From the NCBI RefSeq assembly GCF_001418225.1, contig NZ_LIPT01000002.1, forward strand, positions 434,001 to 498,000: 64,000 bases of DNA, read 5' to 3'. Made by a program: the position numbers and the translations under genes. The notes beneath the pieces were generated by a model. The model was not told the origin of the DNA and searched no databases. It saw only the letters and a program-made list of their open reading frames with translations. Positions 1 through 64,000 of this stretch are shown here, piece after piece. Source of the stretch: Pannonibacter indicus. Lineage in GTDB: Bacteria > Pseudomonadota > Alphaproteobacteria > Rhizobiales > Stappiaceae. Numbering within the stretch: position 1 is the stretch's first letter; each line of letters begins with the position of its first letter.

Positions 1-1
1 G

Positions 2-493
2 ATCCTGACCGGCATCGGCGCCATCTTCGCGCTGGGCTTTCTGGTGGCGCCGGTGACGGCGCTTTTCGCCGGGTTCTTCCAGGATGATGTGGCAGAAATC
101 GTCGAGCGGACCAATTATCCGGCCGATCTGCCGGGCAAGGCGCTGCCACTTGGAACTTCGCTGCTCTCGACCCTGCGGTTCACGGGCGTGGTCATTCTGG
201 GCAATCTTTTTGCGCTGGTGCTGCTGCTGGTGCCGGGCATCAACCTCATCGCCTTTTTCGTGGTGAATGCCTATCTGCTGGGCCGCGAGTTCTTCGAATT
301 CGCCGCGTCCCGCTTCATGCCGTTAACGGAAGCCCGCCGCTTGCGGCAGGCAAACAGCGGCAAGGTGTTCATGGCGGGCCTGCTGATTGCGGGCGTTCTC
401 GCCGTACCGCTGCTGAACCTGGTCACGCCGGTCTTTGCGACGATTTTCATGGTCCATCTTTTCAAACGGCTTTCCTTGACCCGCCGGATATGA
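2..493 (+). CDS. CysZ/EI24-family integral membrane protein (5' truncated by window edge)
   Basis: The reading frame is open from the first bases of the window, so only the C-terminal ~163 residues are present and the true start lies upstream. The visible part has two long hydrophobic stretches (one around VVILGNLFALVLLLVPGIN, one near the C-terminus) and the conserved FFVVNAYLLGREFFE segment typical of EI24-domain proteins, the family of the sulfate transporter CysZ. In alphaproteobacteria these are often called sulfate transporter family proteins, but substrate is not shown by sequence and no cys genes lie nearby. It ends 42 bp before the glutaminase gene on the same strand, so co-transcription is possible. 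Family call is fairly sure; sulfate transport is inference. Confidence 0.7.
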   Translation: MLTGIGAIFALGFLVAPVTALFAGFFQDDVAEIVERTNYPADLPGKALPLGTSLLSTLRFTGVVILGNLFALVLLLVPGINLIAFFVVNAYLLGREFFEFAASRFMPLTEARRLRQANSGKVFMAGLLIAGVLAVPLLNLVTPVFATIFMVHLFKRLSLTRRI

Positions 494-535
494 TTGTGTC
501 CGCCACCCGGTGACGGCTGAGGAGGAGCCTGCCGC

Positions 536-1471
536 ATGCCGGTGACAGAACTTGGGCGGGAGCAGATGCAGGATCTTCTGGACGCAATCGTCAGTGACGC
601 CATGGCCTCGGGCGAGCGGGGCAAGGTGGCGGACTATATCCCGGAGCTTTCCCGGGTGGATCCGAATCAGTTCGGCATCTGCGTGGCCACCGTATCCGGC
701 GAGGTTTATGCCGCCGGGGATGCGGACACGCCCTTTTCGATCCAGTCGGTGTCCAAGGTGTTCGCGCTGGCTCTGGCGCTGGGAAAGGTGGGGGACCAGC
801 TGTGGCACCGGGTGGGGCGGGAGCCTTCGGGCCTTGCCTTCAATAGTCTTTTGCTACTTGAGCACGAAAATGGGATTCCGCGCAACCCCTTCATCAACGC
901 CGGAGCACTGGTGACAACGGACACCTACCTGGCGGACTCCTCGCCCCGCGAAGCGCTGGGCCAGATGGTGCGCTTTGTGCAGGCAGCCTGCGACTTTGAG
1001 GACATTCGCATCAACCAGAATGTTGCACAGTCAGAAATTGCAACCTCGAACCGGAACTTCGCCCTTGCCCATTACCTTGCTTCCTTTGGCAATTTGCGGA
1101 ACAGCACCGACAAGGTACTTGGCACTTACTGTCACCAATGCGCCATCGACATGAGCTGCCGCCAGCTTGCGCTGGCCGGGCGGCTGCTGCTGGAAGGGCC
1201 GGGCATGCCGCGTCTGATTTCGCGCGACCGGCGCCGGCGCATCAATGCGCTGATGATGACCTGCGGCCACTATGACGGCTCGGGCGACTTTGCCTTCCGC
1301 GTCGGCCTGCCGGGAAAGAGCGGCGTTGGCGGCGGAATTCTCGTCATTGCACCGGGCCGGGCTTCCATCGCCGTCTGGTCTCCGGGCTTGAACCAGTATG
1401 GCAATTCCAAGTTGGGCACAGAGGCCATGGAGACCTTTGCGCGCAAGACGGGCTGGTCTGTCTTTGGATAA
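536..1471 (+). CDS. glsA: Glutaminase
   Basis: Hydrolyses L-glutamine to glutamate and ammonia in the cytoplasm. The 311-residue length is normal for the bacterial glutaminase family, which has a serine beta-lactamase-like fold. The nucleophile motif S-x-x-K is visible in [10 protein letters not shown] (about residues 61-70), followed by the conserved PSGLAFNS and [13 protein letters not shown] segments; the C-terminal GKSGVGGGI and LNQYGNS motifs are also present. The ATG at 536 has a GAGGAG Shine-Dalgarno (SD) sequence about 10 bases upstream. It looks like an ordinary, intact gene. The glsA/glsB choice cannot be made from one sequence. Confidence 0.93.
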
Positions 1472-1679
1472 ACCTGAAGGCTCCCGTCAAGTTAAAGCCG
1501 TTTCAGCACCTGCCTAAACTTCACGCCATATTAACCCGCTCTGGTCTTTCAATCGTTCAAACCCGCGAGAATCCGCGCTTCGTATTCGAGGGAAAGAAAC
1601 TCAATGCAGTTTTCACCCTCAGGATACTTTGACGAGCCGTGTTCTTGGCGCTATTACCCCACTAGACAACGCCGCAGAT

Positions 1680-1705
1680 TGCTGACGTTTACGTAAACGT
1701 CAGCA
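1680..1705. promoter_or_regulatory. Perfect 26-bp palindrome upstream of sdhC (candidate operator)
   Basis: From 1681 the sequence reads GCTGACGTTTAC and is then followed by its exact reverse complement; one more T/A pair on the outside extends it to 26 bp. It ends 25 bp before the chosen sdhC start, so it lies in the leader or core promoter of the succinate dehydrogenase operon. A fully symmetric site with ACGTTTACGTAAACGT at its centre looks like a protein-binding operator rather than a terminator, as no T-run follows. The regulator is unknown; MerR-type LiuR regulators of catabolic operons use similar TTTACGT-rich palindromes, which is only a lead. Confidence 0.6.
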
Positions 1706-1730
1706 TGGCGTCGGACGGGAGAGAATGTCC

Positions 1731-2129
1731 ATGCCGGATGTCGATGTGAAGGGCAGCCGCCCTCTGTCGCCCCATCTTCAGATCTACAAGCCGATCCTGA
1801 CGATGGTGATGTCGATCCTCCACCGCATCACCGGTGGGGCGCTGTATTTCGGGACCCTGCTGCTGGCCTGGTGGCTCATCGCCGCCGCCTCCGGCGAGGC
1901 CTATTATGATTTCGTCAATGGCCTGATGGGTTCGATCCTTGGCCGCCTGGTGCTGTTCGGCTTCACCTGGGCCCTTGTTCACCACATGCTGGGCGGCATC
2001 CGCCACTTCATCTGGGACATGGGCGCCGGTTTCGGCCGTGAAGCGCGCGAATGGCTGGCCCGTGCCACCATCATCGGTTCGGTGACGCTGACGATCCTGC
2101 TCTGGATCATCGGCTATATGGTCCGCTGA
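1731..2129 (+). CDS. sdhC: Succinate dehydrogenase cytochrome b556 subunit
   Basis: Membrane anchor subunit of complex II that helps bind haem b and ubiquinone. The protein has the SdhC N-terminal signature RPLSPHLQIYKPILTM followed by SILHRITGGALY, with the haem-region histidines (HHMLGGIRHFIWD) and three hydrophobic segments. Two in-frame ATGs exist (1725 and 1731). The GGGAG at 1717-1721 is only 3 bases from the first but 9 from the second, so 1731 is preferred. First gene of sdhC-sdhD-sdhA-(FkbM)-sdhB, preceded by the palindrome at 1680-1705. Confidence 0.93.
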   Translation: MPDVDVKGSRPLSPHLQIYKPILTMVMSILHRITGGALYFGTLLLAWWLIAAASGEAYYDFVNGLMGSILGRLVLFGFTWALVHHMLGGIRHFIWDMGAGFGREAREWLARATIIGSVTLTILLWIIGYMVR

Positions 2130-2140
2130 GGAGATAGATC

Positions 2141-2524
2141 ATGAGCGATATGCGCACTCCCCTCGGCAAGGTTCGCGGCCTTGGCTCCGCCAAGGAGGGT
2201 ACCGAGCACTTCTGGCGCCAGCGCGTCACGGCTTTTGCCAACGTCTTCCTCATCTCGTTCTTCATCGTGCTGGTCATTTCCCTGCAGGGCTCAAGCCATG
2301 CAGAACTGATTGCAACTCTGAAGAACCCGCTGCTGTCGATCCTGCTTCTGCTGGTCATCCTGTCCGGCATCTATCACATGAAGCTCGGCATGCAGGTCAT
2401 CATCGAGGACTATGTCCACGGTGACGGCGTGAAGTTCCTCGCCCTGATGGCCAACATCTTCTTCTGTGCCGCTGTCGGCCTCGGATTGGTGTTCGCGGTC
2501 ATCAAGATTGCCTTTGGAGGCTGA
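2141..2524 (+). CDS. sdhD: Succinate dehydrogenase hydrophobic membrane anchor subunit
   Basis: Second membrane anchor of complex II; with SdhC it forms the quinone site and haem pocket. 127 residues with three hydrophobic segments and the family motif near [17 protein letters not shown], where the histidine and the DY pair are typical of SdhD. N-terminal [22 protein letters not shown] is the usual alphaproteobacterial form. Starts 11 bp after sdhC with SD GAGGAG at good spacing; the next gene sdhA begins 5 bp after it, so the operon is tightly packed. Confidence 0.93.
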
Positions 2525-2529
2525 TCCAC

Positions 2530-4356
2530 ATGGCCAAGACCTATGAATTTGTCGAGCACGCCCACGATGTGGTGGTGGTCGGCGCCGGCGGTGCCGGTCT
2601 GCGCGCCACCCTCGGCATGGCCGAGCAGGGCCTGCGCACGGCCTGCATCACCAAGGTGTTCCCCACCCGCTCCCACACGGTGGCAGCACAGGGCGGCATT
2701 GCCGCCTCGCTGAAGAACATGACCCCGGACTGCTGGGAATGGCACATGTACGACACGGTGAAGGGCTCCGACTGGCTCGGTGACACCGACGCCATGGAGT
2801 ATCTCGCCCGCGAGGCCCCCAAGGCCGTGTATGAGCTGGAGCACTATGGCGTGCCCTTCTCGCGCACCGAGGATGGCCGCATCTACCAGCGCCCCTTCGG
2901 CGGCCACATGCAGAACTACGGCGAAGGCCCTCCGGTCCAGCGCACCTGCGCGGCGGCGGACCGTACCGGCCACGCCATCCTGCACACGCTCTATGGCCAG
3001 TCCCTGCGCCACAATGCCGAGTTCTACATCGAGTATTTCGCGCTCGACCTGATCATGTCGGAAGACGGTGTGTGCCAGGGCGTGATCGCCTGGAACCTCG
3101 ATGACGGCACCATTCACCGCTTCTCCGCGAAGATGGTGGTTCTGGCGACCGGCGGCTATGGCCGCGCCTATTTCTCCGCCACCTCGGCCCACACCTGCAC
3201 CGGCGACGGCGGCGGTATGGTGGCCCGTGCGGGCCTGCCGCTGCAGGACATGGAATTCGTGCAGTTCCATCCGACCGGCATCTACGGCTCGGGCTGCCTC
3301 ATCACCGAGGGCGCCCGCGGCGAAGGCGGCTATCTGGTCAACTCGGAGGGCGAGCGCTTCATGGAGCGTTACGCCCCCTCCGCCAAGGACCTTGCCTCCC
3401 GTGACGTGGTGTCGCGCTGCATGACCCTTGAGATCCGTGAAGGCCGCGGCGTCGGCAAGAACAAGGATCACATCTTCCTTCACCTCGATCACCTGGACCC
3501 GGCCATGCTTGCCGAGCGCCTGCCGGGCATTTCCGAATCCGCGAAGATTTTCGCGGGCGTGGACGTGACCAAGGAGCCGATCCCGGTTCTGCCGACCGTG
3601 CACTACAACATGGGCGGCATTCCCACCAACTACTGGGGTGAAGTGCTGAACGCAGATGCCGCCAACCCGAACCGCATCCAGCCGGGCCTGATGGCCGTGG
3701 GTGAGGCGGGCTGCGCATCGGTGCATGGCGCCAACCGCCTTGGCTCCAACTCGCTGATCGACCTTGTGGTCTTCGGCCGCGCCGCTGCCATCCGCGCAGC
3801 CGAGGTTGTCGATCGGAAGTCCGCAGTGCCCACGCCGAACGAGCGCTCCTGCGAAGAAATCATGGCCCGCTTCGACAAGACGCGCCACGCCAGCGGCAGC
3901 ACGCCGACAGCCGCCCTGCGCGAGAAGATGCAGCGCGCCATGCAGGAAGACGCGGCCGTGTTCCGCACCCAGGAAAGCCTGGAGCAGGGCTGCAAGCGCC
4001 TCTCCGCCATCTGGGGCGAAATGAGCGACCTGAAGGTCTCTGACCGGTCCATGGTCTGGAACTCGGATCTCGTGGAAACCCTCGAGCTGCAGAACCTGAT
4101 GGTCAACGCCATCACCACGGTCTACGGCGCCGAGGCCCGCAAGGAGAGCCGTGGTGCCCATGCCCGCGAGGACTACAAGGATGGTCCGCTGGGTGGCCGT
4201 GATGACGAAAACTGGCGCAAGCACACCCTGTCCTGGGTGGACGAGGCCGGCAACGTCAAGCTGGACTACCGTCCGGTCGTCCTCGAGCCGCTGACGCCCT
4301 ACGAGCAGGGCGGCATCGACCCGAAGAAGATCGCCCCCAAGGCACGCGTCTACTAA
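2530..4356 (+). CDS. sdhA: Succinate dehydrogenase flavoprotein subunit
   Basis: Oxidises succinate to fumarate in the TCA cycle with covalently bound FAD. The Rossmann FAD motif is in [13 protein letters not shown] (about residues 15-27), and the flavinylation histidine lies in [12 protein letters not shown]. The substrate-site [21 protein letters not shown] and the C-terminal [19 protein letters not shown] segments are intact. 608 residues, normal for the family. GGAGG lies about 10 bases before the ATG. The operon is unusual only in what follows: an FkbM methyltransferase instead of sdhB directly. Confidence 0.96.
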
Positions 4357-4368
4357 GGACGGCACCCG

Positions 4369-5211
4369 ATGTCCGCAACCGCCCGGCCAGACACCAGTTC
4401 CCCTTTCGGCACGTACCGTGCCGAGGGTCTGGTGCGTCTTGCCTGGGGGCTTGCGGACCGGCATGACATTTCCGCCTTTCTGCGCAAGCGGATCAGGTCA
4501 CTGGTGGCCCGCCTGTTCGGCGGCCCCTATGACACGGTGGTGGAAGGGCTGAAGTTCCGCGTCTATCCGGGCGCCAACTACGACGACCGCAAGATGCTGG
4601 CCCGCGGCCGGCTGCCGGAGCGGGCCGAGCACGGCCTTCTGGCACCGCTCATCCACCGGGGCGCGGTTTTCGTTGATGTGGGTGCCAATGTGGGCACCTA
4701 TTCCCTGTTTGCCGCTGCTGCCGGTGCCCGTGTGCTGGCGGTTGAGGCAAGCGAGGAGACGGCGGAAAAGCTTGCCTTCAACATCGCGGCCAATGGCGCG
4801 GGCAGCATCACGCTGGTGCGCACGGCGGTGGGGGACCGGGAGGGGGAGTTGTCCCTCTGGCGCGAGCCCTCCAACGCCGGTTTTGCCACCGTGGTGAAAG
4901 ATCTGACCACCGGCGAATGGGCCGGAAACTGGTCCAATGTCACCGTTCCGGTGCGCCCGCTGTTCGATGTGATCAGCGAGGCAGGCCTTGAGCGGGTGGA
5001 TGTCATGAAGCTGGACGTGGAAGGGTTTGAGGACCGTGTCCTCCTGCCCTATCTGCGGACGGCAAACCGGGACCTCTGGCCCCGGGCGATCCTGATTGAA
5101 ACAAACTGCCGGCCGCACTGGGCCGAGGACTGCCTGACCCTTCTGGCAGATCTCGGTTACGTCAAGGCCGGTGAAACCAGAGACAACATCCTGTTCCGGC
5201 TGGCGGCCTGA
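4369..5211 (+). CDS. FkbM family SAM-dependent methyltransferase inside the sdh operon
   Basis: 280-residue protein with a methyltransferase core: SAM motif I in VFVDVGANVGTYSLFAAAAG (about residues 101-120), the acidic ribose-binding residue in VLAVEASEET, and the FkbM-type VDVMKLDVEGFEDRVL motif in the C-terminal half. FkbM proteins usually O-methylate small molecules or glycans. It starts 12 bp after sdhA and ends 55 bp before sdhB on the same strand, so it is almost surely co-transcribed with complex II. What it methylates is not known; a role in complex II maturation or a simple passenger are both open. Confidence 0.85.
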   Translation: MSATARPDTSSPFGTYRAEGLVRLAWGLADRHDISAFLRKRIRSLVARLFGGPYDTVVEGLKFRVYPGANYDDRKMLARGRLPERAEHGLLAPLIHRGAVFVDVGANVGTYSLFAAAAGARVLAVEASEETAEKLAFNIAANGAGSITLVRTAVGDREGELSLWREPSNAGFATVVKDLTTGEWAGNWSNVTVPVRPLFDVISEAGLERVDVMKLDVEGFEDRVLLPYLRTANRDLWPRAILIETNCRPHWAEDCLTLLADLGYVKAGETRDNILFRLAA

Positions 5212-5266
5212 CGGGGAACTGACTGGCGCGGACATTCATCCGGCGCCGTAACGCGGAGCGACGATA

Positions 5267-6049
5267 ATGGTTCAGCTGACGCTTCCCAAGAACTCGAAGG
5301 TGACCGAGGGCAAGGTCTGGGACAAGCCGGCGGGCGCCACCAACCTGCGCGAATACCGGATCTACCGCTGGAGTCCGGATGACGGGCGCAACCCGCGCAT
5401 CGACACCTATTTCGTCGATCTCGACGACTGCGGCCCGATGATCCTGGACGGTCTCATCTACATCAAGAACAAGATCGACCCGACGTTGACGTTCCGCCGC
5501 TCCTGCCGTGAAGGCATCTGCGGCTCCTGCGCCATGAATATCGACGGCACCAACACCCTTGCCTGCACCCGCGGCATGGATGAAGTGTCCAAGGGCGCCA
5601 TCAGCATCTACCCGCTGCCGCACATGCCGGTGGTGAAGGACCTCGTGCCGGATCTGACCCGCTTCTACGCCCAGCACCGCTCCATCGAGCCCTGGCTGAA
5701 GACGGTTTCGCCGGCGCCGGAAAAGGAATGGCGCCAGAGCCATGAGGACCGCACCAAGCTGGACGGCCTCTACGAGTGCATTCTCTGCGCCTGCTGCTCC
5801 ACTTCCTGCCCGTCCTACTGGTGGAACGGCGACCGCTACCTCGGCCCGGCCGTGCTGCTGCAGGCCTACCGCTGGCTCATCGACAGCCGCGATGAGGCCA
5901 AGGGCGAGCGTCTCGACAACCTCGAAGACCCGTTCCGCCTCTACCGCTGCCACACCATCATGAACTGCGCGCAGGCCTGCCCGAAGGGCTTGAACCCGGC
6001 CAAGGCCATCGCGGAGATCAAGAAGATGCTGGTGGACCGCCGCGTCTGA
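5267..6049 (+). CDS. sdhB: Succinate dehydrogenase iron-sulfur subunit
   Basis: Passes electrons from SdhA flavin to ubiquinone through three Fe-S clusters. The 2Fe-2S ligands sit in [13 protein letters not shown] (about residues 79-91) and a later cysteine. The 4Fe-4S and 3Fe-4S ligands are in [17 protein letters not shown] and the C-terminal [17 protein letters not shown]. 260 residues, normal length. Separated from sdhA by the FkbM gene. The operon terminator follows at 6085. GGAG lies 9 bases before the ATG. Confidence 0.96.
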
Positions 6050-6084
6050 CCCGGCTCAAGGCCACACAGCTTGCAGCTGATCCG

Positions 6085-6134
6085 GGCCCGCTCTGCCCCT
6101 TCCGCAAGGAACCTGGGCAGAGCGGGCCTTCTTT
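6085..6134 (+). terminator. Rho-independent terminator of the sdh operon
   Basis: A perfect 14-bp stem: GGCCCGCTCTGCCC at 6085-6098 pairs with GGGCAGAGCGGGCC at 6115-6128, followed by TTCTTTGTT. The 16-base loop can form its own small CCTT/AAGG hairpin. It lies 35 bp after sdhB. Confidence 0.85.
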
Positions 6135-6168
6135 GTTGAAGGCCGCCGGTTTCTGATCCGGTTTCCTA

Positions 6169-6190
6169 TTCTGGACAAACCGGTCCAGAA
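6169..6190. promoter_or_regulatory. Inverted repeat upstream of gshB (candidate operator)
   Basis: TTCTGGAC at 6169-6176 and its complement GTCCAGAA at 6183-6190 are separated by 6 bases, about 63 bp before the gshB start. Symmetry and position suggest a dimeric regulator site; no regulator gene adjoins it. Confidence 0.4.
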
Positions 6191-6253
6191 ATCACATATG
6201 TATGTGCCCCGCCGCAAAGCGGCCCCTGACATGAAGCTTTCCGGAGAACAGGC

Positions 6254-7198
6254 ATGGCCCTGAAGGTCGCGGTCCAGATGGACCATATCTCGTCCATCAA
6301 CATTGCCGGTGACAGCGCCTTTGCGCTGATGCTGGAGGCGCAGGCGCGCGGGCACGAGCTTTACCATTACACGCCTGACCGGCTGGCGCTGAAGGACGGC
6401 AAGGTCTTCGCCGCGCTGGAGCCGGTAACGGTGCGCGACGAGAAAGGCAACCACTTTACGCTGGGCGAAAAGCAGCGCACGGATCTGTCGCAGATCGATG
6501 TGATCCTGATGCGTCAGGACCCGCCCTTCGACATGGCCTATGTGGCCGCCACCCATCTTCTGGAGAAGATCCACCCGCAGGTGCTGGTGGTCAACAATCC
6601 GGCCGAGGTGCGCAACGCGCCCGAAAAGCTGTTCGTCACCGAATTTGCCGATCTGATGCCGCCGACGCTGATCACCCGCGACCGGGCTGAGATCGACGCC
6701 TTCCGCGAGGAGCATGGCGACATCGTCATGAAGCCGCTGTTCGGCCATGGCGGGGCGGCGGTGTTCCGCATCACCAATGATGACCTCAACTACGGCTCGC
6801 TCTACGACTTCTTCGCCGCCACCTTCCGCGAGCCCTGGGTGATCCAGCGCTTCCTGCCGAATGTGAAGCACGGCGACAAGCGCATCCTGCTGGTGGACGG
6901 CGAATATGCCGGTGCCGTCAACCGGGTGCCAGCACCGGGCGATCTGCGCTCCAACATGGTGCGCGGCGGCTCGCCGAAGGAATCCGAGCTGAGTGACCGC
7001 GAGCGCGAGATCTGCGCCCGCCTCGCGCCCGCCCTCAAGGCCAAGGGGCTGATCCTCGTCGGCATCGACGTGATCGACGGCAACCTGACGGAAATCAACG
7101 TCACCGCCCCCACCGGCATCCGCGCCGTCAAGCGCCTCGGCGGACCGGATATTGCTGTGCGCGTCTGGGACGTGATCGAGGCCAAGCGCCGGGCGTAA
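6254..7198 (+). CDS. gshB: Glutathione synthetase
   Basis: Joins gamma-glutamylcysteine and glycine with ATP to make glutathione. 314 residues, the usual size of bacterial GshB. The N-terminal prokaryotic GSH-synthetase domain includes [22 protein letters not shown] and the [15 protein letters not shown] segment. The C-terminal ATP-grasp domain has the GHGGAAVFR glycine loop, [24 protein letters not shown] and the metal-binding [11 protein letters not shown]-like end ([15 protein letters not shown]). SD GGAG lies 7 bases before the ATG. Stands alone with a possible operator upstream. Confidence 0.95.
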
Positions 7199-7225
7199 AG
7201 CCCGGCTCTCTCTCCTGCTCAGCCT

Positions 7226-8047
7226 TCACGACAGCGCGAAGATGCGGGCCGGGCCGCCTGTGCCGCCACGGTGTTTGGGCGCACCAACCACCAGCGTGGC
7301 GCCCTTGGCCGGCAGCTGGTCCAGATTGGCGATGCACTCGATGCCCCAGCGGTTCGACGGCAGCCAGGCGTAGTGAACCGCAAAATCCGGCGACATGCCG
7401 TAGTCCAGCGACAGCGTGTCCACGGCAATGCCCGAGATGCTGCCCGTTTCCATCAGCATCTGCGCTGCTTCCACGTGAAAGCCGGGGAAATGCATCTTGC
7501 CCTCCGCATCGGCGTTGCGGAACTTTTCCGTGTTCACATGCTTGTCCCAGCCGGACAGCATGGCAACGCAGGCGCCTTCCGGCAGATCGCCGTTTGCCGC
7601 CGTCCAGGCCTTGATGTCATCAGGGGTGAGCTGCGCATCGGCATTTTCCGCAGCCCTTGCGCGGATGTCGATGACGCAGAGCGGCACGACGAGATTGGCC
7701 ACCGGAATTTCCGCCACCGGCAGCCCGTCAGCCGAAAAATGCAGTGGCGCATCCACATGGGTGCCGGTGTGCTCGTTCACCCGCAGCTCGAACAGGTTGA
7801 ACTTGTCCTTGGCGTAGTCGAACAGCTTTTCGGCAAAGAACTGCTGCTGGCCGAAGAAGGTCGGGAAGGCCTCGTGCAGCTCATGGGTCAGGTCGCTGAC
7901 CTTGCTGGGCACCCCCGCCATGGCGGAAAAGGGCGCGCTCACCGCCGCAGCGGCCGCCACCGCCCCGCCAACGGCTGCGGCCCGGAAAAGATCGCGCCGC
8001 GACAGCATGCGGTCCTTCACGGCATTCATCACACACACATCACACAT
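7226..8047 (-). CDS. Tat-exported cyclase-family metal-dependent hydrolase (kynurenine formamidase-like)
   Basis: The conserved cyclase/KynB metal motif H-x-G-T-H-x-D-x-P-x-H is present as HTGTHVDAPLHF. The N-terminus carries a twin-arginine signal (SRRDLFRAAAVGG plus an alanine-rich hydrophobic run ending in AMA), so the enzyme should be exported folded, already carrying its metal. I chose the ATG at 8047 (MCDVCVMNAVKD) because AGGGGAGC precedes it; a longer frame from 8092 exists. Cys-x-x-Cys at residues 2-5, before the Tat motif, is odd. Substrate is unknown: family members act on N-formylkynurenine, isatin or other amides/esters. No tryptophan catabolic genes adjoin it. Confidence 0.8.
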   Translation of the reverse strand: MCDVCVMNAVKDRMLSRRDLFRAAAVGGAVAAAAAVSAPFSAMAGVPSKVSDLTHELHEAFPTFFGQQQFFAEKLFDYAKDKFNLFELRVNEHTGTHVDAPLHFSADGLPVAEIPVANLVVPLCVIDIRARAAENADAQLTPDDIKAWTAANGDLPEGACVAMLSGWDKHVNTEKFRNADAEGKMHFPGFHVEAAQMLMETGSISGIAVDTLSLDYGMSPDFAVHYAWLPSNRWGIECIANLDQLPAKGATLVVGAPKHRGGTGGPARIFALS

Positions 8048-8203
8048 GGCTGCTCCCCTTTGCCTGTTCAGGCTTATGGAAAGATGCTGCAACCTGTGCC
8101 GGAAAAGCGCAAGGCCAAAGAAGCGGTGTTAATGTTCTGTTTACGTTCTTGACTCCCTGAGAAGTTGCCGTAATCTCGAATGCGACCCATGAGGGAGGCG
8201 CGT

Positions 8204-9730
8204 ATGGTAAGCCGGGTGACGACGGTTGCATTTCAGGGCATCGAGGCAGTGCCCGTTGATGTGCAGGTGCAGGTGGGGCCCGGCATGGTGGCCTTCACCG
8301 TGGTGGGCCTGCCGGACAAGGCAGTGGCCGAAAGCCGGGAGCGGGTGCGTGCCGCCCTGCATGCCTCGGGCCTGGCGCTGCCGGCCAAGCGGGTGATCGT
8401 CAATCTCGCCCCTGCCGACCTGCCGAAGGAAGGTTCCCACTACGATCTGCCGATTGCGCTGGGCATCATGTCCGCCATCGGCGCCATTCCGCCGGACATG
8501 CTGGCCGATTACGTGGTGCTGGGGGAACTTGGGCTGGATGGCACTCTGGCGCCGGTGGCCGGAGTGCTGCCTGCGGCCATGGGCGCCAACGGGCTCGGCA
8601 AGGGACTGATCTGTCCGGAGGACTGCGGGCCGGAAGCGGCCTGGGCAGACGGAGAGATGTCCATTCTTGCCCCGCGATCGCTCATTCAGCTGGCGAACCA
8701 TTTCAAGGGCACGCAGGTGCTCTCCCGGCCTTCCCCGCGCCTGCGGGGCCTGCCGGCCAACCTGCCGGATCTGGCCGATGTTAAAGGGCAGGAGACGGCC
8801 AAGCGGGCGCTGGAGATTGCCGCAGCCGGTGGCCACAACATGCTGATGGTTGGCCCGCCGGGCGCGGGCAAGTCGATGCTGGCCAGCCGTCTTGCCTCCA
8901 TCCTGCCACCGCTGTCGCCGAAGGAGCTGCTGGAAGTCTCGATGATTGCCTCCCTCGCCGGAGAGCTGGCCGATGGCAAGCTGACCGACCGGCGCCCCTT
9001 CCGTGCGCCGCATCACTCGGCGTCCATGGCAGCGCTCGTCGGCGGCGGTTTGCGGGCGCGGCCGGGGGAAGTATCCCTCGCCCACAATGGTGTGCTCTTT
9101 CTGGATGAGCTGCCGGAGTTCCAGCCGCAGGTGCTCGACAGTTTGCGCCAGCCACTGGAGGCAGGGGAAACCATCATTGCCCGGGCCAATCACCGGGTCA
9201 CCTATCCCTCGCGCATCCAGTTGATTGCGGCGATGAACCCCTGCCGCTGCGGCCATGCGGGCGAGCCGGGCCACGAGTGCCGCCGTGGCCCGCGCTGCGC
9301 CAGCGAATATCAGTCCCGCGTTTCCGGCCCCTTCCTCGACCGGCTGGACCTCAGGATCGAGGTTCCCGCCGTCACCGCCAGCGATCTGCTTACCCCCGGC
9401 CGCGCGGAGAGCTCTGCCGCCGTGGCCGAAAGGGTGGCCATGGCCCGCGATCAGCAGGAGGCGCGCTACCGGGCGCTGGGCCTTTCCGCCCGCACCAATG
9501 CGCAGATGCCCGCTGCCGTGGTGGAGGAGGTGGTGGCGCTGGACCCGTCAGGCCGCCAGTTCCTCACCGATGCGGCCAACAGCCTCTCCCTCAGCGCCCG
9601 CGGCTATCACCGCGTCCTCAAACTCGCCCGCACCCTCGCCGACCTCGACGGCGGCCCCACCGTCACCCGCATTCACCTAGCCGAAGCTCTCAGTTACAGA
9701 GGCCAGGATGTCCTCAAGCAGGCAGCGTGA
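8204..9730 (+). CDS. comM: YifB/ComM family Mg-chelatase-like AAA+ ATPase
   Basis: Homologue of ComM, a hexameric helicase that aids branch migration of incoming DNA during natural transformation; the family is widespread even in non-competent bacteria. 508 residues with the N-terminal ChlI-type domain (VDVQVQVGPGMVAFTVVGLPDKAVAESRERV), a Walker A GPPGAGKSMLASRL, Walker B LFLDELPEF, and the C-terminal cysteine cluster region PCRCGHAGEPGHEC. The ATG at 8204 is chosen over 8180 because AGGGAGG lies directly upstream of it. No competence genes are seen nearby. Confidence 0.9.
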   Translation: MVSRVTTVAFQGIEAVPVDVQVQVGPGMVAFTVVGLPDKAVAESRERVRAALHASGLALPAKRVIVNLAPADLPKEGSHYDLPIALGIMSAIGAIPPDMLADYVVLGELGLDGTLAPVAGVLPAAMGANGLGKGLICPEDCGPEAAWADGEMSILAPRSLIQLANHFKGTQVLSRPSPRLRGLPANLPDLADVKGQETAKRALEIAAAGGHNMLMVGPPGAGKSMLASRLASILPPLSPKELLEVSMIASLAGELADGKLTDRRPFRAPHHSASMAALVGGGLRARPGEVSLAHNGVLFLDELPEFQPQVLDSLRQPLEAGETIIARANHRVTYPSRIQLIAAMNPCRCGHAGEPGHECRRGPRCASEYQSRVSGPFLDRLDLRIEVPAVTASDLLTPGRAESSAAVAERVAMARDQQEARYRALGLSARTNAQMPAAVVEEVVALDPSGRQFLTDAANSLSLSARGYHRVLKLARTLADLDGGPTVTRIHLAEALSYRGQDVLKQAA

Positions 9731-10048
9731 GGGGGAACGCCGGTTCCCCGCCACGTCCTCCCGGTTGCCCGCCGCTCCGCCCGGCGGCATAATCAGGGAA
9801 GACCGGGAATACGTTCCGGGCTTACCGGCTTTGCAAGCCATGCGCCGGGATGATCAGGAAAGACAAGATCTTGCATGCAGATACGGGCAAGCTGGAGGAG
9901 ACGCCGGGCGGCAGGGCTGCGGGCTGGATCAATCTGGCGTCCGGCGCGGAGGGCTGCGAGCGCATAGAAGCCTATTTTTCGGGACCTGCCTACCAGCCGC
10001 ACAGGCATTATACCTTTGCCATCGGCTGCACATTGTCCGGCGTACAGC
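9731..10048 (+). other. 318-bp stretch between comM and the cupin gene, no clear gene
   Basis: A small GGGGAAC/GTTCCCC hairpin at 9732-9749 follows comM but lacks a T-run. A 77-codon frame (9850-10083) overlaps the cupin start, matches no family I know and has no good SD; I do not call it. Otherwise I see nothing definite. Confidence 0.4.
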
Positions 10049-10420
10049 ATGGACAAGACATACAAGGCCATCAATTTCGCTGAAAAACTGACCTTGATCG
10101 ACGCGCTCTGGCAGCCCCGCGTTGCCGCCGAAGTGAATGGATATCAGTTCAAGCTGGTGCGGATCGAGGGCGAATTCGTCTGGCACGGCCACCCGGAGAC
10201 CGATGAAACCTTCATCGTGCTGAAGGAATTGCTCAGGATCGACTTCCGCGACGGCGCCATTTCGATTGGCGCCGGAGAGATGTTCGTCGTGCCCAAGGGC
10301 GTGGAGCACAAGCCCTATGCGGAGCAGGAAGTGCATCTTCTGCTGATCGAACCGCGCGGCGCCCTCAACACCGGCCACACCGGCGGAGACCGCACCGCGC
10401 AGAACGTTCTCTGGATCTGA
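10049..10420 (+). CDS. Cupin domain protein
   Basis: 123-residue single-domain cupin. The first cupin motif is visible as FVWHGHPETDETFIVLKELLRI (metal-type histidines and glutamate) and the second as GEMFVVPKGVEHKPYAEQEVHLLLI. Such small cupins bind a metal and can be isomerases, dioxygenases or binding proteins; function is unassigned. Start at 10049 (MDKTYKAINF) fits family N-termini better than the upstream ATG at 10016, although neither has a clear SD. Monocistronic and convergent with folC. Confidence 0.8.
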   Translation: MDKTYKAINFAEKLTLIDALWQPRVAAEVNGYQFKLVRIEGEFVWHGHPETDETFIVLKELLRIDFRDGAISIGAGEMFVVPKGVEHKPYAEQEVHLLLIEPRGALNTGHTGGDRTAQNVLWI

Positions 10421-10650
10421 TTGGTGGCAGGGCCTCTCCGCCCCCTTTCCCTCGTGGGGAGGGGGCTGAAAGACCGTGCCAAGGTGACCAGACTTCAGGC
10501 TTTCCCCAAGCTGTCTCCGGCTTCAGGCATGACGTGTGCATGCAGTAGCTCAGGGGAGAAGGGGCGCTGCGGCAAACCGGAATGACCTCCGTCGGGGAGG
10601 AAGGGCTTGCCCGCTCACGCGTCTTCGCAGGCGGATGCTCCTTCGGGCCC

Positions 10651-11967
10651 CTACTTCGGTGCCATGCCGTTGGCGGCCAGGACGTCGCCGGCGAGGTAGA
10701 GCGAGCCGCAGACGAGGATGCGGGGGGGCTCGCCGTCGCGGGCGGCGCAGCGGCTGATGTCGGCGACGGCGGCCTGCAGGCTGTCGAAGGGCGTGGCTTC
10801 CAGACCGGCGGTGCGGGCGAAATCGGCCAGCTCGAACGGATCATGCGCTGCGTTGGTGGATTTCACCGGCACGGTCGCCACATGGCGCACGAGGCCGTGG
10901 AAGGCGCGGTAGAAGCCGATCGGGTCCTTGGTCGTCAGCATGGCCGAGATCATGTAGAGCGGCCGCGGGTGGCGCTCCTCCTGCTCGCCCATGAAGGCGG
11001 CAACGCGCAAGGCAGCGCCCGGATTGTGGCCGCCATCGACCCAGATTTCCGCCCCTTCCGGGCATTGCTCGACGAAGGGTCCGTGGGTCAGCACCTGCAG
11101 ACGCCCCGGCCAGACCACATGCTTGAGGCCCTTTGCGATGGTGGCCTCATCCGGCAGCAGGCATGCGGTCTTCAGCGCCGCAATCGCCAACCCCGCATTG
11201 ATGATCTGGTGGCCGCCGGTCAGGCTCGACAGCGGCAGGTCGTAAAGCCCGTCATCGTCCTGATAGCAGAGCCGGCCCTGATCCTCGCTGGCGGTATATT
11301 CCTGACCGAAGCGGGCGATGGGCGCACGGTTGCGGGCGGCAACCCGGTCCAGCACTGCCTGCACCTCATCTTCCTGGGGGGCTGAGACAACCGGGCAGCC
11401 GGGTTTGATGATGCCAGCCTTCTCGCCTGCAATCTCGCTCAAGGTGTTGCCGAGAAATTTCTCGTGGTCATACGAGATGGAGGTGATGACCGACACGAGC
11501 GGCCGGTCAATCACGTTTGTGGCGTCGAGCCGCCCGCCTAGGCCCACTTCCAGCAACAGCACATCCGCCGGCTCTTCCGAGAACAGCAACAGCGCGGCGG
11601 CGGTGGTGATTTCGAAGAAGGTAATCTCGTTCCCGCCGTTCGCCTCCTCGCAGCGGTCGAGCGCGGCCATCAGGCGTGGATCATCGACCAGCTTGCCATG
11701 CTCACCGAGGCGGATGCGCTCGTTGAAAGCTACCAGATGCGGTGACGTATAGACATGGCAGCGCTTGCCGGAGGCCTCCAGAATGGCGCGCATGGTGGCC
11801 GTGACGGAGCCCTTGCCATTGGTGCCCGCCACATGGATCACGGGCGGCAGGCGCCGTTCCGGGTTGCCCAGCGCCGCCAGCAGGCGGTGCATGCGGTCCA
11901 GCGACAGGTCGATCTGGCGCGGGTGCAAGGCGAGAAGCCGGTCAAGAATGGCGGTGATCTGGTCCAT
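10651..11967 (-). CDS. folC: Bifunctional folylpolyglutamate synthase / dihydrofolate synthase
   Basis: Adds L-glutamate to dihydropteroate (making dihydrofolate) and to tetrahydrofolate. Mur-ligase fold with the ATP loop HVAGTNGKGSVTATM near residue 46, the conserved VYTSPHLVAFNERIRL stretch, and the central LLEVGLGGRLDATN. 438 residues from the ATG at 11967, which is preceded by AGGGA; a longer frame to 12000 has no support. Last gene of the trpF-trpB-//-trpA-accD-folC block, an order conserved in many alphaproteobacteria. Confidence 0.95.
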   Translation of the reverse strand: MDQITAILDRLLALHPRQIDLSLDRMHRLLAALGNPERRLPPVIHVAGTNGKGSVTATMRAILEASGKRCHVYTSPHLVAFNERIRLGEHGKLVDDPRLMAALDRCEEANGGNEITFFEITTAAALLLFSEEPADVLLLEVGLGGRLDATNVIDRPLVSVITSISYDHEKFLGNTLSEIAGEKAGIIKPGCPVVSAPQEDEVQAVLDRVAARNRAPIARFGQEYTASEDQGRLCYQDDDGLYDLPLSSLTGGHQIINAGLAIAALKTACLLPDEATIAKGLKHVVWPGRLQVLTHGPFVEQCPEGAEIWVDGGHNPGAALRVAAFMGEQEERHPRPLYMISAMLTTKDPIGFYRAFHGLVRHVATVPVKSTNAAHDPFELADFARTAGLEATPFDSLQAAVADISRCAARDGEPPRILVCGSLYLAGDVLAANGMAPK

Positions 11968-12089
11968 GGCGTCCCTGGAGTTTCCCTGCGGATGGCACAA
12001 ACATTCTGGAGCCGCCCGGCGGCACTGGTCTGCCGGGCAAGCCCCGTCTCTTTGCTTTCAGGCAGGCCGCTTGAACGGCCCTGCTCTGG

Positions 12090-12115
12090 CTTGCGGGAAG
12101 GGATGATCCCGCAAG
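12090..12115. terminator. Hairpin between accD and folC (possible attenuator or terminator)
   Basis: CTTGCGGGA at 12090-12098 pairs with TCCCGCAAG at 12107-12115, a perfect 9-bp stem. No T-run follows on either strand, so processing or partial termination is as likely as full termination. Confidence 0.35.
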
Positions 12116-12180
12116 GCGAGCCTCTCATGCTTGTGTCAAACAGACATGAAGCATCGGCAGGCCGCCGTGCGGGCTATTTT

Positions 12181-13095
12181 TCAGGCGGCGGGAGCCTGAT
12201 CCCGGGCGGGTTCGTCCGCGGGCGGATCAAGGTCCGGCAGGGTCAGCTCACGCTTCATGAAGATGCCGGCAAGGCGCGAGATGGTGTCCTTCAGGTCGTG
12301 ACGCTTCACCACCATGTCCACCATGCCGTGAGCCAGCAGATATTCGGCGCTCTGGAAATCATCCGGCAGCTTCTCGCGGATGGTCTGCTCGATGACGCGG
12401 CGGCCGGCAAAGCCGATCTGGGCGCCCGGCTCGGCGATGTGAACATCCCCCAGCATGGCGTAGGAGGCCGAAACGCCGCCCGTCGTCGGGTTGGTCAGCA
12501 CAACGATGTAGGGCAGGCGTGCCTCGCGCAGCATCTGGATGCCGATGGTGGTGCGCGGCATCTGCATCAGCGACAGGATGCCTTCCTGCATGCGGGCGCC
12601 GCCGGAGGCAGCAAACAGCACGAACGGGGTCTTGTGCTCCACGGCGGTCATCATGCCGGTCAGGATGGCTTCGCCTGCGGCCATGCCGAGCGAGCCGCCC
12701 ATGAAGTCGAAGTCCTGCACGGCAGCGGTGAAATCAAGGCCGTTGACGCGGCCGCGCGCCACCAGAACCGCGTCTTCCTCGCCGGTGCGGGTGCGGTATT
12801 CCTTCAGGCGGTCGGCGTATTTCTTGGTGTCGCGGAACTTCAGCGGATCAGCCGTCACGGAAGGCGTTGCCACCCGGTCATAGCTGCCGCCGTCGAAGAA
12901 GGATTCAAGGCGCTTCTTGGCCGGAATGCGCATGTGGTAGCCGGAATTCGGCACGACCCACAGGTTGGCTTCCAGATCGCGGTGGAACACCATCTCGCCC
13001 GTTTCCGGGCATTTGATCCAGAGGTTTTCCGGCATCTCGCGGCGCGACAGGAAGCTGCGCAGCTTGGGCCGTACGACAGTGTTGATCCAGTTCAC
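12181..13095 (-). CDS. accD: Acetyl-CoA carboxylase carboxyltransferase subunit beta lacking most zinc-finger cysteines
   Basis: With AccA forms the carboxyltransferase of acetyl-CoA carboxylase, making malonyl-CoA for fatty acid synthesis. 304 residues with the crotonase-type core ([61 protein letters not shown]). In most bacteria the N-terminus has a four-cysteine zinc ribbon. Here it reads [13 protein letters not shown] and [11 protein letters not shown], so only one cysteine of four remains. The same loss is known in other Hyphomicrobiales AccD, so the gene is not broken. Lies 36 bp after trpA on the same strand. Confidence 0.95.
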
Positions 13096-13131
13096 GGCAA
13101 ATCCCGTTCGTTGTTGGTGCCTGTTGGCCGG

Positions 13132-13959
13132 TCAGCGGGCGCGCGCCACGCCTCCGGCCAGGGAGGACACAAGATTTGTCACGGCGGCAACGGTCTTGTC
13201 CGTCGCCTGTCCATCTGCATCGAGGCTGTTGCGGATCGCCTCCACCAGCACGGAGCCGACGACCACGCCGTCTGCATCCTTACCGATGGCCTCGGCATCC
13301 TCAGCCGTCTTGACGCCGAAGCCGACGGCGACCGGCAGGTCCGTGTGGCCCTTGATCCGCTTCACCGCTGCCGAAACATTGGCGGTGTTGAGGGCCGCAG
13401 AGCCGGTGATGCCGGTCACGGAGACATAATAGACGAAGCCGGACGTGTTTTTCAGCACCGCCGGCAGGCGGCGGTCATCGGTGGTCGGCGTCGCCAGGCG
13501 GATGAAGTTGATGCCGCCCTTCAGCGCCGGGATGCACAGCTCGTCGTCAGCTTCCGGCGGAATATCGACAACAATCAGGCCATCCACGCCCGCCTCACGT
13601 GCCCCGGCGACAAAAGCCTCCGGGCCGCGCACATAGATGGGGTTGTAATAGCCCATCAGCACGATGGGTGTGTCCTGATCCTTCTCGCGGAACTTGCGTA
13701 CCATGGCGAGCGTCCGGTCCATGGTCTGGCCGGCCTTCAGTGCCCGCTGGGTGGCAAGCTGGATGGGAATGCCTTCCGCCATCGGATCGGAAAAGGGCAT
13801 GCCCAGTTCGATCACATCGGCGCCGGCCGCAGGCAGCGCCTCAAGGATTGCCTGCGATGTGGCCAGATCCGGATCGCCTGCCGTGATGAAGGTGACAAGG
13901 GCCGGTCGCCCCTTTTCGGCACAGGCCTTGAATCGGCGGTCGATGCGCGTCCCGGTCAT
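13132..13959 (-). CDS. trpA: Tryptophan synthase alpha subunit
   Basis: Cleaves indole-3-glycerol phosphate to indole and glyceraldehyde 3-phosphate; indole is channelled to TrpB. 275 residues with the catalytic glutamate region [16 protein letters not shown], which also contains the catalytic aspartate-rich loop, plus [13 protein letters not shown] and the phosphate-binding [12 protein letters not shown]. Normally trpB and trpA abut or overlap; here trpA starts 859 bp after trpB ends, with an insert on the other strand between them. Confidence 0.95.
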
Positions 13960-14216
13960 TCAGCTTCCCATCCTCGACGATCTGTTCGCAGATCTGGTTT
14001 GCCGGGCAGGCAGCCCGGAGGGCGGGCGCGCTGAACCTTGAAACCAGCGCTTGGATGTAGGGGGCTTCAAGGCCTTCTGTCAACGCATCGCGGCAGGTAA
14101 AGGCAAGAAAGGCTGAATCGCGCCGCTTTTCCTGCAAGGGGAAGACGCATCAGCGGCAGAAATCCTGTCCTTTGAGCCATGCAGCGGTTGCAGGCTTGGT
14201 CTGCAACGGGGGGGTC

Positions 14217-14245
14217 TTGAAGCGCACATTGTGCGTCTCTATGTC
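14217..14245 (+). promoter_or_regulatory. Sigma-70-type promoter with a palindromic spacer
   Basis: TTGAAG (14217-14222) and TATGTC (14240-14245) are 17 bp apart and point to the 55-aa gene that starts about 50 bp on. The spacer holds the inverted repeat CGCACA-T-TGTGCG (14223-14235), a plausible repressor site. Confidence 0.5.
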
Positions 14246-14296
14246 TTGAAGACAAGGCCGGGTTGGCCAGGAACAACAAGAAAAGGAGCCTCCCCC

Positions 14297-14464
14297 ATGA
14301 TCATTGAGACCACCCCTCGCAAGACAAAGCGCCTCGCCGGAATTGGCCGCATCTTCAGCGGCCATGAACCGCAGGCCGCTGCACCGCATAAGGACCACAA
14401 CGGCCCGGGCGCATTCGAGTTTTACCTCACCGCCATGTTTGCAGGCGGCCTGACCGGCCGCTGA
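14297..14464 (+). CDS. Small hypothetical protein, 55 aa, between trpB and trpA on the opposite strand
   Basis: ATG with a strong AAGGAG SD 8-9 bases upstream, followed by a 55-codon frame and, 16 bp after the stop, a textbook terminator. The product has a basic N-terminal part (TPRKTKRLAGIGR), a middle rich in His/Pro/Ala (HEPQAAAPHKDHNG) and a hydrophobic, glycine-ended tail (FEFYLTAMFAGGLTGR). I recognise no family. Own promoter, SD and terminator make it a self-contained transcription unit, which argues that it is real despite its size. It is embedded in an otherwise conserved trp block, suggesting insertion. Confidence 0.65.
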   Translation: MIIETTPRKTKRLAGIGRIFSGHEPQAAAPHKDHNGPGAFEFYLTAMFAGGLTGR

Positions 14465-14480
14465 CCGGACCGTTTTTCAT

Positions 14481-14523
14481 GCAAAGGCCCCGCAGTTCAG
14501 AAGGCTGCGGGGCCTTTGCGTTT
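14481..14523 (+). terminator. Strong terminator after the 55-aa gene
   Basis: Perfect 15-bp stem: GCAAAGGCCCCGCAG (14481-14495) pairs with CTGCGGGGCCTTTGC (14505-14519), loop of 9 bases, followed by GTTTG. Read on the minus strand the stem ends in TTTGC and is preceded by T-poor sequence, so trp read-through there could also be affected. Confidence 0.75.
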
Positions 14524-14605
14524 GTGGGAAGGTCTGCGGGGAATTGGCCCGGCTGGCGTGCAGGTTCGGAGGGGTGGCCACTGGGCCACGCCAGATATCC
14601 GGCGC

Positions 14606-14771
14606 CGCCCCGGACGAAGCGCAGCGCGATCCGGGGCCCACTCGCTTGCAGAGCGGCCAGATGAGCCCGGTACAATGGCCAAACAGGACATCCCTGCCGC
14701 GCGGCTTGAAATAACGGCCACGCTCTGCAAACGAGTAAGCCCCGGGTCCTCACGACGTTCGGCCCGGGGCG
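14606..14771. repeat. 166-bp palindromic element between trpB and the 55-aa gene
   Basis: Two arms of about 50 bp in inverted orientation (14606-14655 and 14721-14771) flank a 65-bp centre. The inner ends match best: ACTCGCTTGCAGAGCG against the complement of CGCTCTGCAAACGAGT, 15 of 16. Each arm also contains its own GC-rich hairpin built on CCCCGG/CCGGGG. This is the layout of a non-coding palindromic intergenic repeat or a miniature mobile element. No gene is seen in it and no clear target duplication. Confidence 0.55.
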
Positions 14772-14818
14772 ACTCAGGGTATGGAACTGACCCTGCCGGA
14801 TATGGCAAAAACCTCAGA

Positions 14819-16033
<1,215 letters not shown>

Positions 16034-16039
16034 CTCTCG

Positions 16040-16699
16040 TTACTCCTTCGCCTGTTCCGCGCTCCGGACTGCCGCCACGAAAGCACGTATCAACCCGCTG
16101 TCCTTCACGCCCTTGCTCCGCTCGACGCCGGAAGAGACATCGACTGCGGTGGCACCGCTGAGCACAATTGCCTGCGCAACGTTTTCCGGATCCAGTCCCC
16201 CGGAAAGCATGAAGGGGCACGGCAGGTCAAGCGACTTCAGCAGCGTCCAGTCAAACGGTACCCCGTGGCCGCCGGGCACATCGGAGTCTTTCGGGGGCTT
16301 GGCGTCGAACAGGATCCGCTCAGCCACATTGACATAGGGCAGAGCGGCCTCCACGTCAGCCCTCTTGCTCACACCAACTGCCTTGATGATGCGCCGGCGC
16401 ATCATGACCCGTGCGGCAGCACAGGCTTCTGGTGTTTCCTGGCCGTGAAACTGGAAAATATCCGGCTGCACCAGCTCATTGATGCGCTGCAGGCCGTGCA
16501 GGTCCATGTCCACCGTCAGCGCAACAATCTCACTGCGCCCGCGGGCAATATCGGCCAGACGGCAGGCATCGGAGAGTGTCACATGGCGCGGGCTCTTGGG
16601 AAAGAACACCAGCCCAACCATATCCGCCCCGGCCTCGACGGCAGCTTCCATGGTTTCAGGGGTCGAAAGACCGCAGATCTTGATGATGGTTTTGGGCAT
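16040..16699 (-). CDS. trpF: Phosphoribosylanthranilate isomerase
   Basis: Converts phosphoribosylanthranilate to CdRP in tryptophan synthesis. TIM-barrel protein of 219 residues starting MPKTIIKICGLSTPETM, where the CGL cysteine is the catalytic base; the catalytic aspartate is in ALTVDMDL and the phosphate site in PFMLSGGLDPENV. Start at 16699 is chosen because the longer frame (to 16777) has no family similarity and AGGA precedes this ATG. Confidence 0.95.
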   Translation of the reverse strand: MPKTIIKICGLSTPETMEAAVEAGADMVGLVFFPKSPRHVTLSDACRLADIARGRSEIVALTVDMDLHGLQRINELVQPDIFQFHGQETPEACAAARVMMRRRIIKAVGVSKRADVEAALPYVNVAERILFDAKPPKDSDVPGGHGVPFDWTLLKSLDLPCPFMLSGGLDPENVAQAIVLSGATAVDVSSGVERSKGVKDSGLIRAFVAAVRSAEQAKE

Positions 16700-16737
16700 T
16701 CTGAATTCCTGCGGCTTTCGCATCTTTGACGGACAGT

Positions 16738-16779
16738 GGGTGCTGCCTGGCTGGCCCGGACGGGACGCAGGCGGCACCC
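16738..16779 (-). terminator. Hairpin between maeB and trpF (possible terminator)
   Basis: GGGTGCTGCCTG (16738-16749) pairs with CAGGCGGCACCC (16768-16779) with one G-T type mismatch. It lies just after the maeB stop. There is no T-run. Confidence 0.35.
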
Positions 16780-16786
16780 TGATAGA

Positions 16787-19069
<2,283 letters not shown>

Positions 19070-19213
19070 GGTCTGGCCGGTCCTTCCCTCGTGCTGCGAA
19101 GCCTTCGCTTCTCTTATCTGGACCAAGACCTTATCCCCGGAAAATTACCGCCTCAAGGCACCTTTGGGCACAGGACCTGTGAAAGCTGCAGAGGGCTTTG
19201 CTAGGGTCCGCAC

Positions 19214-21958
19214 ATGCCGACAGATCAGAGCCCCTATACCCCTGCCCCGAACGATGCCGCATCCGGCGCGAGCGATGCCCGCGTGACGCCGATGATGGCC
19301 CAGTTCATCGAGATCAAGGCCGCCAATCCGGACAGCCTGCTGTTCTACCGCATGGGCGATTTTTACGAGATGTTCTTCGAGGACGCGGAGATCGCCTCGC
19401 AGGCGCTGGGCATCACGCTAACCAAGCGCGGCAAGCATCAGGGCGAGGACATCCCGATGTGCGGCGTGCCGGTGCATGCGGCGGATGACTACCTGCAGAA
19501 GCTGATCGGCCTTGGCCACCGGGTTGCCGTCTGCGAGCAGATGGAAGACCCGGCAGAGGCGAAGAAGCGCGGTTCCAAATCGGTCGTGCGGCGTGATGTG
19601 ATCCGCCTTGTCACTCCCGGCACGCTGACCGAAGAGCGGCTACTGAATGCGGCAAGCAACAATTTCCTGCTGGCGCTGACAAGGCTGCGCGCCGGATCGG
19701 ATGCAGGCGAGGGCGTCTTCGGCCTTGCGTGGATCGACATGTCCACCGGCAGCTTCCAGGTGGCCGAGACGGATCTGCAGCGGCTTCCGGCGGATCTGGC
19801 GCAGATTGACCCGCGTGAAATCGTGCTGCCGGACAATCTGCTTCAGGAAACCGAAATCCGCCATCTGGTGGAAGGGCAGGGCGCTGCCATTTCGCCCGTG
19901 CCGCGTGCCTTCTTCGACGGGGCAACGGCGGCGGACCGGCTGACGAATTATTTCCGGGTGAAGACCCTCGACGGTTTCGGCAATTTCTCCCGCGCCGAGC
20001 TGACCGCGGCGGCCGGCATTCTCGCCTATGTGGAGAAGACCCAGCTGGGCGAGCGCCCGCCACTGGACCCGCCCACCCGCGAAGCTGCACGCGGGCGCAT
20101 GCTGATCGATCCGGCCACCCGCGCCAATCTTGAGCTGACGCGCACGCTTTCCGGCGAGCGGCAGGGCAGTCTTCTGTCGTCCATCGACCGCACGGTGACG
20201 GGTGCGGGCGCACGCTTGCTGGCCAGCCGTCTTGCCGGGCCGCTCACCGATCCGGCCGAAATTGCCACGCGGCAGGACTCTGTCGCCTTCTTCCTCGACA
20301 ACGAGATCCTGCGCGACAGCCTGAGAGCCGAGCTGAAGGCCGCGCCCGATCTGGCCCGCGCCCTGTCCCGCATTGCCATGCAGCGCGGCGGCCCGCGCGA
20401 CCTTCTGGCCATCGCGCAAGGGCTTGAGGCAACGGCACGTATTCTGACGCAGATGAAGAGCGCCGAGGATCTGCCGCCCGAACTCGCCAGTGCCTGGCGC
20501 GATCTGGCCGCCGCCCCCCATGATCTGGGCGCCGAGCTGAACCGTGCGCTCGATCCCGAGCCGCCCCTGCTCAAGCGCGACGGCGGCTTCGTTGCGGCTG
20601 GCTATGACGCCAACCTGGATGAGCTGCGTGATCTGCGCGATGCCTCGCGCAAGGTGATTGCCCGGCTTCAGGCGGATTATGCCGAAGAGCTTGGCCTGCG
20701 CTCGCTCAAGATCAAGCACAACAACGTGCTGGGCTGGTTCATCGAAGTGCCGGCCGGACAGGCGGACAAGCTGTCGGCGGATCCGGGACGCTTCATCCAC
20801 CGCCAGACCATGGCGGGCGCCATGCGCTTCACCACCACGGAGCTGGCTGATCTGGAATCGCGCATCGCCAGTGCAGGCGAGCGGGCGCTGGCCATCGAGC
20901 TGGAGATCTTCGACCGGCTTGCCGCCCAGCTGGTGGCAGACAGCGAGCCGGTGAAGGCGGCAGCCCGTGCGCTGGCCGTGATCGACGTAGCCGCAGCCCT
21001 GTCGAAGCTCGCGCAGGACGAGAATTACTGCCGCCCGCTGGTGGACATGAGCCTTGCCTTTGCCATTAAGGGCGGCCGTCATCCGGTGGTGGAACAGGCC
21101 CTGAGGCGCGGTGGCGGTGCCACCTTCGTGGCCAATGACAGCAACCTCGGGCCGCAGGGCAAGGAAGTGTCGGGCCAGATCTGGCTGATCACCGGTCCCA
21201 ACATGGCCGGTAAGTCCACGTTCCTGCGGCAGAATGCGCTGATTGCGGTTCTGGCGCAGATGGGCAGTTTCGTGCCTGCCGCCAGCGCTCATCTGGGCGT
21301 GGTGGACCGGCTGTTCTCCCGCGTTGGCGCGGCCGATGATCTGGCGCGCGGCCGTTCCACCTTCATGGTGGAAATGGTGGAAACGGCGGCTATCCTCAAT
21401 CAGGCGGGCGAGCGGGCGCTGGTCATTCTGGACGAGATCGGGCGCGGCACGGCCACTTTCGACGGCCTGTCCATCGCCTGGGCCGCCATCGAGCACCTGC
21501 ATGAGGTGAACCGCTCCCGCGCGCTCTTTGCCACCCACTATCACGAGCTGACAGCGCTGGCCCAGCGCCTGCCAAGGCTGACCAATGCCACCGTTTCCGT
21601 GAAGGAGTGGAACGGCGACGTGGTCTTCCTGCACGAGATCATACCCGGCGCCGCAGACCGGTCCTACGGCATTCAGGTGGCCAAGCTTGCGGGCCTTCCG
21701 GCGGCGGTGGTGGAGCGGGCGAAGTCCGTTCTCTCCCAGCTTGAGGAAAAGGACCGCCGCTCCCCGGCGGAAACCCTGATCGACGAACTGCCGCTGTTTG
21801 CTGCCGTCGTCCAGACCACCAAGGCGGCCGCCACTGCACCTGCGGCCAAGGCCGATCCGGTGCTGGAAGCGCTCGGCGAAATCAATCCCGATGACCTCAC
21901 CCCACGTGAGGCGCTGGAAGCGCTCTACCGGCTGAAGGCGCTCAAGGCAAAGGGGTAG
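19214..21958 (+). CDS. mutS: DNA mismatch repair protein MutS
   Basis: Recognises mismatches and short loops and recruits MutL. 914 residues. Mismatch-binding FYE motif in [15 protein letters not shown] near residue 50, connector and lever domains follow, ATPase at the C-terminal third with Walker [13 protein letters not shown], Walker [18 protein letters not shown] and the [10 protein letters not shown] helix-turn-helix region. The C-terminal tail ends in the tetramerisation-like [11 protein letters not shown]. Monocistronic; divergent from maeB. Confidence 0.97.
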
Positions 21959-22190
21959 TGAATGCTGACGCATCAAGCCTTGAATTTGCTCAGGTGCTGC
22001 AAGGGCTTGACCAGCTCTTGATAAGCCGGGCTCACCGAGCGCTGGTATAGCAGGCAAGGGTGACAGCCCTTTCCCCACGAAGGACTGGCGCAAAGCCGTC
22101 AAATCACCTTATTCTGGTGGTCCCTCCATTCAGCGTGCAGACCGTGCGCTGCGCCTTGCCCTTGCCGGTTTGACCGGCCCGGACCGTCTC

Positions 22191-23363
22191 ATGTCTTTCG
22201 TCCTGCAGCTGCCCCGTCAGGCAGTCCTCATCCTGCTGCTCGTCTTTTTCGGCGCGCTGTGCACCTCCTCGCTCATTCCGGCGATGGGCTATTTCATCGT
22301 CGAAGGGTTGAAGCAGGAGCCCTGGCAGATTGGCCTTTACACCGGGCTCGTGGCGCCGATGACCATGGTGGTGAACCGGACCTTTGGCGAAAAGCTGGAT
22401 GGCGCGGTGGCGGTGAAGCCGCTGCTGCTGATCTCGATCCTGGCCTATATGGCGATGGCCCTGCTGCTTGCGGCCATTCCGGATTTTCTGGTGCTGGTGC
22501 TTGCCGGTGCGCCCATCATGGCGGTGGCCAATGGCGCGACTTCGACCGAGTTCACCTACGGCCGGCTTTATGCAGAGCGGACCGGCCTTGATATTGCCGA
22601 GTATAATGCCTGGCTGCGCATGGTCGTGTCGCTGGCCTGGGTCATCGGGCCGTCCATGACCTTCATTCTGTTTGATCTTGCCGGTTTCCGGGTGGCCTAT
22701 CTGATTTCGGCAGGCCTTGCGGTGATCTGGCTTTTGCTGTGGCATCTGGGCGTGCCGGGGGACTTCCGCGCGCCGCAGCGCCCGCGCGGCGCGGCTGGGC
22801 TGGAGGGCATCGACTGGCCCATCCTGCTTGCCGCCTTCACCTGCACCCTGTTCGCCGTTGGCAATGTGCTCTTCACCGCCGCCATGCCGCTCTATTATGT
22901 CAGGGAAGTGGGCCTGCCCGGCTATACGCCCGGCCTGTCACTGTCCTTCAAGTGCATCGTCGAGGTCATCGCCATTTTCCTTGCCGCGCGCATTGCCGCG
23001 CGTTTCGGCGCAAGAACGGTGCTCTATGGTGCTTCGCTGCTCGCTGTGGTCACCTTCCTGCTGTTCACCCAGATCAGCAGCGTGCTGCATGTGGTGATCC
23101 TCTCGGCCATCGAGGGGCTTTACTATGGCCTTTTCGCCGGGGTCGCGATTTCCTTCGTGCAGAGCTATGCGCCGGACAAGCCGGGGCGGGCCACGGCGCT
23201 CTACATGAACGGGCTGTTTCTCGGCTCCTTCATCGGCTCGGTCTCCATGGGGCTGATCGCCAGCGCCTTTGATTTCCGCACTGTTGTCTTCGTGGCAGCC
23301 GGCAGTGGCCTTGCCGTTCTGGTGGCCCTCAGCCAGCTGCGCCCGCCGCGGGGTGCAATCTGA
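22191..23363 (+). CDS. Major facilitator superfamily transporter (SetA-like)
   Basis: 390-residue membrane protein with about twelve hydrophobic segments. The loop VVNRTFGEKLD and the general layout resemble the SET sugar-efflux branch of the MFS (SetA/SetB), but substrate cannot be read from sequence. I take the ATG at 22191 (MSFVLQLPRQAVLIL); a TTG at 22170 opens the frame further but has no SD. Ends 15 bp from the convergent lipoprotein gene. Confidence 0.75.
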   Translation: MSFVLQLPRQAVLILLLVFFGALCTSSLIPAMGYFIVEGLKQEPWQIGLYTGLVAPMTMVVNRTFGEKLDGAVAVKPLLLISILAYMAMALLLAAIPDFLVLVLAGAPIMAVANGATSTEFTYGRLYAERTGLDIAEYNAWLRMVVSLAWVIGPSMTFILFDLAGFRVAYLISAGLAVIWLLLWHLGVPGDFRAPQRPRGAAGLEGIDWPILLAAFTCTLFAVGNVLFTAAMPLYYVREVGLPGYTPGLSLSFKCIVEVIAIFLAARIAARFGARTVLYGASLLAVVTFLLFTQISSVLHVVILSAIEGLYYGLFAGVAISFVQSYAPDKPGRATALYMNGLFLGSFIGSVSMGLIASAFDFRTVVFVAAGSGLAVLVALSQLRPPRGAI

Positions 23364-23378
23364 GGCGCCCTTGCAGCC

Positions 23379-24023
23379 TCAGCCGCCGTAGCCGGAAATG
23401 AGACGCCGGGCCTCGGCGTTGACGGCCGCCTCCGTTGCCGCATATTCGCCCTGCCGCTGCATCAGACGGAAGCGCAGGTCCTGGATCTCGAACCGGCTAT
23501 CGCTGATCCGGTCGCGGAGGCGGTCTGCCTTCTGGCGGCAGGCGTTGCGCTCGTCGGGACTGCCGGAGCCGCAGTCGAGCCGCGACAGGTCGAAGCGGGC
23601 GCTGTCTGTGGAGGATTCCAGATACCGCAGGCGGGATTCGACATTTTCGACCTCCCGCCGGGCGGAATAGATGCGGTTGCCGAGCTGATAGGCATATTCA
23701 AACTGACCGGCGAGAGCGGGCGGGCAGATATCCGACTTGGTGTCACCCTGGCGGCCGATGTTGAAGCCGTTGAGCGGGGTGCAATAAATCTGCACACCCT
23801 CCTGCCAGCCAGACTGATAGGCCGCCGGATCCGGAGAAATGCCATATTGGCCGCAGTCTTCCGCCACCTTGGAGATCCGGTTGGCCGCATGGCCGGATGC
23901 AGCATCCGCCCGGCCCAGCGCGCGCCAGTCTCCGGCCTGGCATTGTTCCTTCGAAACCGTGTCGCAGCCGCTCAAAAGCAGCGCAAGGCCCACGGCCGCA
24001 GCGGCCCCCAGCCAGAATTTCAT
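23379..24023 (-). CDS. DUF2799-type outer-membrane lipoprotein
   Basis: 214-residue protein with a lipoprotein signal: MKFWLGAAAAVGLALLLSGC, lipobox LSGC with acylated cysteine at residue 20. Serine and aspartate do not follow the cysteine as an inner-membrane retention signal would (it reads CDTV, so position +2 is Asp, which can favour inner-membrane retention in enterics but is less clear here). The mature part has the DUF2799 motif DWRALGRADAASGHAANRI and several cysteines (CGQYG, YCTPLNG, CPPAL), then a coiled-coil region (residues ~120-200). Start at 24023 has GGAGG at 7 bases. Function unknown. Confidence 0.75.
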   Translation of the reverse strand: MKFWLGAAAAVGLALLLSGCDTVSKEQCQAGDWRALGRADAASGHAANRISKVAEDCGQYGISPDPAAYQSGWQEGVQIYCTPLNGFNIGRQGDTKSDICPPALAGQFEYAYQLGNRIYSARREVENVESRLRYLESSTDSARFDLSRLDCGSGSPDERNACRQKADRLRDRISDSRFEIQDLRFRLMQRQGEYAATEAAVNAEARRLISGYGG

Positions 24024-24113
24024 GCAAAGCCTCCCCAATATGCCCAGACCAGAGTGATACGCCTCATGGACGGGAACCGGAAGGCGGATTTGCGGCAAAT
24101 TATGGGTCCAATA

Positions 24114-24653
24114 TCAGGAAACGGCCGGGATACGCCCCGCCTTGGCATCGGCAATGGCTGCGGCGAAGGCAGTGGCAAAGCTTGTCCGGTCCGGCGGGTT
24201 GAGGAAGTCGCCGATGCCTATGGTGTCACCGCGGGCACTCAGGGTGATGCGGGTGACGCCTTCATCTTCAAGCCGCGTCACCGAAAGCCGCACCCAGAAG
24301 GGGTTGAAGCGGTATTCCTGCCGCTGACGGCCCGGCCCGGTCTTGCGGACGACAATCTCGTGTGCGCTGACCGTCACTTCCTCGCAGCGGTTGGCTGCCG
24401 CATAATTCAGCCGGAAGGCCATCCAGACCAGCAGCACATCCAGCCCGAAGAACCCAAAGACCGGCCATGCGCCGATGGAAAGGAACAAAAGCCCGGCGGC
24501 GAAACAGACCGCCCCCGTGGCCAGCATCAGAACCAGAAAGCCTTTGGGCCCCAGCGAGCGGTGCGGCGTCAGAACGGCAGCAAAAACCGGCCGTTCGCCC
24601 GGCGCCAGCGCCGCGTCATCAGGACCGTCAGGATTGCTCTTGGTGCCGCTCAT
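24114..24653 (-). CDS. DUF2244 integral membrane protein
   Basis: 179 residues. FAAVLTPHRSLGPKGFLVLM marks the start of the DUF2244 domain, followed by two closely spaced hydrophobic segments (about residues 40-80) and a soluble C-terminal part (VVRKTGPGRQRQEYRFNPFWVRL). The family is common in alphaproteobacteria, often near cytochrome oxidase genes, but has no assigned function. It starts divergently, 22 bp from the nth start, so the two share a promoter region. Confidence 0.8.
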   Translation of the reverse strand: MSGTKSNPDGPDDAALAPGERPVFAAVLTPHRSLGPKGFLVLMLATGAVCFAAGLLFLSIGAWPVFGFFGLDVLLVWMAFRLNYAAANRCEEVTVSAHEIVVRKTGPGRQRQEYRFNPFWVRLSVTRLEDEGVTRITLSARGDTIGIGDFLNPPDRTSFATAFAAAIADAKAGRIPAVS

Positions 24654-24675
24654 GAGAAAGCTTTATAGAGGAGGC

Positions 24676-25512
24676 ATGACGCAAGCAAAGATCACAAAAG
24701 CACCAAAAAAGGGCAAGACCGCTGCGGCGGCGGCGAAAACGCCCGGTCCATCGCGGCGCAAGCGAGCCGCGCCGCGCTACACAAAGGCCGAAATCCACGC
24801 GATCTTCGACCGGTTCCATACGGATAATCCGGAGCCAAAGGGCGAATTGGACCATGTGAATGCCTTCACGCTGCTGGTCGCCGTGGTCCTGTCGGCGCAG
24901 GCAACGGATGTGGGTGTGAACCGGGCGACAAAGACCCTGTTCCGCATTGCCGATACGCCGGAGAAGATGCTGGCGCTGGGCGAGGACCGGGTGCGCGAGG
25001 AAATCCGCACCATCGGCCTGTTCAAGACCAAGGCGAAGAACGTCATCGCCCTGTGCGAACAGCTGCTGCGTGATCACGGCGGCAAGGTGCCGGAAAGCCG
25101 CGAGGCGCTGGAGGCGCTGCCAGGTGTCGGCCGCAAGACGGCGAATGTGGTGCTGAACATGGCTTTTGGCCATCCGACCATTGCGGTGGACACGCATCTG
25201 TTCCGCCTGGGCAACCGCATCGGCATTGCTCCCGGCAAAACGCCGCTGGCGGTCGAACTGGCGATGGAGAAGATCGTCCCGGCCGAATATGGGCTGCATG
25301 CCCATCACTGGCTGATCCTGCATGGCCGTTACATCTGCAAGGCCCGCAAGCCGGAATGCGCACGCTGCCTGATCTATGACCTGTGCAAGAGCCATGAGAA
25401 GGTGCCGATGGATGCGGTGCCGGACATCGCGCTGCGCACGGCGGCGGAGATTGCCGCAAGACAGTCCGGGACACAGGCAGGGGCAGAAGCAGGGGCAGCT
25501 GCGGCATCATGA
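24676..25512 (+). CDS. nth: Endonuclease III (DNA glycosylase/AP lyase)
   Basis: Removes oxidised pyrimidines and cuts abasic sites. 278 residues with a lysine/alanine-rich N-terminal extension of about 35 residues. The helix-hairpin-helix ALPGVGRKTANVVL includes the catalytic lysine; the catalytic aspartate is in IAVDTHLFRLGNR; the 4Fe-4S ligands are in CKARKPECARCLIYDLC (spacing 6-2-5). Start at 24676 follows GAGGAGG at very short distance; ATG 24652 in frame is the alternative. Its stop overlaps the next gene by ATGA. Confidence 0.94.
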   Translation: MTQAKITKAPKKGKTAAAAAKTPGPSRRKRAAPRYTKAEIHAIFDRFHTDNPEPKGELDHVNAFTLLVAVVLSAQATDVGVNRATKTLFRIADTPEKMLALGEDRVREEIRTIGLFKTKAKNVIALCEQLLRDHGGKVPESREALEALPGVGRKTANVVLNMAFGHPTIAVDTHLFRLGNRIGIAPGKTPLAVELAMEKIVPAEYGLHAHHWLILHGRYICKARKPECARCLIYDLCKSHEKVPMDAVPDIALRTAAEIAARQSGTQAGAEAGAAAAS

Positions 25513-26045
25513 GAATCCCGGACTGTCCGCAGCTTTCCTTCCGCCAGTTCGAACCGTCAGACGCTGAATTCCTCATGCGGCTGATGAACGATGCCGCGTT
25601 CATCGAACATATCGGCGACCGGGGCCTGAGACAGGTTGAGGATGCCCGCAACTACATCCGCAGCGCCATCCGCCCGGCCTACCGGCGCGAGAACTATGGC
25701 TTCTGGGTGATTTCTGACAGGGCGAGCGGCGCGGCGCTGGGCATGGCGGGCCTTGCCAAACGTGACAATCTGGATCTGCCGGATCTGGGCTATGCCCTGC
25801 TGCCGGAAGCGCGTGGACAGGGACATGCCATGGCGGCCTCCCGGGCCGTGCTCGCCTATGGTTTCGGGTCGCTGGATCTGCCGCGTGTTCTCGCCATCAC
25901 CAGTCCGGGGAACGAGGCGTCAAACAGTCTGCTGGCCCGCCTCGGCTTTGAGATAGCCGTGCAGGATTACCGGCTGCCGAACGCACCGGGCCGGCCGCAA
26001 CTTCTGCATTGCCTCGAAAGGGAAAGATGGGAGCGCGCGGCCTGA
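25509..26045 (+). CDS. GNAT family N-acetyltransferase (RimJ/RimL-like)
   Basis: 178 residues of the ribosomal-protein-type acetyltransferase fold: LSFRQFEPSDAEFLMRLMND at the N-terminus, acetyl-CoA loop region LLPEARGQGHAMAASRAVLAYGF (R-x-x-G-x-G/A variant), and ITSPGNEASNSLLARLGFEI. Acceptor substrate unknown. Starts within the nth stop (ATGA), so it is translationally coupled to nth; ends 4 bp from the convergent irr stop. Confidence 0.83.
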   Translation: MRIPDCPQLSFRQFEPSDAEFLMRLMNDAAFIEHIGDRGLRQVEDARNYIRSAIRPAYRRENYGFWVISDRASGAALGMAGLAKRDNLDLPDLGYALLPEARGQGHAMAASRAVLAYGFGSLDLPRVLAITSPGNEASNSLLARLGFEIAVQDYRLPNAPGRPQLLHCLERERWERAA

Positions 26046-26049
26046 AAGA

Positions 26050-26490
26050 TCAGGCTGCGCCCTTCGGACGCACCCGCACCACCACGTCGATACGCACGAT
26101 CTCCATGCCTTCGGGCGCCTTGGGCACGCGGCCAATGCCGATGCCATCGTGGGGAATGTCAACGACCCGGTTTTCTCCTTCAATGAAGAAGTGATGGTGA
26201 TCGTGGACGTTGGTGTCGAAATAGGTCTTGGTGCCGTCGATGGCGACTTCCCGCAGCAGGCCGGCTTCGGTGAACTGGTGCAGGGTGTTATAGACCGTCG
26301 CCAGCGAAACGGGCACGGAAGCGCGGACCGCCTCCTCATGCAGGATTTCCGCAGAGATGTGGCGGTGGCCCTTGGAATAGAGCAATTCAGCAAGAGCGAC
26401 ACGCTGACGAGTCGGGCGCAGCCCGGAAACGCGCAGCATTTCAGTCACATCATGGCTGTGGTGGTGGTCGGCGTGATCGGGCGCGGTCAT
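26050..26490 (-). CDS. irr: Iron response regulator Irr (Fur family)
   Basis: Global haem-responsive iron regulator of Hyphomicrobiales and relatives. 146 residues: winged helix with the DNA-recognition helix in SLATVYNTLHQFTEAGLL, dimerisation domain with the haem-binding histidine cluster HDHHHF. The cysteine-proline haem regulatory motif found near the N-terminus of the Bradyrhizobium protein is absent; instead the N-terminus is His-rich (DHADHHHSHD). That matches the Rhizobium/Brucella-type Irr. Its place next to fabA-fabB-fabI is a known alphaproteobacterial arrangement. Divergent from fabA across 500 bp. Confidence 0.9.
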   Translation of the reverse strand: MTAPDHADHHHSHDVTEMLRVSGLRPTRQRVALAELLYSKGHRHISAEILHEEAVRASVPVSLATVYNTLHQFTEAGLLREVAIDGTKTYFDTNVHDHHHFFIEGENRVVDIPHDGIGIGRVPKAPEGMEIVRIDVVVRVRPKGAA

Positions 26491-26990
26491 ATCTGACTTT
26501 GGATCTCTGTCTCGTCGGCCAGCCTCAGCGGCGGAACCTAGTGCTATTCATGGGCATTCGCAGCGCGGTGCTTTGAAGGCCTGTCCTGATGGTCTCTATG
26601 GCCCTTTGCAGGGGACTTTTTCATATCAACAATCCAATTTTGCCATTTCTTGGACCGGGAATGCAAGTTTTTCCTTGAATTACCGGTCAAATGTCCTGCC
26701 GCCGGTGTGATGAAACAGCCCCGGCGGGCCGCAGAAGCAGCCCTGCGTCCTTCAGTCCGGCGAGCTGCAGGCCGTAGCAAGGCCCCGGGGGAGGCCTCCG
26801 CAGCAAGTGACGCAGCGACATCCTTGCCTTCAGGCCCCGCTTTCGCCCGTCTTGTGCGTTTGGTGATCTTTCGAAGCTGCACCTGCTGTGTTAGGAAGGC
26901 CTCGAACACACGACTGCTGAACCGCTTGCCCCTGCGGCAGAAAATGCAAGCCTCACCGGGCGGGCAGAACAACAAATAAACGGGAACGGA
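26491..26990. promoter_or_regulatory. 500-bp divergent region between irr and fabA
   Basis: No convincing gene. The irr-proximal half has an AT-rich stretch (26625-26690) where an irr promoter is likely, and the short symmetric sequence TTGAATTACCGGTCAA at 26675-26690. The fabA-proximal half is GC-rich except for the last 20 bp. I could not find a perfect Irr-box (TTTAGAA-N-TTCTAAA). Confidence 0.4.
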
Positions 26991-27497
26991 ATGACCGATC
27001 GGCGCTCGAGCTACGAATATGAAGACCTCCTTGCCTGTGCACGCGGGGAATTGTTCGGACCCGGCAACGCGCAGCTGCCGCTGCCGCCCATGCTGATGTT
27101 CGACCGGATCACGGAGCTTTCCGAGACCGGCGGAGAATATGACAAGGGCTTTGCCCGCGCCGAATTCGACATCCATCCGGACCTGTGGTTCTTCCCCTGC
27201 CACTTCCAGGGGAACCCCGTCATGCCGGGCTGCCTCGGCCTTGATGCCCTGTGGCAGCTGACCGGTTTCTACCTTGGCTGGCTCGGGCTCGAGGGCAAGG
27301 GCATGGCCCTGTCCACCGGCGAGGTGAAGTTCAAGGGCATGGTCACGCCGTCGGTCAAGAAGGTCGAGTATGGCGTCGATTTCAAGCGCATCATGAAGGG
27401 CAAGCTCGTGCTCGGCATAGCGGATGGCTGGCTGAAGGCCGATGGCGAGCAGATCTACAAGGCGGCCGACCTGCGGGTTGGCCTCGCCAAGACCTGA
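26991..27497 (+). CDS. fabA: 3-hydroxydecanoyl-ACP dehydratase/isomerase
   Basis: Makes trans-2- and then cis-3-decenoyl-ACP, the branch point to unsaturated fatty acids. 168 residues; active-site histidine in [19 protein letters not shown], where the aspartate is the second catalytic residue, and the LGW/GEVKFKG segments follow. Heads fabA-fabB-fabI, a complete unsaturated-chain branch plus the enoyl reductase. Confidence 0.97.
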
Positions 27498-27608
27498 TAC
27501 CATATCAGCCCATGGGTGCGGCTTGCCCGCGCCCATCCAACATCTGACGAATGAGTTTGCTGCCGCGCCGCCGTGCGCATAGGCAGCCTGGAAAGACAGG
27601 AGACCGCG

Positions 27609-28823
27609 ATGAGGCGGGTGGTTGTTACCGGCATGGGTATCGTGTCCTCGATTGGCGACACGGCTCAGGAGGTTCTGGAGAGCCTGCAGGCGGGCCGTTC
27701 CGGCATCGTCAAGGCGCAGGAATATGCCGATCTCGGCTTCCGCTGCCAGGTGCACGGCGCTCCGAAGCTCAACCCCTTCGAGGCGCTGGACCGCCGCACC
27801 ACCCGTTTCATGGGTCAGGGCGCCGCCTGGAACTACATCGCCATGCAGCAGGCGATTGCCGATGCCGGCCTTGAGGACGGCGACGTCTCCAACGAGCGCA
27901 CCGGCATCATCATGGGGTCGGGCGGCCCGTCCACGCACGCCATTGTGGAAGCAGCGGATATCACCCGCACGAAAGGCCCGAAGCGCATCGGACCCACGGC
28001 CGTGCCGAAAGCCATGTCCTCGACCAACTCGGCGACGCTAGCCACCCCGTTCAAGATCCGCGGCGTGAACTATTCCATCTCCGCAGCCTGTGCGACTACC
28101 AACATCTGCATCGGCAATGCGGCCGAGCTGATCCAGTGGGGCAAGCAGGACATCGTCTTTGCCGGCGGCGGCGAGGAACTGGACTGGACACTCTCCTCCC
28201 TGTTCGACGCCATGGGCGCCATGTCGTCCAAGTACAACGAGACGCCGTCCACCGCCTCGCGCCCCTATGACGCCAACCGCGATGGTTTCGTCATTGCCGG
28301 CGGTGCCGGTGTGCTGGTTCTGGAAGAGCTGGAGCACGCCAAGGCGCGCGGTGCCAAAATCTATGCCGAGATCGTGGGTTATGGCGCAACCTCTGACGGT
28401 TACGACATGGTGGCTCCCTCGGGTGAAGGTGCCGAGCGCTGCATGCGCCTTGCCCTGTCCACCGTGGACCTGCCGGTGGACTACCTCAATCCGCATGCCA
28501 CTTCCACGCCGGTGGGTGACATCAAGGAGATCGAGGCGATCCGTGCCGTGTTCGGCGGCAAGATCCCGCAGATTTCCGCCACCAAGGCCCTTTCGGGCCA
28601 CTCGCTGGGGGCGGCAGGCGTGCATGAAGCGATCTATTCGATCCTGATGATGCAGCACAATTTCATCGCTGCCTCGGCCCATATCGAAACCATTGATCCC
28701 GCCTTTGCGGATATGCCGATCGTGCGCGAGCGCGTCGACAACGCCAAGCTTGATTGCGTTCTGTCCAACGGCTTCGGCTTTGGCGGCACCAACGCCTCCG
28801 TGGTTTTCAAACGATACGCTTAA
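27609..28823 (+). CDS. fabB: 3-oxoacyl-ACP synthase I
   Basis: Extends cis-3-decenoyl-ACP and others by condensation with malonyl-ACP. 404 residues with the Cys-His-His triad: cysteine in [14 protein letters not shown], histidines in [11 protein letters not shown] and [12 protein letters not shown]; final [15 protein letters not shown] is the glycine-rich end. Start at 27609 ([10 protein letters not shown]) has AGGAG at 7 bases; an upstream in-frame ATG at 27573 is less likely. Confidence 0.97.
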
Positions 28824-28901
28824 ACAGATTGATTGCCGGCGCGCCGGGGACGTTCGAGACGTCTCCCGCGCGCCTCAAAGGCGGTCCGACAGGAGTTTTT
28901 T

Positions 28902-29714
28902 ATGGAAGGGCTGATGAAGGGCAAGCGCGGGCTTGTCATGGGTGTCGCCAATGACCACTCCATTGCATGGGGCATTGCCAGGACCCTTGCCGCACACGGC
29001 GCCGAGATGGCCTTCACCTATCAGGGTGAAGCTTTCGGAAAGCGCATCAAGCCGCTGGCCGAGTCCATCGGCTCCAGCATCCTGCTGCCCTGCGACGTGG
29101 AAGACATTGCTTCCGTCGACAACGTCTTTGACGTGCTGAAGGAAAAGTGGGGCAAGATCGATTTCCTCGTTCATGCCATTGCTTATGCGGACAAGACCGA
29201 GCTGCGCGGCCGCTATGCGGACACCAGCCGCGACAATTTCAGCAAGGCACTGCTGATTTCCTGCTTCTCCTTCACCGAGATCGTGAAGCGCGCAGCGGCC
29301 ATCATGCCGGACGGCGGTGCCGTGGTGACGCTGACCTATGGCGGCTCCACCCGCGTCATGCCGAACTACAACGTCATGGGCGTTGCCAAGGCCGCGCTGG
29401 AATCCTCCGTGCGCTATCTGGCGATGGATTACGGCGAGCAGGGCATCCGCATCAACGCGATTTCCGCCGGCCCCGTGCGCACGCTCGCCGGCTCGGTCAT
29501 CTCGGATTCACGCCTGATGTACAATTTCCAGAAGCGCCACTCGCCGCTGGCCCGCACCGTGACGCTGGACGAGATCGGCGGCTCCGGCCTCTATCTTCTG
29601 TCCGAACTTTCGGGCGGCGTGACCGGCGAGATTCATTTCGTCGACAGCGGCTACAACATCGTGTCCATGCCGCGTCTCGACGAGCTGAAGCGTCAGGACC
29701 GCAGCGACGACTGA
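28902..29714 (+). CDS. fabI: Enoyl-ACP reductase I (NADH)
   Basis: Last reduction of each fatty acid elongation cycle. 270 residues of the SDR fold: GLVMGVANDHSIAWGIA cofactor loop and the Y-x6-K pair in NYNVMGVAKAALE. The earlier catalytic tyrosine lies in VHAIAYADKTEL. Start at 28902 follows CAGGAG. Third gene after irr; the catabolic island begins right after it on the other strand. Confidence 0.96.
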   Translation: MEGLMKGKRGLVMGVANDHSIAWGIARTLAAHGAEMAFTYQGEAFGKRIKPLAESIGSSILLPCDVEDIASVDNVFDVLKEKWGKIDFLVHAIAYADKTELRGRYADTSRDNFSKALLISCFSFTEIVKRAAAIMPDGGAVVTLTYGGSTRVMPNYNVMGVAKAALESSVRYLAMDYGEQGIRINAISAGPVRTLAGSVISDSRLMYNFQKRHSPLARTVTLDEIGGSGLYLLSELSGGVTGEIHFVDSGYNIVSMPRLDELKRQDRSDD

Positions 29715-29800
29715 TAACGAGAAGAGGGTCACGTCTCGGCGCGAGCCCCGGGCCGGTTCTCGGCGCAAATCAGCAGCCGATGACCGGCCTCACCAAATTT

Positions 29801-31717
29801 TCACTTCGCAGCCGGCAGAAAGAAGCCGTCGAAGAACCGCGCCAGCTCGTCATGCGCGTCGAACGGCAGGACCTGTGCGACATGCTGGTCGGGCCGTACA
29901 AGCACGAGGCATCCTTGTTCGCGATCGATTGTCCGCAGGTCGAAGATATCCCGTCCCTCTACGGGATTGGCGCAGAAGATCTTTTCGTAGTCGATCAGCC
30001 CAAACTTGCCCTTTCGCGGCAGAAGGAAGGCCGGCAGCGTTTCCAGGGCCAGATCGCGGCTATGCTGCTGAAAGACCACCCGCAGGTCGATCACCGAGTC
30101 GATGTCTGCGCCGGACGGTGTGTATCGGCGGATCGGCGAATTGGCGGAACTGTCGAGAAAGGCACAAAGCCGGCGTACCGGCGAGCCTTCCGCGGCAGGA
30201 TCGCCTGACGGGCTGAAGGCAAACAGCCGCCAGCGCGCATCGGCCTTGACCAGGTGGCCGGCCTCGATCTGCTTGGCATCGGCAAGCCGCACGACCGGCG
30301 CGGAATGGAAGCGCGCGCCGATCTCCAAGCCGGGTGCCAGTGACTGCCACGTCTGGCCACCGGTCAGCACCGAAGGCTTGTAGACGACCGACATGCCGGC
30401 CGTATAGCGCCCATGCTGGATGAAGTAGCGCTGGAACTTGGGCTCGTCCCCACCCTCTCCGGGTTCCGGCCTTTCACTCATAATCCGCGACCATTCGCGG
30501 TCAAACGCGATCAGGTCCTCAGCCACCGCGTGGCGCTCGGCAGAATAGCTATGGAGGATTTCGGGCCGGCAGCGTCCCTGCAGAACGGAGATGAGCTTCC
30601 AGCCGAGATTGAAAGCGTCGCCCATGGATACATTCATTCCTTGTCCCGCCTTTGGACTGTGAGTATGGCAGGCGTCACCGCAGATGAAGACGCGCGGAAG
30701 GCGGTTGCCGGCCGCCTCTTGCGGAACGTCATCGAACTTTTCAGTGAGCCGCTGGCCGATCTCGTAGACCGACCACCAGACGACATCTTTGACCTCGAAA
30801 AAGAACGGCTTGAAAATGCGTTGCGCCGCCGCGATCAGGTGATCGATCGTGATGTTACGATTGGCGGCCCGCTCGCCAGCCTTCAGCTTGTCGAGCTCGA
30901 TATAAAGGCGCACGAGATAGCCGCCCTCCCGTGGGATAACGATGATATTGCCCTCTTTTGCCGACTGGATCAGCGTCTTGCAGCGGATATCCGGGAAGTC
31001 GGTCACGGCCAGTACATCCATTACGCCCCAGGCCTGGTTCGCGGAATCGCCGGTCAGTTCGCGGCCAATCGCCCGCCGCACCATGCTTCTTGCGCCGTCG
31101 CAGCCAACCACATAGCGTGCCCTGAGCGTTCTCGCCTGCTTCGTGGTCCCGCCGTCTGACGGCTCAAGCGACACGGTGACGGGGTAGTCGGCAGCCTGCA
31201 GGTCAACCGTCAGATCAGCGAATTGCCAACCATAATCCGGCTCGAGCCGGGATGGCGACTTGCGCATCAATTCAAGATACATGTCGTGCACGCGGGCCTG
31301 ATTGAGGATCATGTGCGGCATCTCCGACAAACCGTCCTCTACATCCTTGATGCGCCCGTTGCGGGTGATGTGCTCGGGATTGGCCGTGTCCGGTTTCCAG
31401 AAGGTGGTCTCGTTCACCCAATAGCCCTGCTTGAGGATCTTCTCGGCAAAGCCGAAGGCGTTGAACATTTCCATGGAGCGGCAGGAAATGCCGTCAGCCT
31501 GCCCTTTTTCCATCGGGCCGGGCCGGCGTTCGACAATGCGCGTGGAGATATCGGGAAAGGCCGAGAGCTGGGCAGCAAGCGTCAGTCCGGCAGGGCCAGT
31601 ACCTATGATGAGAACATCGACCGTCTCGGGCAGGGCGCTCTGGGGGCCATCCCGGCCGGCGCCTGCGGCCTCGAGCTCCGGATCGCCGGGGCGAAATCCA
31701 TTGAGGTGATATTGCAT
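29801..31717 (-). CDS. FAD-dependent aromatic monooxygenase, 3-hydroxybenzoate 4-monooxygenase-like
   Basis: 638-residue class A flavin hydroxylase of the phenol hydroxylase/MobA type. FAD motif VLIIGTGPAGLTLAAQL (about residues 35-51), DG motif VGCDGARSMVRRAIG, GD motif ICGDACHTHSPKAGQGMN, and a C-terminal thioredoxin-like domain. The start MQYHLNGFRPGDP resembles that of Comamonas MobA, also 639 residues, which turns 3-hydroxybenzoate into protocatechuate. The second of two ATGs (31717) is chosen, as GGAGG is 6 bases from it and only 3 from the first. Divergent from the MarR gene with two operator-like repeats between. Substrate is inferred; a 3-hydroxylated benzoate is likely. Confidence 0.82.
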   Translation of the reverse strand: MQYHLNGFRPGDPELEAAGAGRDGPQSALPETVDVLIIGTGPAGLTLAAQLSAFPDISTRIVERRPGPMEKGQADGISCRSMEMFNAFGFAEKILKQGYWVNETTFWKPDTANPEHITRNGRIKDVEDGLSEMPHMILNQARVHDMYLELMRKSPSRLEPDYGWQFADLTVDLQAADYPVTVSLEPSDGGTTKQARTLRARYVVGCDGARSMVRRAIGRELTGDSANQAWGVMDVLAVTDFPDIRCKTLIQSAKEGNIIVIPREGGYLVRLYIELDKLKAGERAANRNITIDHLIAAAQRIFKPFFFEVKDVVWWSVYEIGQRLTEKFDDVPQEAAGNRLPRVFICGDACHTHSPKAGQGMNVSMGDAFNLGWKLISVLQGRCRPEILHSYSAERHAVAEDLIAFDREWSRIMSERPEPGEGGDEPKFQRYFIQHGRYTAGMSVVYKPSVLTGGQTWQSLAPGLEIGARFHSAPVVRLADAKQIEAGHLVKADARWRLFAFSPSGDPAAEGSPVRRLCAFLDSSANSPIRRYTPSGADIDSVIDLRVVFQQHSRDLALETLPAFLLPRKGKFGLIDYEKIFCANPVEGRDIFDLRTIDREQGCLVLVRPDQHVAQVLPFDAHDELARFFDGFFLPAAK

Positions 31718-31743
31718 CATAGTCCTCCCTGTGATGATAATTA

Positions 31744-31757
31744 GTAAGTTGACTTAC
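31744..31757. promoter_or_regulatory. Candidate MarR operator 1
   Basis: GTAAGT-TG-ACTTAC, a perfect inverted repeat 27 bp before the monooxygenase start and 89 bp before the MarR gene start. It lies in an AT-rich divergent promoter region, as expected for autoregulated MarR systems. Confidence 0.6.
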
Positions 31758-31790
31758 AATTCGTCAGCGTCCCAGGAAGGTCAATTAAGA

Positions 31791-31804
31791 AAGTATGTCT
31801 ACTT
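31791..31804. promoter_or_regulatory. Candidate MarR operator 2
   Basis: AAGTA-TGTC-TACTT, a perfect inverted repeat centred 47 bp from operator 1 and 42 bp before the MarR start. It shares the AAGTnnACTT-like half sites of operator 1, which supports one regulator binding both. Confidence 0.55.
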
Positions 31805-31845
31805 ATCGTTTTTTGCTATAAAGAGCGGAACCGCGAGGAAGAGTG

Positions 31846-32307
31846 ATGACGGAAGAGAGCGGCAGTACCTGGAGCGCCATGATGCCGGGACATCTGATCA
31901 GGCGCCTGCACCAGATATCGACCCAGGTTTTTGCGCGGAGGATCCGCGAGGCGGGGTCAGACCTGACACCCGTCCAGTTCGCCGCTCTGGACGCCATTCA
32001 TCAACAGCCGGGCGCCGACCAGGCCAGCCTCGCACATTCCATCGCCAAGGACCGCGCAACTGTGGGTGCGGTCGTTGACCGCATGGAGCAGAAAGGACTG
32101 CTGACGCGCGTTGTCAGCGATCAGGACAAGCGCGCCCGAGAATTGACGCTGACCGACGAAGGCCGCCGTGCGCTTAAAGTGCTGATGCCGGTCGTCGCCG
32201 ATCTGCAAAAAGAGATTCTCGCAGGGCTGAGCGAGGACGAGTACCGTCAGTTCATCGCACTCGCGGCCAAGGCCGCCCGGTCGGGTGAACCCGTGAACGG
32301 GGATTGA
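31846..32307 (+). CDS. MarR family transcriptional regulator
   Basis: 153-residue winged-helix regulator: PVQFAALDAIHQQPGADQASLAHSIAKDRATVGAVVDRMEQKGLL is the helix-turn-helix and wing region (about residues 45-90), flanked by dimerisation helices. Members often release DNA when a phenolic ligand binds. The ATG at 31846 has GAGGAA 5-6 bases upstream; a GTG at 31843 opens the same frame. Its divergent partner is the MobA-like hydroxylase, so it likely controls that gene. Confidence 0.85.
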   Translation: MTEESGSTWSAMMPGHLIRRLHQISTQVFARRIREAGSDLTPVQFAALDAIHQQPGADQASLAHSIAKDRATVGAVVDRMEQKGLLTRVVSDQDKRARELTLTDEGRRALKVLMPVVADLQKEILAGLSEDEYRQFIALAAKAARSGEPVNGD

Positions 32308-32324
32308 CGTCCGGTCGAAACGGC

Positions 32325-32362
32325 GATGGCCCGCCCGGTTGTCCAGGCGGGCCATCTTTTTG
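32325..32362. terminator. Bidirectional terminator between marR and dctP
   Basis: GATGGCCCGCC (32325-32335) pairs perfectly with GGCGGGCCATC (32346-32356), then TTTTTG. Genes on both sides converge on it. Confidence 0.85.
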
Positions 32363-32407
32363 TCTGCGGTGCGCGCCGGATCCTTGTTCCCCGTCGCGGT
32401 GCCTGTC

Positions 32408-33397
32408 TCAGTTACCCTTCAGGGCCTCGACGAAGGCGCTTGCCTCGAGCCCCTGGGCATCGGCGTCGGCAACGATCTTGTCGACGACCGCGCTGCTGGC
32501 GGCGTTGAACTTGGCGGCTTCTTCCGGCGCCAGCGTGATGACTTCCTTGCCATCGGTGGCTGCGAAGTCCGACAACGCCTTGCCGGCAACCGAGAGCCAT
32601 GCCTTGTTGCCGTTGACTGCAGCGGTGCGGCCCGCATCCAGCACGATTTTCTGCTGGTCTTCGGTCAGGTCCCGGAAGCTGTCCCGGTTCATGATCAGGA
32701 AGAAGTCGGACATCGTGGTGTTCATGCCTTGCGTGATGTACTTGGTGACTTCGGCAAGCTTGAACGAAGTGAGCGCCGTCGCGTCGATCATCGCGCCGTC
32801 GATAACGCCGGTCTGCATCGCATTGTAGATTTCCGTCGCCGGCATCGAGACCGGTGTGGCACCCCAGGCCTCGACGACGAGACCGGCATTGCGCGACGGT
32901 ACACGTATCTTCAGCCCCTTCAGATCATCCAGGCTGCGGATCGGTTTTTCACCCGTAAACAGCAGATTGGGCGCGTTGTTCCACAATCCGAGCAGGACCA
33001 CGCGCTTGTATTCGTCCGACAGCTTGTCGAGATTGGCGAGCATGCGCTCCGTACCGTTGTCGGCGGTGATCACGCCCGGCAATTCGGCCAGGAGCGTCTT
33101 GGGGAAATTCGCCGCCGTGTATCCCGGAAGACCGAAGAAGATGTCGGCGACGCCTTCGAGCGCCCGGTTATACTGCTCGGCCGGTCCCGGACCGATCTCC
33201 CCGCCCATGTAGAGCGTAACCGTCACCGCGCCACCCGTTTTCTCGGCGATGGTGGCGGCAAACGGCTTGTAGGTGGAATCGACCACGAAGTGGGTCGGCG
33301 GCTGGAAGTCGGCGAGCTTGAGATCTCCGGCGGATGCAACGGATGCAGCCAGCGTGAACGCCGCTGCCAGTGCAGCCTTGAGTGTCTTCAGTTTCAT
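32408..33397 (-). CDS. dctP: TRAP transporter periplasmic substrate-binding protein
   Basis: Periplasmic receptor of a tripartite ATP-independent transporter, here probably for an aromatic or carboxylic acid. 329 residues with a Sec signal (MKLKTLKAALAAAFTLAASV, cleavage after ASA). The TRAP-family ligand arginine lies in LKGLKIRVPSRNAGLVVEAWGATPV, with PATEIYNAMQTGVIDGAM after it. Start at 33397 has GGAGG at 7-8 bases. Last gene of dctQ-dctM-dctP; its place in the aromatic island suggests substrate uptake for it. Confidence 0.88.
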   Translation of the reverse strand: MKLKTLKAALAAAFTLAASVASAGDLKLADFQPPTHFVVDSTYKPFAATIAEKTGGAVTVTLYMGGEIGPGPAEQYNRALEGVADIFFGLPGYTAANFPKTLLAELPGVITADNGTERMLANLDKLSDEYKRVVLLGLWNNAPNLLFTGEKPIRSLDDLKGLKIRVPSRNAGLVVEAWGATPVSMPATEIYNAMQTGVIDGAMIDATALTSFKLAEVTKYITQGMNTTMSDFFLIMNRDSFRDLTEDQQKIVLDAGRTAAVNGNKAWLSVAGKALSDFAATDGKEVITLAPEEAAKFNAASSAVVDKIVADADAQGLEASAFVEALKGN

Positions 33398-33523
33398 CCT
33401 GTATTCCTCCATTTTGGGATGACTGAACGTAGCCAGACCAGCTCTGCAGGTTCTGGCCATTGAACCGGCGTAACCACACCCGGGTGGCATGTGAGCCTAT
33501 GAGCCCTCCAACCTTCATGCGGC

Positions 33524-34828
33524 TCACCCGAACATCGTGTTAGGCAGGAACAGAGCAATCCCGGGTATCGCGATAACCAGCAGCAGGCCGACGATCATGG
33601 CGAGAAGGAACGGCGCGACACCGCGGAAGATGGTTGTCAGCGGCACGTCCCCCGCCACAGCCCGGACCACGAAAACGTTCAGCCCGACGGGGGGCGTGAT
33701 CATGCCCATTTCGATAACGATCACGGCAACGACGCCGAACCAGACGGGATCGAAGCCAAGTGCCGTGATGACCGGAAAGACGATCGGGATCGTGATGACA
33801 AGCATGGACAAGCCGTCCATGAACATGCCCAGCACAATATAGGCGAGGATGATGACGAAGAGCGTGCCATAGGCACCGAGACCGAGTGCGCCAAGTCCGT
33901 CGCCAAGCGTTGCCGGGATGCGGGTCACAGCAAAGAACGGATTGAGTACATTGGCGCCGATGACGATCGCATAGAGCATGGCCGAGGTACTGAGCGTGCT
34001 CATCACCGCTTCGCGGAACTCTATCAAAGACAGGCGCCGCTTGATGACGGCGAGCAGAATCACCAGCGCTGCGCCGACGCCTGAGGCCTCGACGGGCGTG
34101 AAGATGCCCGCATAGATGCCGCCGATGGAGAGCACAATGACCAGAAGAAGCGGCGCGGCCTCCCACAAAATCCGGAAGCGATCAGAAAGTGCAATGGACT
34201 CACCCCGCGGACCGGCCCTGGGGTCGAGGAACGAGATGACCCAGACCGTGGTCATGAACAGGACAGTCAACAGCAGTCCCGGTACAACGCCGGCCATGAA
34301 AAGCCGGCCGATCGATTGCTCGGTGAGGATGGCGTAGAGGACGAAACCGGTCGAGGGCGGTATGAGAAAGCCAAGCGTACCGCCCGCCGCAATCGCTCCG
34401 GTGGACAGCCCCGGCGCATAGCTGAGGCGGCGCATTTCAGGCAGCGCTACCTTGCCGAGCGTCACGGCGGTGGCAACGGAAGAACCAGAGACCGCAGCGA
34501 AGACTGCACAGCCGAGCACCGAGGCCGAGGCCAGACCACCCCTGAACTGGCCAACCCAGGCGAAGGCCGCGTCATAGAGGCCGCGGCTGAAGCCCGCCGC
34601 CGATGACACATTGCCCAAAAGCACGAACATCGGCACGACGATGAGATTGTAGCTGGCTATGGCCGAATAGCTTTCCGTCAGCAGGACGCCGCCGGCGCTG
34701 CGCGCCCCTTCGAGGACCCAATAGCCGCCGAAACCGACGATCAACATGGAGAAGGCAACAGGGACACGAACGATAAGAAGAGCAAACAGGCAGGCTATAC
34801 CCACAAAGCCGGCAGCGAAAGGCGTCAT
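33524..34828 (-). CDS. dctM: TRAP transporter large permease
   Basis: Twelve-segment membrane subunit that uses the sodium or proton gradient. 434 residues from MTPFAAGFVGIACLFALL, with the DctM motifs VSGSSVATAVTLGKVALPEM, GGTLGFLIPPSTGFVLYAI and MITPPVGLNVFVVRAVAGD. The ATG at 34828 shares one base with the dctQ stop (TAATG), so translation is coupled. A much longer open frame upstream is the dctQ shadow. Confidence 0.92.
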   Translation of the reverse strand: MTPFAAGFVGIACLFALLIVRVPVAFSMLIVGFGGYWVLEGARSAGGVLLTESYSAIASYNLIVVPMFVLLGNVSSAAGFSRGLYDAAFAWVGQFRGGLASASVLGCAVFAAVSGSSVATAVTLGKVALPEMRRLSYAPGLSTGAIAAGGTLGFLIPPSTGFVLYAILTEQSIGRLFMAGVVPGLLLTVLFMTTVWVISFLDPRAGPRGESIALSDRFRILWEAAPLLLVIVLSIGGIYAGIFTPVEASGVGAALVILLAVIKRRLSLIEFREAVMSTLSTSAMLYAIVIGANVLNPFFAVTRIPATLGDGLGALGLGAYGTLFVIILAYIVLGMFMDGLSMLVITIPIVFPVITALGFDPVWFGVVAVIVIEMGMITPPVGLNVFVVRAVAGDVPLTTIFRGVAPFLLAMIVGLLLVIAIPGIALFLPNTMFG

Positions 34829-35325
34829 TACTTTGCCCCCTGTACAAGAAGGACAACGAGTTGCATGGCAAAGACACACACACACAGCGCCGCACCGGCA
34901 GCGAGGATGCTGTAGAATGGCCAGATCGGCATGCGCAGCATGTTGGTAGCATCCCCCCACTCCAGCGCATCGAGCGCCTTCAGGGCGGCGCGCTGCGCCA
35001 GGATGGCCATGACGAACCCCGACAGGCAGTGGGCGGCAATGTCGCCGATGAACCGGCCCCATCTGCCGAGAATGCGATCGAAGACATCGACGGCGACATG
35101 TTCGCGCCTGACGGTGCAGTAGGGAAGGGATGCCATGATCAGGGCGACGGCGGTCAATTGCACGAATTCGTTGACGCCCAGGATTGGAATGCCCAGGACG
35201 TAGCGCGTAACGACACCCATGGTGACGATGACGACAATCGCCAAGAGACAGATGGCGCCAACCACAGCCAGATGGAAGGCTGCCTTCCCGAACCGGGCCG
35301 GCCAGATATCAATGGCGTCACGCAT
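34828..35325 (-). CDS. dctQ: TRAP transporter small permease
   Basis: Four-segment membrane subunit; 165 residues from MRDAIDIWPARFGKAAFH. The DctQ signature is ILGVNEFVQLTAVALIMASLPYCTVRREHVAVDVF. The start at 35325 has no recognisable SD; a 42-codon frame with a good SD (35318-35446) runs into it and overlaps by 8 bases, so coupling from that leader frame is likely. An alternative TTG at 35397 is poor. Confidence 0.85.
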   Translation of the reverse strand: MRDAIDIWPARFGKAAFHLAVVGAICLLAIVVIVTMGVVTRYVLGIPILGVNEFVQLTAVALIMASLPYCTVRREHVAVDVFDRILGRWGRFIGDIAAHCLSGFVMAILAQRAALKALDALEWGDATNMLRMPIWPFYSILAAGAALCVCVFAMQLVVLLVQGAK

Positions 35326-35446
35326 CGTTTCGCAAGGCCCCCGCGCAACCGGCTTCGCAGTGGCGCCGTTGGGTTGACCGGGATGGACCTGCCGCAACCC
35401 AGCAGGTCCATCCCTTTGTCAGCAGGTTCATAATCGCCGGCACCAT
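35318..35446 (-). CDS. Candidate 42-codon leader ORF overlapping dctQ
   Basis: ATG at 35446 preceded by GGGAGG at 4 bases; the frame encodes MVPAIMNLLTKGWTCWVAAG and a basic tail, and its TGA overlaps the dctQ start codon region by 8 bases. dctQ has no SD of its own. This suggests translational coupling or a regulatory leader peptide. It matches no protein I know, so it may be a non-functional frame. Confidence 0.4.
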   Translation of the reverse strand: MVPAIMNLLTKGWTCWVAAGPSRSTQRRHCEAGCAGALRNDA

Positions 35447-35521
35447 TCGACCTCCCATTCAAATTGCGCACGAAGCCCTGTCGGCCTCATGGCTTCAGAC
35501 TATTGGAAAAAGATCCTGATT

Positions 35522-35562
35522 AGCCAATTCAAAGGCGGCGGCCTTGAATTAGTTCAGGCTAT
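35522..35562 (-). promoter_or_regulatory. Candidate LysR-type operator upstream of dctQMP
   Basis: Read on the minus strand it begins ATAGCCTGAACT and ends TTTGAATTGGCT, matching an element at 37661-37702 upstream of galB: the first 12 bases are identical and about 25 of 32 aligned positions agree before one indel and a shared GAATTG. It overlaps the stop codon of the lysR gene and lies 75 bp before the leader ORF. Confidence 0.6.
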
Positions 35563-36734
35563 AGCGCTTCCTCTTCAACGCTGTCGCGCAGCAACCTCAG
35601 AAGCAGTTCCTGGGCTTTGGTGGGAGCCCAGCTGGCACGATAGGTCAGCCCGATCTGGCGCACCTTCCACCCGGCATCGACCGCGATTTCCGTGACCAAT
35701 CCCTTGGATATTTCCGCGCGCGCCTGCGCACTGGAAATGCAGCCGAGATGATCACTGTTGTCGAGGACTTCCCGCATGAACAGGATCGAGCCAGCCTCGA
35801 TGATGCTTTCCGGCTGGCCAACACCGGCGAAGAAGGCGTCGAACTGGTCGCGGGCGGGCGTACCCTGACGGGGGACCACCCATGCGCAATCCCTGAGCTC
35901 CGCCAGACTGACATCGTCCCGGCCCGCCAGTGGATGATGGTTTCCGGCCAGCACCGTGAGCTTGTCCGCAAACAGCGGCTCCTGAACGATGTCGCCAATC
36001 GGTGCAGGCACCCTCAGCGCCCCTACGATCATGTCGATTTCACCCCGCCTCAGCCCGCCCAGCAATTCGTCATAGAGTCCGTCCATGATCAGCACGCCAT
36101 GGTAAGGACGCTGTTGACGGAAGCGCACAAGCGTCCGGGGCAACAGCACGGAGCGCGACAGTGGCAACGCGCCTATGACAATGCGGCCCGCATCCCCTCC
36201 GTCGAGCTCGGCGAGATCAGACTCAAGCTGATCCAGTTCGCGAAAGGCGAGCATCACCGCCTGAACCAGAGTGCGCGTCGCGCGCCCGGCAATCGAGCCG
36301 AACGCAGTGCGCTCGAACAGATTGCGGCCAGCCTCCTGCTCGAGTTGCGAGATGGCCCGATGCACGGTAGGTTGGGCGAGGCCCAGTCTGCGGGCGGCAA
36401 GCGTGAAATTCTGGGTCTCGTGGACCGCGACCAAAGCCTGCAGCTGCGCCGTGGTGGCGGTCAGCCGGAGCCTCGGCGAGATATCGGAGAGCGCCGGATC
36501 GAGAAGCGCGAAGGCACGCTGCACCCGGTTGGCAAGAACCTCACCGCGCGGCGTGGTAAAGAACCCCTGCCGGGTGCGGTCGAAAAGCAGTCCACCGGCC
36601 TCGTTCTCCAGCTTACCGATCGCCTGCGTGACTGCGGGTTGCGATACATGGCAGGCCTCCGCCGACTGGCTCAGCGAACCGGTGCTGGCGACCCACAGAT
36701 ACAGACGGAGATGGCGGAGATTGCGGGAAATCAC
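35559..36734 (-). CDS. LysR-type transcriptional regulator with two N-terminal HTH domains
   Basis: 391 residues, about 90 longer than a typical LysR protein. Two LysR-type helix-turn-helix units are visible: residues ~5-65 (WVASTGSLSQSAEACHVSQP, then AVTQAIGKLENEAGGLLFDR) and residues ~92-150 (LVAVHETQNFTLAARRLGLA, then QPTVHRAISQLEQEAGRNLF). The substrate-binding domain follows (RIVIGALPLSRSVLLPRTLVRF onward). The start is a GTG whose GTGA overlaps the stop of the oxidoreductase gene, so both are coupled. Likely regulator of the dctQMP and galB operons, which share an upstream element. Confidence 0.85.
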   Translation of the reverse strand: MISRNLRHLRLYLWVASTGSLSQSAEACHVSQPAVTQAIGKLENEAGGLLFDRTRQGFFTTPRGEVLANRVQRAFALLDPALSDISPRLRLTATTAQLQALVAVHETQNFTLAARRLGLAQPTVHRAISQLEQEAGRNLFERTAFGSIAGRATRTLVQAVMLAFRELDQLESDLAELDGGDAGRIVIGALPLSRSVLLPRTLVRFRQQRPYHGVLIMDGLYDELLGGLRRGEIDMIVGALRVPAPIGDIVQEPLFADKLTVLAGNHHPLAGRDDVSLAELRDCAWVVPRQGTPARDQFDAFFAGVGQPESIIEAGSILFMREVLDNSDHLGCISSAQARAEISKGLVTEIAVDAGWKVRQIGLTYRASWAPTKAQELLLRLLRDSVEEEAL

Positions 36735-37603
36735 GTGCGGTCCAGCACAGTCTGGAGGCGGGCGCCGAGGTCAGCGGGACCTGGATCTGCTTGCAGCCTG
36801 CCGATCTCTTTCTGCCATTGGGCGGTGGCAGCACTCATTGCCCCGGAAATGCCGAGTTCCTGGAGCGTCAGTGTTACCTCCCGCATTTCCGCCGCCCGGC
36901 GCATGCCGTGCACCATCATACGTTCCAGGTTATAGGTACCACGGCGGCGCCATTCGAGTGCAGGGTCAGACGCCTCGAGCGAGGCAATGACGCTTTCTCT
37001 CACGCCAGCCCGCTGCGCGGCCAGGAAACATTCCGCCGTCAGCGCTTCGAGGCCCTTGACCATCACCGACCTGATCATCTTGATCGACGACGCCTGCCCA
37101 ACTTCGCTTCCCGCAATCTCGGGGCGCATGTCAAGCGATTGTAGCGCAGCGACCGCCTCTTCGGCATGCGGACCGGACACCAGCATCGGGACGTGATGGC
37201 GCTTGGGGTGAACCGGTGCCATGATCGCCACATCGACATAGCGGCCGCCGGCCTTCTCGATGATCTCCGCCGCACTGCGTTTTGTGCCCGGTGCGCAGGA
37301 ATTGCAGTCGAACCAGAAGGTGCCGGCAGTAATGCCACTGGCGGCAGCATGCGCCGCGCTCAGCGCCTGATCGGCGGTGACCACACAGAAGACGGCGTCC
37401 ACGCCGGTAAGCGCCTGCTGCAGCGTTTCGCAGCCAAAGACGTCATGCGACACGTATCGTGCCCTCATCGCCGCTCCCGCATCACTATCGAAAGCGGAAA
37501 CCTTACGGGGGCGCCGCTCTCCCCAGCCGGAAACAAATGCCATGGCAGCCTCACCGAAACCGATGAATGCAAGCTGCTGAATCTTGCCGCAATTGCTTTT
37601 CAT
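36731..37603 (-). CDS. NAD(P)-dependent oxidoreductase, 6PGDH-like with DUF1932 C-terminal domain
   Basis: 290 residues. N-terminal Rossmann domain with LAFIGFGEAAMAFVSGW, then FWFDCNSCAPGTKRSAAEII and YVDVAIMAPVHPKRHHVPML, as in beta-hydroxyacid dehydrogenases. The catalytic lysine region is SSIKMIRSVMVKGLEALTAE. The C-terminal half is the DUF1932 helical domain. Start at 37603 has GGAG at 6 bases. Reaction is unknown; inside this island it could oxidise or reduce a ring-cleavage product. Divergent from galB and coupled to lysR. Confidence 0.8.
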   Translation of the reverse strand: MKSNCGKIQQLAFIGFGEAAMAFVSGWGERRPRKVSAFDSDAGAAMRARYVSHDVFGCETLQQALTGVDAVFCVVTADQALSAAHAAASGITAGTFWFDCNSCAPGTKRSAAEIIEKAGGRYVDVAIMAPVHPKRHHVPMLVSGPHAEEAVAALQSLDMRPEIAGSEVGQASSIKMIRSVMVKGLEALTAECFLAAQRAGVRESVIASLEASDPALEWRRRGTYNLERMMVHGMRRAAEMREVTLTLQELGISGAMSAATAQWQKEIGRLQADPGPADLGARLQTVLDRT

Positions 37604-37660
37604 GCCGATCTCCAACCCTCTCCGCAGAATGGTAATCAGCATCCGGTTTTGCCAGTCATC

Positions 37661-37702
37661 ATAGCCTGAACTTATGCCAGGGCACAGGCTTTCGAATTGT
37701 CT
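37661..37702 (+). promoter_or_regulatory. Candidate LysR-type operator in the oxidoreductase/galB divergent promoter
   Basis: Begins ATAGCCTGAACT and contains the inverted pair AGCCTG (37663-37668) and CAGGCT (37685-37690). It ends 54 bp before the galB start. Closely similar to the element at 35522-35562 in the same orientation relative to its operon. Confidence 0.6.
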
Positions 37703-37755
37703 GAACAGGCGGCGGCATGGAATGTCTCAGGCAACGAAGACCAAGGAGAGAGTAC

Positions 37756-38490
37756 ATGTCAGCCAAGAAAACCGCCCTCGTGGTTTCTGCCCATGCTGCG
37801 GATTTCGTCTGGCGCTGCGGCGGCGCCATCGCCCTTCATGCGTCCACAGGTTATGAGGTGACCGTCGTCTGCCTGTCCTTCGGCGAGCGCGGTGAGTCCG
37901 CCAAGCTCTGGAAGCAGCCCGGCATGACGCTGGATGCCGTCAAGCAGGCCCGCCGCGCAGAAGCAGAGAAAGCCGCGGAAGTGCTTGGCGTCCACGATCT
38001 CATCTGCCTGGATCTCGGCGATTATCCGCTGGAGCTTTCCCGCGACGACAAGAACCGCCTGGTTGATGTCATTCGCAAGGTTCAGCCCTCTTTCATGTTG
38101 TCGCATTCACAATACGATCCCTACAACACAGATCACATGTACGCCACGCAGGTGGCGCTGGAGTGCCGGATGATCGCTCAGGCCTGGGGGCACAATCCGG
38201 GCGAAAAGGTGCTTGGCGCGCCGCAGCTCTACCTGTTCGAACCACACCAGACCGAGCAGATGGGCTGGAAGCCGGACACCTTTCTCGACATCACCCCCGT
38301 GTGGGAGAAGAAACGCGCCGCGATTGAGTGCATGGAAGGCCAGGAGCATCTGTGGGAATACTACACCCGGGTCGCCATCAATCGCGCCAACCACTTCAAG
38401 CGAAATTCGGGCGGCCAGGCGGGTGGGCGCGATTGCAAATATGCCGAGGGCTTCCAGTCCATTTTCCCCCGCACGGTCGATGAACTCTGA
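37756..38490 (+). CDS. galB: 4-oxalomesaconate hydratase, PIG-L/GalB type
   Basis: Hydrates 4-oxalomesaconate (keto form) to 4-carboxy-4-hydroxy-2-oxoadipate in gallate and protocatechuate meta-cleavage. 244 residues; the start SAKKTALVVSAHAADFVWRC and VVCLSFGERGESAKLWK match Pseudomonas GalB, with the PIG-L metal site in AHAAD (the usual AHPDD changed), where the second metal histidine is in SQYDPYNTDHMYAT. Not related to LigJ, the amidohydrolase-type hydratase of sphingomonads. SD AAGGAG at 8 bases. First gene of the operon with the dioxygenase, galC and galD. Confidence 0.88.
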   Translation: MSAKKTALVVSAHAADFVWRCGGAIALHASTGYEVTVVCLSFGERGESAKLWKQPGMTLDAVKQARRAEAEKAAEVLGVHDLICLDLGDYPLELSRDDKNRLVDVIRKVQPSFMLSHSQYDPYNTDHMYATQVALECRMIAQAWGHNPGEKVLGAPQLYLFEPHQTEQMGWKPDTFLDITPVWEKKRAAIECMEGQEHLWEYYTRVAINRANHFKRNSGGQAGGRDCKYAEGFQSIFPRTVDEL

Positions 38491-38511
38491 TCGGAACTTC
38501 GGGAGGATACG

Positions 38512-39474
38512 ATGACGGAACCCTGCTTGGATCTTGCCCATCTTGCGCATGTCGAGATGTACACCGACCGCTTCGAGGAAAGTCTCGATTTCTTCACGCG
38601 GGTTTACGGGCTGAAGCTGTCCGGCATGGACGAGACTTCCGCATATCTGCGCGCTTGGGATGACTATGAATTCCATTCGCTGAAGCTCACGCGCCACCAT
38701 ACTACCGGCGTCGGGCATATCGCCTATCGTGCCTCGTCGCAGGTTGCCCTGATGCGCCGTGTCAAGGCGATCGAGGAGAGTAAATACAAGGTGATCGGCT
38801 GGGTCGACGGCGACCGGGGCCACGGCAGGGCCTTCCGCTTCGAGGACCCGTTCGGCCATGTCTTCGAAATCTACTGGGATACCGTGTGGTATGAGGCGCA
38901 GGAGGAGGCAGAGAAGGCAGCGCTGAAAAACACCGCATCTGCCTTCACGGGCGCGGCCCCACGCCGGATCGACCACCTCAATCTCCTGTCCGAAAACGTC
39001 ACGGAGTTTCGCGACTTCATGGAAACCTGCCTCGGCAGCCGCGTGACCGAAATGATCCAGCTCGACAACGGCCGGCTCGGCGGTTGCTGGTTCACGATCA
39101 ACAACAAGACCTATGATCTCGCCTGCACGGAAGAGCATGGCGGCGGCCAGGGGCGGCTGCACCATGTCACCTATGCGACCGACCAGCGCGAGGACATACT
39201 GCGCGCCGCGGATATCTTCCTGCAGAACGGCGTCCACATCGAAACGGGCCCGCACAAGCATGCCGTCCAGGGCACCTTCTTCCTCTATATCTGGGAGCCG
39301 GCGGGAAACCGCGTCGAGCTTGCCAATTCCGGTGCGCGGCTCATCCTCGCTCCCGACTGGAAGCCGGTCGTCTGGACGGAAAAAGACCGCAAAAAGGGTC
39401 AGGCCTGGGGGCTCAAGACCATTGAGACATTCCACACTCACGGTACGCCACCGGTGGACAAGAAAGGACATTGA
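38512..39474 (+). CDS. VOC-fold extradiol ring-cleavage dioxygenase (catechol 2,3-dioxygenase type I)
   Basis: 320 residues, two vicinal-oxygen-chelate domains. Iron ligands of the family are present: histidine in RRIDHLNLLSENV, histidine in GRLHHVTYATDQRED and glutamate in EPAGNRVELANSG; the active-site tyrosine is in FFLYIWEPAG. The order of motifs follows catechol 2,3-dioxygenases such as XylE. The surrounding genes (galB, galC, galD) act on oxalomesaconate, which is normally made by LigAB/GalA-type enzymes, so the substrate here is likely a carboxylated catechol such as gallate or protocatechuate, not catechol. Starts 21 bp after galB. Confidence 0.87.
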   Translation: MTEPCLDLAHLAHVEMYTDRFEESLDFFTRVYGLKLSGMDETSAYLRAWDDYEFHSLKLTRHHTTGVGHIAYRASSQVALMRRVKAIEESKYKVIGWVDGDRGHGRAFRFEDPFGHVFEIYWDTVWYEAQEEAEKAALKNTASAFTGAAPRRIDHLNLLSENVTEFRDFMETCLGSRVTEMIQLDNGRLGGCWFTINNKTYDLACTEEHGGGQGRLHHVTYATDQREDILRAADIFLQNGVHIETGPHKHAVQGTFFLYIWEPAGNRVELANSGARLILAPDWKPVVWTEKDRKKGQAWGLKTIETFHTHGTPPVDKKGH

Positions 39475-39477
39475 GCC

Positions 39478-40149
39478 ATGGCCGTCGTTGTTCAGAACAT
39501 CGCTCGCGCCGATCAATCGATCATCGAAAGGCTCGCGGCAGCCGGCGTTGCCACCGTTCATGAGGCGCAGGGCCGTAAGGGCATGCTCGCAAGCTATATG
39601 CGGCCGATCTATTCCGGCGCACAGATCGCCGGTTCCGCCGTCACCATTTCCGCACCTCCCGGCGACAACTGGATGGTTCACGTGGCAATCGAGCAGCTGA
39701 AGGCAGGCGACATTTTGGTGCTGGCCCCGACATCGCCGTGCGATAACGGCTATTTCGGCGACCTGCTGGCGACCTCGGCCATGGCCCGGGGCTGCCGTGG
39801 CCTCGTCATTGATGCTGGTGTGCGTGATATTCGCGACCTGACGTCGATGGGCTTCCCGGTGTGGTCGAAGGCAATCTCGGCTCAGGGGACGGTGAAGGAA
39901 ACGCTCGGCTCGGTCAACGTGCCGATCGTCTGCGCCGGCGCGCAGGTAAATCCGGGCGACATCATCGTCGCCGATGATGACGGGGTCTGCGTCGTCCCGC
40001 ACAAGGAGGCAGGCACGGTGCTCACCGCTGCCGAAACGCGGATGGCGGCAGAAGACGCCAAGCGTAAACGGCTGGCCGCGGGCGAACTTGGGCTCGATAT
40101 CTACGATATGCGCGCCCGGCTCGCCGGGAAGGGCCTGAAATATGTATGA
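39478..40149 (+). CDS. galC: 4-carboxy-4-hydroxy-2-oxoadipate aldolase/oxaloacetate decarboxylase
   Basis: Splits CHA into pyruvate and oxaloacetate; divalent-metal class II aldolase of the RraA-like fold. 223 residues with the substrate/metal site in [20 protein letters not shown] followed by RDIRDL, and [22 protein letters not shown] later. Starts 3 bp after the dioxygenase stop; its end overlaps galD by 8 bp. GalC/LigK-type family membership is clear. Confidence 0.9.
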
Positions 40150-41194
40150 GGACGGCATTCCCTGCCTGTGGATGCGCGGCGGCACTTCCAAGGGAGCCTA
40201 TTTTCTCGCCCAGGATCTGCCCTCCGATTCCAAGGCGCGAAACAGCCTTCTGCTCAAAATCATGGGTTCGCCAGATCCTCGCCAGATCGACGGCATCGGC
40301 GGCGGCGATCCTCTTACCTCCAAGGTCGCCATCCTGTCGCCTCCAAGCCGCACAGACGCGGATGTCGACTATCTGTTTCTGCAGGTATTCGTGGATCAGG
40401 CACTCGTCAGTGATGCGCAGGCATGCGGCAATATCCTCGCCGGCGTCGGCCCGGCCGCAATCGAACTCGGCCTTGTCCCGGCAGCCGGCGACGAAACGCA
40501 GGTGCGCATCCACATGGTCAACAGCGGTGAGATCGCTCTTGCCCGCATCCAGACACCTGGCGGTCAGGTCAGCTATGCCGGCAGCACCCGGATTGCTGGC
40601 GTTCCCGGTGCCCATGCGGCTGTGCAACTGCTCTTCCTCAATATTACTGGCTCGATGTGCGGTTCACTTCTGCCGACCGGTAACACGATAGACGTTATCG
40701 ATGGCGTCGACTGCACACTGATCGACAATGGCATGCCATGCGTGATCATGCGTGCCGCCGATTTTGGCCTGTCCGGCAAGGAAGCACGTGACGAGCTCGA
40801 GGCCATGACCGAAATCAAGGAGCGGATCGAGGCCATCCGCCTGAAGGCCGGGCCGATGATGAACCTCGGCGACGTCGAAAAGGCATCCGTGCCGAAGATG
40901 ACGCTGGTTTCCGCGCCAGACCAAGGCGGTGCCATCGCCACGCGCAGCTTCATTCCGCATCGCGTCCATGCCTCCGTCGGTGTGTTTGCCGCCATCACCA
41001 TAGCAACAGCGACGCGGCTTGCTGGAAGCCCGGCGGCCGAGTTTTGCCATTCGCCTGCCGACGGCCGCTACCGCATCGAACATCCGACTGGCGACATGGA
41101 GATCTTCCTCGACATTGCCGAGAACGGGACGATCCGTGGTGCCGGAAACATCCGGACGGCCCGCAAGCTCTTCAGCGGCAGGGTGTTTGCATAG
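40142..41194 (+). CDS. galD: 4-oxalomesaconate tautomerase (PrpF family)
   Basis: Interconverts the enol and keto forms of 4-oxalomesaconate before hydration. 350 residues of the diaminopimelate-epimerase-like PrpF fold: start [35 protein letters not shown], then [20 protein letters not shown] with the catalytic cysteine of the first domain. Sphingomonad LigU is a related isomerase. Overlaps galC by 8 bp and is the last gene of the operon. Confidence 0.88.
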
Positions 41195-41493
41195 GCGGAA
41201 GGACAACTTTTAGCGCGAGGATCATAGAAATGGGGGATGAATCTTGTGCCTTGATCCGGGTTTCGAGGTGTTCGGCTTGCGATAATGCACCGCATTAACC
41301 CATGCGCTTCATCAGCGTCGCAACGTGAAGCACTCAGCCCCTGCAGCATCCGGCTGCCCGCGAACGGGAACTCCATGTGCAGCCTGCCGGTCCGGTGCCT
41401 CAGCCGGATACCGGGATCTGGCGCCGCCCAGGGCTTTCAGCAGACGCTGCCCCGGCTGTTCAGATCAACCGAGGCACCTCTAATCGTGCCACA
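41195..41493. other. Gene-free edge of the catabolic island
   Basis: About 300 bp between galD and the parS site. Short frames on both strands have no SD or known family. No IS end, integrase or tRNA is seen, so the island boundary is not marked by an obvious mobile-element scar. Confidence 0.4.
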
Positions 41494-41509
41494 CGATTCA
41501 CGTGAAACA
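41494..41509. other. parS: parS-like ParB-binding site (left of origin)
   Basis: CGATTCACGTGAAACA matches the parS consensus TGTTTCACGTGAAACA at 14 of 16 positions with a perfect TTCACGTGAA core. A half-like CTCGTGAAACA follows at 41512-41522. It contains GATTC, a CcrM (GANTC) site. Only parS candidate left of the putative origin. Confidence 0.7.
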
Positions 41510-41523
41510 GTCTCGTGAAACAG

Positions 41524-41549
41524 CAAAGGGGCCCGCGCGGCCCCTTTGT
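41524..41549. terminator. Terminator between galD and the SH3 gene
   Basis: CAAAGGGGCC pairs with GGCCCCTTTG around a CGCGC loop. The ends are A- and T-rich on both strands, so it can serve both converging units. Confidence 0.75.
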
Positions 41550-41579
41550 CATGTGCGCTGCTGAACGCGCTGCATCCGG

Positions 41580-42134
41580 TCAGTTGCTGATTTTCTCGTT
41601 GGGATAGACGCCGAAGAGCCTGACCTGCTCCACCCAGCCGTCATACCCACGGCCTTGAACGCGGCACCAGGTGCCATTGCAGGACTTGATGTCCGTCAGC
41701 ACCTTGGGCGCCAGATAGGCCCTGATGGCCGCCTCCGGACGCGGCTCCACATACAGCGGCGTATTCTCGCTTTGCTCCCAGGGCGTCACGAGCGCCGTCC
41801 GGCGCGACGAGAGCAGGGTGTGGAACAGCCAGCCTTCCTTGCCTTCCCAGTCGCGCACCCGGCGCCAGTTCTCGAATTCCTGCGTGATTTCCACCGGCAG
41901 CCCGCCCTGAACATAAGTCCAGGCCACCTCATGCTCGCGCGAGGGGCCCATGCGCACATTGGCCCGGTCAGACTTGATGCTGACGAAACGGGGAAGCGGC
42001 AGGCCGGTGGAGCCGGTCTGGGCGGTCTGCGCCAGAACCTGCGGCGCAACGAGCATCAGCGCCGCGGCAGCGGCGGCCAGCTGCCGGAGTTTGCGGGCTA
42101 TCGTGCCAGACAGGGTTTGATCAAACCGGGTCAT
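41580..42134 (-). CDS. SH3-domain exported protein
   Basis: 184 residues from the ATG at 42134 (GAGG 5 bases upstream). N-terminal Sec-type signal after a basic stretch (ARKLRQLAAAAAALMLVA, cleavage near VLAQ). Two bacterial SH3 repeats follow: SIKSDRANVRMGPSREHEVAW and the region ending WCRVQGRGYDGWVEQVRLFG. Such proteins are thought to bind cell-wall peptides. Common in Hyphomicrobiales next to the hydroxyacid dehydrogenase, from which it diverges here. Confidence 0.82.
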   Translation of the reverse strand: MTRFDQTLSGTIARKLRQLAAAAAALMLVAPQVLAQTAQTGSTGLPLPRFVSIKSDRANVRMGPSREHEVAWTYVQGGLPVEITQEFENWRRVRDWEGKEGWLFHTLLSSRRTALVTPWEQSENTPLYVEPRPEAAIRAYLAPKVLTDIKSCNGTWCRVQGRGYDGWVEQVRLFGVYPNEKISN

Positions 42135-42403
42135 GCCGTCCTCATTCACCTCTTCTGCATTCCCTTTAGCGAAAGCCACCCCCCGTGGCCAGATGCAGCG
42201 GTGCGGTTTTGTCCCTCAAATGCCGCCTGCGGCCTTCGGCACCCGACCAAGGTCGATACTGGCCGAAGGGCTGGTCCCCTTGTTTCTCGCAGGCCATCTG
42301 ATAAGGAAAACAGGAGCGAACCGCCATGCGGGGATACCGCATGGTGAGAACCTAGGTCCGTTAGGGTTAAAGCACCCTCAACGCAACGCAGAAGGCTAGT
42401 GGC

Positions 42404-43390
42404 ATGGGCAAGAAGAAGCCTTTGGTTGTCGTGACTCGCAAGCTTCCCGATGTGGTCGAGACGCGGATGCGAGAGCTGTTCGAAACCCGCCTCAACGAAA
42501 GCGACCGGCCGATGACGCAGGCGGAGCTCGTGGAGGCCGTGCGAACGGCCGATGTGCTGGTGCCCACCGTGACGGACCGGATTGACGCTGCCGTTCTGTC
42601 CCAGGCCGGGCCAAGCCTCAAGCTCATCGCCAACTTCGGCAATGGCGTCGACAACATCGACGTGGTCAGCGCCAACAACCGCGGCATCAACGTCACCAAC
42701 ACGCCGGGGGTGCTGACCGAAGACACCGCCGACATGACCATGGCGCTGATCCTTGCCGTGCCGCGCCGGATCGCGGAAGGCATGAAGGTGATGGAGAAAG
42801 GTGAGTGGACCGGCTGGTCGCCCACCTGGATGATGGGCCGCCGCATCTGGGGCAAGCGCCTTGGCATCATCGGCATGGGCCGGATTGGCCAGGCCGTTGC
42901 CCGCCGCGCCAAGGCCTTCGGCATGTCGATCCACTATCACAACCGCCGCCGCCTCCATTCGGACATCGAGGATGCGCTGGAAGCGACCTACTGGGACAGC
43001 CTCGACCAGATGCTGGCGCGCATGGATGTTGTATCCGTCCACTGCCCGCACACCCCCGGCACCTTCCATCTGCTTTCAGCCCGCCGCCTGAAGCTGATGA
43101 AAAAAGACGCCTATGTGGTGAACACGGCCCGTGGCGAGGTGATCGACGAGACCGCGCTGATCCGCCAGCTGGAGTCCGGCGATCTGGCCGGTGCCGGTCT
43201 CGACGTGTTCGAGCACGAGCCTGCCGTGAACCCGAAGCTGGCGCAGATGCCGAACGTGCTGCTGCTGCCGCATATGGGTTCGGCCACCATAGAGGGCCGT
43301 ATCGAAATGGGCGAGAAGGTCATCATCAACATCAAGACCTTCATGGACGGCCACCGCCCGCCCGACCGCGTGCTGCCGTCGATGCTCTGA
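42404..43390 (+). CDS. gyaR: D-2-hydroxyacid dehydrogenase (glyoxylate/hydroxypyruvate reductase type)
   Basis: 328 residues; NAD(P) loop LGIIGMGRIGQAVARRAKAF, catalytic arginine/glutamate/histidine in ARGEVIDETALI, DVFEHEP and LLLPHMGSAT. The first catalytic segment NFGNGVDNIDV is typical of glyoxylate reductases. Likely reduces glyoxylate or hydroxypyruvate with NAD(P)H in the cytoplasm; exact substrate unproven. Strong terminator directly after. Confidence 0.88.
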   Translation: MGKKKPLVVVTRKLPDVVETRMRELFETRLNESDRPMTQAELVEAVRTADVLVPTVTDRIDAAVLSQAGPSLKLIANFGNGVDNIDVVSANNRGINVTNTPGVLTEDTADMTMALILAVPRRIAEGMKVMEKGEWTGWSPTWMMGRRIWGKRLGIIGMGRIGQAVARRAKAFGMSIHYHNRRRLHSDIEDALEATYWDSLDQMLARMDVVSVHCPHTPGTFHLLSARRLKLMKKDAYVVNTARGEVIDETALIRQLESGDLAGAGLDVFEHEPAVNPKLAQMPNVLLLPHMGSATIEGRIEMGEKVIINIKTFMDGHRPPDRVLPSML

Positions 43391-43413
43391 GGAGCGGTCG
43401 AGGATCTGAAAAG

Positions 43414-43444
43414 AGGCCGGAGGGGATGATCTCCGGCCTTTTTG
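43414..43444 (+). terminator. Terminator of gyaR
   Basis: AGGCCGGAG (43414-43422) pairs with CTCCGGCCT (43431-43439), then TTTTTG. Confidence 0.88.
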
Positions 43445-43706
43445 TTGGGTGGTTCGTTGCCGGTATCCGGAGTGCTGAGGGGAAAAGTGAACACGGGCCC
43501 ATCAGCTTTCTTCATGCCATGGCTCGCCCCTGGCATCCATTCCCTTGCCGCACACGCACAGAAACATGAAATGCGGCGCGAAGGAAAACCTTTATTTTTT
43601 AAAGGTCTGACTCGCCGTTGGCGTCACGGCATGGATGCCATGATCAAGTCATGGCATGACGGAGAGACAAGAGAGACGCCTGCGCAAGGCACAACTCTCC
43701 AGCCCC
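43445..43706. other. Gene-free stretch between gyaR terminator and dnaQ
   Basis: Holds an ACCTTTA/TAAAGGT hairpin near 43590-43608 and a TGCCATGA-N5-TCATGGCA inverted repeat at 43636-43656, close to the dnaQ stop. The latter could help end the minus-strand transcript; no gene is evident. Confidence 0.4.
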
Positions 43707-44429
43707 TTATTCCCCCGCAGGCTCGTATTTTTTCCAGAGGGCGCTCTCGCCCATCTTGGCGATGAAAGCCGCGTGGGCGGCCTTTTCATCCTCTGTCAGC
43801 CGTGGTGCCAGCGGCTGGGGCCGGGGGCGGGCAGGCGCTGCCACCAGCGGGCCGCCGGAGGTATCGTCAGAACTGCCGGACTTGCGTTCCGCCTCATCCA
43901 TGAGCCCCAGCGCCGTCTGGCGGCCGCCCAGCAGCTCCAGATAGACTTCCGCCAGCAGCTCACTGTCGAGAAGCGCGCCGTGCTTGGTGCGGCGGGAATT
44001 GTCGATGCCGAAACGAGAGCACAGCGCATCCAGCGAATAGGGGCCAGAGGAAAACTTCCGCCGCGCCATAGCCAGCGTATCAAGCACCTGACTCTGCGGG
44101 ATCGGCGGGCGGCCGAGCCGCCCCAGCTCCATGTTGATGAAACCCATGTCGAACGAAGCGTTGTGGATCACCAGCGTGGCGTCACCAACGAAGGCGAGAA
44201 AGTCATCCGCGATTTCCGCAAACTTCGGCTTGTCCGAAAGGAACTCGGTAGAAAGGCCGTGAACGGCGAAGGCGCCCTCCGGCACGTCCCGCTCCGGGTT
44301 GATGTAGACGTGGAAGGTACGGCCTGTGGCGACATGATTGATCAGTTCCACACCGCCGATTTCCACCAGCCGGTCGCCGCTTCGCGGGTCAAGGCCCGTG
44401 GTTTCGGTATCGAAGGCAATCTCGCGCAT
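43707..44429 (-). CDS. dnaQ: DNA polymerase III epsilon subunit (3'-5' proofreading exonuclease)
   Basis: 240 residues. ExoI motif AFDTETTGLDP with catalytic Asp and Glu, ExoII around LVIHNASFDMGFINMEL, and ExoIII with LDALCSRFGIDNSRRTKHGALLDSELLAEVY. The C-terminal tail holds the polymerase-binding part. Follows coaE on the same strand with 131 bp between. Confidence 0.95.
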   Translation of the reverse strand: MREIAFDTETTGLDPRSGDRLVEIGGVELINHVATGRTFHVYINPERDVPEGAFAVHGLSTEFLSDKPKFAEIADDFLAFVGDATLVIHNASFDMGFINMELGRLGRPPIPQSQVLDTLAMARRKFSSGPYSLDALCSRFGIDNSRRTKHGALLDSELLAEVYLELLGGRQTALGLMDEAERKSGSSDDTSGGPLVAAPARPRPQPLAPRLTEDEKAAHAAFIAKMGESALWKKYEPAGE

Positions 44430-44560
44430 GGCTGTCTGTCATCCTGATGCACCGGCATCCGCCAGTATTCCGGACGAGTGTGGGAACGGACGGGGCAGGG
44501 CGCAAGGCTTTCCTCGGCTTTTCCCCGGCCGCTTGGCCGTTTGCCCTGAGGCTTTTTCGC

Positions 44561-45148
44561 TCAGGCTTTCCCGGAGAGCGCGCGGATGACCGAACGGACC
44601 GCCCGGCGCGCCGGTTCGAGGCCGGAACCGGTCTCAATGATGAAATGCGACCGGCGGCGTTTGTCCGCATCCGGCATCTGGCGGGCGAGGATGGCATCGA
44701 GCCGCTGCACCGTCATGCCGGGGCGGGCGAGGGCCCGCTCACGTTGAACCTCTGCGGGGGCAGACACGACCACCACCGCATCCATCCGCCTTTCGCCGCC
44801 GGTCTCGAACAGCAGCGGAATATCCAGCACCACCATGCGGCGGCCTTCCGCCCTTGCCCTGGAAAGAAAACTCGCTTCGGCCTCATGCACCAGCGGATGA
44901 ATGATGGCTTCCAGTCTTGCAATGGCTTCCTGCTTGCCGAGCACGGCCTCACCAAGGCGTGTGCGGTCCACCTTGCCCTCTGCCGTGGTGCCGGGAAAGG
45001 CGGCCTCGATCAGCGGCACGGCGCGCCCGGCGTAGAGCGCATGCACGGCGGCATCAGCGTCATGCACCGGCACGCCGGCCTCGGCGAACATCTTCGCGGT
45101 GGCCGACTTACCCATGGCGATGGACCCGGTGAGGCCGAGACGGATCAT
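44561..45148 (-). CDS. coaE: Dephospho-CoA kinase
   Basis: Final step of coenzyme A synthesis. 195 residues; P-loop [17 protein letters not shown] at the start, [16 protein letters not shown] in the middle. The ATG at 45148 overlaps the aroE stop (ATGA), so translation is coupled. A much longer frame on this strand is the aroE shadow. Confidence 0.94.
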
Positions 45149-45987
45149 TCCGTGACACCCAGATCCTTGAGTATGAGGCTGCGCAGCTCCGCATCCACCT
45201 CCGGCCGGATGCCGAACCAGCGCTCGAAGCCATAGACCGCCTGATGCAGCAGCATGCCGAGGCCATCCACTGTGGGATTGCCGCGTTGCGCCGCAGCCTT
45301 CAGCAGATCCGTCCGCAGCGGCGAATAAACCGCATCCGTCACCAGCGCCTTGCCGGGCAGGGGGGCAAGATCGATTTCCAGCGGCGGCTTGCCGGTCATG
45401 CCCAGTGATGTGGTGTTGACGAGGACAGAAGCTTGTCCAAGCACTGTCCCCAGCTTGTCCCACCCATGAGCCACAACAGCGGATCCGAAATGACCAGCAA
45501 GAATGCTGGCCTTTTCCTCGGTTCTGTTGACAACATGAACTTGTGTGAAGCCTCGCGACAGCAGCGCCCAGATGACCGCACGGGCCGCGCCGCCCGCGCC
45601 CAGAACCACGGCCGTGCCGCCGGCCTTGTCCCAGCCCGGGGCCCACTGGTCGAGATTGCCCAGGAACCCGAGCCCGTCGGTGTTGGCGCCCATCAGGCGG
45701 CCATCTTCCAGCCAGAGCGTGTTGACGGCGCCCATGGCCTCGGCAGCCGGGTCCAGCCAATCGCAAAGCCCGGCTACCAGCTCCTTGTGCGGCACGGTGA
45801 CATTGGCGCCGGTGAGGCCAGCGGCGGCAAGATCCCGGTAGAAGGCTTCAGCTCTCTCAGGCTCGACGCCCACCCGGATATATTCTCCCTCAAGCCCGTG
45901 CTTCTTCAGCCAGTAGCTGTGAACGAGGGGCGAACGGGAATGGGTGACGGGCCAGCCGGTGATGGCGGCGCGGCGGATGGCAGTCAT
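45145..45987 (-). CDS. aroE: Shikimate dehydrogenase (NADP)
   Basis: Reduces 3-dehydroshikimate. 280 residues; substrate site [17 protein letters not shown], catalytic lysine in [16 protein letters not shown] loop [20 protein letters not shown] overlaps both with maf upstream and coaE downstream, giving a tight maf-aroE-coaE operon conserved in alphaproteobacteria. Confidence 0.95.
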
Positions 45988-46577
45988 GGGTGAATTTCTC
46001 CCTTCTCCCGCAGGAATCCAAGAAGGGGCAGCAGCGGCAGCCCGAGAATAGTGAAATAATCGCCCTCGATCCGGTCGAACAGACGGATACCAAGGCCTTC
46101 CAGCTGATAGCAGCCGACGCTCGACAGGGCCGCAGACCCGGCCATCGCCAGATAGGCATCAAGCTCCGTATCGCTCAAGACGCGCATCTGCAGGCAGGCG
46201 GTGGAAATATGGCTCCAGAGCACCTCGCCGCCTTTCGCCACAACCACGGACGAATGCAGCTCATGCGTCTTGCCGGCGAGCAGCGCCAGCTGGGCGCGGG
46301 CGGCGGCAAGATCAGCGGGCTTGGTGAAGCGGGTGGAGCCGAGCCCCAGCACCTGATCGGCGCCGATCACCAGATCACCGGGGCGGCGCAGCGCCACATC
46401 CAGCGCCTTGGCCTTGCCGAGAACAAGGGCGATTTCCTGCGGTTCGGCACCGGCTTCCAGCAGCGGGCGCTCGATCTCGCGCTCGTCCACGCCGGCCGGA
46501 TCGACGGCAAAATCAAGCCCTGCATTGCGCAGAAGCGTCGCGCGGATGCTGCTGCCGCTGGCCAGAACAAGGGTCAT
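45984..46577 (-). CDS. maf: Maf-family nucleotide pyrophosphatase
   Basis: 197 residues from MTLVLASGSSIRATLLRNAGL, the Maf N-terminal signature; later VIGADQVLG and SVGCYQLEGLGIRLFDRIEGD. Hydrolyses non-canonical NTPs in known members. Start at 46577 is chosen over 46658 by homology and a GGAGG upstream at longish spacing. First gene of maf-aroE-coaE. Confidence 0.92.
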   Translation of the reverse strand: MTLVLASGSSIRATLLRNAGLDFAVDPAGVDEREIERPLLEAGAEPQEIALVLGKAKALDVALRRPGDLVIGADQVLGLGSTRFTKPADLAAARAQLALLAGKTHELHSSVVVAKGGEVLWSHISTACLQMRVLSDTELDAYLAMAGSAALSSVGCYQLEGLGIRLFDRIEGDYFTILGLPLLPLLGFLREKGEIHP

Positions 46578-46679
46578 ATGGGGAATTCCTCCAGGCTTTC
46601 CGTCTTGATCTTGGAGTTTGTCAGGGAGAAGTGGGCACCGGTTTTCCCGAAAAGACAAACGAAAACAAAGAAACCAGTC

Positions 46680-47558
46680 TCAGTCAGGCTCTGATTGACC
46701 CAGGCTGAGGCTAGAAGCCGCCGCTTCCCGGGCTGTCTGACGATGGTCCCGGAACAGCTCCATGATCTCGGCTGCAGTCTCTTCAATGGAGCGGCGCGTC
46801 ACATCAATCAAGGGCCAGCCCTGTTCGACGCAAAGCCGGCGGGTCGCGGCAATCTCGCGGGCAATCTCCCGCCGGTCCACATAGGTGTCACCGTAACCGT
46901 CGGCATTCAGGGACAACACCCGGTTCTGGCGGATCTGCTGGATCCGCTCGGGCGAAGCGATGAGGCCGACGACCAGCGGATAGCGGAGGCCGAGAAGCTG
47001 GTCCGGCAGGGGAATGCCGGGAACAATCGGCACGTTGGCGCATTTGATTCCACGGTTGGCGAGATAGATGCAGGTGGGTGTCTTGGAAGTGCGCGAAATG
47101 CCGACAAGAACGATATCGGCCTCTTCCAGCTTTCCGGCGATCTGCCCGTCGTCATGCATCATGGTGTAGTTCAGCGCGTCGATCCGCTTGAAATATTCCG
47201 CATCCAGCGCGTGCTGGCCGCCGATCCGCCGGGTCAGCGGCACATTAAGATAGGCCTGGAAGACGGCAAAGACCGGGTCGAGGATGTTGACGAAGGGCAC
47301 CCCGATCTCGCGGCAGAACCGTTCCAGACGGCCGGAAATCTCCGGATCGACGAGAGTATAGAGCACAATCCCCGGAGCGGACTCGATCTGAGCCGTCACC
47401 CGGTCCAGCTGTTTGTGGCTGCGCACCAGCGGATAGAGATGCTCGATAGACTGCACATCGTCATACTGGACCGTCGCCGCCCGGGCGACCGTCATCAGCG
47501 TTTCGCCGGTCGAATCGGACACGAGATGGAGGTGAAAGTAATGTGTCGACTTTCCCAC
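46680..47558 (-). CDS. ppsR: Pyruvate, phosphate dikinase regulatory protein (DUF299 kinase/pyrophosphorylase)
   Basis: 292 residues, DUF299 family: [18 protein letters not shown] at the start and the P-loop-like [18 protein letters not shown]. Members switch PPDK or PEP synthase on and off by ADP-dependent phosphorylation. The start codon is GTG (47558) with GAGG about 8 bases upstream. It is the left neighbour of the predicted origin, the same place it holds in several alphaproteobacteria. Confidence 0.93.
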
Positions 47559-47990
47559 AACAAAACCTCACCGCTGTTGACGGGCGGGGACAAATCACCC
47601 TTGTGGCCCCTGGAGGCCAAAATTTATGCCCGCAGGCTTTGTCTTCTTAACAGAGCGTAAATTTCCGGCAACCGGCGCCGAAACGGTTTCCCGCACATGT
47701 GGATTAACATGGACTGACTCGTTGCCGGCAGGTTATCCACTCATGCCCAATTCCTTAAGAGATCCTTAAAAAATGGCCATGCCTCTGATTTCATTCAGGT
47801 AACAGGTTCCGTACAATTTTAATAAAATCTGTTGTCCAGAAACTGCGGCGTTTTCTCCCGGCGCGAAAATGACCTGAACCGATTGTGGACAACGAATGAT
47901 CCCGGTAATCCACTCACAAGAATAAGAAACAGATTCAAATCAATCAGAGACTCCCTTTATAGGGGCCTGCCTGGGATAAAGGACAAATCC
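47559..47990. other. oriC: Putative chromosomal replication origin (oriC)
   Basis: The gap between ppsR and hemE, where the Caulobacter-type origin lies beside hemE. DnaA-box candidates one mismatch from TTATCCACA: TGTGGATTA at 47698-47706 (reverse), TTATCCACT at 47733-47741 and TGTGGACAA at 47884-47892 (reverse); weaker ones at 47832-47840 and 47906-47914. An AT-rich stretch (47745-47835) could be the unwinding region. GANTC sites at 47716, 47932 and 47949 and a CtrA site at 47755 add to the pattern. Genes on both sides point away from it. Confidence 0.75.
47755..47769. promoter_or_regulatory. CtrA-type binding site in the origin
   Basis: TTAAGAGATCCTTAA is a perfect TTAA-N7-TTAA match to the CtrA consensus. 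It sits between DnaA-box candidates in the AT-rich part of the putative origin, where CtrA represses initiation in Caulobacter. Confidence 0.65.
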
Positions 47991-49019
47991 ATGAAGTCAT
48001 CCGACCGTGCCGTCATGAGGGTGCTCGCAGGCGAACGCCTGTGGCCGCCCCCCATCTGGATGATGCGGCAGGCTGGACGCTATCTCCCGGAGTACCGGGA
48101 GGTCAGGGCGAAGGCGAAGAACTTCCTCGATTTCTGCTACAATCCGGATCTGGCAACCGAAGTCACACTTCAGCCGATCCGCCGCTATGGCTTTGATGCA
48201 TCGATCCTGTTCTCGGACATCTTCGTCGTTCCCGATGCCATCGGCTATCCGGTACGCTTTGAAGAAGGACGTGGTCCTGTGCTTGAGCCCTTGAGCAAAG
48301 CGATCCTTGATAAGCTGGACCAGTCACGGGCAGACAAGCATCTCGATCCGGTGATCGAGACTGTAACGCGGCTGCGCCGCGAGCTCCCTGAGGAGACAAC
48401 GCTCCTTGGTTTCTGCGGTGCCCCATGGACCGTTGCCTGCTATTCGGTCGCCGGACATACGACACAGGACCAGACGGCAGCGCGTGTGGGTGCCTACCGC
48501 AATCCGGCCCTGATGCAGCGGTTCATCGATCAGCTGGTGACCGCCTCGATCCGTTATCTGATCCGCCAGCTCGATGCAGGCGCCGATGCAGTCCAGATTT
48601 TTGACACCTGGGCCGGGGTTCTGGATGAGGAAGGCTTCCGCAGGTGGTCTATTGAGCCTACCAGAGCGATCGTCGAGGGTGTGAAGGGTGCCCGCCCCGG
48701 CGCCCGCATCATCGGCTTCCCGAAGGCCTCTTCGGCCCGTCTGGAGGCATATGTGGCCGGCACGGGCGTGGATGCGGTGGGTCTGGACTGGACCGCACCC
48801 GTTCATGTGGCTCAGGCGATCCAGAAAAAGGTTCCGGTGCAGGGCAATCTGGATCCGATGCGGCTCGTGGCCGGCGGGGCCGCTCTTGATGACGGCATCA
48901 CCCACGTTCTGAAGGTGCTGGGGCAGGGGCCGCTGATCTTCAATCTCGGCCATGGCGTAACACCTGAAACCGATCCGGCGCATGTGGCGCGTATGGTCGA
49001 ACGCGTCCGTCAGGGCTGA
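47991..49019 (+). CDS. hemE: Uroporphyrinogen decarboxylase
   Basis: Converts uroporphyrinogen III to coproporphyrinogen III. 342 residues with [19 protein letters not shown], the active-site aspartate in [15 protein letters not shown] and [15 protein letters not shown]. Start at 47991 (AAAGGA 7 bases upstream); the frame is open further into the origin, which I take as chance. Right neighbour of oriC, followed by hemJ after 10 bp. Confidence 0.95.
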
Positions 49020-49029
49020 GGAGGATAAA

Positions 49030-49458
49030 ATGGATCTCTATCTCTGGCTCAAGTCGCTGCATGTCATCTCGATCATCGCCTGGATGGCCGGGATGCTCTA
49101 TCTGCCGCGGCTCTTCGTCTATCACTGCAGCGCCGAACCGGGATCGGCCCAGTCGGAGACCTTCAAGGTGATGGAACGCCGGCTGCTGAAGGCAATCATC
49201 AACCCGGCGATGATCGCATCCTGGATCTTCGGACTGTGGCTTGCCTATGAAATCAATGCCTTCAGGGACGGCTGGTTCCATGCGAAGCTGACGCTGGTTC
49301 TGCTGATGAGCGGTGCCCATGGGTATCTGGCAGGACGGGTGAAGGTATTCGCACGTGACGAAAACACAAAGCCTGCGAAGTTCTACCGGATCCTCAATGA
49401 AGTGCCGACGGTTCTGATGATCCTTATCGTCATTCTTGTGATTGGTAAGCCATTCTGA
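49030..49458 (+). CDS. hemJ: Protoporphyrinogen oxidase HemJ
   Basis: 142-residue membrane protein with four hydrophobic segments (UPF0093/TIGR00701). The conserved histidine is in LWLKSLHVISIIAWMAGM and the arginine-rich loop is in MERRLLKAIINPAM. Oxidises protoporphyrinogen IX in bacteria lacking HemG/HemY. Strong SD GAGGAGG. Co-transcribed with hemE. Confidence 0.88.
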   Translation: MDLYLWLKSLHVISIIAWMAGMLYLPRLFVYHCSAEPGSAQSETFKVMERRLLKAIINPAMIASWIFGLWLAYEINAFRDGWFHAKLTLVLLMSGAHGYLAGRVKVFARDENTKPAKFYRILNEVPTVLMILIVILVIGKPF

Positions 49459-49504
49459 CATGTCTGCGCCGTTCTGACGCAGCGGATACAATCGATTTGA
49501 CCGG

Positions 49505-49542
49505 CCCCGCGAGAGCAAAAGGCTCTTGCGGGGTTTCGTTTT
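49505..49542 (+). terminator. Terminator of hemE-hemJ
   Basis: CCCCGCGAGAGC (49505-49516) pairs with GCTCTTGCGGGG (49522-49533), 11 of 12, then TTTCGTTTT. Confidence 0.85.
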
Positions 49543-49738
49543 AAGAGTTATGGTCCGCGTCAACTTCACGTAAGGTGCGCCGAGGCTCAAATCCCGGATA
49601 CACCACTGCCGAAGCAAAGCCGGTTATCCCCTCGACCGGTCTTCCGTGACAGTCTCCACTTCTGTTTCCGTTTTCCCATTCCAGAATCAGAAGCATCTTT
49701 TCACATACCCACCCTCCAACAGAGATTGATCCCTATTG

Positions 49739-51004
49739 ATGCGGGAAATGAAACTCAAAGACCTCAAAGAGAAGACACCCACCGAGCTGCTGGCCTTCGC
49801 CGAAGAGCTCGAAGTCGAGAACGCCAGCACAATGCGCAAGCAGGAGCTGATGTTCGCCATCCTCAAGCGGCTTGCAGCCCAGGATGTTGAGATCATCGGC
49901 GAAGGTGTTGTTGAAGTACTCCAGGACGGCTTCGGCTTTCTCCGTTCGCCCGACGCAAATTACCTGCCGGGCCCCGACGACATTTATGTTTCCCCCTCGC
50001 AGATCCGGCGTTTCTCGCTTCGCACCGGCGATACGGTCGAAGGCCAGATCCGCAGCCCGAAAGAGGGTGAGCGCTATTTTGCGCTTCTCAAGGTCAATAC
50101 GATCAATTTTGAAGATCCGGAAAAGACCCGCCATAAGGTGCATTTCGACAATCTGACGCCGCTCTATCCCGATGAGCGCTTCAAGATGGAAGTCGCCGAC
50201 GCAGCGACCAAGGATCTGTCTTCCCGCATCATCGATCTGGTGGCACCGCTCGGCAAGGGCCAGCGCGCCCTGATCACCGCGCCGCCGCGCACCGGCAAGA
50301 CGGTGTTCCTGCAGAACATTGCCAAGTCCATCACCACGAACCACCCCGAATGCTATCTCATCGTTCTCTTGATCGATGAGCGTCCCGAAGAAGTGACGGA
50401 CATGCAGCGCACCGTGAAGGGTGAAGTGGTGTCCTCCACCTTCGACGAGCCGGCCGCCCGCCACGTGCAGGTGGCCGAAATGGTCATCGAGAAGGCCAAG
50501 CGCCTGGTGGAGCATGGCCGCGATGTGGTCATTCTTCTCGACTCCATCACCCGCCTTGGCCGTGCCTACAACACCGTCGTGCCGTCCTCCGGCAAGGTGC
50601 TGACCGGTGGTGTGGACGCCAACGCCCTGCAGCGCCCGAAGCGCTTCTTCGGCGCCGCGCGTAACATCGAAGAGGGTGGTTCGCTCACCATCATTGCCAC
50701 CGCGCTGATTGACACCGGCAGCCGCATGGACGAAGTGATCTTCGAAGAGTTCAAGGGCACGGGTAACTCCGAAATCATCCTGGACCGCAAGATCTCCGAC
50801 AAGCGCGTTTATCCGGCGATCGACATCCAGAGGTCCGGCACCCGCAAGGAAGAGCTGCTGGTGCCGCCGGAGCGTCTCAAGAAGACCTTCGTCCTGCGCC
50901 GCATTCTCAACCCGATGGGCACAGTCGATGCGGTTGAGTTCCTGCTCGACAAGCTGAAACAGACCAAGTCGAACGATGATTTCTTCGACAGCATGAACAC
51001 CTGA
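49739..51004 (+). CDS. rho: Transcription termination factor Rho
   Basis: Hexameric RNA helicase. 421 residues: N-terminal helix bundle ([20 protein letters not shown]), RNA-binding cold-shock-like domain ([22 protein letters not shown]), Walker [15 protein letters not shown], Walker [17 protein letters not shown], and the Q/R loops. A TTG at 49736 and ATG at 49748 are alternative starts; no clear SD is seen for any. Confidence 0.96.
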
Positions 51005-51027
51005 TCCGATTCGGATACGGTTCATTC

Positions 51028-51059
51028 AAACCCCCGGCAGGCAACGGCCGGGGGTTTTT
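51028..51059 (+). terminator. Terminator of rho
   Basis: CCCCCGGC (51031-51038) pairs with GCCGGGGG (51047-51054), followed by TTTTTG. Flanking AAA/TTT extend the stem. Confidence 0.88.
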
Positions 51060-51114
51060 GTTTGAGCCTATGGATTCGGTTTCGTATCAATCAGTTTCGG
51101 GTAGGAGAACAGCT

Positions 51115-51690
51115 ATGATCATCGAAACGGAACGGCTGGTGTTGCGGCCCTGGCGGGATGAAGATCTTGAACCCTTTGCCGCGCTCTGCGGCGACCCGCA
51201 GGTCATGCGCTATTTCTTGAAACCGCTGACCCTTGAGGAGACCGCAGCCCTGATCGCCCGTGCGAGGGAGAAAGAAGCCGCGGACGGCTTCTGCTTCCGG
51301 CCGGTGGAATGCAAGGCGGATGGGACCCTCGTCGGCATGGTCGGACTGTCGCGTCCTGTGTTTCCAGAGCCAGTGCCGTTCACGCCCTGTGTCGAGATCG
51401 GCTGGCGTCTGGCCCGGCACGCATGGGGGCAGGGCTATGCCAGCGAGGCAGCGGGAAGCTGGCTTCGATTCGGATTTGAAACGCTTCAGCTGAACGAGAT
51501 CGTGGCCTTCACCACCGTGACGAACACGCCATCGCGCAAGGTGATGCAGCGGCTGGGCATGAGCCATGATCCGGCAGATGACTTCGATCATCCGTCCGTA
51601 CCAGAGGACCATCCCCTTAGGCCGCATGTGCTCTACCGGCTTTCTCGGGAGAACTGGAAGGCTTTTGGAGCGGAACATGTTTCACGTTGA
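51115..51690 (+). CDS. GNAT family N-acetyltransferase
   Basis: 191 residues of the RimJ-like acetyltransferase group: MIIETERLVLRPWRDEDLEPF, acetyl-CoA region GWRLARHAWGQGYASEAAGSWL (R-x-x-W-G-Q-G-Y-A) and TNTPSRKVMQRLGM. Target unknown. Start at 51115 has GGAG at 8 bases; the frame is open back to 51058. Its stop codon TGA lies within the parS-like site at 51688. Confidence 0.85.
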   Translation: MIIETERLVLRPWRDEDLEPFAALCGDPQVMRYFLKPLTLEETAALIARAREKEAADGFCFRPVECKADGTLVGMVGLSRPVFPEPVPFTPCVEIGWRLARHAWGQGYASEAAGSWLRFGFETLQLNEIVAFTTVTNTPSRKVMQRLGMSHDPADDFDHPSVPEDHPLRPHVLYRLSRENWKAFGAEHVSR

Positions 51691-51703
51691 TTCACGTGAA
51701 ACA
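51678..51703. other. parS: parS-like sites, one half and one near-perfect
   Basis: TGTTTCACGT at 51678-51687 is a perfect left half. It runs into TGATTCACGTGAAACA at 51688-51703, 15 of 16 to consensus. The latter contains GATTC (GANTC) and overlaps the stop codon of the acetyltransferase gene. Confidence 0.8.
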
Positions 51704-51760
51704 CCCCGGCGGATGCGGGGAGAAAATGAATCGGGTCCGTATTGAAGGTCATCGACCCCA

Positions 51761-51794
51761 TCGTCACCGTCCCGGCCCAAGCCTGGGATGACGA
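51761..51794. repeat. Short palindromic intergenic repeat
   Basis: TCGTCA...CCCGG and CCTGGG...TGACGA form an imperfect hairpin around CCCAAG. This layout resembles GC-rich palindromic repeats scattered in alphaproteobacterial genomes. Confidence 0.4.
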
Positions 51795-51926
51795 TTGAGG
51801 GATGAGGTACATTTGATCCTGCTCATTTGAATCGGATGCGGATTGATTGGGTGGTTCCCCCTTTGCAGGGAAGGGCGAAGCAGGTATGGGCCTTGGCATG
51901 GATTTTCAGCTGCCAAGGCTTCTCTC

Positions 51927-53279
51927 ATGCAGGACACAATCTTTGCCCTTTCCAGCGGTACGCTTCCTTCCGGCGTCGCCGTGATCCGCTTGAGCGGGCC
52001 GTCAGCCTTTGATGCTCTTGGCTCTCTGTGCAGCTCCATGCCGCAGCCGCGTCAGGCAGCTCTGAGGGTGCTGCGGGATCCGCAGACACAGGAGCCGCTG
52101 GATCAGGCGCTGGTGCTGACCTTTCCCGGTCCGGCCAGCTTCACCGGTGAGGACGTTGTCGAGCTTCAGTGCCATGGGGGCCGCGCAGTGGTGGCAGCTG
52201 TTCTTAAGTCGCTAGGGGACCTGCCCGGCATGCGGCCTGCCGAACCCGGTGAGTTCACCCGCCGGGCCTTCGAGAAGGGCAGGCTGGATCTTACCGAAGT
52301 GGAGGGCCTGGCCGATCTCATCGCTGCCGAGACCGAGGCACAGCGGCGGCAGGCGTTCCGGCAGATGGATGGGGCGCTGGGGCGGCTCTATGAGGGCTGG
52401 CGTAAGCGGCTCGTCCACATGCGGGCGATGATCGAGGCAGACTTCGATTTTGCCGATGAAGAGGACGTGCCTGGCAGTGTGGCAGACACGGTCTGGGGTG
52501 AAGCTGCCATTCTGAAGCGCGAAGTGGCAGATCATTTGAATCGGTCCCGTTCCGGCGAGCGGCTGCGCGATGGTCTGCTGGTGGTGCTGATGGGGGCGCC
52601 GAATGCCGGCAAGTCGAGCCTCCTGAATGCCATAGCCGGACGGGAAGTGGCCATCGTCACCGAAGAGGCCGGCACGACACGGGACGTCATCGAGGTGCAT
52701 CTCGACCTTGATGGGTATCCCGTGACGCTTGCCGACACGGCCGGCCTGCGCAGCGGGGCAGGGCGGGTGGAGCAGGAAGGCATCCGCCGGGCGATGGAGA
52801 AGGGCCGGGCGGCAGACCTGATCCTCTGGGCGGTGGAGCCGGGTGGTCCTCTGCCGGAGGATGAAGGGCAAGGGCTGCCGGAGGCAATCCGCACTGAATC
52901 GGTTCCGGTCTGGATCATCTCCACCAAGGCAGATCTTGAGACTCCTACGAAACGAAACTTTTCCGGAACGATGCTGTATTTTCCTGTATCTGTTACCAAA
53001 GGCACCGGTCTTGATAACCTTTTTAAGGCCCTTGGACGTTTTGCTTCTGATATGTTCGGAAGCGGTGAGGTGGCACTCGCGACCCGCGAACGGCACCGTC
53101 ATTATCTCACTGATTGCCTAGGTGCCCTGCAGGATGCGGTGAGCCGGGATCATCTTCCGGCTGAGCTCCGGGCGGAAGACCTGCGCCGGGCCGCTGATGC
53201 GCTGGGGCGGATCACCGGCCGGATCGATGTGGAAGATCTTCTGGATGTGATTTTCCGGGAATTCTGCATCGGCAAGTGA
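51927..53279 (+). CDS. mnmE: tRNA uridine-5-carboxymethylaminomethyl modification GTPase
   Basis: With MnmG modifies the wobble uridine of certain tRNAs. 450 residues: N-terminal folate-binding domain (DTIFALSSGTLPSGVAVIRL), G domain with GAPNAGKSSLLNAIAG, TTRDVIEV and DTAGLR, and the C-terminal C-x-G-K box as FREFCIGK. Start at 51927 is chosen by homology. Separated from mnmG by the parS cluster. Confidence 0.96.
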   Translation: MQDTIFALSSGTLPSGVAVIRLSGPSAFDALGSLCSSMPQPRQAALRVLRDPQTQEPLDQALVLTFPGPASFTGEDVVELQCHGGRAVVAAVLKSLGDLPGMRPAEPGEFTRRAFEKGRLDLTEVEGLADLIAAETEAQRRQAFRQMDGALGRLYEGWRKRLVHMRAMIEADFDFADEEDVPGSVADTVWGEAAILKREVADHLNRSRSGERLRDGLLVVLMGAPNAGKSSLLNAIAGREVAIVTEEAGTTRDVIEVHLDLDGYPVTLADTAGLRSGAGRVEQEGIRRAMEKGRAADLILWAVEPGGPLPEDEGQGLPEAIRTESVPVWIISTKADLETPTKRNFSGTMLYFPVSVTKGTGLDNLFKALGRFASDMFGSGEVALATRERHRHYLTDCLGALQDAVSRDHLPAELRAEDLRRAADALGRITGRIDVEDLLDVIFREFCIGK

Positions 53280-53286
53280 GGCGAGG

Positions 53287-53462
53287 TGTTTCACGTGAAT
53301 CTGGTTCGGCTCCGGTTTCGAAGAATGGATCTGCCTGTTTCACGTGAATCATCTCTCCTCCGGAATGTGTCTTGAGGGTGTTTCACGTGAATCATATCTG
53401 AGGCGTGATGAATGTTTCACGTGAATCCGTTCCGGTCTCGCCTGCGTGATTCACGTGAAATG
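53287..53462. other. parS: Cluster of five parS-like sites between mnmE and mnmG
   Basis: Sites at 53287-53302 (14/16), 53336-53351 (15/16), 53379-53394 (15/16), 53413-53428 (14/16) and 53447-53462 (13/16) to TGTTTCACGTGAAACA, all with a perfect TTCACGTGAA core. Four read TGTTTCACGTGAATC and the last TGATTCACGTGAAAT, so each has a GANTC site at one edge. parA and parB follow at 56.2-58.1 kb. Confidence 0.88.
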
Positions 53463-53465
53463 GCT

Positions 53466-53495
53466 TTGACCCCTGACAGGTGATTTCCGTATAAG
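53466..53495 (+). promoter_or_regulatory. Sigma-70-type promoter for mnmG-rsmG-parA-parB
   Basis: TTGACC (53466-53471) and TATAAG (53490-53495) with 18 bp between, 130 bp before mnmG and immediately after the last parS site, so ParB bound there could affect transcription. Confidence 0.55.
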
Positions 53496-53626
53496 GAAGT
53501 CAGTTTGGCCGGTCTGTTTTCTGGTGGTTCCTTGTGAGGGGTCTCGGGTGCTGGCTGTGATTTTCTCTTGTCTGGTGATCGGCGCTGGCGGGTGCAGTCA
53601 TGTGCCCGTCCGGGATCGGGATTTGA

Positions 53627-55507
53627 ATGGCGATGGATCAGTCTCTGACCTTTGATGTGGTGGTGATCGGTGGCGGGCATGCGGGCTGTGAGGCAGTTGC
53701 GGCTGCGGCGCGCATGGGTGCGCGCACGGCCCTGGTGACGCACAAGTTCGAAACCATCGGTGTCATGTCCTGTAACCCGGCGATTGGTGGTCTCGGTAAG
53801 GGGCATCTCGTCCGCGAGATTGACGCGCTGGATGGTCTGATGGGCCGGGTTGCCGACAGGGCAGGGATCCAGTTCCGGCTGCTGAACCGGCGCAAGGGGC
53901 CTGCGGTGCGTGGTCCCCGGGCTCAGGCAGACCGTAAGCTCTACCGGGCGGCGATGCAGGAAGAGATCCGGGTGATGCCGAACCTGACCGTCGTCGAAGG
54001 TGAGGCGCATGGCCTAGAGACTGCGGATGGCCGTGTCTCGGCAGTGACACTGGCGGATGGCCGCCGGATCGTTTGTGGTGCGGTGGTGCTGACGACCGGC
54101 ACCTTCCTGCGCGGGCTCATTCATATCGGTGACCGCAAGATCCCGGCGGGCCGGGTGGGCGAGCAGCCCGCGATGGGTCTTTCCGCTTCGCTGGAAGCCC
54201 TCGGCTTTGCACTCGGCCGCCTGAAGACAGGGACGCCCGCCCGCCTCGATGGCCGTACCATTGACTGGGCGCGGCTGGAAGAGCAGCCGGGTGATGACGA
54301 GCCGGTGCCGTTCTCGACGCTGACAACGGCGATCACCACGCCGCAGGTGCCGTGCCATATCACCCGCACCACGGAAGAGACGCATCGCATCATCCGCGAG
54401 AACCTTCACCGCTCGGCCATGTATTCTGGCGAGATCAAGGGCAGGGGGCCGCGCTACTGTCCGTCCATCGAGGACAAGATCGTCCGTTTCGGTGACCGGG
54501 ATGGGCATCAGATTTTTCTGGAGCCGGAGGGGCTGGATGATCACACGATCTATCCGAACGGCATTTCCACCTCGCTGCCGGAAGATGCCCAGCATGCCTT
54601 CCTGCGCAGCATCCCCGGTCTGGAAAAGGTCGAGGTGCTGCAGACCGGTTATGCCATAGAATATGACCATGTGGACCCGCGCGAGCTGAAGACGACGCTG
54701 GAAGCCAAGCGCTGCAAGGGGCTGTTCCTGGCCGGTCAGATCAATGGCACCACCGGCTATGAAGAGGCGGGGGCGCAGGGCTTGCTCGCCGGTCTCAATG
54801 CCGCGCTTGTGGCATCGGGCGGCTCGCGCGATTTCGTGGTGGACCGGGGGCAGGGCTATATCGGCGTAATGGTCGATGATCTCGTCACCCGCGGCATCAC
54901 GGAGCCCTACCGCATGTTCACCTCGCGGGCGGAATACCGTTTGTCCCTGCGTGCCGACAATGCGGACCAGCGGCTGACGCCGGCCGGTCTGGATCTGGGC
55001 TGCATCGGCAGTGACCGGCGTGAGGTCTTTGATGCAAAGCTCGGTAAGCTTGAGGCGGCCCGCGAGCTGATGCAGGGTCTGACCGTAACCCCGTCGCAAG
55101 CGGCAAAACATGGCTTGCCGGTCAATCAGGATGGGGTGCGGCGCAGTGCCTTCGATCTGCTGGCCTATCCGGACATGACCATTGACCGGCTCTTCGGCGT
55201 GTGGCCGGAGCTGGCAGGTGTCGAACCCGCCATTGCCGAACAGGTGGCGACGGACGCGCTCTACTCGGTCTATCTCGACCGGCAGGCTTCCGACATTGCT
55301 GCCCTGCGCCGGGATGAGGCGCTGGCCATTCCGGAGGACTTTGATTTCTCCGCGCTCGCCGGTCTGTCTAATGAAGTGCGGCAGAAGCTGGAACTGGTGC
55401 GGCCCGGAACAATGGGGCAGGCGGCGCGCATGGATGGCATGACGCCTGCCGCGCTGACACTGCTTCTGTCTCAAGTGAAGCGGCATGAACGCCGCGGCGC
55501 CGCCTGA
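53627..55507 (+). CDS. mnmG: tRNA uridine-5-carboxymethylaminomethyl modification enzyme
   Basis: FAD partner of MnmE. 626 residues; FAD loop [21 protein letters not shown], conserved [22 protein letters not shown] and [17 protein letters not shown]. Two ATGs (53627, 53633) are possible. Its end overlaps the earliest rsmG start. Confidence 0.96.
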
Positions 55508-55520
55508 GGGGCCTGTGGAT

Positions 55521-56207
55521 ATGGCTGTGAAGAACCTGAGGGATGGCCCTCAGATCCTGCAAGAGTTTGTTTCTGTTTCACGTGAAACTGAGGAGAGGCT
55601 GAAGATCTATGTGGATCTTGTGCTGCGCTGGCAGCCGGCCCAGAATCTGATTGCGCCTTCGACCATTCCGGAGATCTGGCGGCGGCACGTGGCGGACAGT
55701 CTGCAGCCGCATCTGTGCCGGCCGGAGGCAAGGCGTTGGGTGGACCTCGGCAGCGGGGCAGGCTTTCCGGGCATCGTCACGGCCATCCTCCTGGCCGAGG
55801 TGCCGGAGGCCCATGTCTATTTCGTCGAGAGCAATCAGCGCAAGGCAGCCTTCCTGCGCACGGCACTGCGCGAGACCGGTTCGAAAGGCACGGTGATGCC
55901 GGAGCGGATCGAATCGGTGGCGCAACAATGGCCCCATGGCAAGGTGGATGCAGTTTCCGCCCGGGCGCTGGCTTCTCTGGCCGAGCTTCTGGACTATTCC
56001 CATCCCTTCCTCGCGGAGGGAGCTGTGGCTGTTTTCCACAAAGGGCGCGATTTTCAGCGGGAGATTGATGAAGCGTCTCACGCCTGGAGTTTTGATCTGG
56101 TAGAACGGATCAGTCTCATTGATCCCGAGAGCCGCATGCTGACCCTCTCCAGCGTGTCGCCCCGATCCAACGAGGCCGGTTCTATCAAGGAAGGATCCCA
56201 CGGATGA
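55521..56207 (+). CDS. rsmG: 16S rRNA (guanine527-N7)-methyltransferase
   Basis: Methylates G527 of 16S rRNA. 228 residues from MAVKNLRDGPQILQEF; SAM loop WVDLGSGAGFPGIVTAILL and VESNQRKAAFLRTALRE. The ATG at 55521 has GAGGGG 8-9 bases upstream; ATG 55485 overlapping mnmG is the alternative. Codons near the start (VSRET) are formed by a parS site. Its stop overlaps parA by ATGA. Confidence 0.93.
   Translation: MAVKNLRDGPQILQEFVSVSRETEERLKIYVDLVLRWQPAQNLIAPSTIPEIWRRHVADSLQPHLCRPEARRWVDLGSGAGFPGIVTAILLAEVPEAHVYFVESNQRKAAFLRTALRETGSKGTVMPERIESVAQQWPHGKVDAVSARALASLAELLDYSHPFLAEGAVAVFHKGRDFQREIDEASHAWSFDLVERISLIDPESRMLTLSSVSPRSNEAGSIKEGSHG
55574..55589. other. parS: parS-like site inside rsmG
   Basis: TGTTTCACGTGAAACT, 15 of 16 to consensus, in the coding sequence of rsmG. 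It is the only parS candidate here without a GANTC site and the closest to parAB. Confidence 0.85.
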
Positions 56208-57028
56208 GCAGGCTTCCTGAATTGCCGCGCGTGCTGGCTTTGGCCAATCAGAAGGGCGGTGTGGGCAAGACCACCACTGCCATCAACCTCGGCACCGCGC
56301 TGGCCGCTATTGGTGAACGCGTTCTGGTGATCGATCTCGATCCGCAGGGTAACGCTTCCACCGGTCTTGGCATTGACCGGCGCGACCGGAATCTCTCGAC
56401 CTATGACGTGCTCTGCGGCGATTGCTCGCTGGAAGAAGCGGTGAAGGAAACCGCCGTGCCGCGCCTCTGGGTCGCACCGTCCACCATGGACCTTCTCGGC
56501 CTCGAGCTGGAAATCGCCTCCAGCGCCGATCGGGCCTACCGTCTGCGCAAGGCCATCGAGCGGTTTGCAACGTCGGCGCTGTTTGCGGAGCTGAAGTTCA
56601 CCTATGTGCTGGTGGACTGCCCGCCGTCGCTGAACCTGCTGACGATCAATGCCCTGTCGGCGTCGCATTCCATTCTGGTGCCGCTGCAGTGCGAGTTCTT
56701 CGCGCTGGAAGGTCTGTCGCAGCTTCTCTCCACGGTTGAGCAGGTGCGCAATGCGCTGAACAACGAGCTGACCATCCATGGCATCGTCCTGACCATGTAT
56801 GACAGCCGCAACAACCTCTCCAGCCAGGTGGTGGCCGATGTGCGCGAGACGATGGGGGATGCGGTCTATGAGACCATCATCCCGCGCAACGTGCGTATCT
56901 CGGAAGCCCCGTCCTATGGCAAGCCAGCGCTGCTTTATGATCTGAAATGCGCAGGCAGCCAGGCCTATCTGCGGCTGGCGTCCGAGATCATTCAGCGCGA
57001 GCGGGAGCTGCGGAAAGTGGCAGCCTGA
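56204..57028 (+). CDS. parA: Chromosome partitioning ATPase ParA
   Basis: 274 residues; deviant Walker A NQKGGVGKTTTAINLGTALA, switch I region VIDLDPQGNASTGLG and YVLVDCPPSLNLLTINAL. Forms a nucleoid gradient that pulls ParB-parS complexes apart. Coupled to rsmG by ATGA; parB follows after 110 bp. Confidence 0.97.
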   Translation: MSRLPELPRVLALANQKGGVGKTTTAINLGTALAAIGERVLVIDLDPQGNASTGLGIDRRDRNLSTYDVLCGDCSLEEAVKETAVPRLWVAPSTMDLLGLELEIASSADRAYRLRKAIERFATSALFAELKFTYVLVDCPPSLNLLTINALSASHSILVPLQCEFFALEGLSQLLSTVEQVRNALNNELTIHGIVLTMYDSRNNLSSQVVADVRETMGDAVYETIIPRNVRISEAPSYGKPALLYDLKCAGSQAYLRLASEIIQRERELRKVAA

Positions 57029-57138
57029 GGCTGACGGCACAGGCTTGAAAGTTTCATGGAACGCGGAGCAAAGCCCCTGTGAGGGCAGGGCCCGCGTTCT
57101 TTCATTCGTATGATGTGACGCGCAAGCGGAGAAGACCA

Positions 57139-58062
57139 ATGGCGGAAGAAGGCGGACGCAACAAGCGGCTGGGACGCGGGCTGGCAGCCCTGATCGGTGA
57201 TGCGGGCATTACCACGGCTGCAGAACCGGCGGCACAGAGCGCGGACAAGGCGCCGCCGCGGGATTCGCGCAAGGTGCCGGTCGAGTTTCTGGAGCCGAAC
57301 CCGCGCAACCCGCGCAAGACCTTCGTGGAGAAGGATCTGACGGAACTGACCGACTCCATCCGGGAGAAGGGCATCATCCAGCCGATCCTCGTGCGCCCGG
57401 CAGCAGGCAAGCCGAACCATTTCGAGATCATCGCCGGTGAACGCCGCTGGCGGGCGGCGCAGCGCGCAGGCCTGCATGAAGTGCCGGTGATCATCCGCGA
57501 CATCACCGATCAGGAAGCGCTGGAACTGGCGATCATCGAGAACGTGCAGCGCGCGGATCTTAACCCGATCGAAGAAGCGCTCGGCTATGAGCAGCTGACG
57601 GCCGAATTCAACTACAGCCAGGGCGAACTTGCCAAGCTCATCGGCAAGAGCCGCAGCCACGTGGCCAACACCCTGCGCCTGCTGAAGCTGCCGAATGCGG
57701 TGAAGGATTATCTGTCCGAAGGCCTGATCACTGCCGGCCATGCCCGGGCGCTGATCACGCTGGAGGATCCTTCGGCGCTGGCGGAGCTGATCGTGGAGAA
57801 GGGCCTGTCCGTACGCGAAGCGGAGAAGCTGGCTCAAGACCCGGAAATCCTCTCCAAACTCTCTGGTCCCAAGGATCCGGTGACCCGGGCCGAAAAGGAC
57901 GCAGACACCCGCGCCCTTGAAAAGCGGCTGACCGATACGCTGGGCCTCAAGGTCGCCATCGGCCACAAGCCGGGCAAGGATGCGGGCGAGCTGAAGATCA
58001 AATATGCCTCGCTGGAGCAGCTGGATGAGCTGTGCCGCAGGCTGGGCATCGAGACACGTTAA
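57139..58062 (+). CDS. parB: Chromosome partitioning CTPase/DNA-binding protein ParB
   Basis: 307 residues. N-terminal ParB/Srx-like domain (VPVEFLEPNPRNPRKTF, IAGERRWRAAQRAGLHEVPV) with the GERRWRA CTP-binding motif. HTH domain follows (YSQGELAKLIGKSRSHVANT) and a C-terminal dimerisation domain. Binds the parS sites listed here. SD GGAG at 8 bases. Confidence 0.97.
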   Translation: MAEEGGRNKRLGRGLAALIGDAGITTAAEPAAQSADKAPPRDSRKVPVEFLEPNPRNPRKTFVEKDLTELTDSIREKGIIQPILVRPAAGKPNHFEIIAGERRWRAAQRAGLHEVPVIIRDITDQEALELAIIENVQRADLNPIEEALGYEQLTAEFNYSQGELAKLIGKSRSHVANTLRLLKLPNAVKDYLSEGLITAGHARALITLEDPSALAELIVEKGLSVREAEKLAQDPEILSKLSGPKDPVTRAEKDADTRALEKRLTDTLGLKVAIGHKPGKDAGELKIKYASLEQLDELCRRLGIETR

Positions 58063-58093
58063 CAGGCGTTAACGAAGTCGAATCGGAAGCGGT

Positions 58094-58120
58094 CCGGATG
58101 CGAATCCGGGCTGTTTTTTG
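58094..58120 (+). terminator. Terminator of parB
   Basis: CCGGAT-GCGA-ATCCGG (58094-58109), then GCTGTTTTTTG. Confidence 0.8.
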
Positions 58121-58132
58121 TTTCGGGGAAGA

Positions 58133-59176
58133 TCAACGGCGGGCGGCGCTGCGGGCGCGGGCGACGCGGGCGAGGGTCAGTAGCGTTTCGGACAGAACCG
58201 GCATGCCGATCCGGTCATTCAGGCGGGCGGTGCGCATGGTCTCGGCAAGCCGTGTCATGGCCCGTTCCAGATCGGGCGCGGCCCAGATGGACAGCTGGCG
58301 GGTGAGGGCGGCCTTGCGCTTGAAGAACACCGGTGGCTTGACGTTTTCGATGATGGTGGCAGCTTGTCCGCCGGAATCCACGTCTGCCCGCAGCCGGTGC
58401 AGCCACTGGAAGTGGCCGAGCACCTGACCGGCGATGACGGAGGCATTGCTGCCAGCTGCTTCCAGCCGTTCAAGGCCGTGATCAAGGGCGGCAAGGTCGC
58501 CGCCTGCAGCCGCATCAATCAGCTCCGATAGCTCGAAGGACGAGGCATCGCCGATGATGGCTTCGATGTCGTCCGTCTCGATACGGCCCTTGCCGAGGGC
58601 ATAGAGGCACAGTTTGCGCAGCTCGCCCCTGCTGGCCATCCGGTCACCGCCCAGAAGCCCGTGCAGGCTCTGGCGCGCCTCACGGCTGATGGTAAGCCCG
58701 GCAAGGCGGGTTTCCTCGTCTATGAGCGCTTCCAGGTCACGGGCGGTGTCGGCATAGCAGGGAATGGCAACAGCGCGCTTGTCGGCCTCGAAAAGCTTGC
58801 GCAGGCCCGTGCCCTTCTTCAGGTCTCCGGCTTCGATGACGACCACGGCCGGGCAATCCGTGAGGGCAAGGACCGGCGTGACGGCCGGAGACAGGTTCTT
58901 GCCGCCGCCATCCTTGACCCAGATGGTGCGTTTGCCGCCGAAAAGGGGAATGGTCAGGGCCTCGTCGATCAGACGATTCGGGTCTGAAACGATGTCACTG
59001 GCATCGATCTTGGCGAGGCTGAAGGGATCGTTGTTGCCGTCGCTGACGGCGGCCACAAGGGCCTGGGTCCGCTCGGACACCAGGCCCGTATCAGGGCCAT
59101 AGACGAGGATCGCGTGGACACTGGCCGGAGGCTTGGCGACAAACCTGTCAATGTCACCGGCTTTGAGCGCGACCAC
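58133..59176 (-). CDS. holA: DNA polymerase III delta subunit
   Basis: Clamp-loader subunit that opens the beta ring. 347 residues: start MVALKAGDIDRFVAKPPASVHAILVYGPDTGLV, the degenerate nucleotide fold, and RLAETMRTARLNDRIGMPVL near the end, as in alphaproteobacterial HolA. Follows lptE by 12 bp on the minus strand, in the conserved leuS-lptE-holA order. Confidence 0.92.
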   Translation of the reverse strand: MVALKAGDIDRFVAKPPASVHAILVYGPDTGLVSERTQALVAAVSDGNNDPFSLAKIDASDIVSDPNRLIDEALTIPLFGGKRTIWVKDGGGKNLSPAVTPVLALTDCPAVVVIEAGDLKKGTGLRKLFEADKRAVAIPCYADTARDLEALIDEETRLAGLTISREARQSLHGLLGGDRMASRGELRKLCLYALGKGRIETDDIEAIIGDASSFELSELIDAAAGGDLAALDHGLERLEAAGSNASVIAGQVLGHFQWLHRLRADVDSGGQAATIIENVKPPVFFKRKAALTRQLSIWAAPDLERAMTRLAETMRTARLNDRIGMPVLSETLLTLARVARARSAARR

Positions 59177-59188
59177 GGAAACCTGTCC

Positions 59189-59752
59189 TTACTTGCGCGT
59201 GGCGAAGTAGCCGGCGATGCGGGCAGTCATGTCCTGCGCCACCTGCTTGGCCACACGCTCTTCCGCATCCCGCTGGGCGCGCAGGTTGGCGAAACGCTGG
59301 CTGGAGAAGTCATAGGAGGCGCTGGCAAAGGACTTGCCGGTCATCAGCGTGCGCTGTGTCGCCCTTTCATAGAGCACGAAGGTGACATTCATCGTCATCG
59401 TATAGGAGGCCGGGACATCGGCCAGCTGCTCGACACCAATGGACGTGGAGCTGACATTGCCGACGAGTCTCAGGTCATATTTCTTTTCTGCCGTTGAATT
59501 GCCGCGCTCGAAGTTGAACATCAGCTCCGTCAGAAGTACCCGCCTCGTATTGGCACCGAGCGTATCGATCGTGTCGATCCGGATAGCTGCCAGGTCACTT
59601 TGCACATGGGATGCCGTCGAGGCATCACCGGGCGTCAGGCTGCCATAGAGCGGGCGCACCTGGCAGCCGCCCAGAAGGGCGGCGCCGGCAACGAGCAGGG
59701 CAAGGGTCAGTTTGGTGCCGCCAGTGCGGCCAGAGGCGTTAGGCAACGACAT
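59189..59752 (-). CDS. lptE: LPS assembly lipoprotein LptE
   Basis: 187 residues. Lipoprotein signal ending [19 protein letters not shown] with lipobox LGGC. The rest is the small LptE fold of alphaproteobacteria ([37 protein letters not shown]). Partners LptD in placing LPS in the outer membrane. Its start overlaps the leuS end by 14 bp. Confidence 0.87.
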
Positions 59753-62345
59753 TCACGATCCTTTGCGGCACCACGATGATCTTGCGGGGCGGGCGCCCTT
59801 CGAGCGCCTTCTGGACGAAATCCTGGGCCAGAGTAGCTGCTTCGACCACCTCGTTGGAAGCGTCTCGTGCAACGGTGATCTCGCCCTTCTTCTTGCCGTT
59901 GATCTGGATCGGCAGGACGATGCTGTCTTCGACGAGCAGGCTTTCGTCCACGGCCGGCCAGCTGGCCTCGGCAACGAGGCCGGTGTGGCCCAGTTCCTTC
60001 CAGCATTCCTCGGCCAGATGCGGCATCATCGGGGCCATCATCATCACAAGGCATTCCGCTGCTTCGCGCGCTGACCAGGACACGTCCTCGAAGGTCAGTC
60101 CGCCATGCACCGTCTTGCCGATCTGGTTGACCAGCTCATAGATGCGGGCGACGGCCCGGTTGAAGGACAGGGTCTCGATGTCCTTCGACACTGCTGCCAG
60201 CGTCTTGTGTGTGGTGCGGCGCAGTTCCAGCGCGGCATCGCTGAACTCCGGTGCCGTGCTGCTGCGGGCCGGGGTGGCGGCGATCTCGCACACGAGGCGC
60301 CAGACGCGCTGGACAAAACGCCAGGCACCCTGAACGCCTTCCTCGGTCCAGATCACGTCACGCTCGGGGGGCGAATCCGACAGCATGAACCAGCGGGCCG
60401 TATCGGCGCCGTAGGTTTCGATGATGTCGGTCGGGTCCACCGTGTTCTTCTTCGACTTCGACATTTTCTCGATGGAGCCGATGGTGACCGGAGCGCCGGT
60501 GGCAACTTCCACGGCCCTGCGCTCGGCACCTTCCACAAAGCGGATCTCGGCCGGGCTCAGCCACTTGCCTTCCGCGCTCTTGTAGGTTTCGTGTGTCACC
60601 ATGCCTTGCGTGAAGAGGCCCTTGAACGGCTCCTTCAGATCAAGCGCGCCGACCTTCTGCATCGCACGTGTGAAGAAGCGCGAATAAAGCAGGTGCAGGA
60701 TCGCATGCTCGATGCCGCCGATATACTGGTCCACGGGCAGCCAGCCGTTGGCGGCAACCGGATCGGTCGGCTGATCGCACTGCGGGGCGGTGAAACGGGC
60801 GAAATACCAGGAGCTGTCCACGAAGGTGTCCATGGTGTCGGTTTCGCGCCGGGCCGGCTTGCCGCATTTCGGGCAGCTGCAGTTACGCCAAGTGGGGTGG
60901 CGGTCCAGCGGGTTGCCCGGCTTGTCGAAGCTGATGTCGTCCGGCAGCTTGACCGGCAGGTTCGCATCGTTTTCTGGCACCACTCCGCAGTCATCGCAGT
61001 GGATCACCGGAATCGGGCAGCCCCAGTAGCGCTGACGCGAGATGCCCCAGTCGCGCAGGCGGTAGTTCACCTGACGGGCGGCCTGAGGTGCGCCATCGAT
61101 CTCGATGGCTTCCAGCTTCTTCGCCACCGTTTCCTTGGCGTCCGCAATGCTGAGGCCGTCCAGAAAACCGGAGTTGAAGATGGTGCCGTCATCCGTATAG
61201 GCCACATCGGCCACGGTAAAGCTGGCCGCATCCGCATCCTTCGGCAGCACCACGGGGCGCACCGGCAGGCCGTATTTGCGGGCAAAGTCGAGGTCGCGCT
61301 GATCATGGGCCGGGCAGGCGAAGATGGCGCCGGTGCCGTAGTCCATGAGGATGAAGTTGGCGATATAGACCGGCAGCTCGATGGACGCATCGAGCGGATG
61401 CTTGACGCGCAGGCCCGTGTCGATGCCCTTCTTCTCCGCCGTTTCAATGGCCTCGGCCGAGGTGCCGATGCGGCGGCATTCCTCGATGAAGGCGGCGATC
61501 TGCGGATTGGTTTCGGCGAGCTTTGCCGAAACCGGGTGGTCCGGCGACAGGCCCATGAAGGACGCGCCGAACAGGGTGTCCGGACGGGTGGTGAAGATTT
61601 CGAGGGTCTTGTCGCCGGTCGGAGCAGGAGTTGTGAACTCGAAGCGGACGCGCAGGCCTTCCGACTTGCCGATCCAGTTCTTCTGCATCAGCCGGACCTT
61701 TTCCGGCCAGCGGTCGAGCGTGTCGATCGCTTCGAGAAGATCCTCGGAATAATCGGTGATCTTGAAGAACCACTGTGTCAGCTCGCGCTGCTCGACCAGG
61801 GCACCGGAGCGCCAGCCGCGGCCGTCGATCACCTGCTCGTTGGCCAGTACGGTCATGTCGACCGGGTCCCAGTTCACCTTGGACTTCTTGCGGTAGACGA
61901 GGCCAGCCTCGAGGAACTTCAGGAACAGGCGCTGCTGCTGGGTGTAATATTCCACGTCGCAGGTGGCGAATTCGCGGCTCCAGTCCAGCGACAGGCCCAT
62001 GATCTTGAGCTGGCCGCGCATGAAGGCGATGTTTTCATAGGTCCAGTCCTTGGGATGGACATTGTTCTGCATGGCGGCGTTTTCGGCCGGCATGCCGAAG
62101 GCGTCCCAGCCCATCGGGTGCAGAACGTTGAAGCCTTTGGCGCGCTTGTAGCGGGCAACCACATCGCCCATGGCATAGTTGCGCACATGACCCATGTGAA
62201 TGCGGCCGGACGGGTAGGGGAACATCTCCAGCACGTAGTATTTTTCGCGCGGATCGTCGTTGGACGTCTTGAACACGTCCTTCTCATCCCAGAGCTTCTG
62301 CCAGCGCGCTTCCACTTCGCGCGCGTTATAGCGTTCCGTTGCCAT
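59739..62345 (-). CDS. leuS: Leucyl-tRNA synthetase
   Basis: 868 residues, class I synthetase. HIGH-type motif in [17 protein letters not shown], the CP1 editing domain in the middle ([19 protein letters not shown]), zinc-type cysteines in CDDCGVVPE and [20 protein letters not shown], and KMSKS as [14 protein letters not shown]. Start ATG at 62345 rather than the TTG three bases earlier. A row of small hairpins precedes it. Confidence 0.97.
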
Positions 62346-62359
62346 CAATTCCGCCGTTT

Positions 62360-62480
62360 CAACCCCTGCGCCTCAAGGCGCATGAACCAAGAACCCGCGC
62401 GCAGTCAGCGCGCAAACCGTAAATTCACGCGCCAGAGAGCGCGCAAACCAGATGTCTGCGCGCCGGGAGGCGGCGCACAA
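62360..62480. repeat. Four tandem GC-rich mini-hairpins upstream of leuS
   Basis: Units of about 26-34 bp, each a short GC stem followed by GAACC or AAACC: TGCGCC-TCAA-GGCGCA (62367-62382), GCGCGC-AGTCA-GCGCGC (62396-62412), GCGC-CAGAGA-GCGC (near 62429-62442) and TGCGCGCC-GGGA-GGCGGCGCA (near 62457-62478). They lie in the leuS leader on the minus strand. Confidence 0.5.
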
Positions 62481-62674
62481 ACCAAAAACATGTCTGCGGG
62501 ACTGTCACCAGAAATTCCCTCATGGGTCAACACGGTTGGCAGGAAAAGCGGCGTATTTTGCAGGCGCGTCAGGCCATGGCCCGGCTCAACTCTTGAAACC
62601 GGCCTTGCCCGCGCCCTATACCATGGCCGGATTGGCATTCTTCGGCCCGTTTCCCTTGCGATCAGGATCATGAC

Positions 62675-63343
62675 ATGGCTCACAGCGCCGCCGCCCAGCT
62701 CAACGATGTGCTCTCCGGTATCCGCGAGGCGGAGGCCGCGCATGGCCGGGAGGCAGGCAGCGTCTGCCTGGTGGCCGTGTCCAAGACCTTCGAGGCGGAA
62801 GATATCCGCCCGGTACTGGACGCAGGCCAGCGCATCTTCGGCGAAAACCGGGTGCAGGAAGCCATGGGCAAGTGGCCGCAGCTGCGGACGGACTATCCCG
62901 GCATCGAACTGCATCTCATTGGTCCGCTGCAGTCCAACAAGGCGAGGGAGGCGGTTGCTACCTTCGACGTGATCCACACCATCGACCGTGAGAAGATCGC
63001 CCGGGCGCTGAAGGCCGAAATGACGGCGCAGGGCAGGGACCTGCCGTGTTTCATTCAGGTTAACACCGGGGAAGAGCCGCAGAAGGCCGGCATCGCGCCG
63101 AAGGAGGCGGATGACTTCATCCGCCTGTGCCGGGAAGAGATCGGCCTCAACGTGACTGGCCTGATGTGTATCCCGCCCGTCAATGAGGCGCCCGGCCCGC
63201 ATTTCGCGCTGCTGGAAAAAATCGCCCGCCGCAATGGGTTGACGCAGCTTTCCATGGGGATGTCGTCCGACTTCGGGATTGCCGTCTCCTTCGGCGCCAC
63301 CCATGTGCGCGTCGGTTCGGCCATCTTTGGAGGCAGAGGTTAA
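62675..63343 (+). CDS. YggS family PLP homeostasis protein
   Basis: 222 residues; TIM-barrel PLP-binding protein related to alanine racemase, with the PLP lysine in LVAVSKTFEAEDIRPVL, GENRVQEAMGKWP and the SMGMSSDFGIAV phosphate-site end. Keeps PLP balance in bacteria; it is not known to be an enzyme. SD AGGA before the ATG. Divergent from leuS. Confidence 0.92.
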   Translation: MAHSAAAQLNDVLSGIREAEAAHGREAGSVCLVAVSKTFEAEDIRPVLDAGQRIFGENRVQEAMGKWPQLRTDYPGIELHLIGPLQSNKAREAVATFDVIHTIDREKIARALKAEMTAQGRDLPCFIQVNTGEEPQKAGIAPKEADDFIRLCREEIGLNVTGLMCIPPVNEAPGPHFALLEKIARRNGLTQLSMGMSSDFGIAVSFGATHVRVGSAIFGGRG

Positions 63344-63520
63344 ACGGATCCTGCCGCAGCAATCCCGGCATTATGTAGCAGTTTCGGCACAAGTCACGGC
63401 AGACTCTACGAAAGTTCGAGCGATCCCGTATAGACCTGCCTGCATCCCGGCAGCATAATGCGCCCGGAATGCGGGTTGCCGCCAAGAGCATGCCCGCCTG
63501 TTTCATCCTGGGAGGAAGGC

Positions 63521-64000
63521 ATGTCGGATAACGTTTTTCCGGTTCCGGCCGAGGTCGCATCGCGTGCGCTCGCCGATAACGCCAAATATCTGGAAATGTA
63601 CCGGAAATCGGTTGATGACCCTGCAGGCTTCTGGGGGGAGCACGGCAAGCGCATCGACTGGATCAAGCCCTTCAGCAAGGTCAAGAACACCTCTTACGAC
63701 CCGCACAATGTCTCGATCAAATGGTTTGAGGACGGCACGCTGAACGTCTCGGCCAACTGCATCGACCGGCATCTGGAGACGCGCGGCGATCAGCCGGCGA
63801 TCATCTGGGAAGGTGATGATCCGGCGGACCACAAGATTATCACCTACAAGGACCTGCACCGCGAGGTCTGCACCTTCGCCAATGTGCTGCTGGCTCATGG
63901 GGTGAAGAAGGGCGACCGGGTGACCATCTACCTGCCGATGATCCCGGAAGCGGCCTATGCGATGCTGGCCTGCGCCCGCATTGGCGCGGTCCACTCCATC
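63521..64000 (+). CDS. acs: Acetyl-CoA synthetase (3' truncated by window edge)
   Basis: Frame open to the window end; only the first 160 residues are visible. Start [17 protein letters not shown], then [39 protein letters not shown], and the N-terminal part of the ANL domain ([20 protein letters not shown]). These are AcsA signatures. GGAGG lies at 6-7 bases. It would make acetyl-CoA from acetate; the catalytic half is outside the window. Confidence 0.9.

Follow-up and report, generated by a model that had tools for sequence, protein, structure and literature searches.

A putative gallate-catabolism island of Pannonibacter indicus with a VOC-fold ring-cleaving dioxygenase in the place of GalA

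Introduction

Gallate is a plant tannin compound. GalA-type clusters include the gal cluster of Pseudomonas putida KT2440, which we take to be galTAPRBCD. The gallate dioxygenases named in excerpts of PMC4250580 and PMC3962378 belong to the LigB superfamily, and for this reason GalA/DesB is the marker by which annotation seeks gallate catabolism. Opening of gallate by the pmd 4,5-cleavage operon of Rhodopseudomonas palustris is proposed in PMC12366328, in excerpts of which the word VOC is not used. The open-licence literature searched yielded no account of a gallate dioxygenase of the VOC type, which is not to claim that none is in print. The plasmid records examined annotate the VOC gene as 'VOC family protein', 'catechol 2,3-dioxygenase' or bphC.

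In this study we examine a stretch of 64,000 nucleotides from Pannonibacter indicus (hereafter the window). It contains an island that, judging by its genes, looks able to degrade gallate with a ring opener whose protein family differs from that of the gallate enzymes known to date.

Results

The segment from 29801 to 41194 of the window is part of one discrete insertion. A relative of the same genus (L103) is 95.3% identical to the window up to 29715 and 95.0% from 41484, and in this relative the two island edges lie 2 bases apart (3787/3790). No direct repeats were seen at the island ends. The genes named in the first-pass annotation were all confirmed as open frames at their coordinates (Table 1), and comprise a MobA-like hydroxylase, a MarR regulator, a TRAP transporter, a two-HTH LysR regulator, a DUF1932 oxidoreductase and a tight galB-VOC-galC-galD operon. 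The DctM open frame extends to 35062, and the ATG at 34828 overlaps the stop codon of DctQ. A fold test 3' of galD was not significant (z 0.26).

Table 1. Features of the island, in window coordinates.
Feature	Position	Strand	Evidence
Whole inserted island	29716..41483	.	between fabI and an SH3-like gene; borders from same-genus relative L103
MobA-like FAD hydroxybenzoate hydroxylase	29801..31720	-	NF006144 1032 vs cut-off 560; PDB 2dkh 889 bits, 62% identity
MarR-family regulator, divergent from MobA-like gene	31843..32307	+	Pfam MarR; PDB best PcaV 69 bits, then HosA 60
TRAP transporter substrate-binding protein DctP	32408..33490	-	PF03480 165 bits
TRAP large permease DctM	33524..34828	-	PF06808 325 bits, from residue 89 of frame
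TRAP small permease DctQ	34828..35397	-	PF04290 84 bits
GalR-like LysR regulator, two HTH_1 domains	35559..36734	-	two HTH_1 stretches and substrate domain (Pfam)
DUF1932 NAD-binding oxidoreductase, putative	36731..37642	-	PF09130 and PF03446
galB, oxalomesaconate hydratase (PIG-L family)	37717..38490	+	PDB 5cgz 324 bits; 61% identity to Klebsiella GalB
VOC-family ring-cleaving dioxygenase, proposed gallate dioxygenase	38512..39474	+	PF00903 two stretches, metal ligands, structure model
galC, 4-carboxy-4-hydroxy-2-oxoadipate aldolase	39478..40149	+	TIGR02798 385 vs 304.5 bits
galD, 4-oxalomesaconate tautomerase	40142..41194	+	NF033377 498 vs cut-off 440 bits

Members of the gal lower pathway were all found, namely GalD, a GalC/LigK aldolase and a PIG-L-type GalB. 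Strong family assignments bear out the first-pass proposal that galB, galC and galD are the genes predicted to convert oxalomesaconate to pyruvate and oxaloacetate; galC scored above both LigK/GalC cut-offs (391 against 179 and 385 against 304.5 bits), and the galB match PDB 5cgz carries the title '4-oxalmesaconate hydratase'.

Between galB and galC lies the VOC gene, whose product had been singled out as the only ring-cleaving enzyme and as foreign to the LigAB/GalA fold, a description that Pfam domains and gene coordinates confirm. At E 0.001 only Glyoxalase-type domains (the Glyoxalase/dioxygenase Pfam domain) were detected in the protein, with neither LigB (PF02900) nor LigA (PF07746), and its score falls under the cut-off of the catechol 2,3-dioxygenase equivalog TIGR03211 (284.1 against 320.2 bits). 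The 2-His-1-carboxylate site formed by H155, H218 and E269 is invariant in all 46 sequences of alignment A1, a reduction from 81 to below about 90% mutual identity, and in 58 of 58 sequences with comparators excluded. Tyr201 occupies the position of the second-sphere His in each of these 58 sequences, the window's VOC protein included, whereas the His is kept in both comparators, 3lm4 and homoprotocatechuate 2,3-dioxygenase (HPCD); the aligned residue of HPCD is His200, presumably the second-sphere catalytic His. With Tyr at the site of the usual catalytic His, the chemistry could be altered. Moreover, Lys199 and Arg293 are invariant and clade-specific and could hold the carboxylate.

The structure model (pLDDT 82.7) has its best fold matches among AphC-type and catechol 2,3-dioxygenases, with a Z of 36.9 to 3lm4. 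By sequence, the nearest solved relative is PDB 9wgj (353 bits), titled 'Catechol 1,2-dioxygenase'; this entry is not among the matches listed in the structure comparison. Like the VOC clade it has Tyr at 201, and it is set apart by T245, H248 and R276. A search with its sequence among plasmids returned only relatives less than 60% identical, and the literature search found no publication tied to it.

With the VOC protein as sole query, the best 80 of 134 relatives were retained for counting neighbourhoods, some of which are cut by the locus ends. The order galB-VOC-galC-galD is preserved in 46 of these 80 loci, so the gene arrangement is not due to chance; galB, galC and galD all lie within 63 of the loci and are wholly absent nearby in 10. 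In Klebsiella aerogenes pC9_001, MFS-GalA is followed by LysR and galB-galC-galD-DUF1932, and the GalA has both LigB and LigA domains. In Pantoea piersonii the order of LysR and galB-galC-galD-DUF1932 is identical, and an inverted MFS-VOC pair replaces MFS-GalA. Between these two clusters the MFS transporters are 69%, the LysR proteins 54% and the DUF1932 proteins 61% identical.

A Pfam Tannase gene, from a family that also takes in feruloyl esterases and MHETase, directly follows galD in walnut Agrobacterium and Paracoccus aurantiacus, a rare arrangement (2 of 87 loci). LigM, a 3-O-methylgallate/vanillate demethylase that also gives protocatechuate from vanillate, exceeds its curated cut-off in 9 of the 80 VOC loci, for instance as gntR-ligM-TRAP-VOC. 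LigI-like genes lie near VOC in 8/80 loci (48-71% identity, with one more at 27%), and at these eight a convincing LigC-like gene is missing; a Roseomonas cluster of a more distant VOC relative also carries a class III extradiol dioxygenase gene. Because of the LigI-like neighbours and the Roseomonas gene, the VOC family may use 3-O-methylgallate or other substrates too. A search for the LigB family, covering 50 of the 80 VOC-locus genomes, gave no match at E 0.001 in 17; for the remaining 33 genomes, the matches listed lie in frames of at most 377 aa, compared with 420 for GalA. Rhizobium johnstonii 3841 combines VOC and galBCD and gave no LigB-family match.

Co-occurrence was followed in 297 genomes of the order, treated as independent though related. 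GalD was counted only above its curated cut-off, and for one of the 44 VOC genomes the match is partial. Hits to the GalA query at E 1e-30 were sorted manually: those of 49-61% identity, in 6 genomes and partial in one of them, were taken as GalA, and those of 38-45% over about 280 residues, in 27 genomes, as LigB. All 19 genomes with a VOC protein of at least 70% identity have GalD, against 56 of the 278 others; none of the 19 has GalA and three have LigB. At 60-69% VOC identity GalD is lacking in 9 of 25 genomes. By the same searches 27 of the 75 GalD genomes are without VOC, GalA and LigB, and GalD alone is therefore no proof of any of these as ring opener.

The first-pass annotation had named a separate LigAB/GalA enzyme elsewhere, required for growth, as a finding that would speak against the VOC enzyme. 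In the genome of the strain, given as 99.99% complete, neither GalA nor LigAB was found, and the single LigB-family gene is DODA-like, with 4,5-DOPA-extradiol-dioxygenase as its best NCBIfam model (184 against a cut-off of 233). A hidden GalA/LigAB was rejected on this ground. No LigAB/GalA, LigC or LigI was recognised by Pfam and NCBIfam among the eleven island genes, in agreement with the first pass as to LigC and LigI, and no close relatives of these two were found in the genome: the best LigC match has 25% identity (50 bits) and the best LigI match 28% (31 bits). The queries were the Gfo/Idh/MocA and amidohydrolase genes of an Azospirillum LigAB cluster, named by family and position, and no NCBIfam LigC or LigI model is among the matches of these LigC-like and LigI-like queries. 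LigM over the cut-off was not found in the genome (best 26 bits), and a PcaGH-like pair for protocatechuate is present.

Among the accessory genes, the MobA-like one occurs in 7 of the best 80 of 134 VOC loci. Roseibium litorale and Rhizobium cremeum are among the carriers of the complete island. Residues D75, H135, K247 and Y271, which we take to be the 3-hydroxybenzoate contacts of MobA, are kept in 8/8 MobA-like sequences. The island LysR is 33-34% identical, over 387-401 aa, to the LysR proteins of two GalA-type clusters, both likewise with two HTH_1 stretches, and resembles PcaQ under the cut-off. The island DUF1932 protein is 41% identical to that of the Klebsiella GalA operon. At 40% identity no DUF1932 match is seen in 25 of the 63 loci with VOC and galBCD, some of them perhaps at contig ends, and DUF1932 adjoins VOC in two clusters that are more distant and contain an amidohydrolase gene. 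A role as a VOC-specific partner is unsupported, DUF1932 being present in the Klebsiella GalA-type operon as well.

Discussion

Very probably the island is a module for gallate catabolism that was gained by horizontal transfer and has a VOC-fold (type I) extradiol dioxygenase instead of the LigB-fold GalA/DesB. To judge from gene context and chemistry, the VOC enzyme would use O2 at its 2-His-1-Glu metal site to open the gallate ring directly to 4-oxalomesaconate; LigC and LigI would not be needed, because C5 of gallate already bears oxygen. GalD would then tautomerise 4-oxalomesaconate, GalB hydrate it, and GalC split the product into pyruvate and oxaloacetate. The TRAP transporter would import the aromatic acid, the double-HTH LysR would act as a GalR-type regulator, and MarR would control the divergent MobA-like gene. 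The most likely role of the MobA-like hydroxylase is to open the pathway to a hydroxybenzoate as well, possibly by making gallate from 3,5-dihydroxybenzoate, or else protocatechuate. Direct opening of gallate to oxalomesaconate, the simplest model of the first pass, appears well supported by gene context, since VOC replaces GalA in a matching gene set, tannase-family and LigM genes, whose products can make gallate, are neighbours at some VOC loci, GalD co-occurs, and neither GalA or LigAB nor close LigC or LigI relatives were found in this genome.

Protocatechuate could instead be the substrate, formed from 3-hydroxybenzoate by MobA, cleaved at 4,5 by VOC and passed into the OMA pathway with DUF1932 as LigC. 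The 62% identity of the MobA-like protein to a 3-hydroxybenzoate hydroxylase, with the presumed contact residues D75/H135/K247/Y271 kept in 8/8, speaks for this route, as do PcaV as best PDB match of MarR, the sub-cut-off resemblance of LysR to PcaQ, the LigI-like genes without a convincing LigC-like gene at 8/80 loci, and DUF1932 next to VOC in the two amidohydrolase clusters. However, no close relative of LigI or LigC turned up in the genome, its PcaGH-like pair is already there for protocatechuate, and MobA occurs at only 7/80 loci. DUF1932 also belongs to the Klebsiella GalA-type gallate operon and goes unmatched at 25/63 VOC loci (40% identity, contig ends perhaps contributing). This route, which the first pass had kept as its second model, is thus disfavoured and was rejected as improbable, for want of close LigC/LigI relatives and because DUF1932 is shared with a GalA-type operon.

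We likewise give little credence to VOC being mainly a DesZ-like 3-O-methylgallate dioxygenase with gallate as a side substrate. LigI-like genes at 8/80 and LigM at 9/80 loci would suit such an enzyme, since cleavage of 3-O-methylgallate yields PDC or CHMOD, which require LigI or an esterase (excerpts of PMC12314914); but close LigI and above-cut-off LigM (26 bits) are missing from the genome, LigM would turn 3-O-methylgallate into gallate prior to cleavage, and tannase-family neighbours indicate gallate. An ordinary catechol or alkylcatechol 2,3-dioxygenase caught in a gal operon by chance is most improbable: the fold matches and the title of the closest PDB sequence lean that way, yet the conserved galB-VOC-galC-galD order and Tyr201 in place of His argue against it, and it was rejected because the protein lies under the TIGR03211 cut-off and no catechol meta-pathway partners were recognised among the island genes by Pfam and NCBIfam.

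Beyond the predicted gallate module itself, a wider proposal can be put forward only tentatively, that of a widespread second gallate dioxygenase family within the VOC superfamily, with Tyr for the acid-base His, which would stand in for GalA in Pantoea/Erwinia and in those Alphaproteobacteria that are marine or associated with plants, and would here be coupled to a MobA variant making gallate from 3,5-dihydroxybenzoate. If the VOC family does open gallate as GalA does, many rhizobia, Agrobacterium of walnut and grapevine, marine Rhodobacteraceae and Pantoea would be unrecognised users of gallate derived from tannins and syringyl lignin, and gallate genes of plant-associated and marine bacteria would have to be recognised differently. 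The VOC family would then also offer a clear example of two unrelated metal-site folds serving a single ring-opening reaction within gene sets that otherwise match, the swap of fold coming with an unusual Tyr at the catalytic His position.

Compared with described enzymes, the VOC protein shares the two-domain VOC fold and the 2-His-1-Glu metal site with the AphC-type Rhodococcus enzymes (3lm4, 7q2a) and HPCD, at about 32% and 27% identity, respectively. Its Tyr259 and His250 also occur in type I extradiol enzymes (in HPCD presumably as Tyr257 and His248), whereas Arg243 of HPCD is Thr, and Lys199 and Arg293 are not common to these comparators. The MobA-like protein keeps the presumed substrate contacts of MobA 3-hydroxybenzoate hydroxylase (2dkh) and differs by V257I and A249L, two changes shared by all 8 of the island-type sequences that were compared. 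GalA/DesB, of the LigB superfamily (type II), would catalyse the same proposed reaction, gallate and O2 to 4-oxalomesaconate, with a fold and sequence unrelated to VOC. The GalA-type clusters of P. putida KT2440, K. aerogenes pC9_001 and Pseudomonas oryzihabitans have GalB, GalC, GalD and the double-HTH LysR in common with the island, and the DUF1932 gene and the proposed substrate and products are alike. The island is set apart by a ring opener of VOC and not LigB fold, by a TRAP transporter where those clusters have the MFS symporter, and by its additional MobA/MarR pair.

Gene content of the island

Eleven genes lie within 29801-41194. galB, the gene for the predicted VOC-family ring-cleaving dioxygenase (VOC), galC and galD are tightly packed, with gene coordinates leaving 21 nt between galB and VOC and 3 nt between VOC and galC, while galC and galD overlap by 8 nt. 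In family scans GalC and GalD exceed their curated cut-offs and GalB is matched to a solved 4-oxalomesaconate hydratase. VOC itself is a two-domain extradiol-type protein that scores under the catechol 2,3-dioxygenase cut-off. The tandem HTH_1 pair of LysR is an unusual build, found in all gal-cluster LysR proteins scanned, of both VOC and GalA types (Klebsiella, P. oryzihabitans, Pantoea and the window).

Genes of the island, with window positions where available
Feature	Position	Strand	Remark
MobA-like hydroxylase		-	
DctP		-	
DctM		-	
DctQ		-	
LysR regulator	35559-36734	-	two tandem HTH_1 domains
DUF1932 NAD-binding oxidoreductase	36731-37642	-	
MarR		+	
galB		+	
VOC	38512-39474	+	
galC		+	
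galD		+	

Ring-opening candidates in the genome and in related loci

The P. indicus genome holds one LigB-family gene, whose best NCBIfam model, 4,5-DOPA-extradiol-dioxygenase, scores under cut-off, and a Klebsiella GalA query returned nothing at E 1e-30. LigI- and LigC-like queries came from a LigAB cluster of Azospirillum, where the genes carry the annotations amidohydrolase and Gfo/Idh/MocA (the Lig names are ours); their best relatives genome-wide are only 28% and 25% identical. On sequence grounds, VOC is the sole candidate in this genome for ring opening toward oxalomesaconate.

Of the 134 relatives found with the VOC protein alone as query, the best 80 (77-96% identity) come from Rhizobiaceae, Rhodobacteraceae, Roseibium, Pantoea/Erwinia and others. 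In these best 80 loci, galB, galC and galD are all present in 63, the order galB-VOC-galC-galD is kept in 46, and none of the three is found in 10, some on short contigs. In four loci without galBCD (L054, L060, L074, L078) the row gntR-ligM-TRAP-VOC precedes an arylamine N-acetyltransferase-family gene. Separately, a conserved protein of about 312 residues adjoins or lies near VOC in six loci (including L070:10849-11892, L075:10960-11898 and L021:13625-14557), with no Pfam match in the two copies scanned.

Co-occurrence was counted in 297 genomes of the order, which are related and were treated as independent. GalD is over cut-off in 75 and VOC of at least 60% identity is present in 44 (one partial). 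Where VOC reaches at least 70%, GalD is found in 19/19 genomes versus 56/278 others (Fisher p 6.5e-13, genomes not being independent), with GalA in 0/19 and LigB in 3/19; at 60-69%, the counts are 16/25 for GalD, 2/25 for GalA and 5/25 for LigB. The 75 GalD genomes split into 25 with VOC only, 13 with LigB/GalA only, 10 with both and 27 in which these searches detected neither, the last including the same-genus genome G336; in these 27 a different enzyme may open the ring, or oxalomesaconate may arise by a different route. Among 50 VOC-locus genomes, 17 lack a LigB-family match (E 0.001), and no match listed for the other 33 has a frame longer than 377 residues, where a 420-residue GalA would not fit.

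Probable exchange and transfer of the module

Pantoea piersonii has an MFS aromatic-acid symporter, VOC, LysR, galB, galC, galD and DUF1932. Klebsiella aerogenes pC9_001 has the same parts, but a 'gallate dioxygenase' with LigB and LigA domains stands beside the symporter where Pantoea has VOC. The order LysR-galB-galC-galD-DUF1932 is common to both, the symporter/ring-opener pair is inverted between them, and identities are 69% (transporter), 54% (LysR) and 61% (DUF1932). This looks like one ring opener swapped for another inside one module. A DUF1932 oxidoreductase occurs in both VOC-type (the window) and GalA-type (L092:9517-10392) gallate operons; we know of no pathway step that calls for it. 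On a Klebsiella pneumoniae plasmid (L093, 3181-9525), galB-galC-galD are accompanied by LysR, a fumarylacetoacetate-hydrolase-family gene and an MFS transporter, with neither GalA nor VOC annotated in the stretch shown.

DNA of G336 matches the window at 95.3% identity up to 29715 (fabI end) and at 95.0% from 41484, and the island edges are only 2 bases apart there (L103:3787/3790). In two other same-genus genomes (L104, L106) no more than about 180 and 70 bases separate fabI from this right-hand region; in a fourth same-genus genome (L105) the right-hand match is absent from the stretch taken. The island's 11.4-kb gene block is shared with Rhizobium cremeum (84.4% DNA identity) and Roseibium litorale (82.8%); in Martelella limonii the shared part is 8.8 kb long (86.8%) and lacks MobA and MarR. 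Horizontal transfer is the simplest reading; the island showed neither a flanking repeat nor any mobile-element gene.

Source of the substrate

MobA occurs in 7 of the best 80 of 134 VOC loci, with MarR in 6 of these 7. Residues D75, H135, K247 and Y271 of 2dkh (MobA, 3-hydroxybenzoate hydroxylase) are retained, whereas V257I and A249L distinguish 8/8 sequences compared. Because the linkage is conserved, a pathway shared by MobA and VOC is favoured. The simplest chemistry for it would be gallate formation from 3,5-dihydroxybenzoate, which we put forward tentatively, with somewhat less than even confidence. About equally possible is that MobA feeds protocatechuate to PcaGH. A PF00775 gene pair elsewhere in the genome is interpreted as PcaHG; just upstream of it, frames resembling pcaD and pcaC were recognised by eye, and protocatechuate thus has its own exit.

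Other neighbours point to gallate or its methyl ether. A Pfam Tannase gene directly follows galD in Agrobacterium tumefaciens 186 (walnut) and Paracoccus aurantiacus (mutual identity 62%), 2 of the 87 loci searched; the family also includes feruloyl esterases. In the best 80 of 134 VOC loci, LigM (vanillate/3-O-methylgallate O-demethylase) is above cut-off in 9, as in gntR-ligM-TRAP-VOC (L060) or TRAP-VOC-galB-galC-galD with ligM nearby (L079). Near VOC, LigI-like genes of 48-71% identity occur in 8/80 and a further one is 27% identical; a convincing LigC-like gene occurs in 0/80. This pattern fits 3-O-methylgallate cleavage, which can yield 2-pyrone-4,6-dicarboxylate according to the part of PMC12314914 consulted, and suggests that some VOC-family members may meet 3-O-methylgallate too.

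Comparison with known dioxygenases

Mean column identity is 84% across 46 aligned VOC proteins, in which H155, H218 and E269 are invariant. The VOC model (pLDDT 82.7) superposes on 3lm4 (Z 36.9) and 7q2a (AphC; Z 36.4), and on homoprotocatechuate 2,3-dioxygenase (HPCD) at Z about 30. In 58 sequences (the 46, 11 from annotated records and 9wgj), Tyr occupies the position of the second-sphere HPCD His200 in 58/58, whereas 3lm4 and HPCD have His. Moreover, Lys199 and Arg293 are invariant in 58/58 and missing from both comparators. Tyr could carry out proton transfer, and Lys199 and Arg293 could bind a carboxylate. The nearest solved structure, 9wgj (deposited as 'Catechol 1,2-dioxygenase'), also has Tyr there, and may mean that work on a relative is under way. 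More distant relatives from Methylobacterium and Roseomonas, some 55% identical to 9wgj, are adjoined by genes for DUF1932 and amidohydrolase proteins; the Roseomonas cluster adds a gene for a class III extradiol dioxygenase.

We found no report of a VOC-type gallate dioxygenase in the open-licence literature. In the portions consulted, AromaDeg assigns gallate dioxygenases to the LigB superfamily and does not name gallate among its type I substrates (PMC4250580), DesB is termed type II (PMC3962378), and the enzymes named for gallate are GalA, DesB and LigAB (PMC12314914, PMC6888825). The island would be a variant of the gal gallate pathway; VOC, its proposed ring opener, lies outside the GalA/DesB enzyme family.
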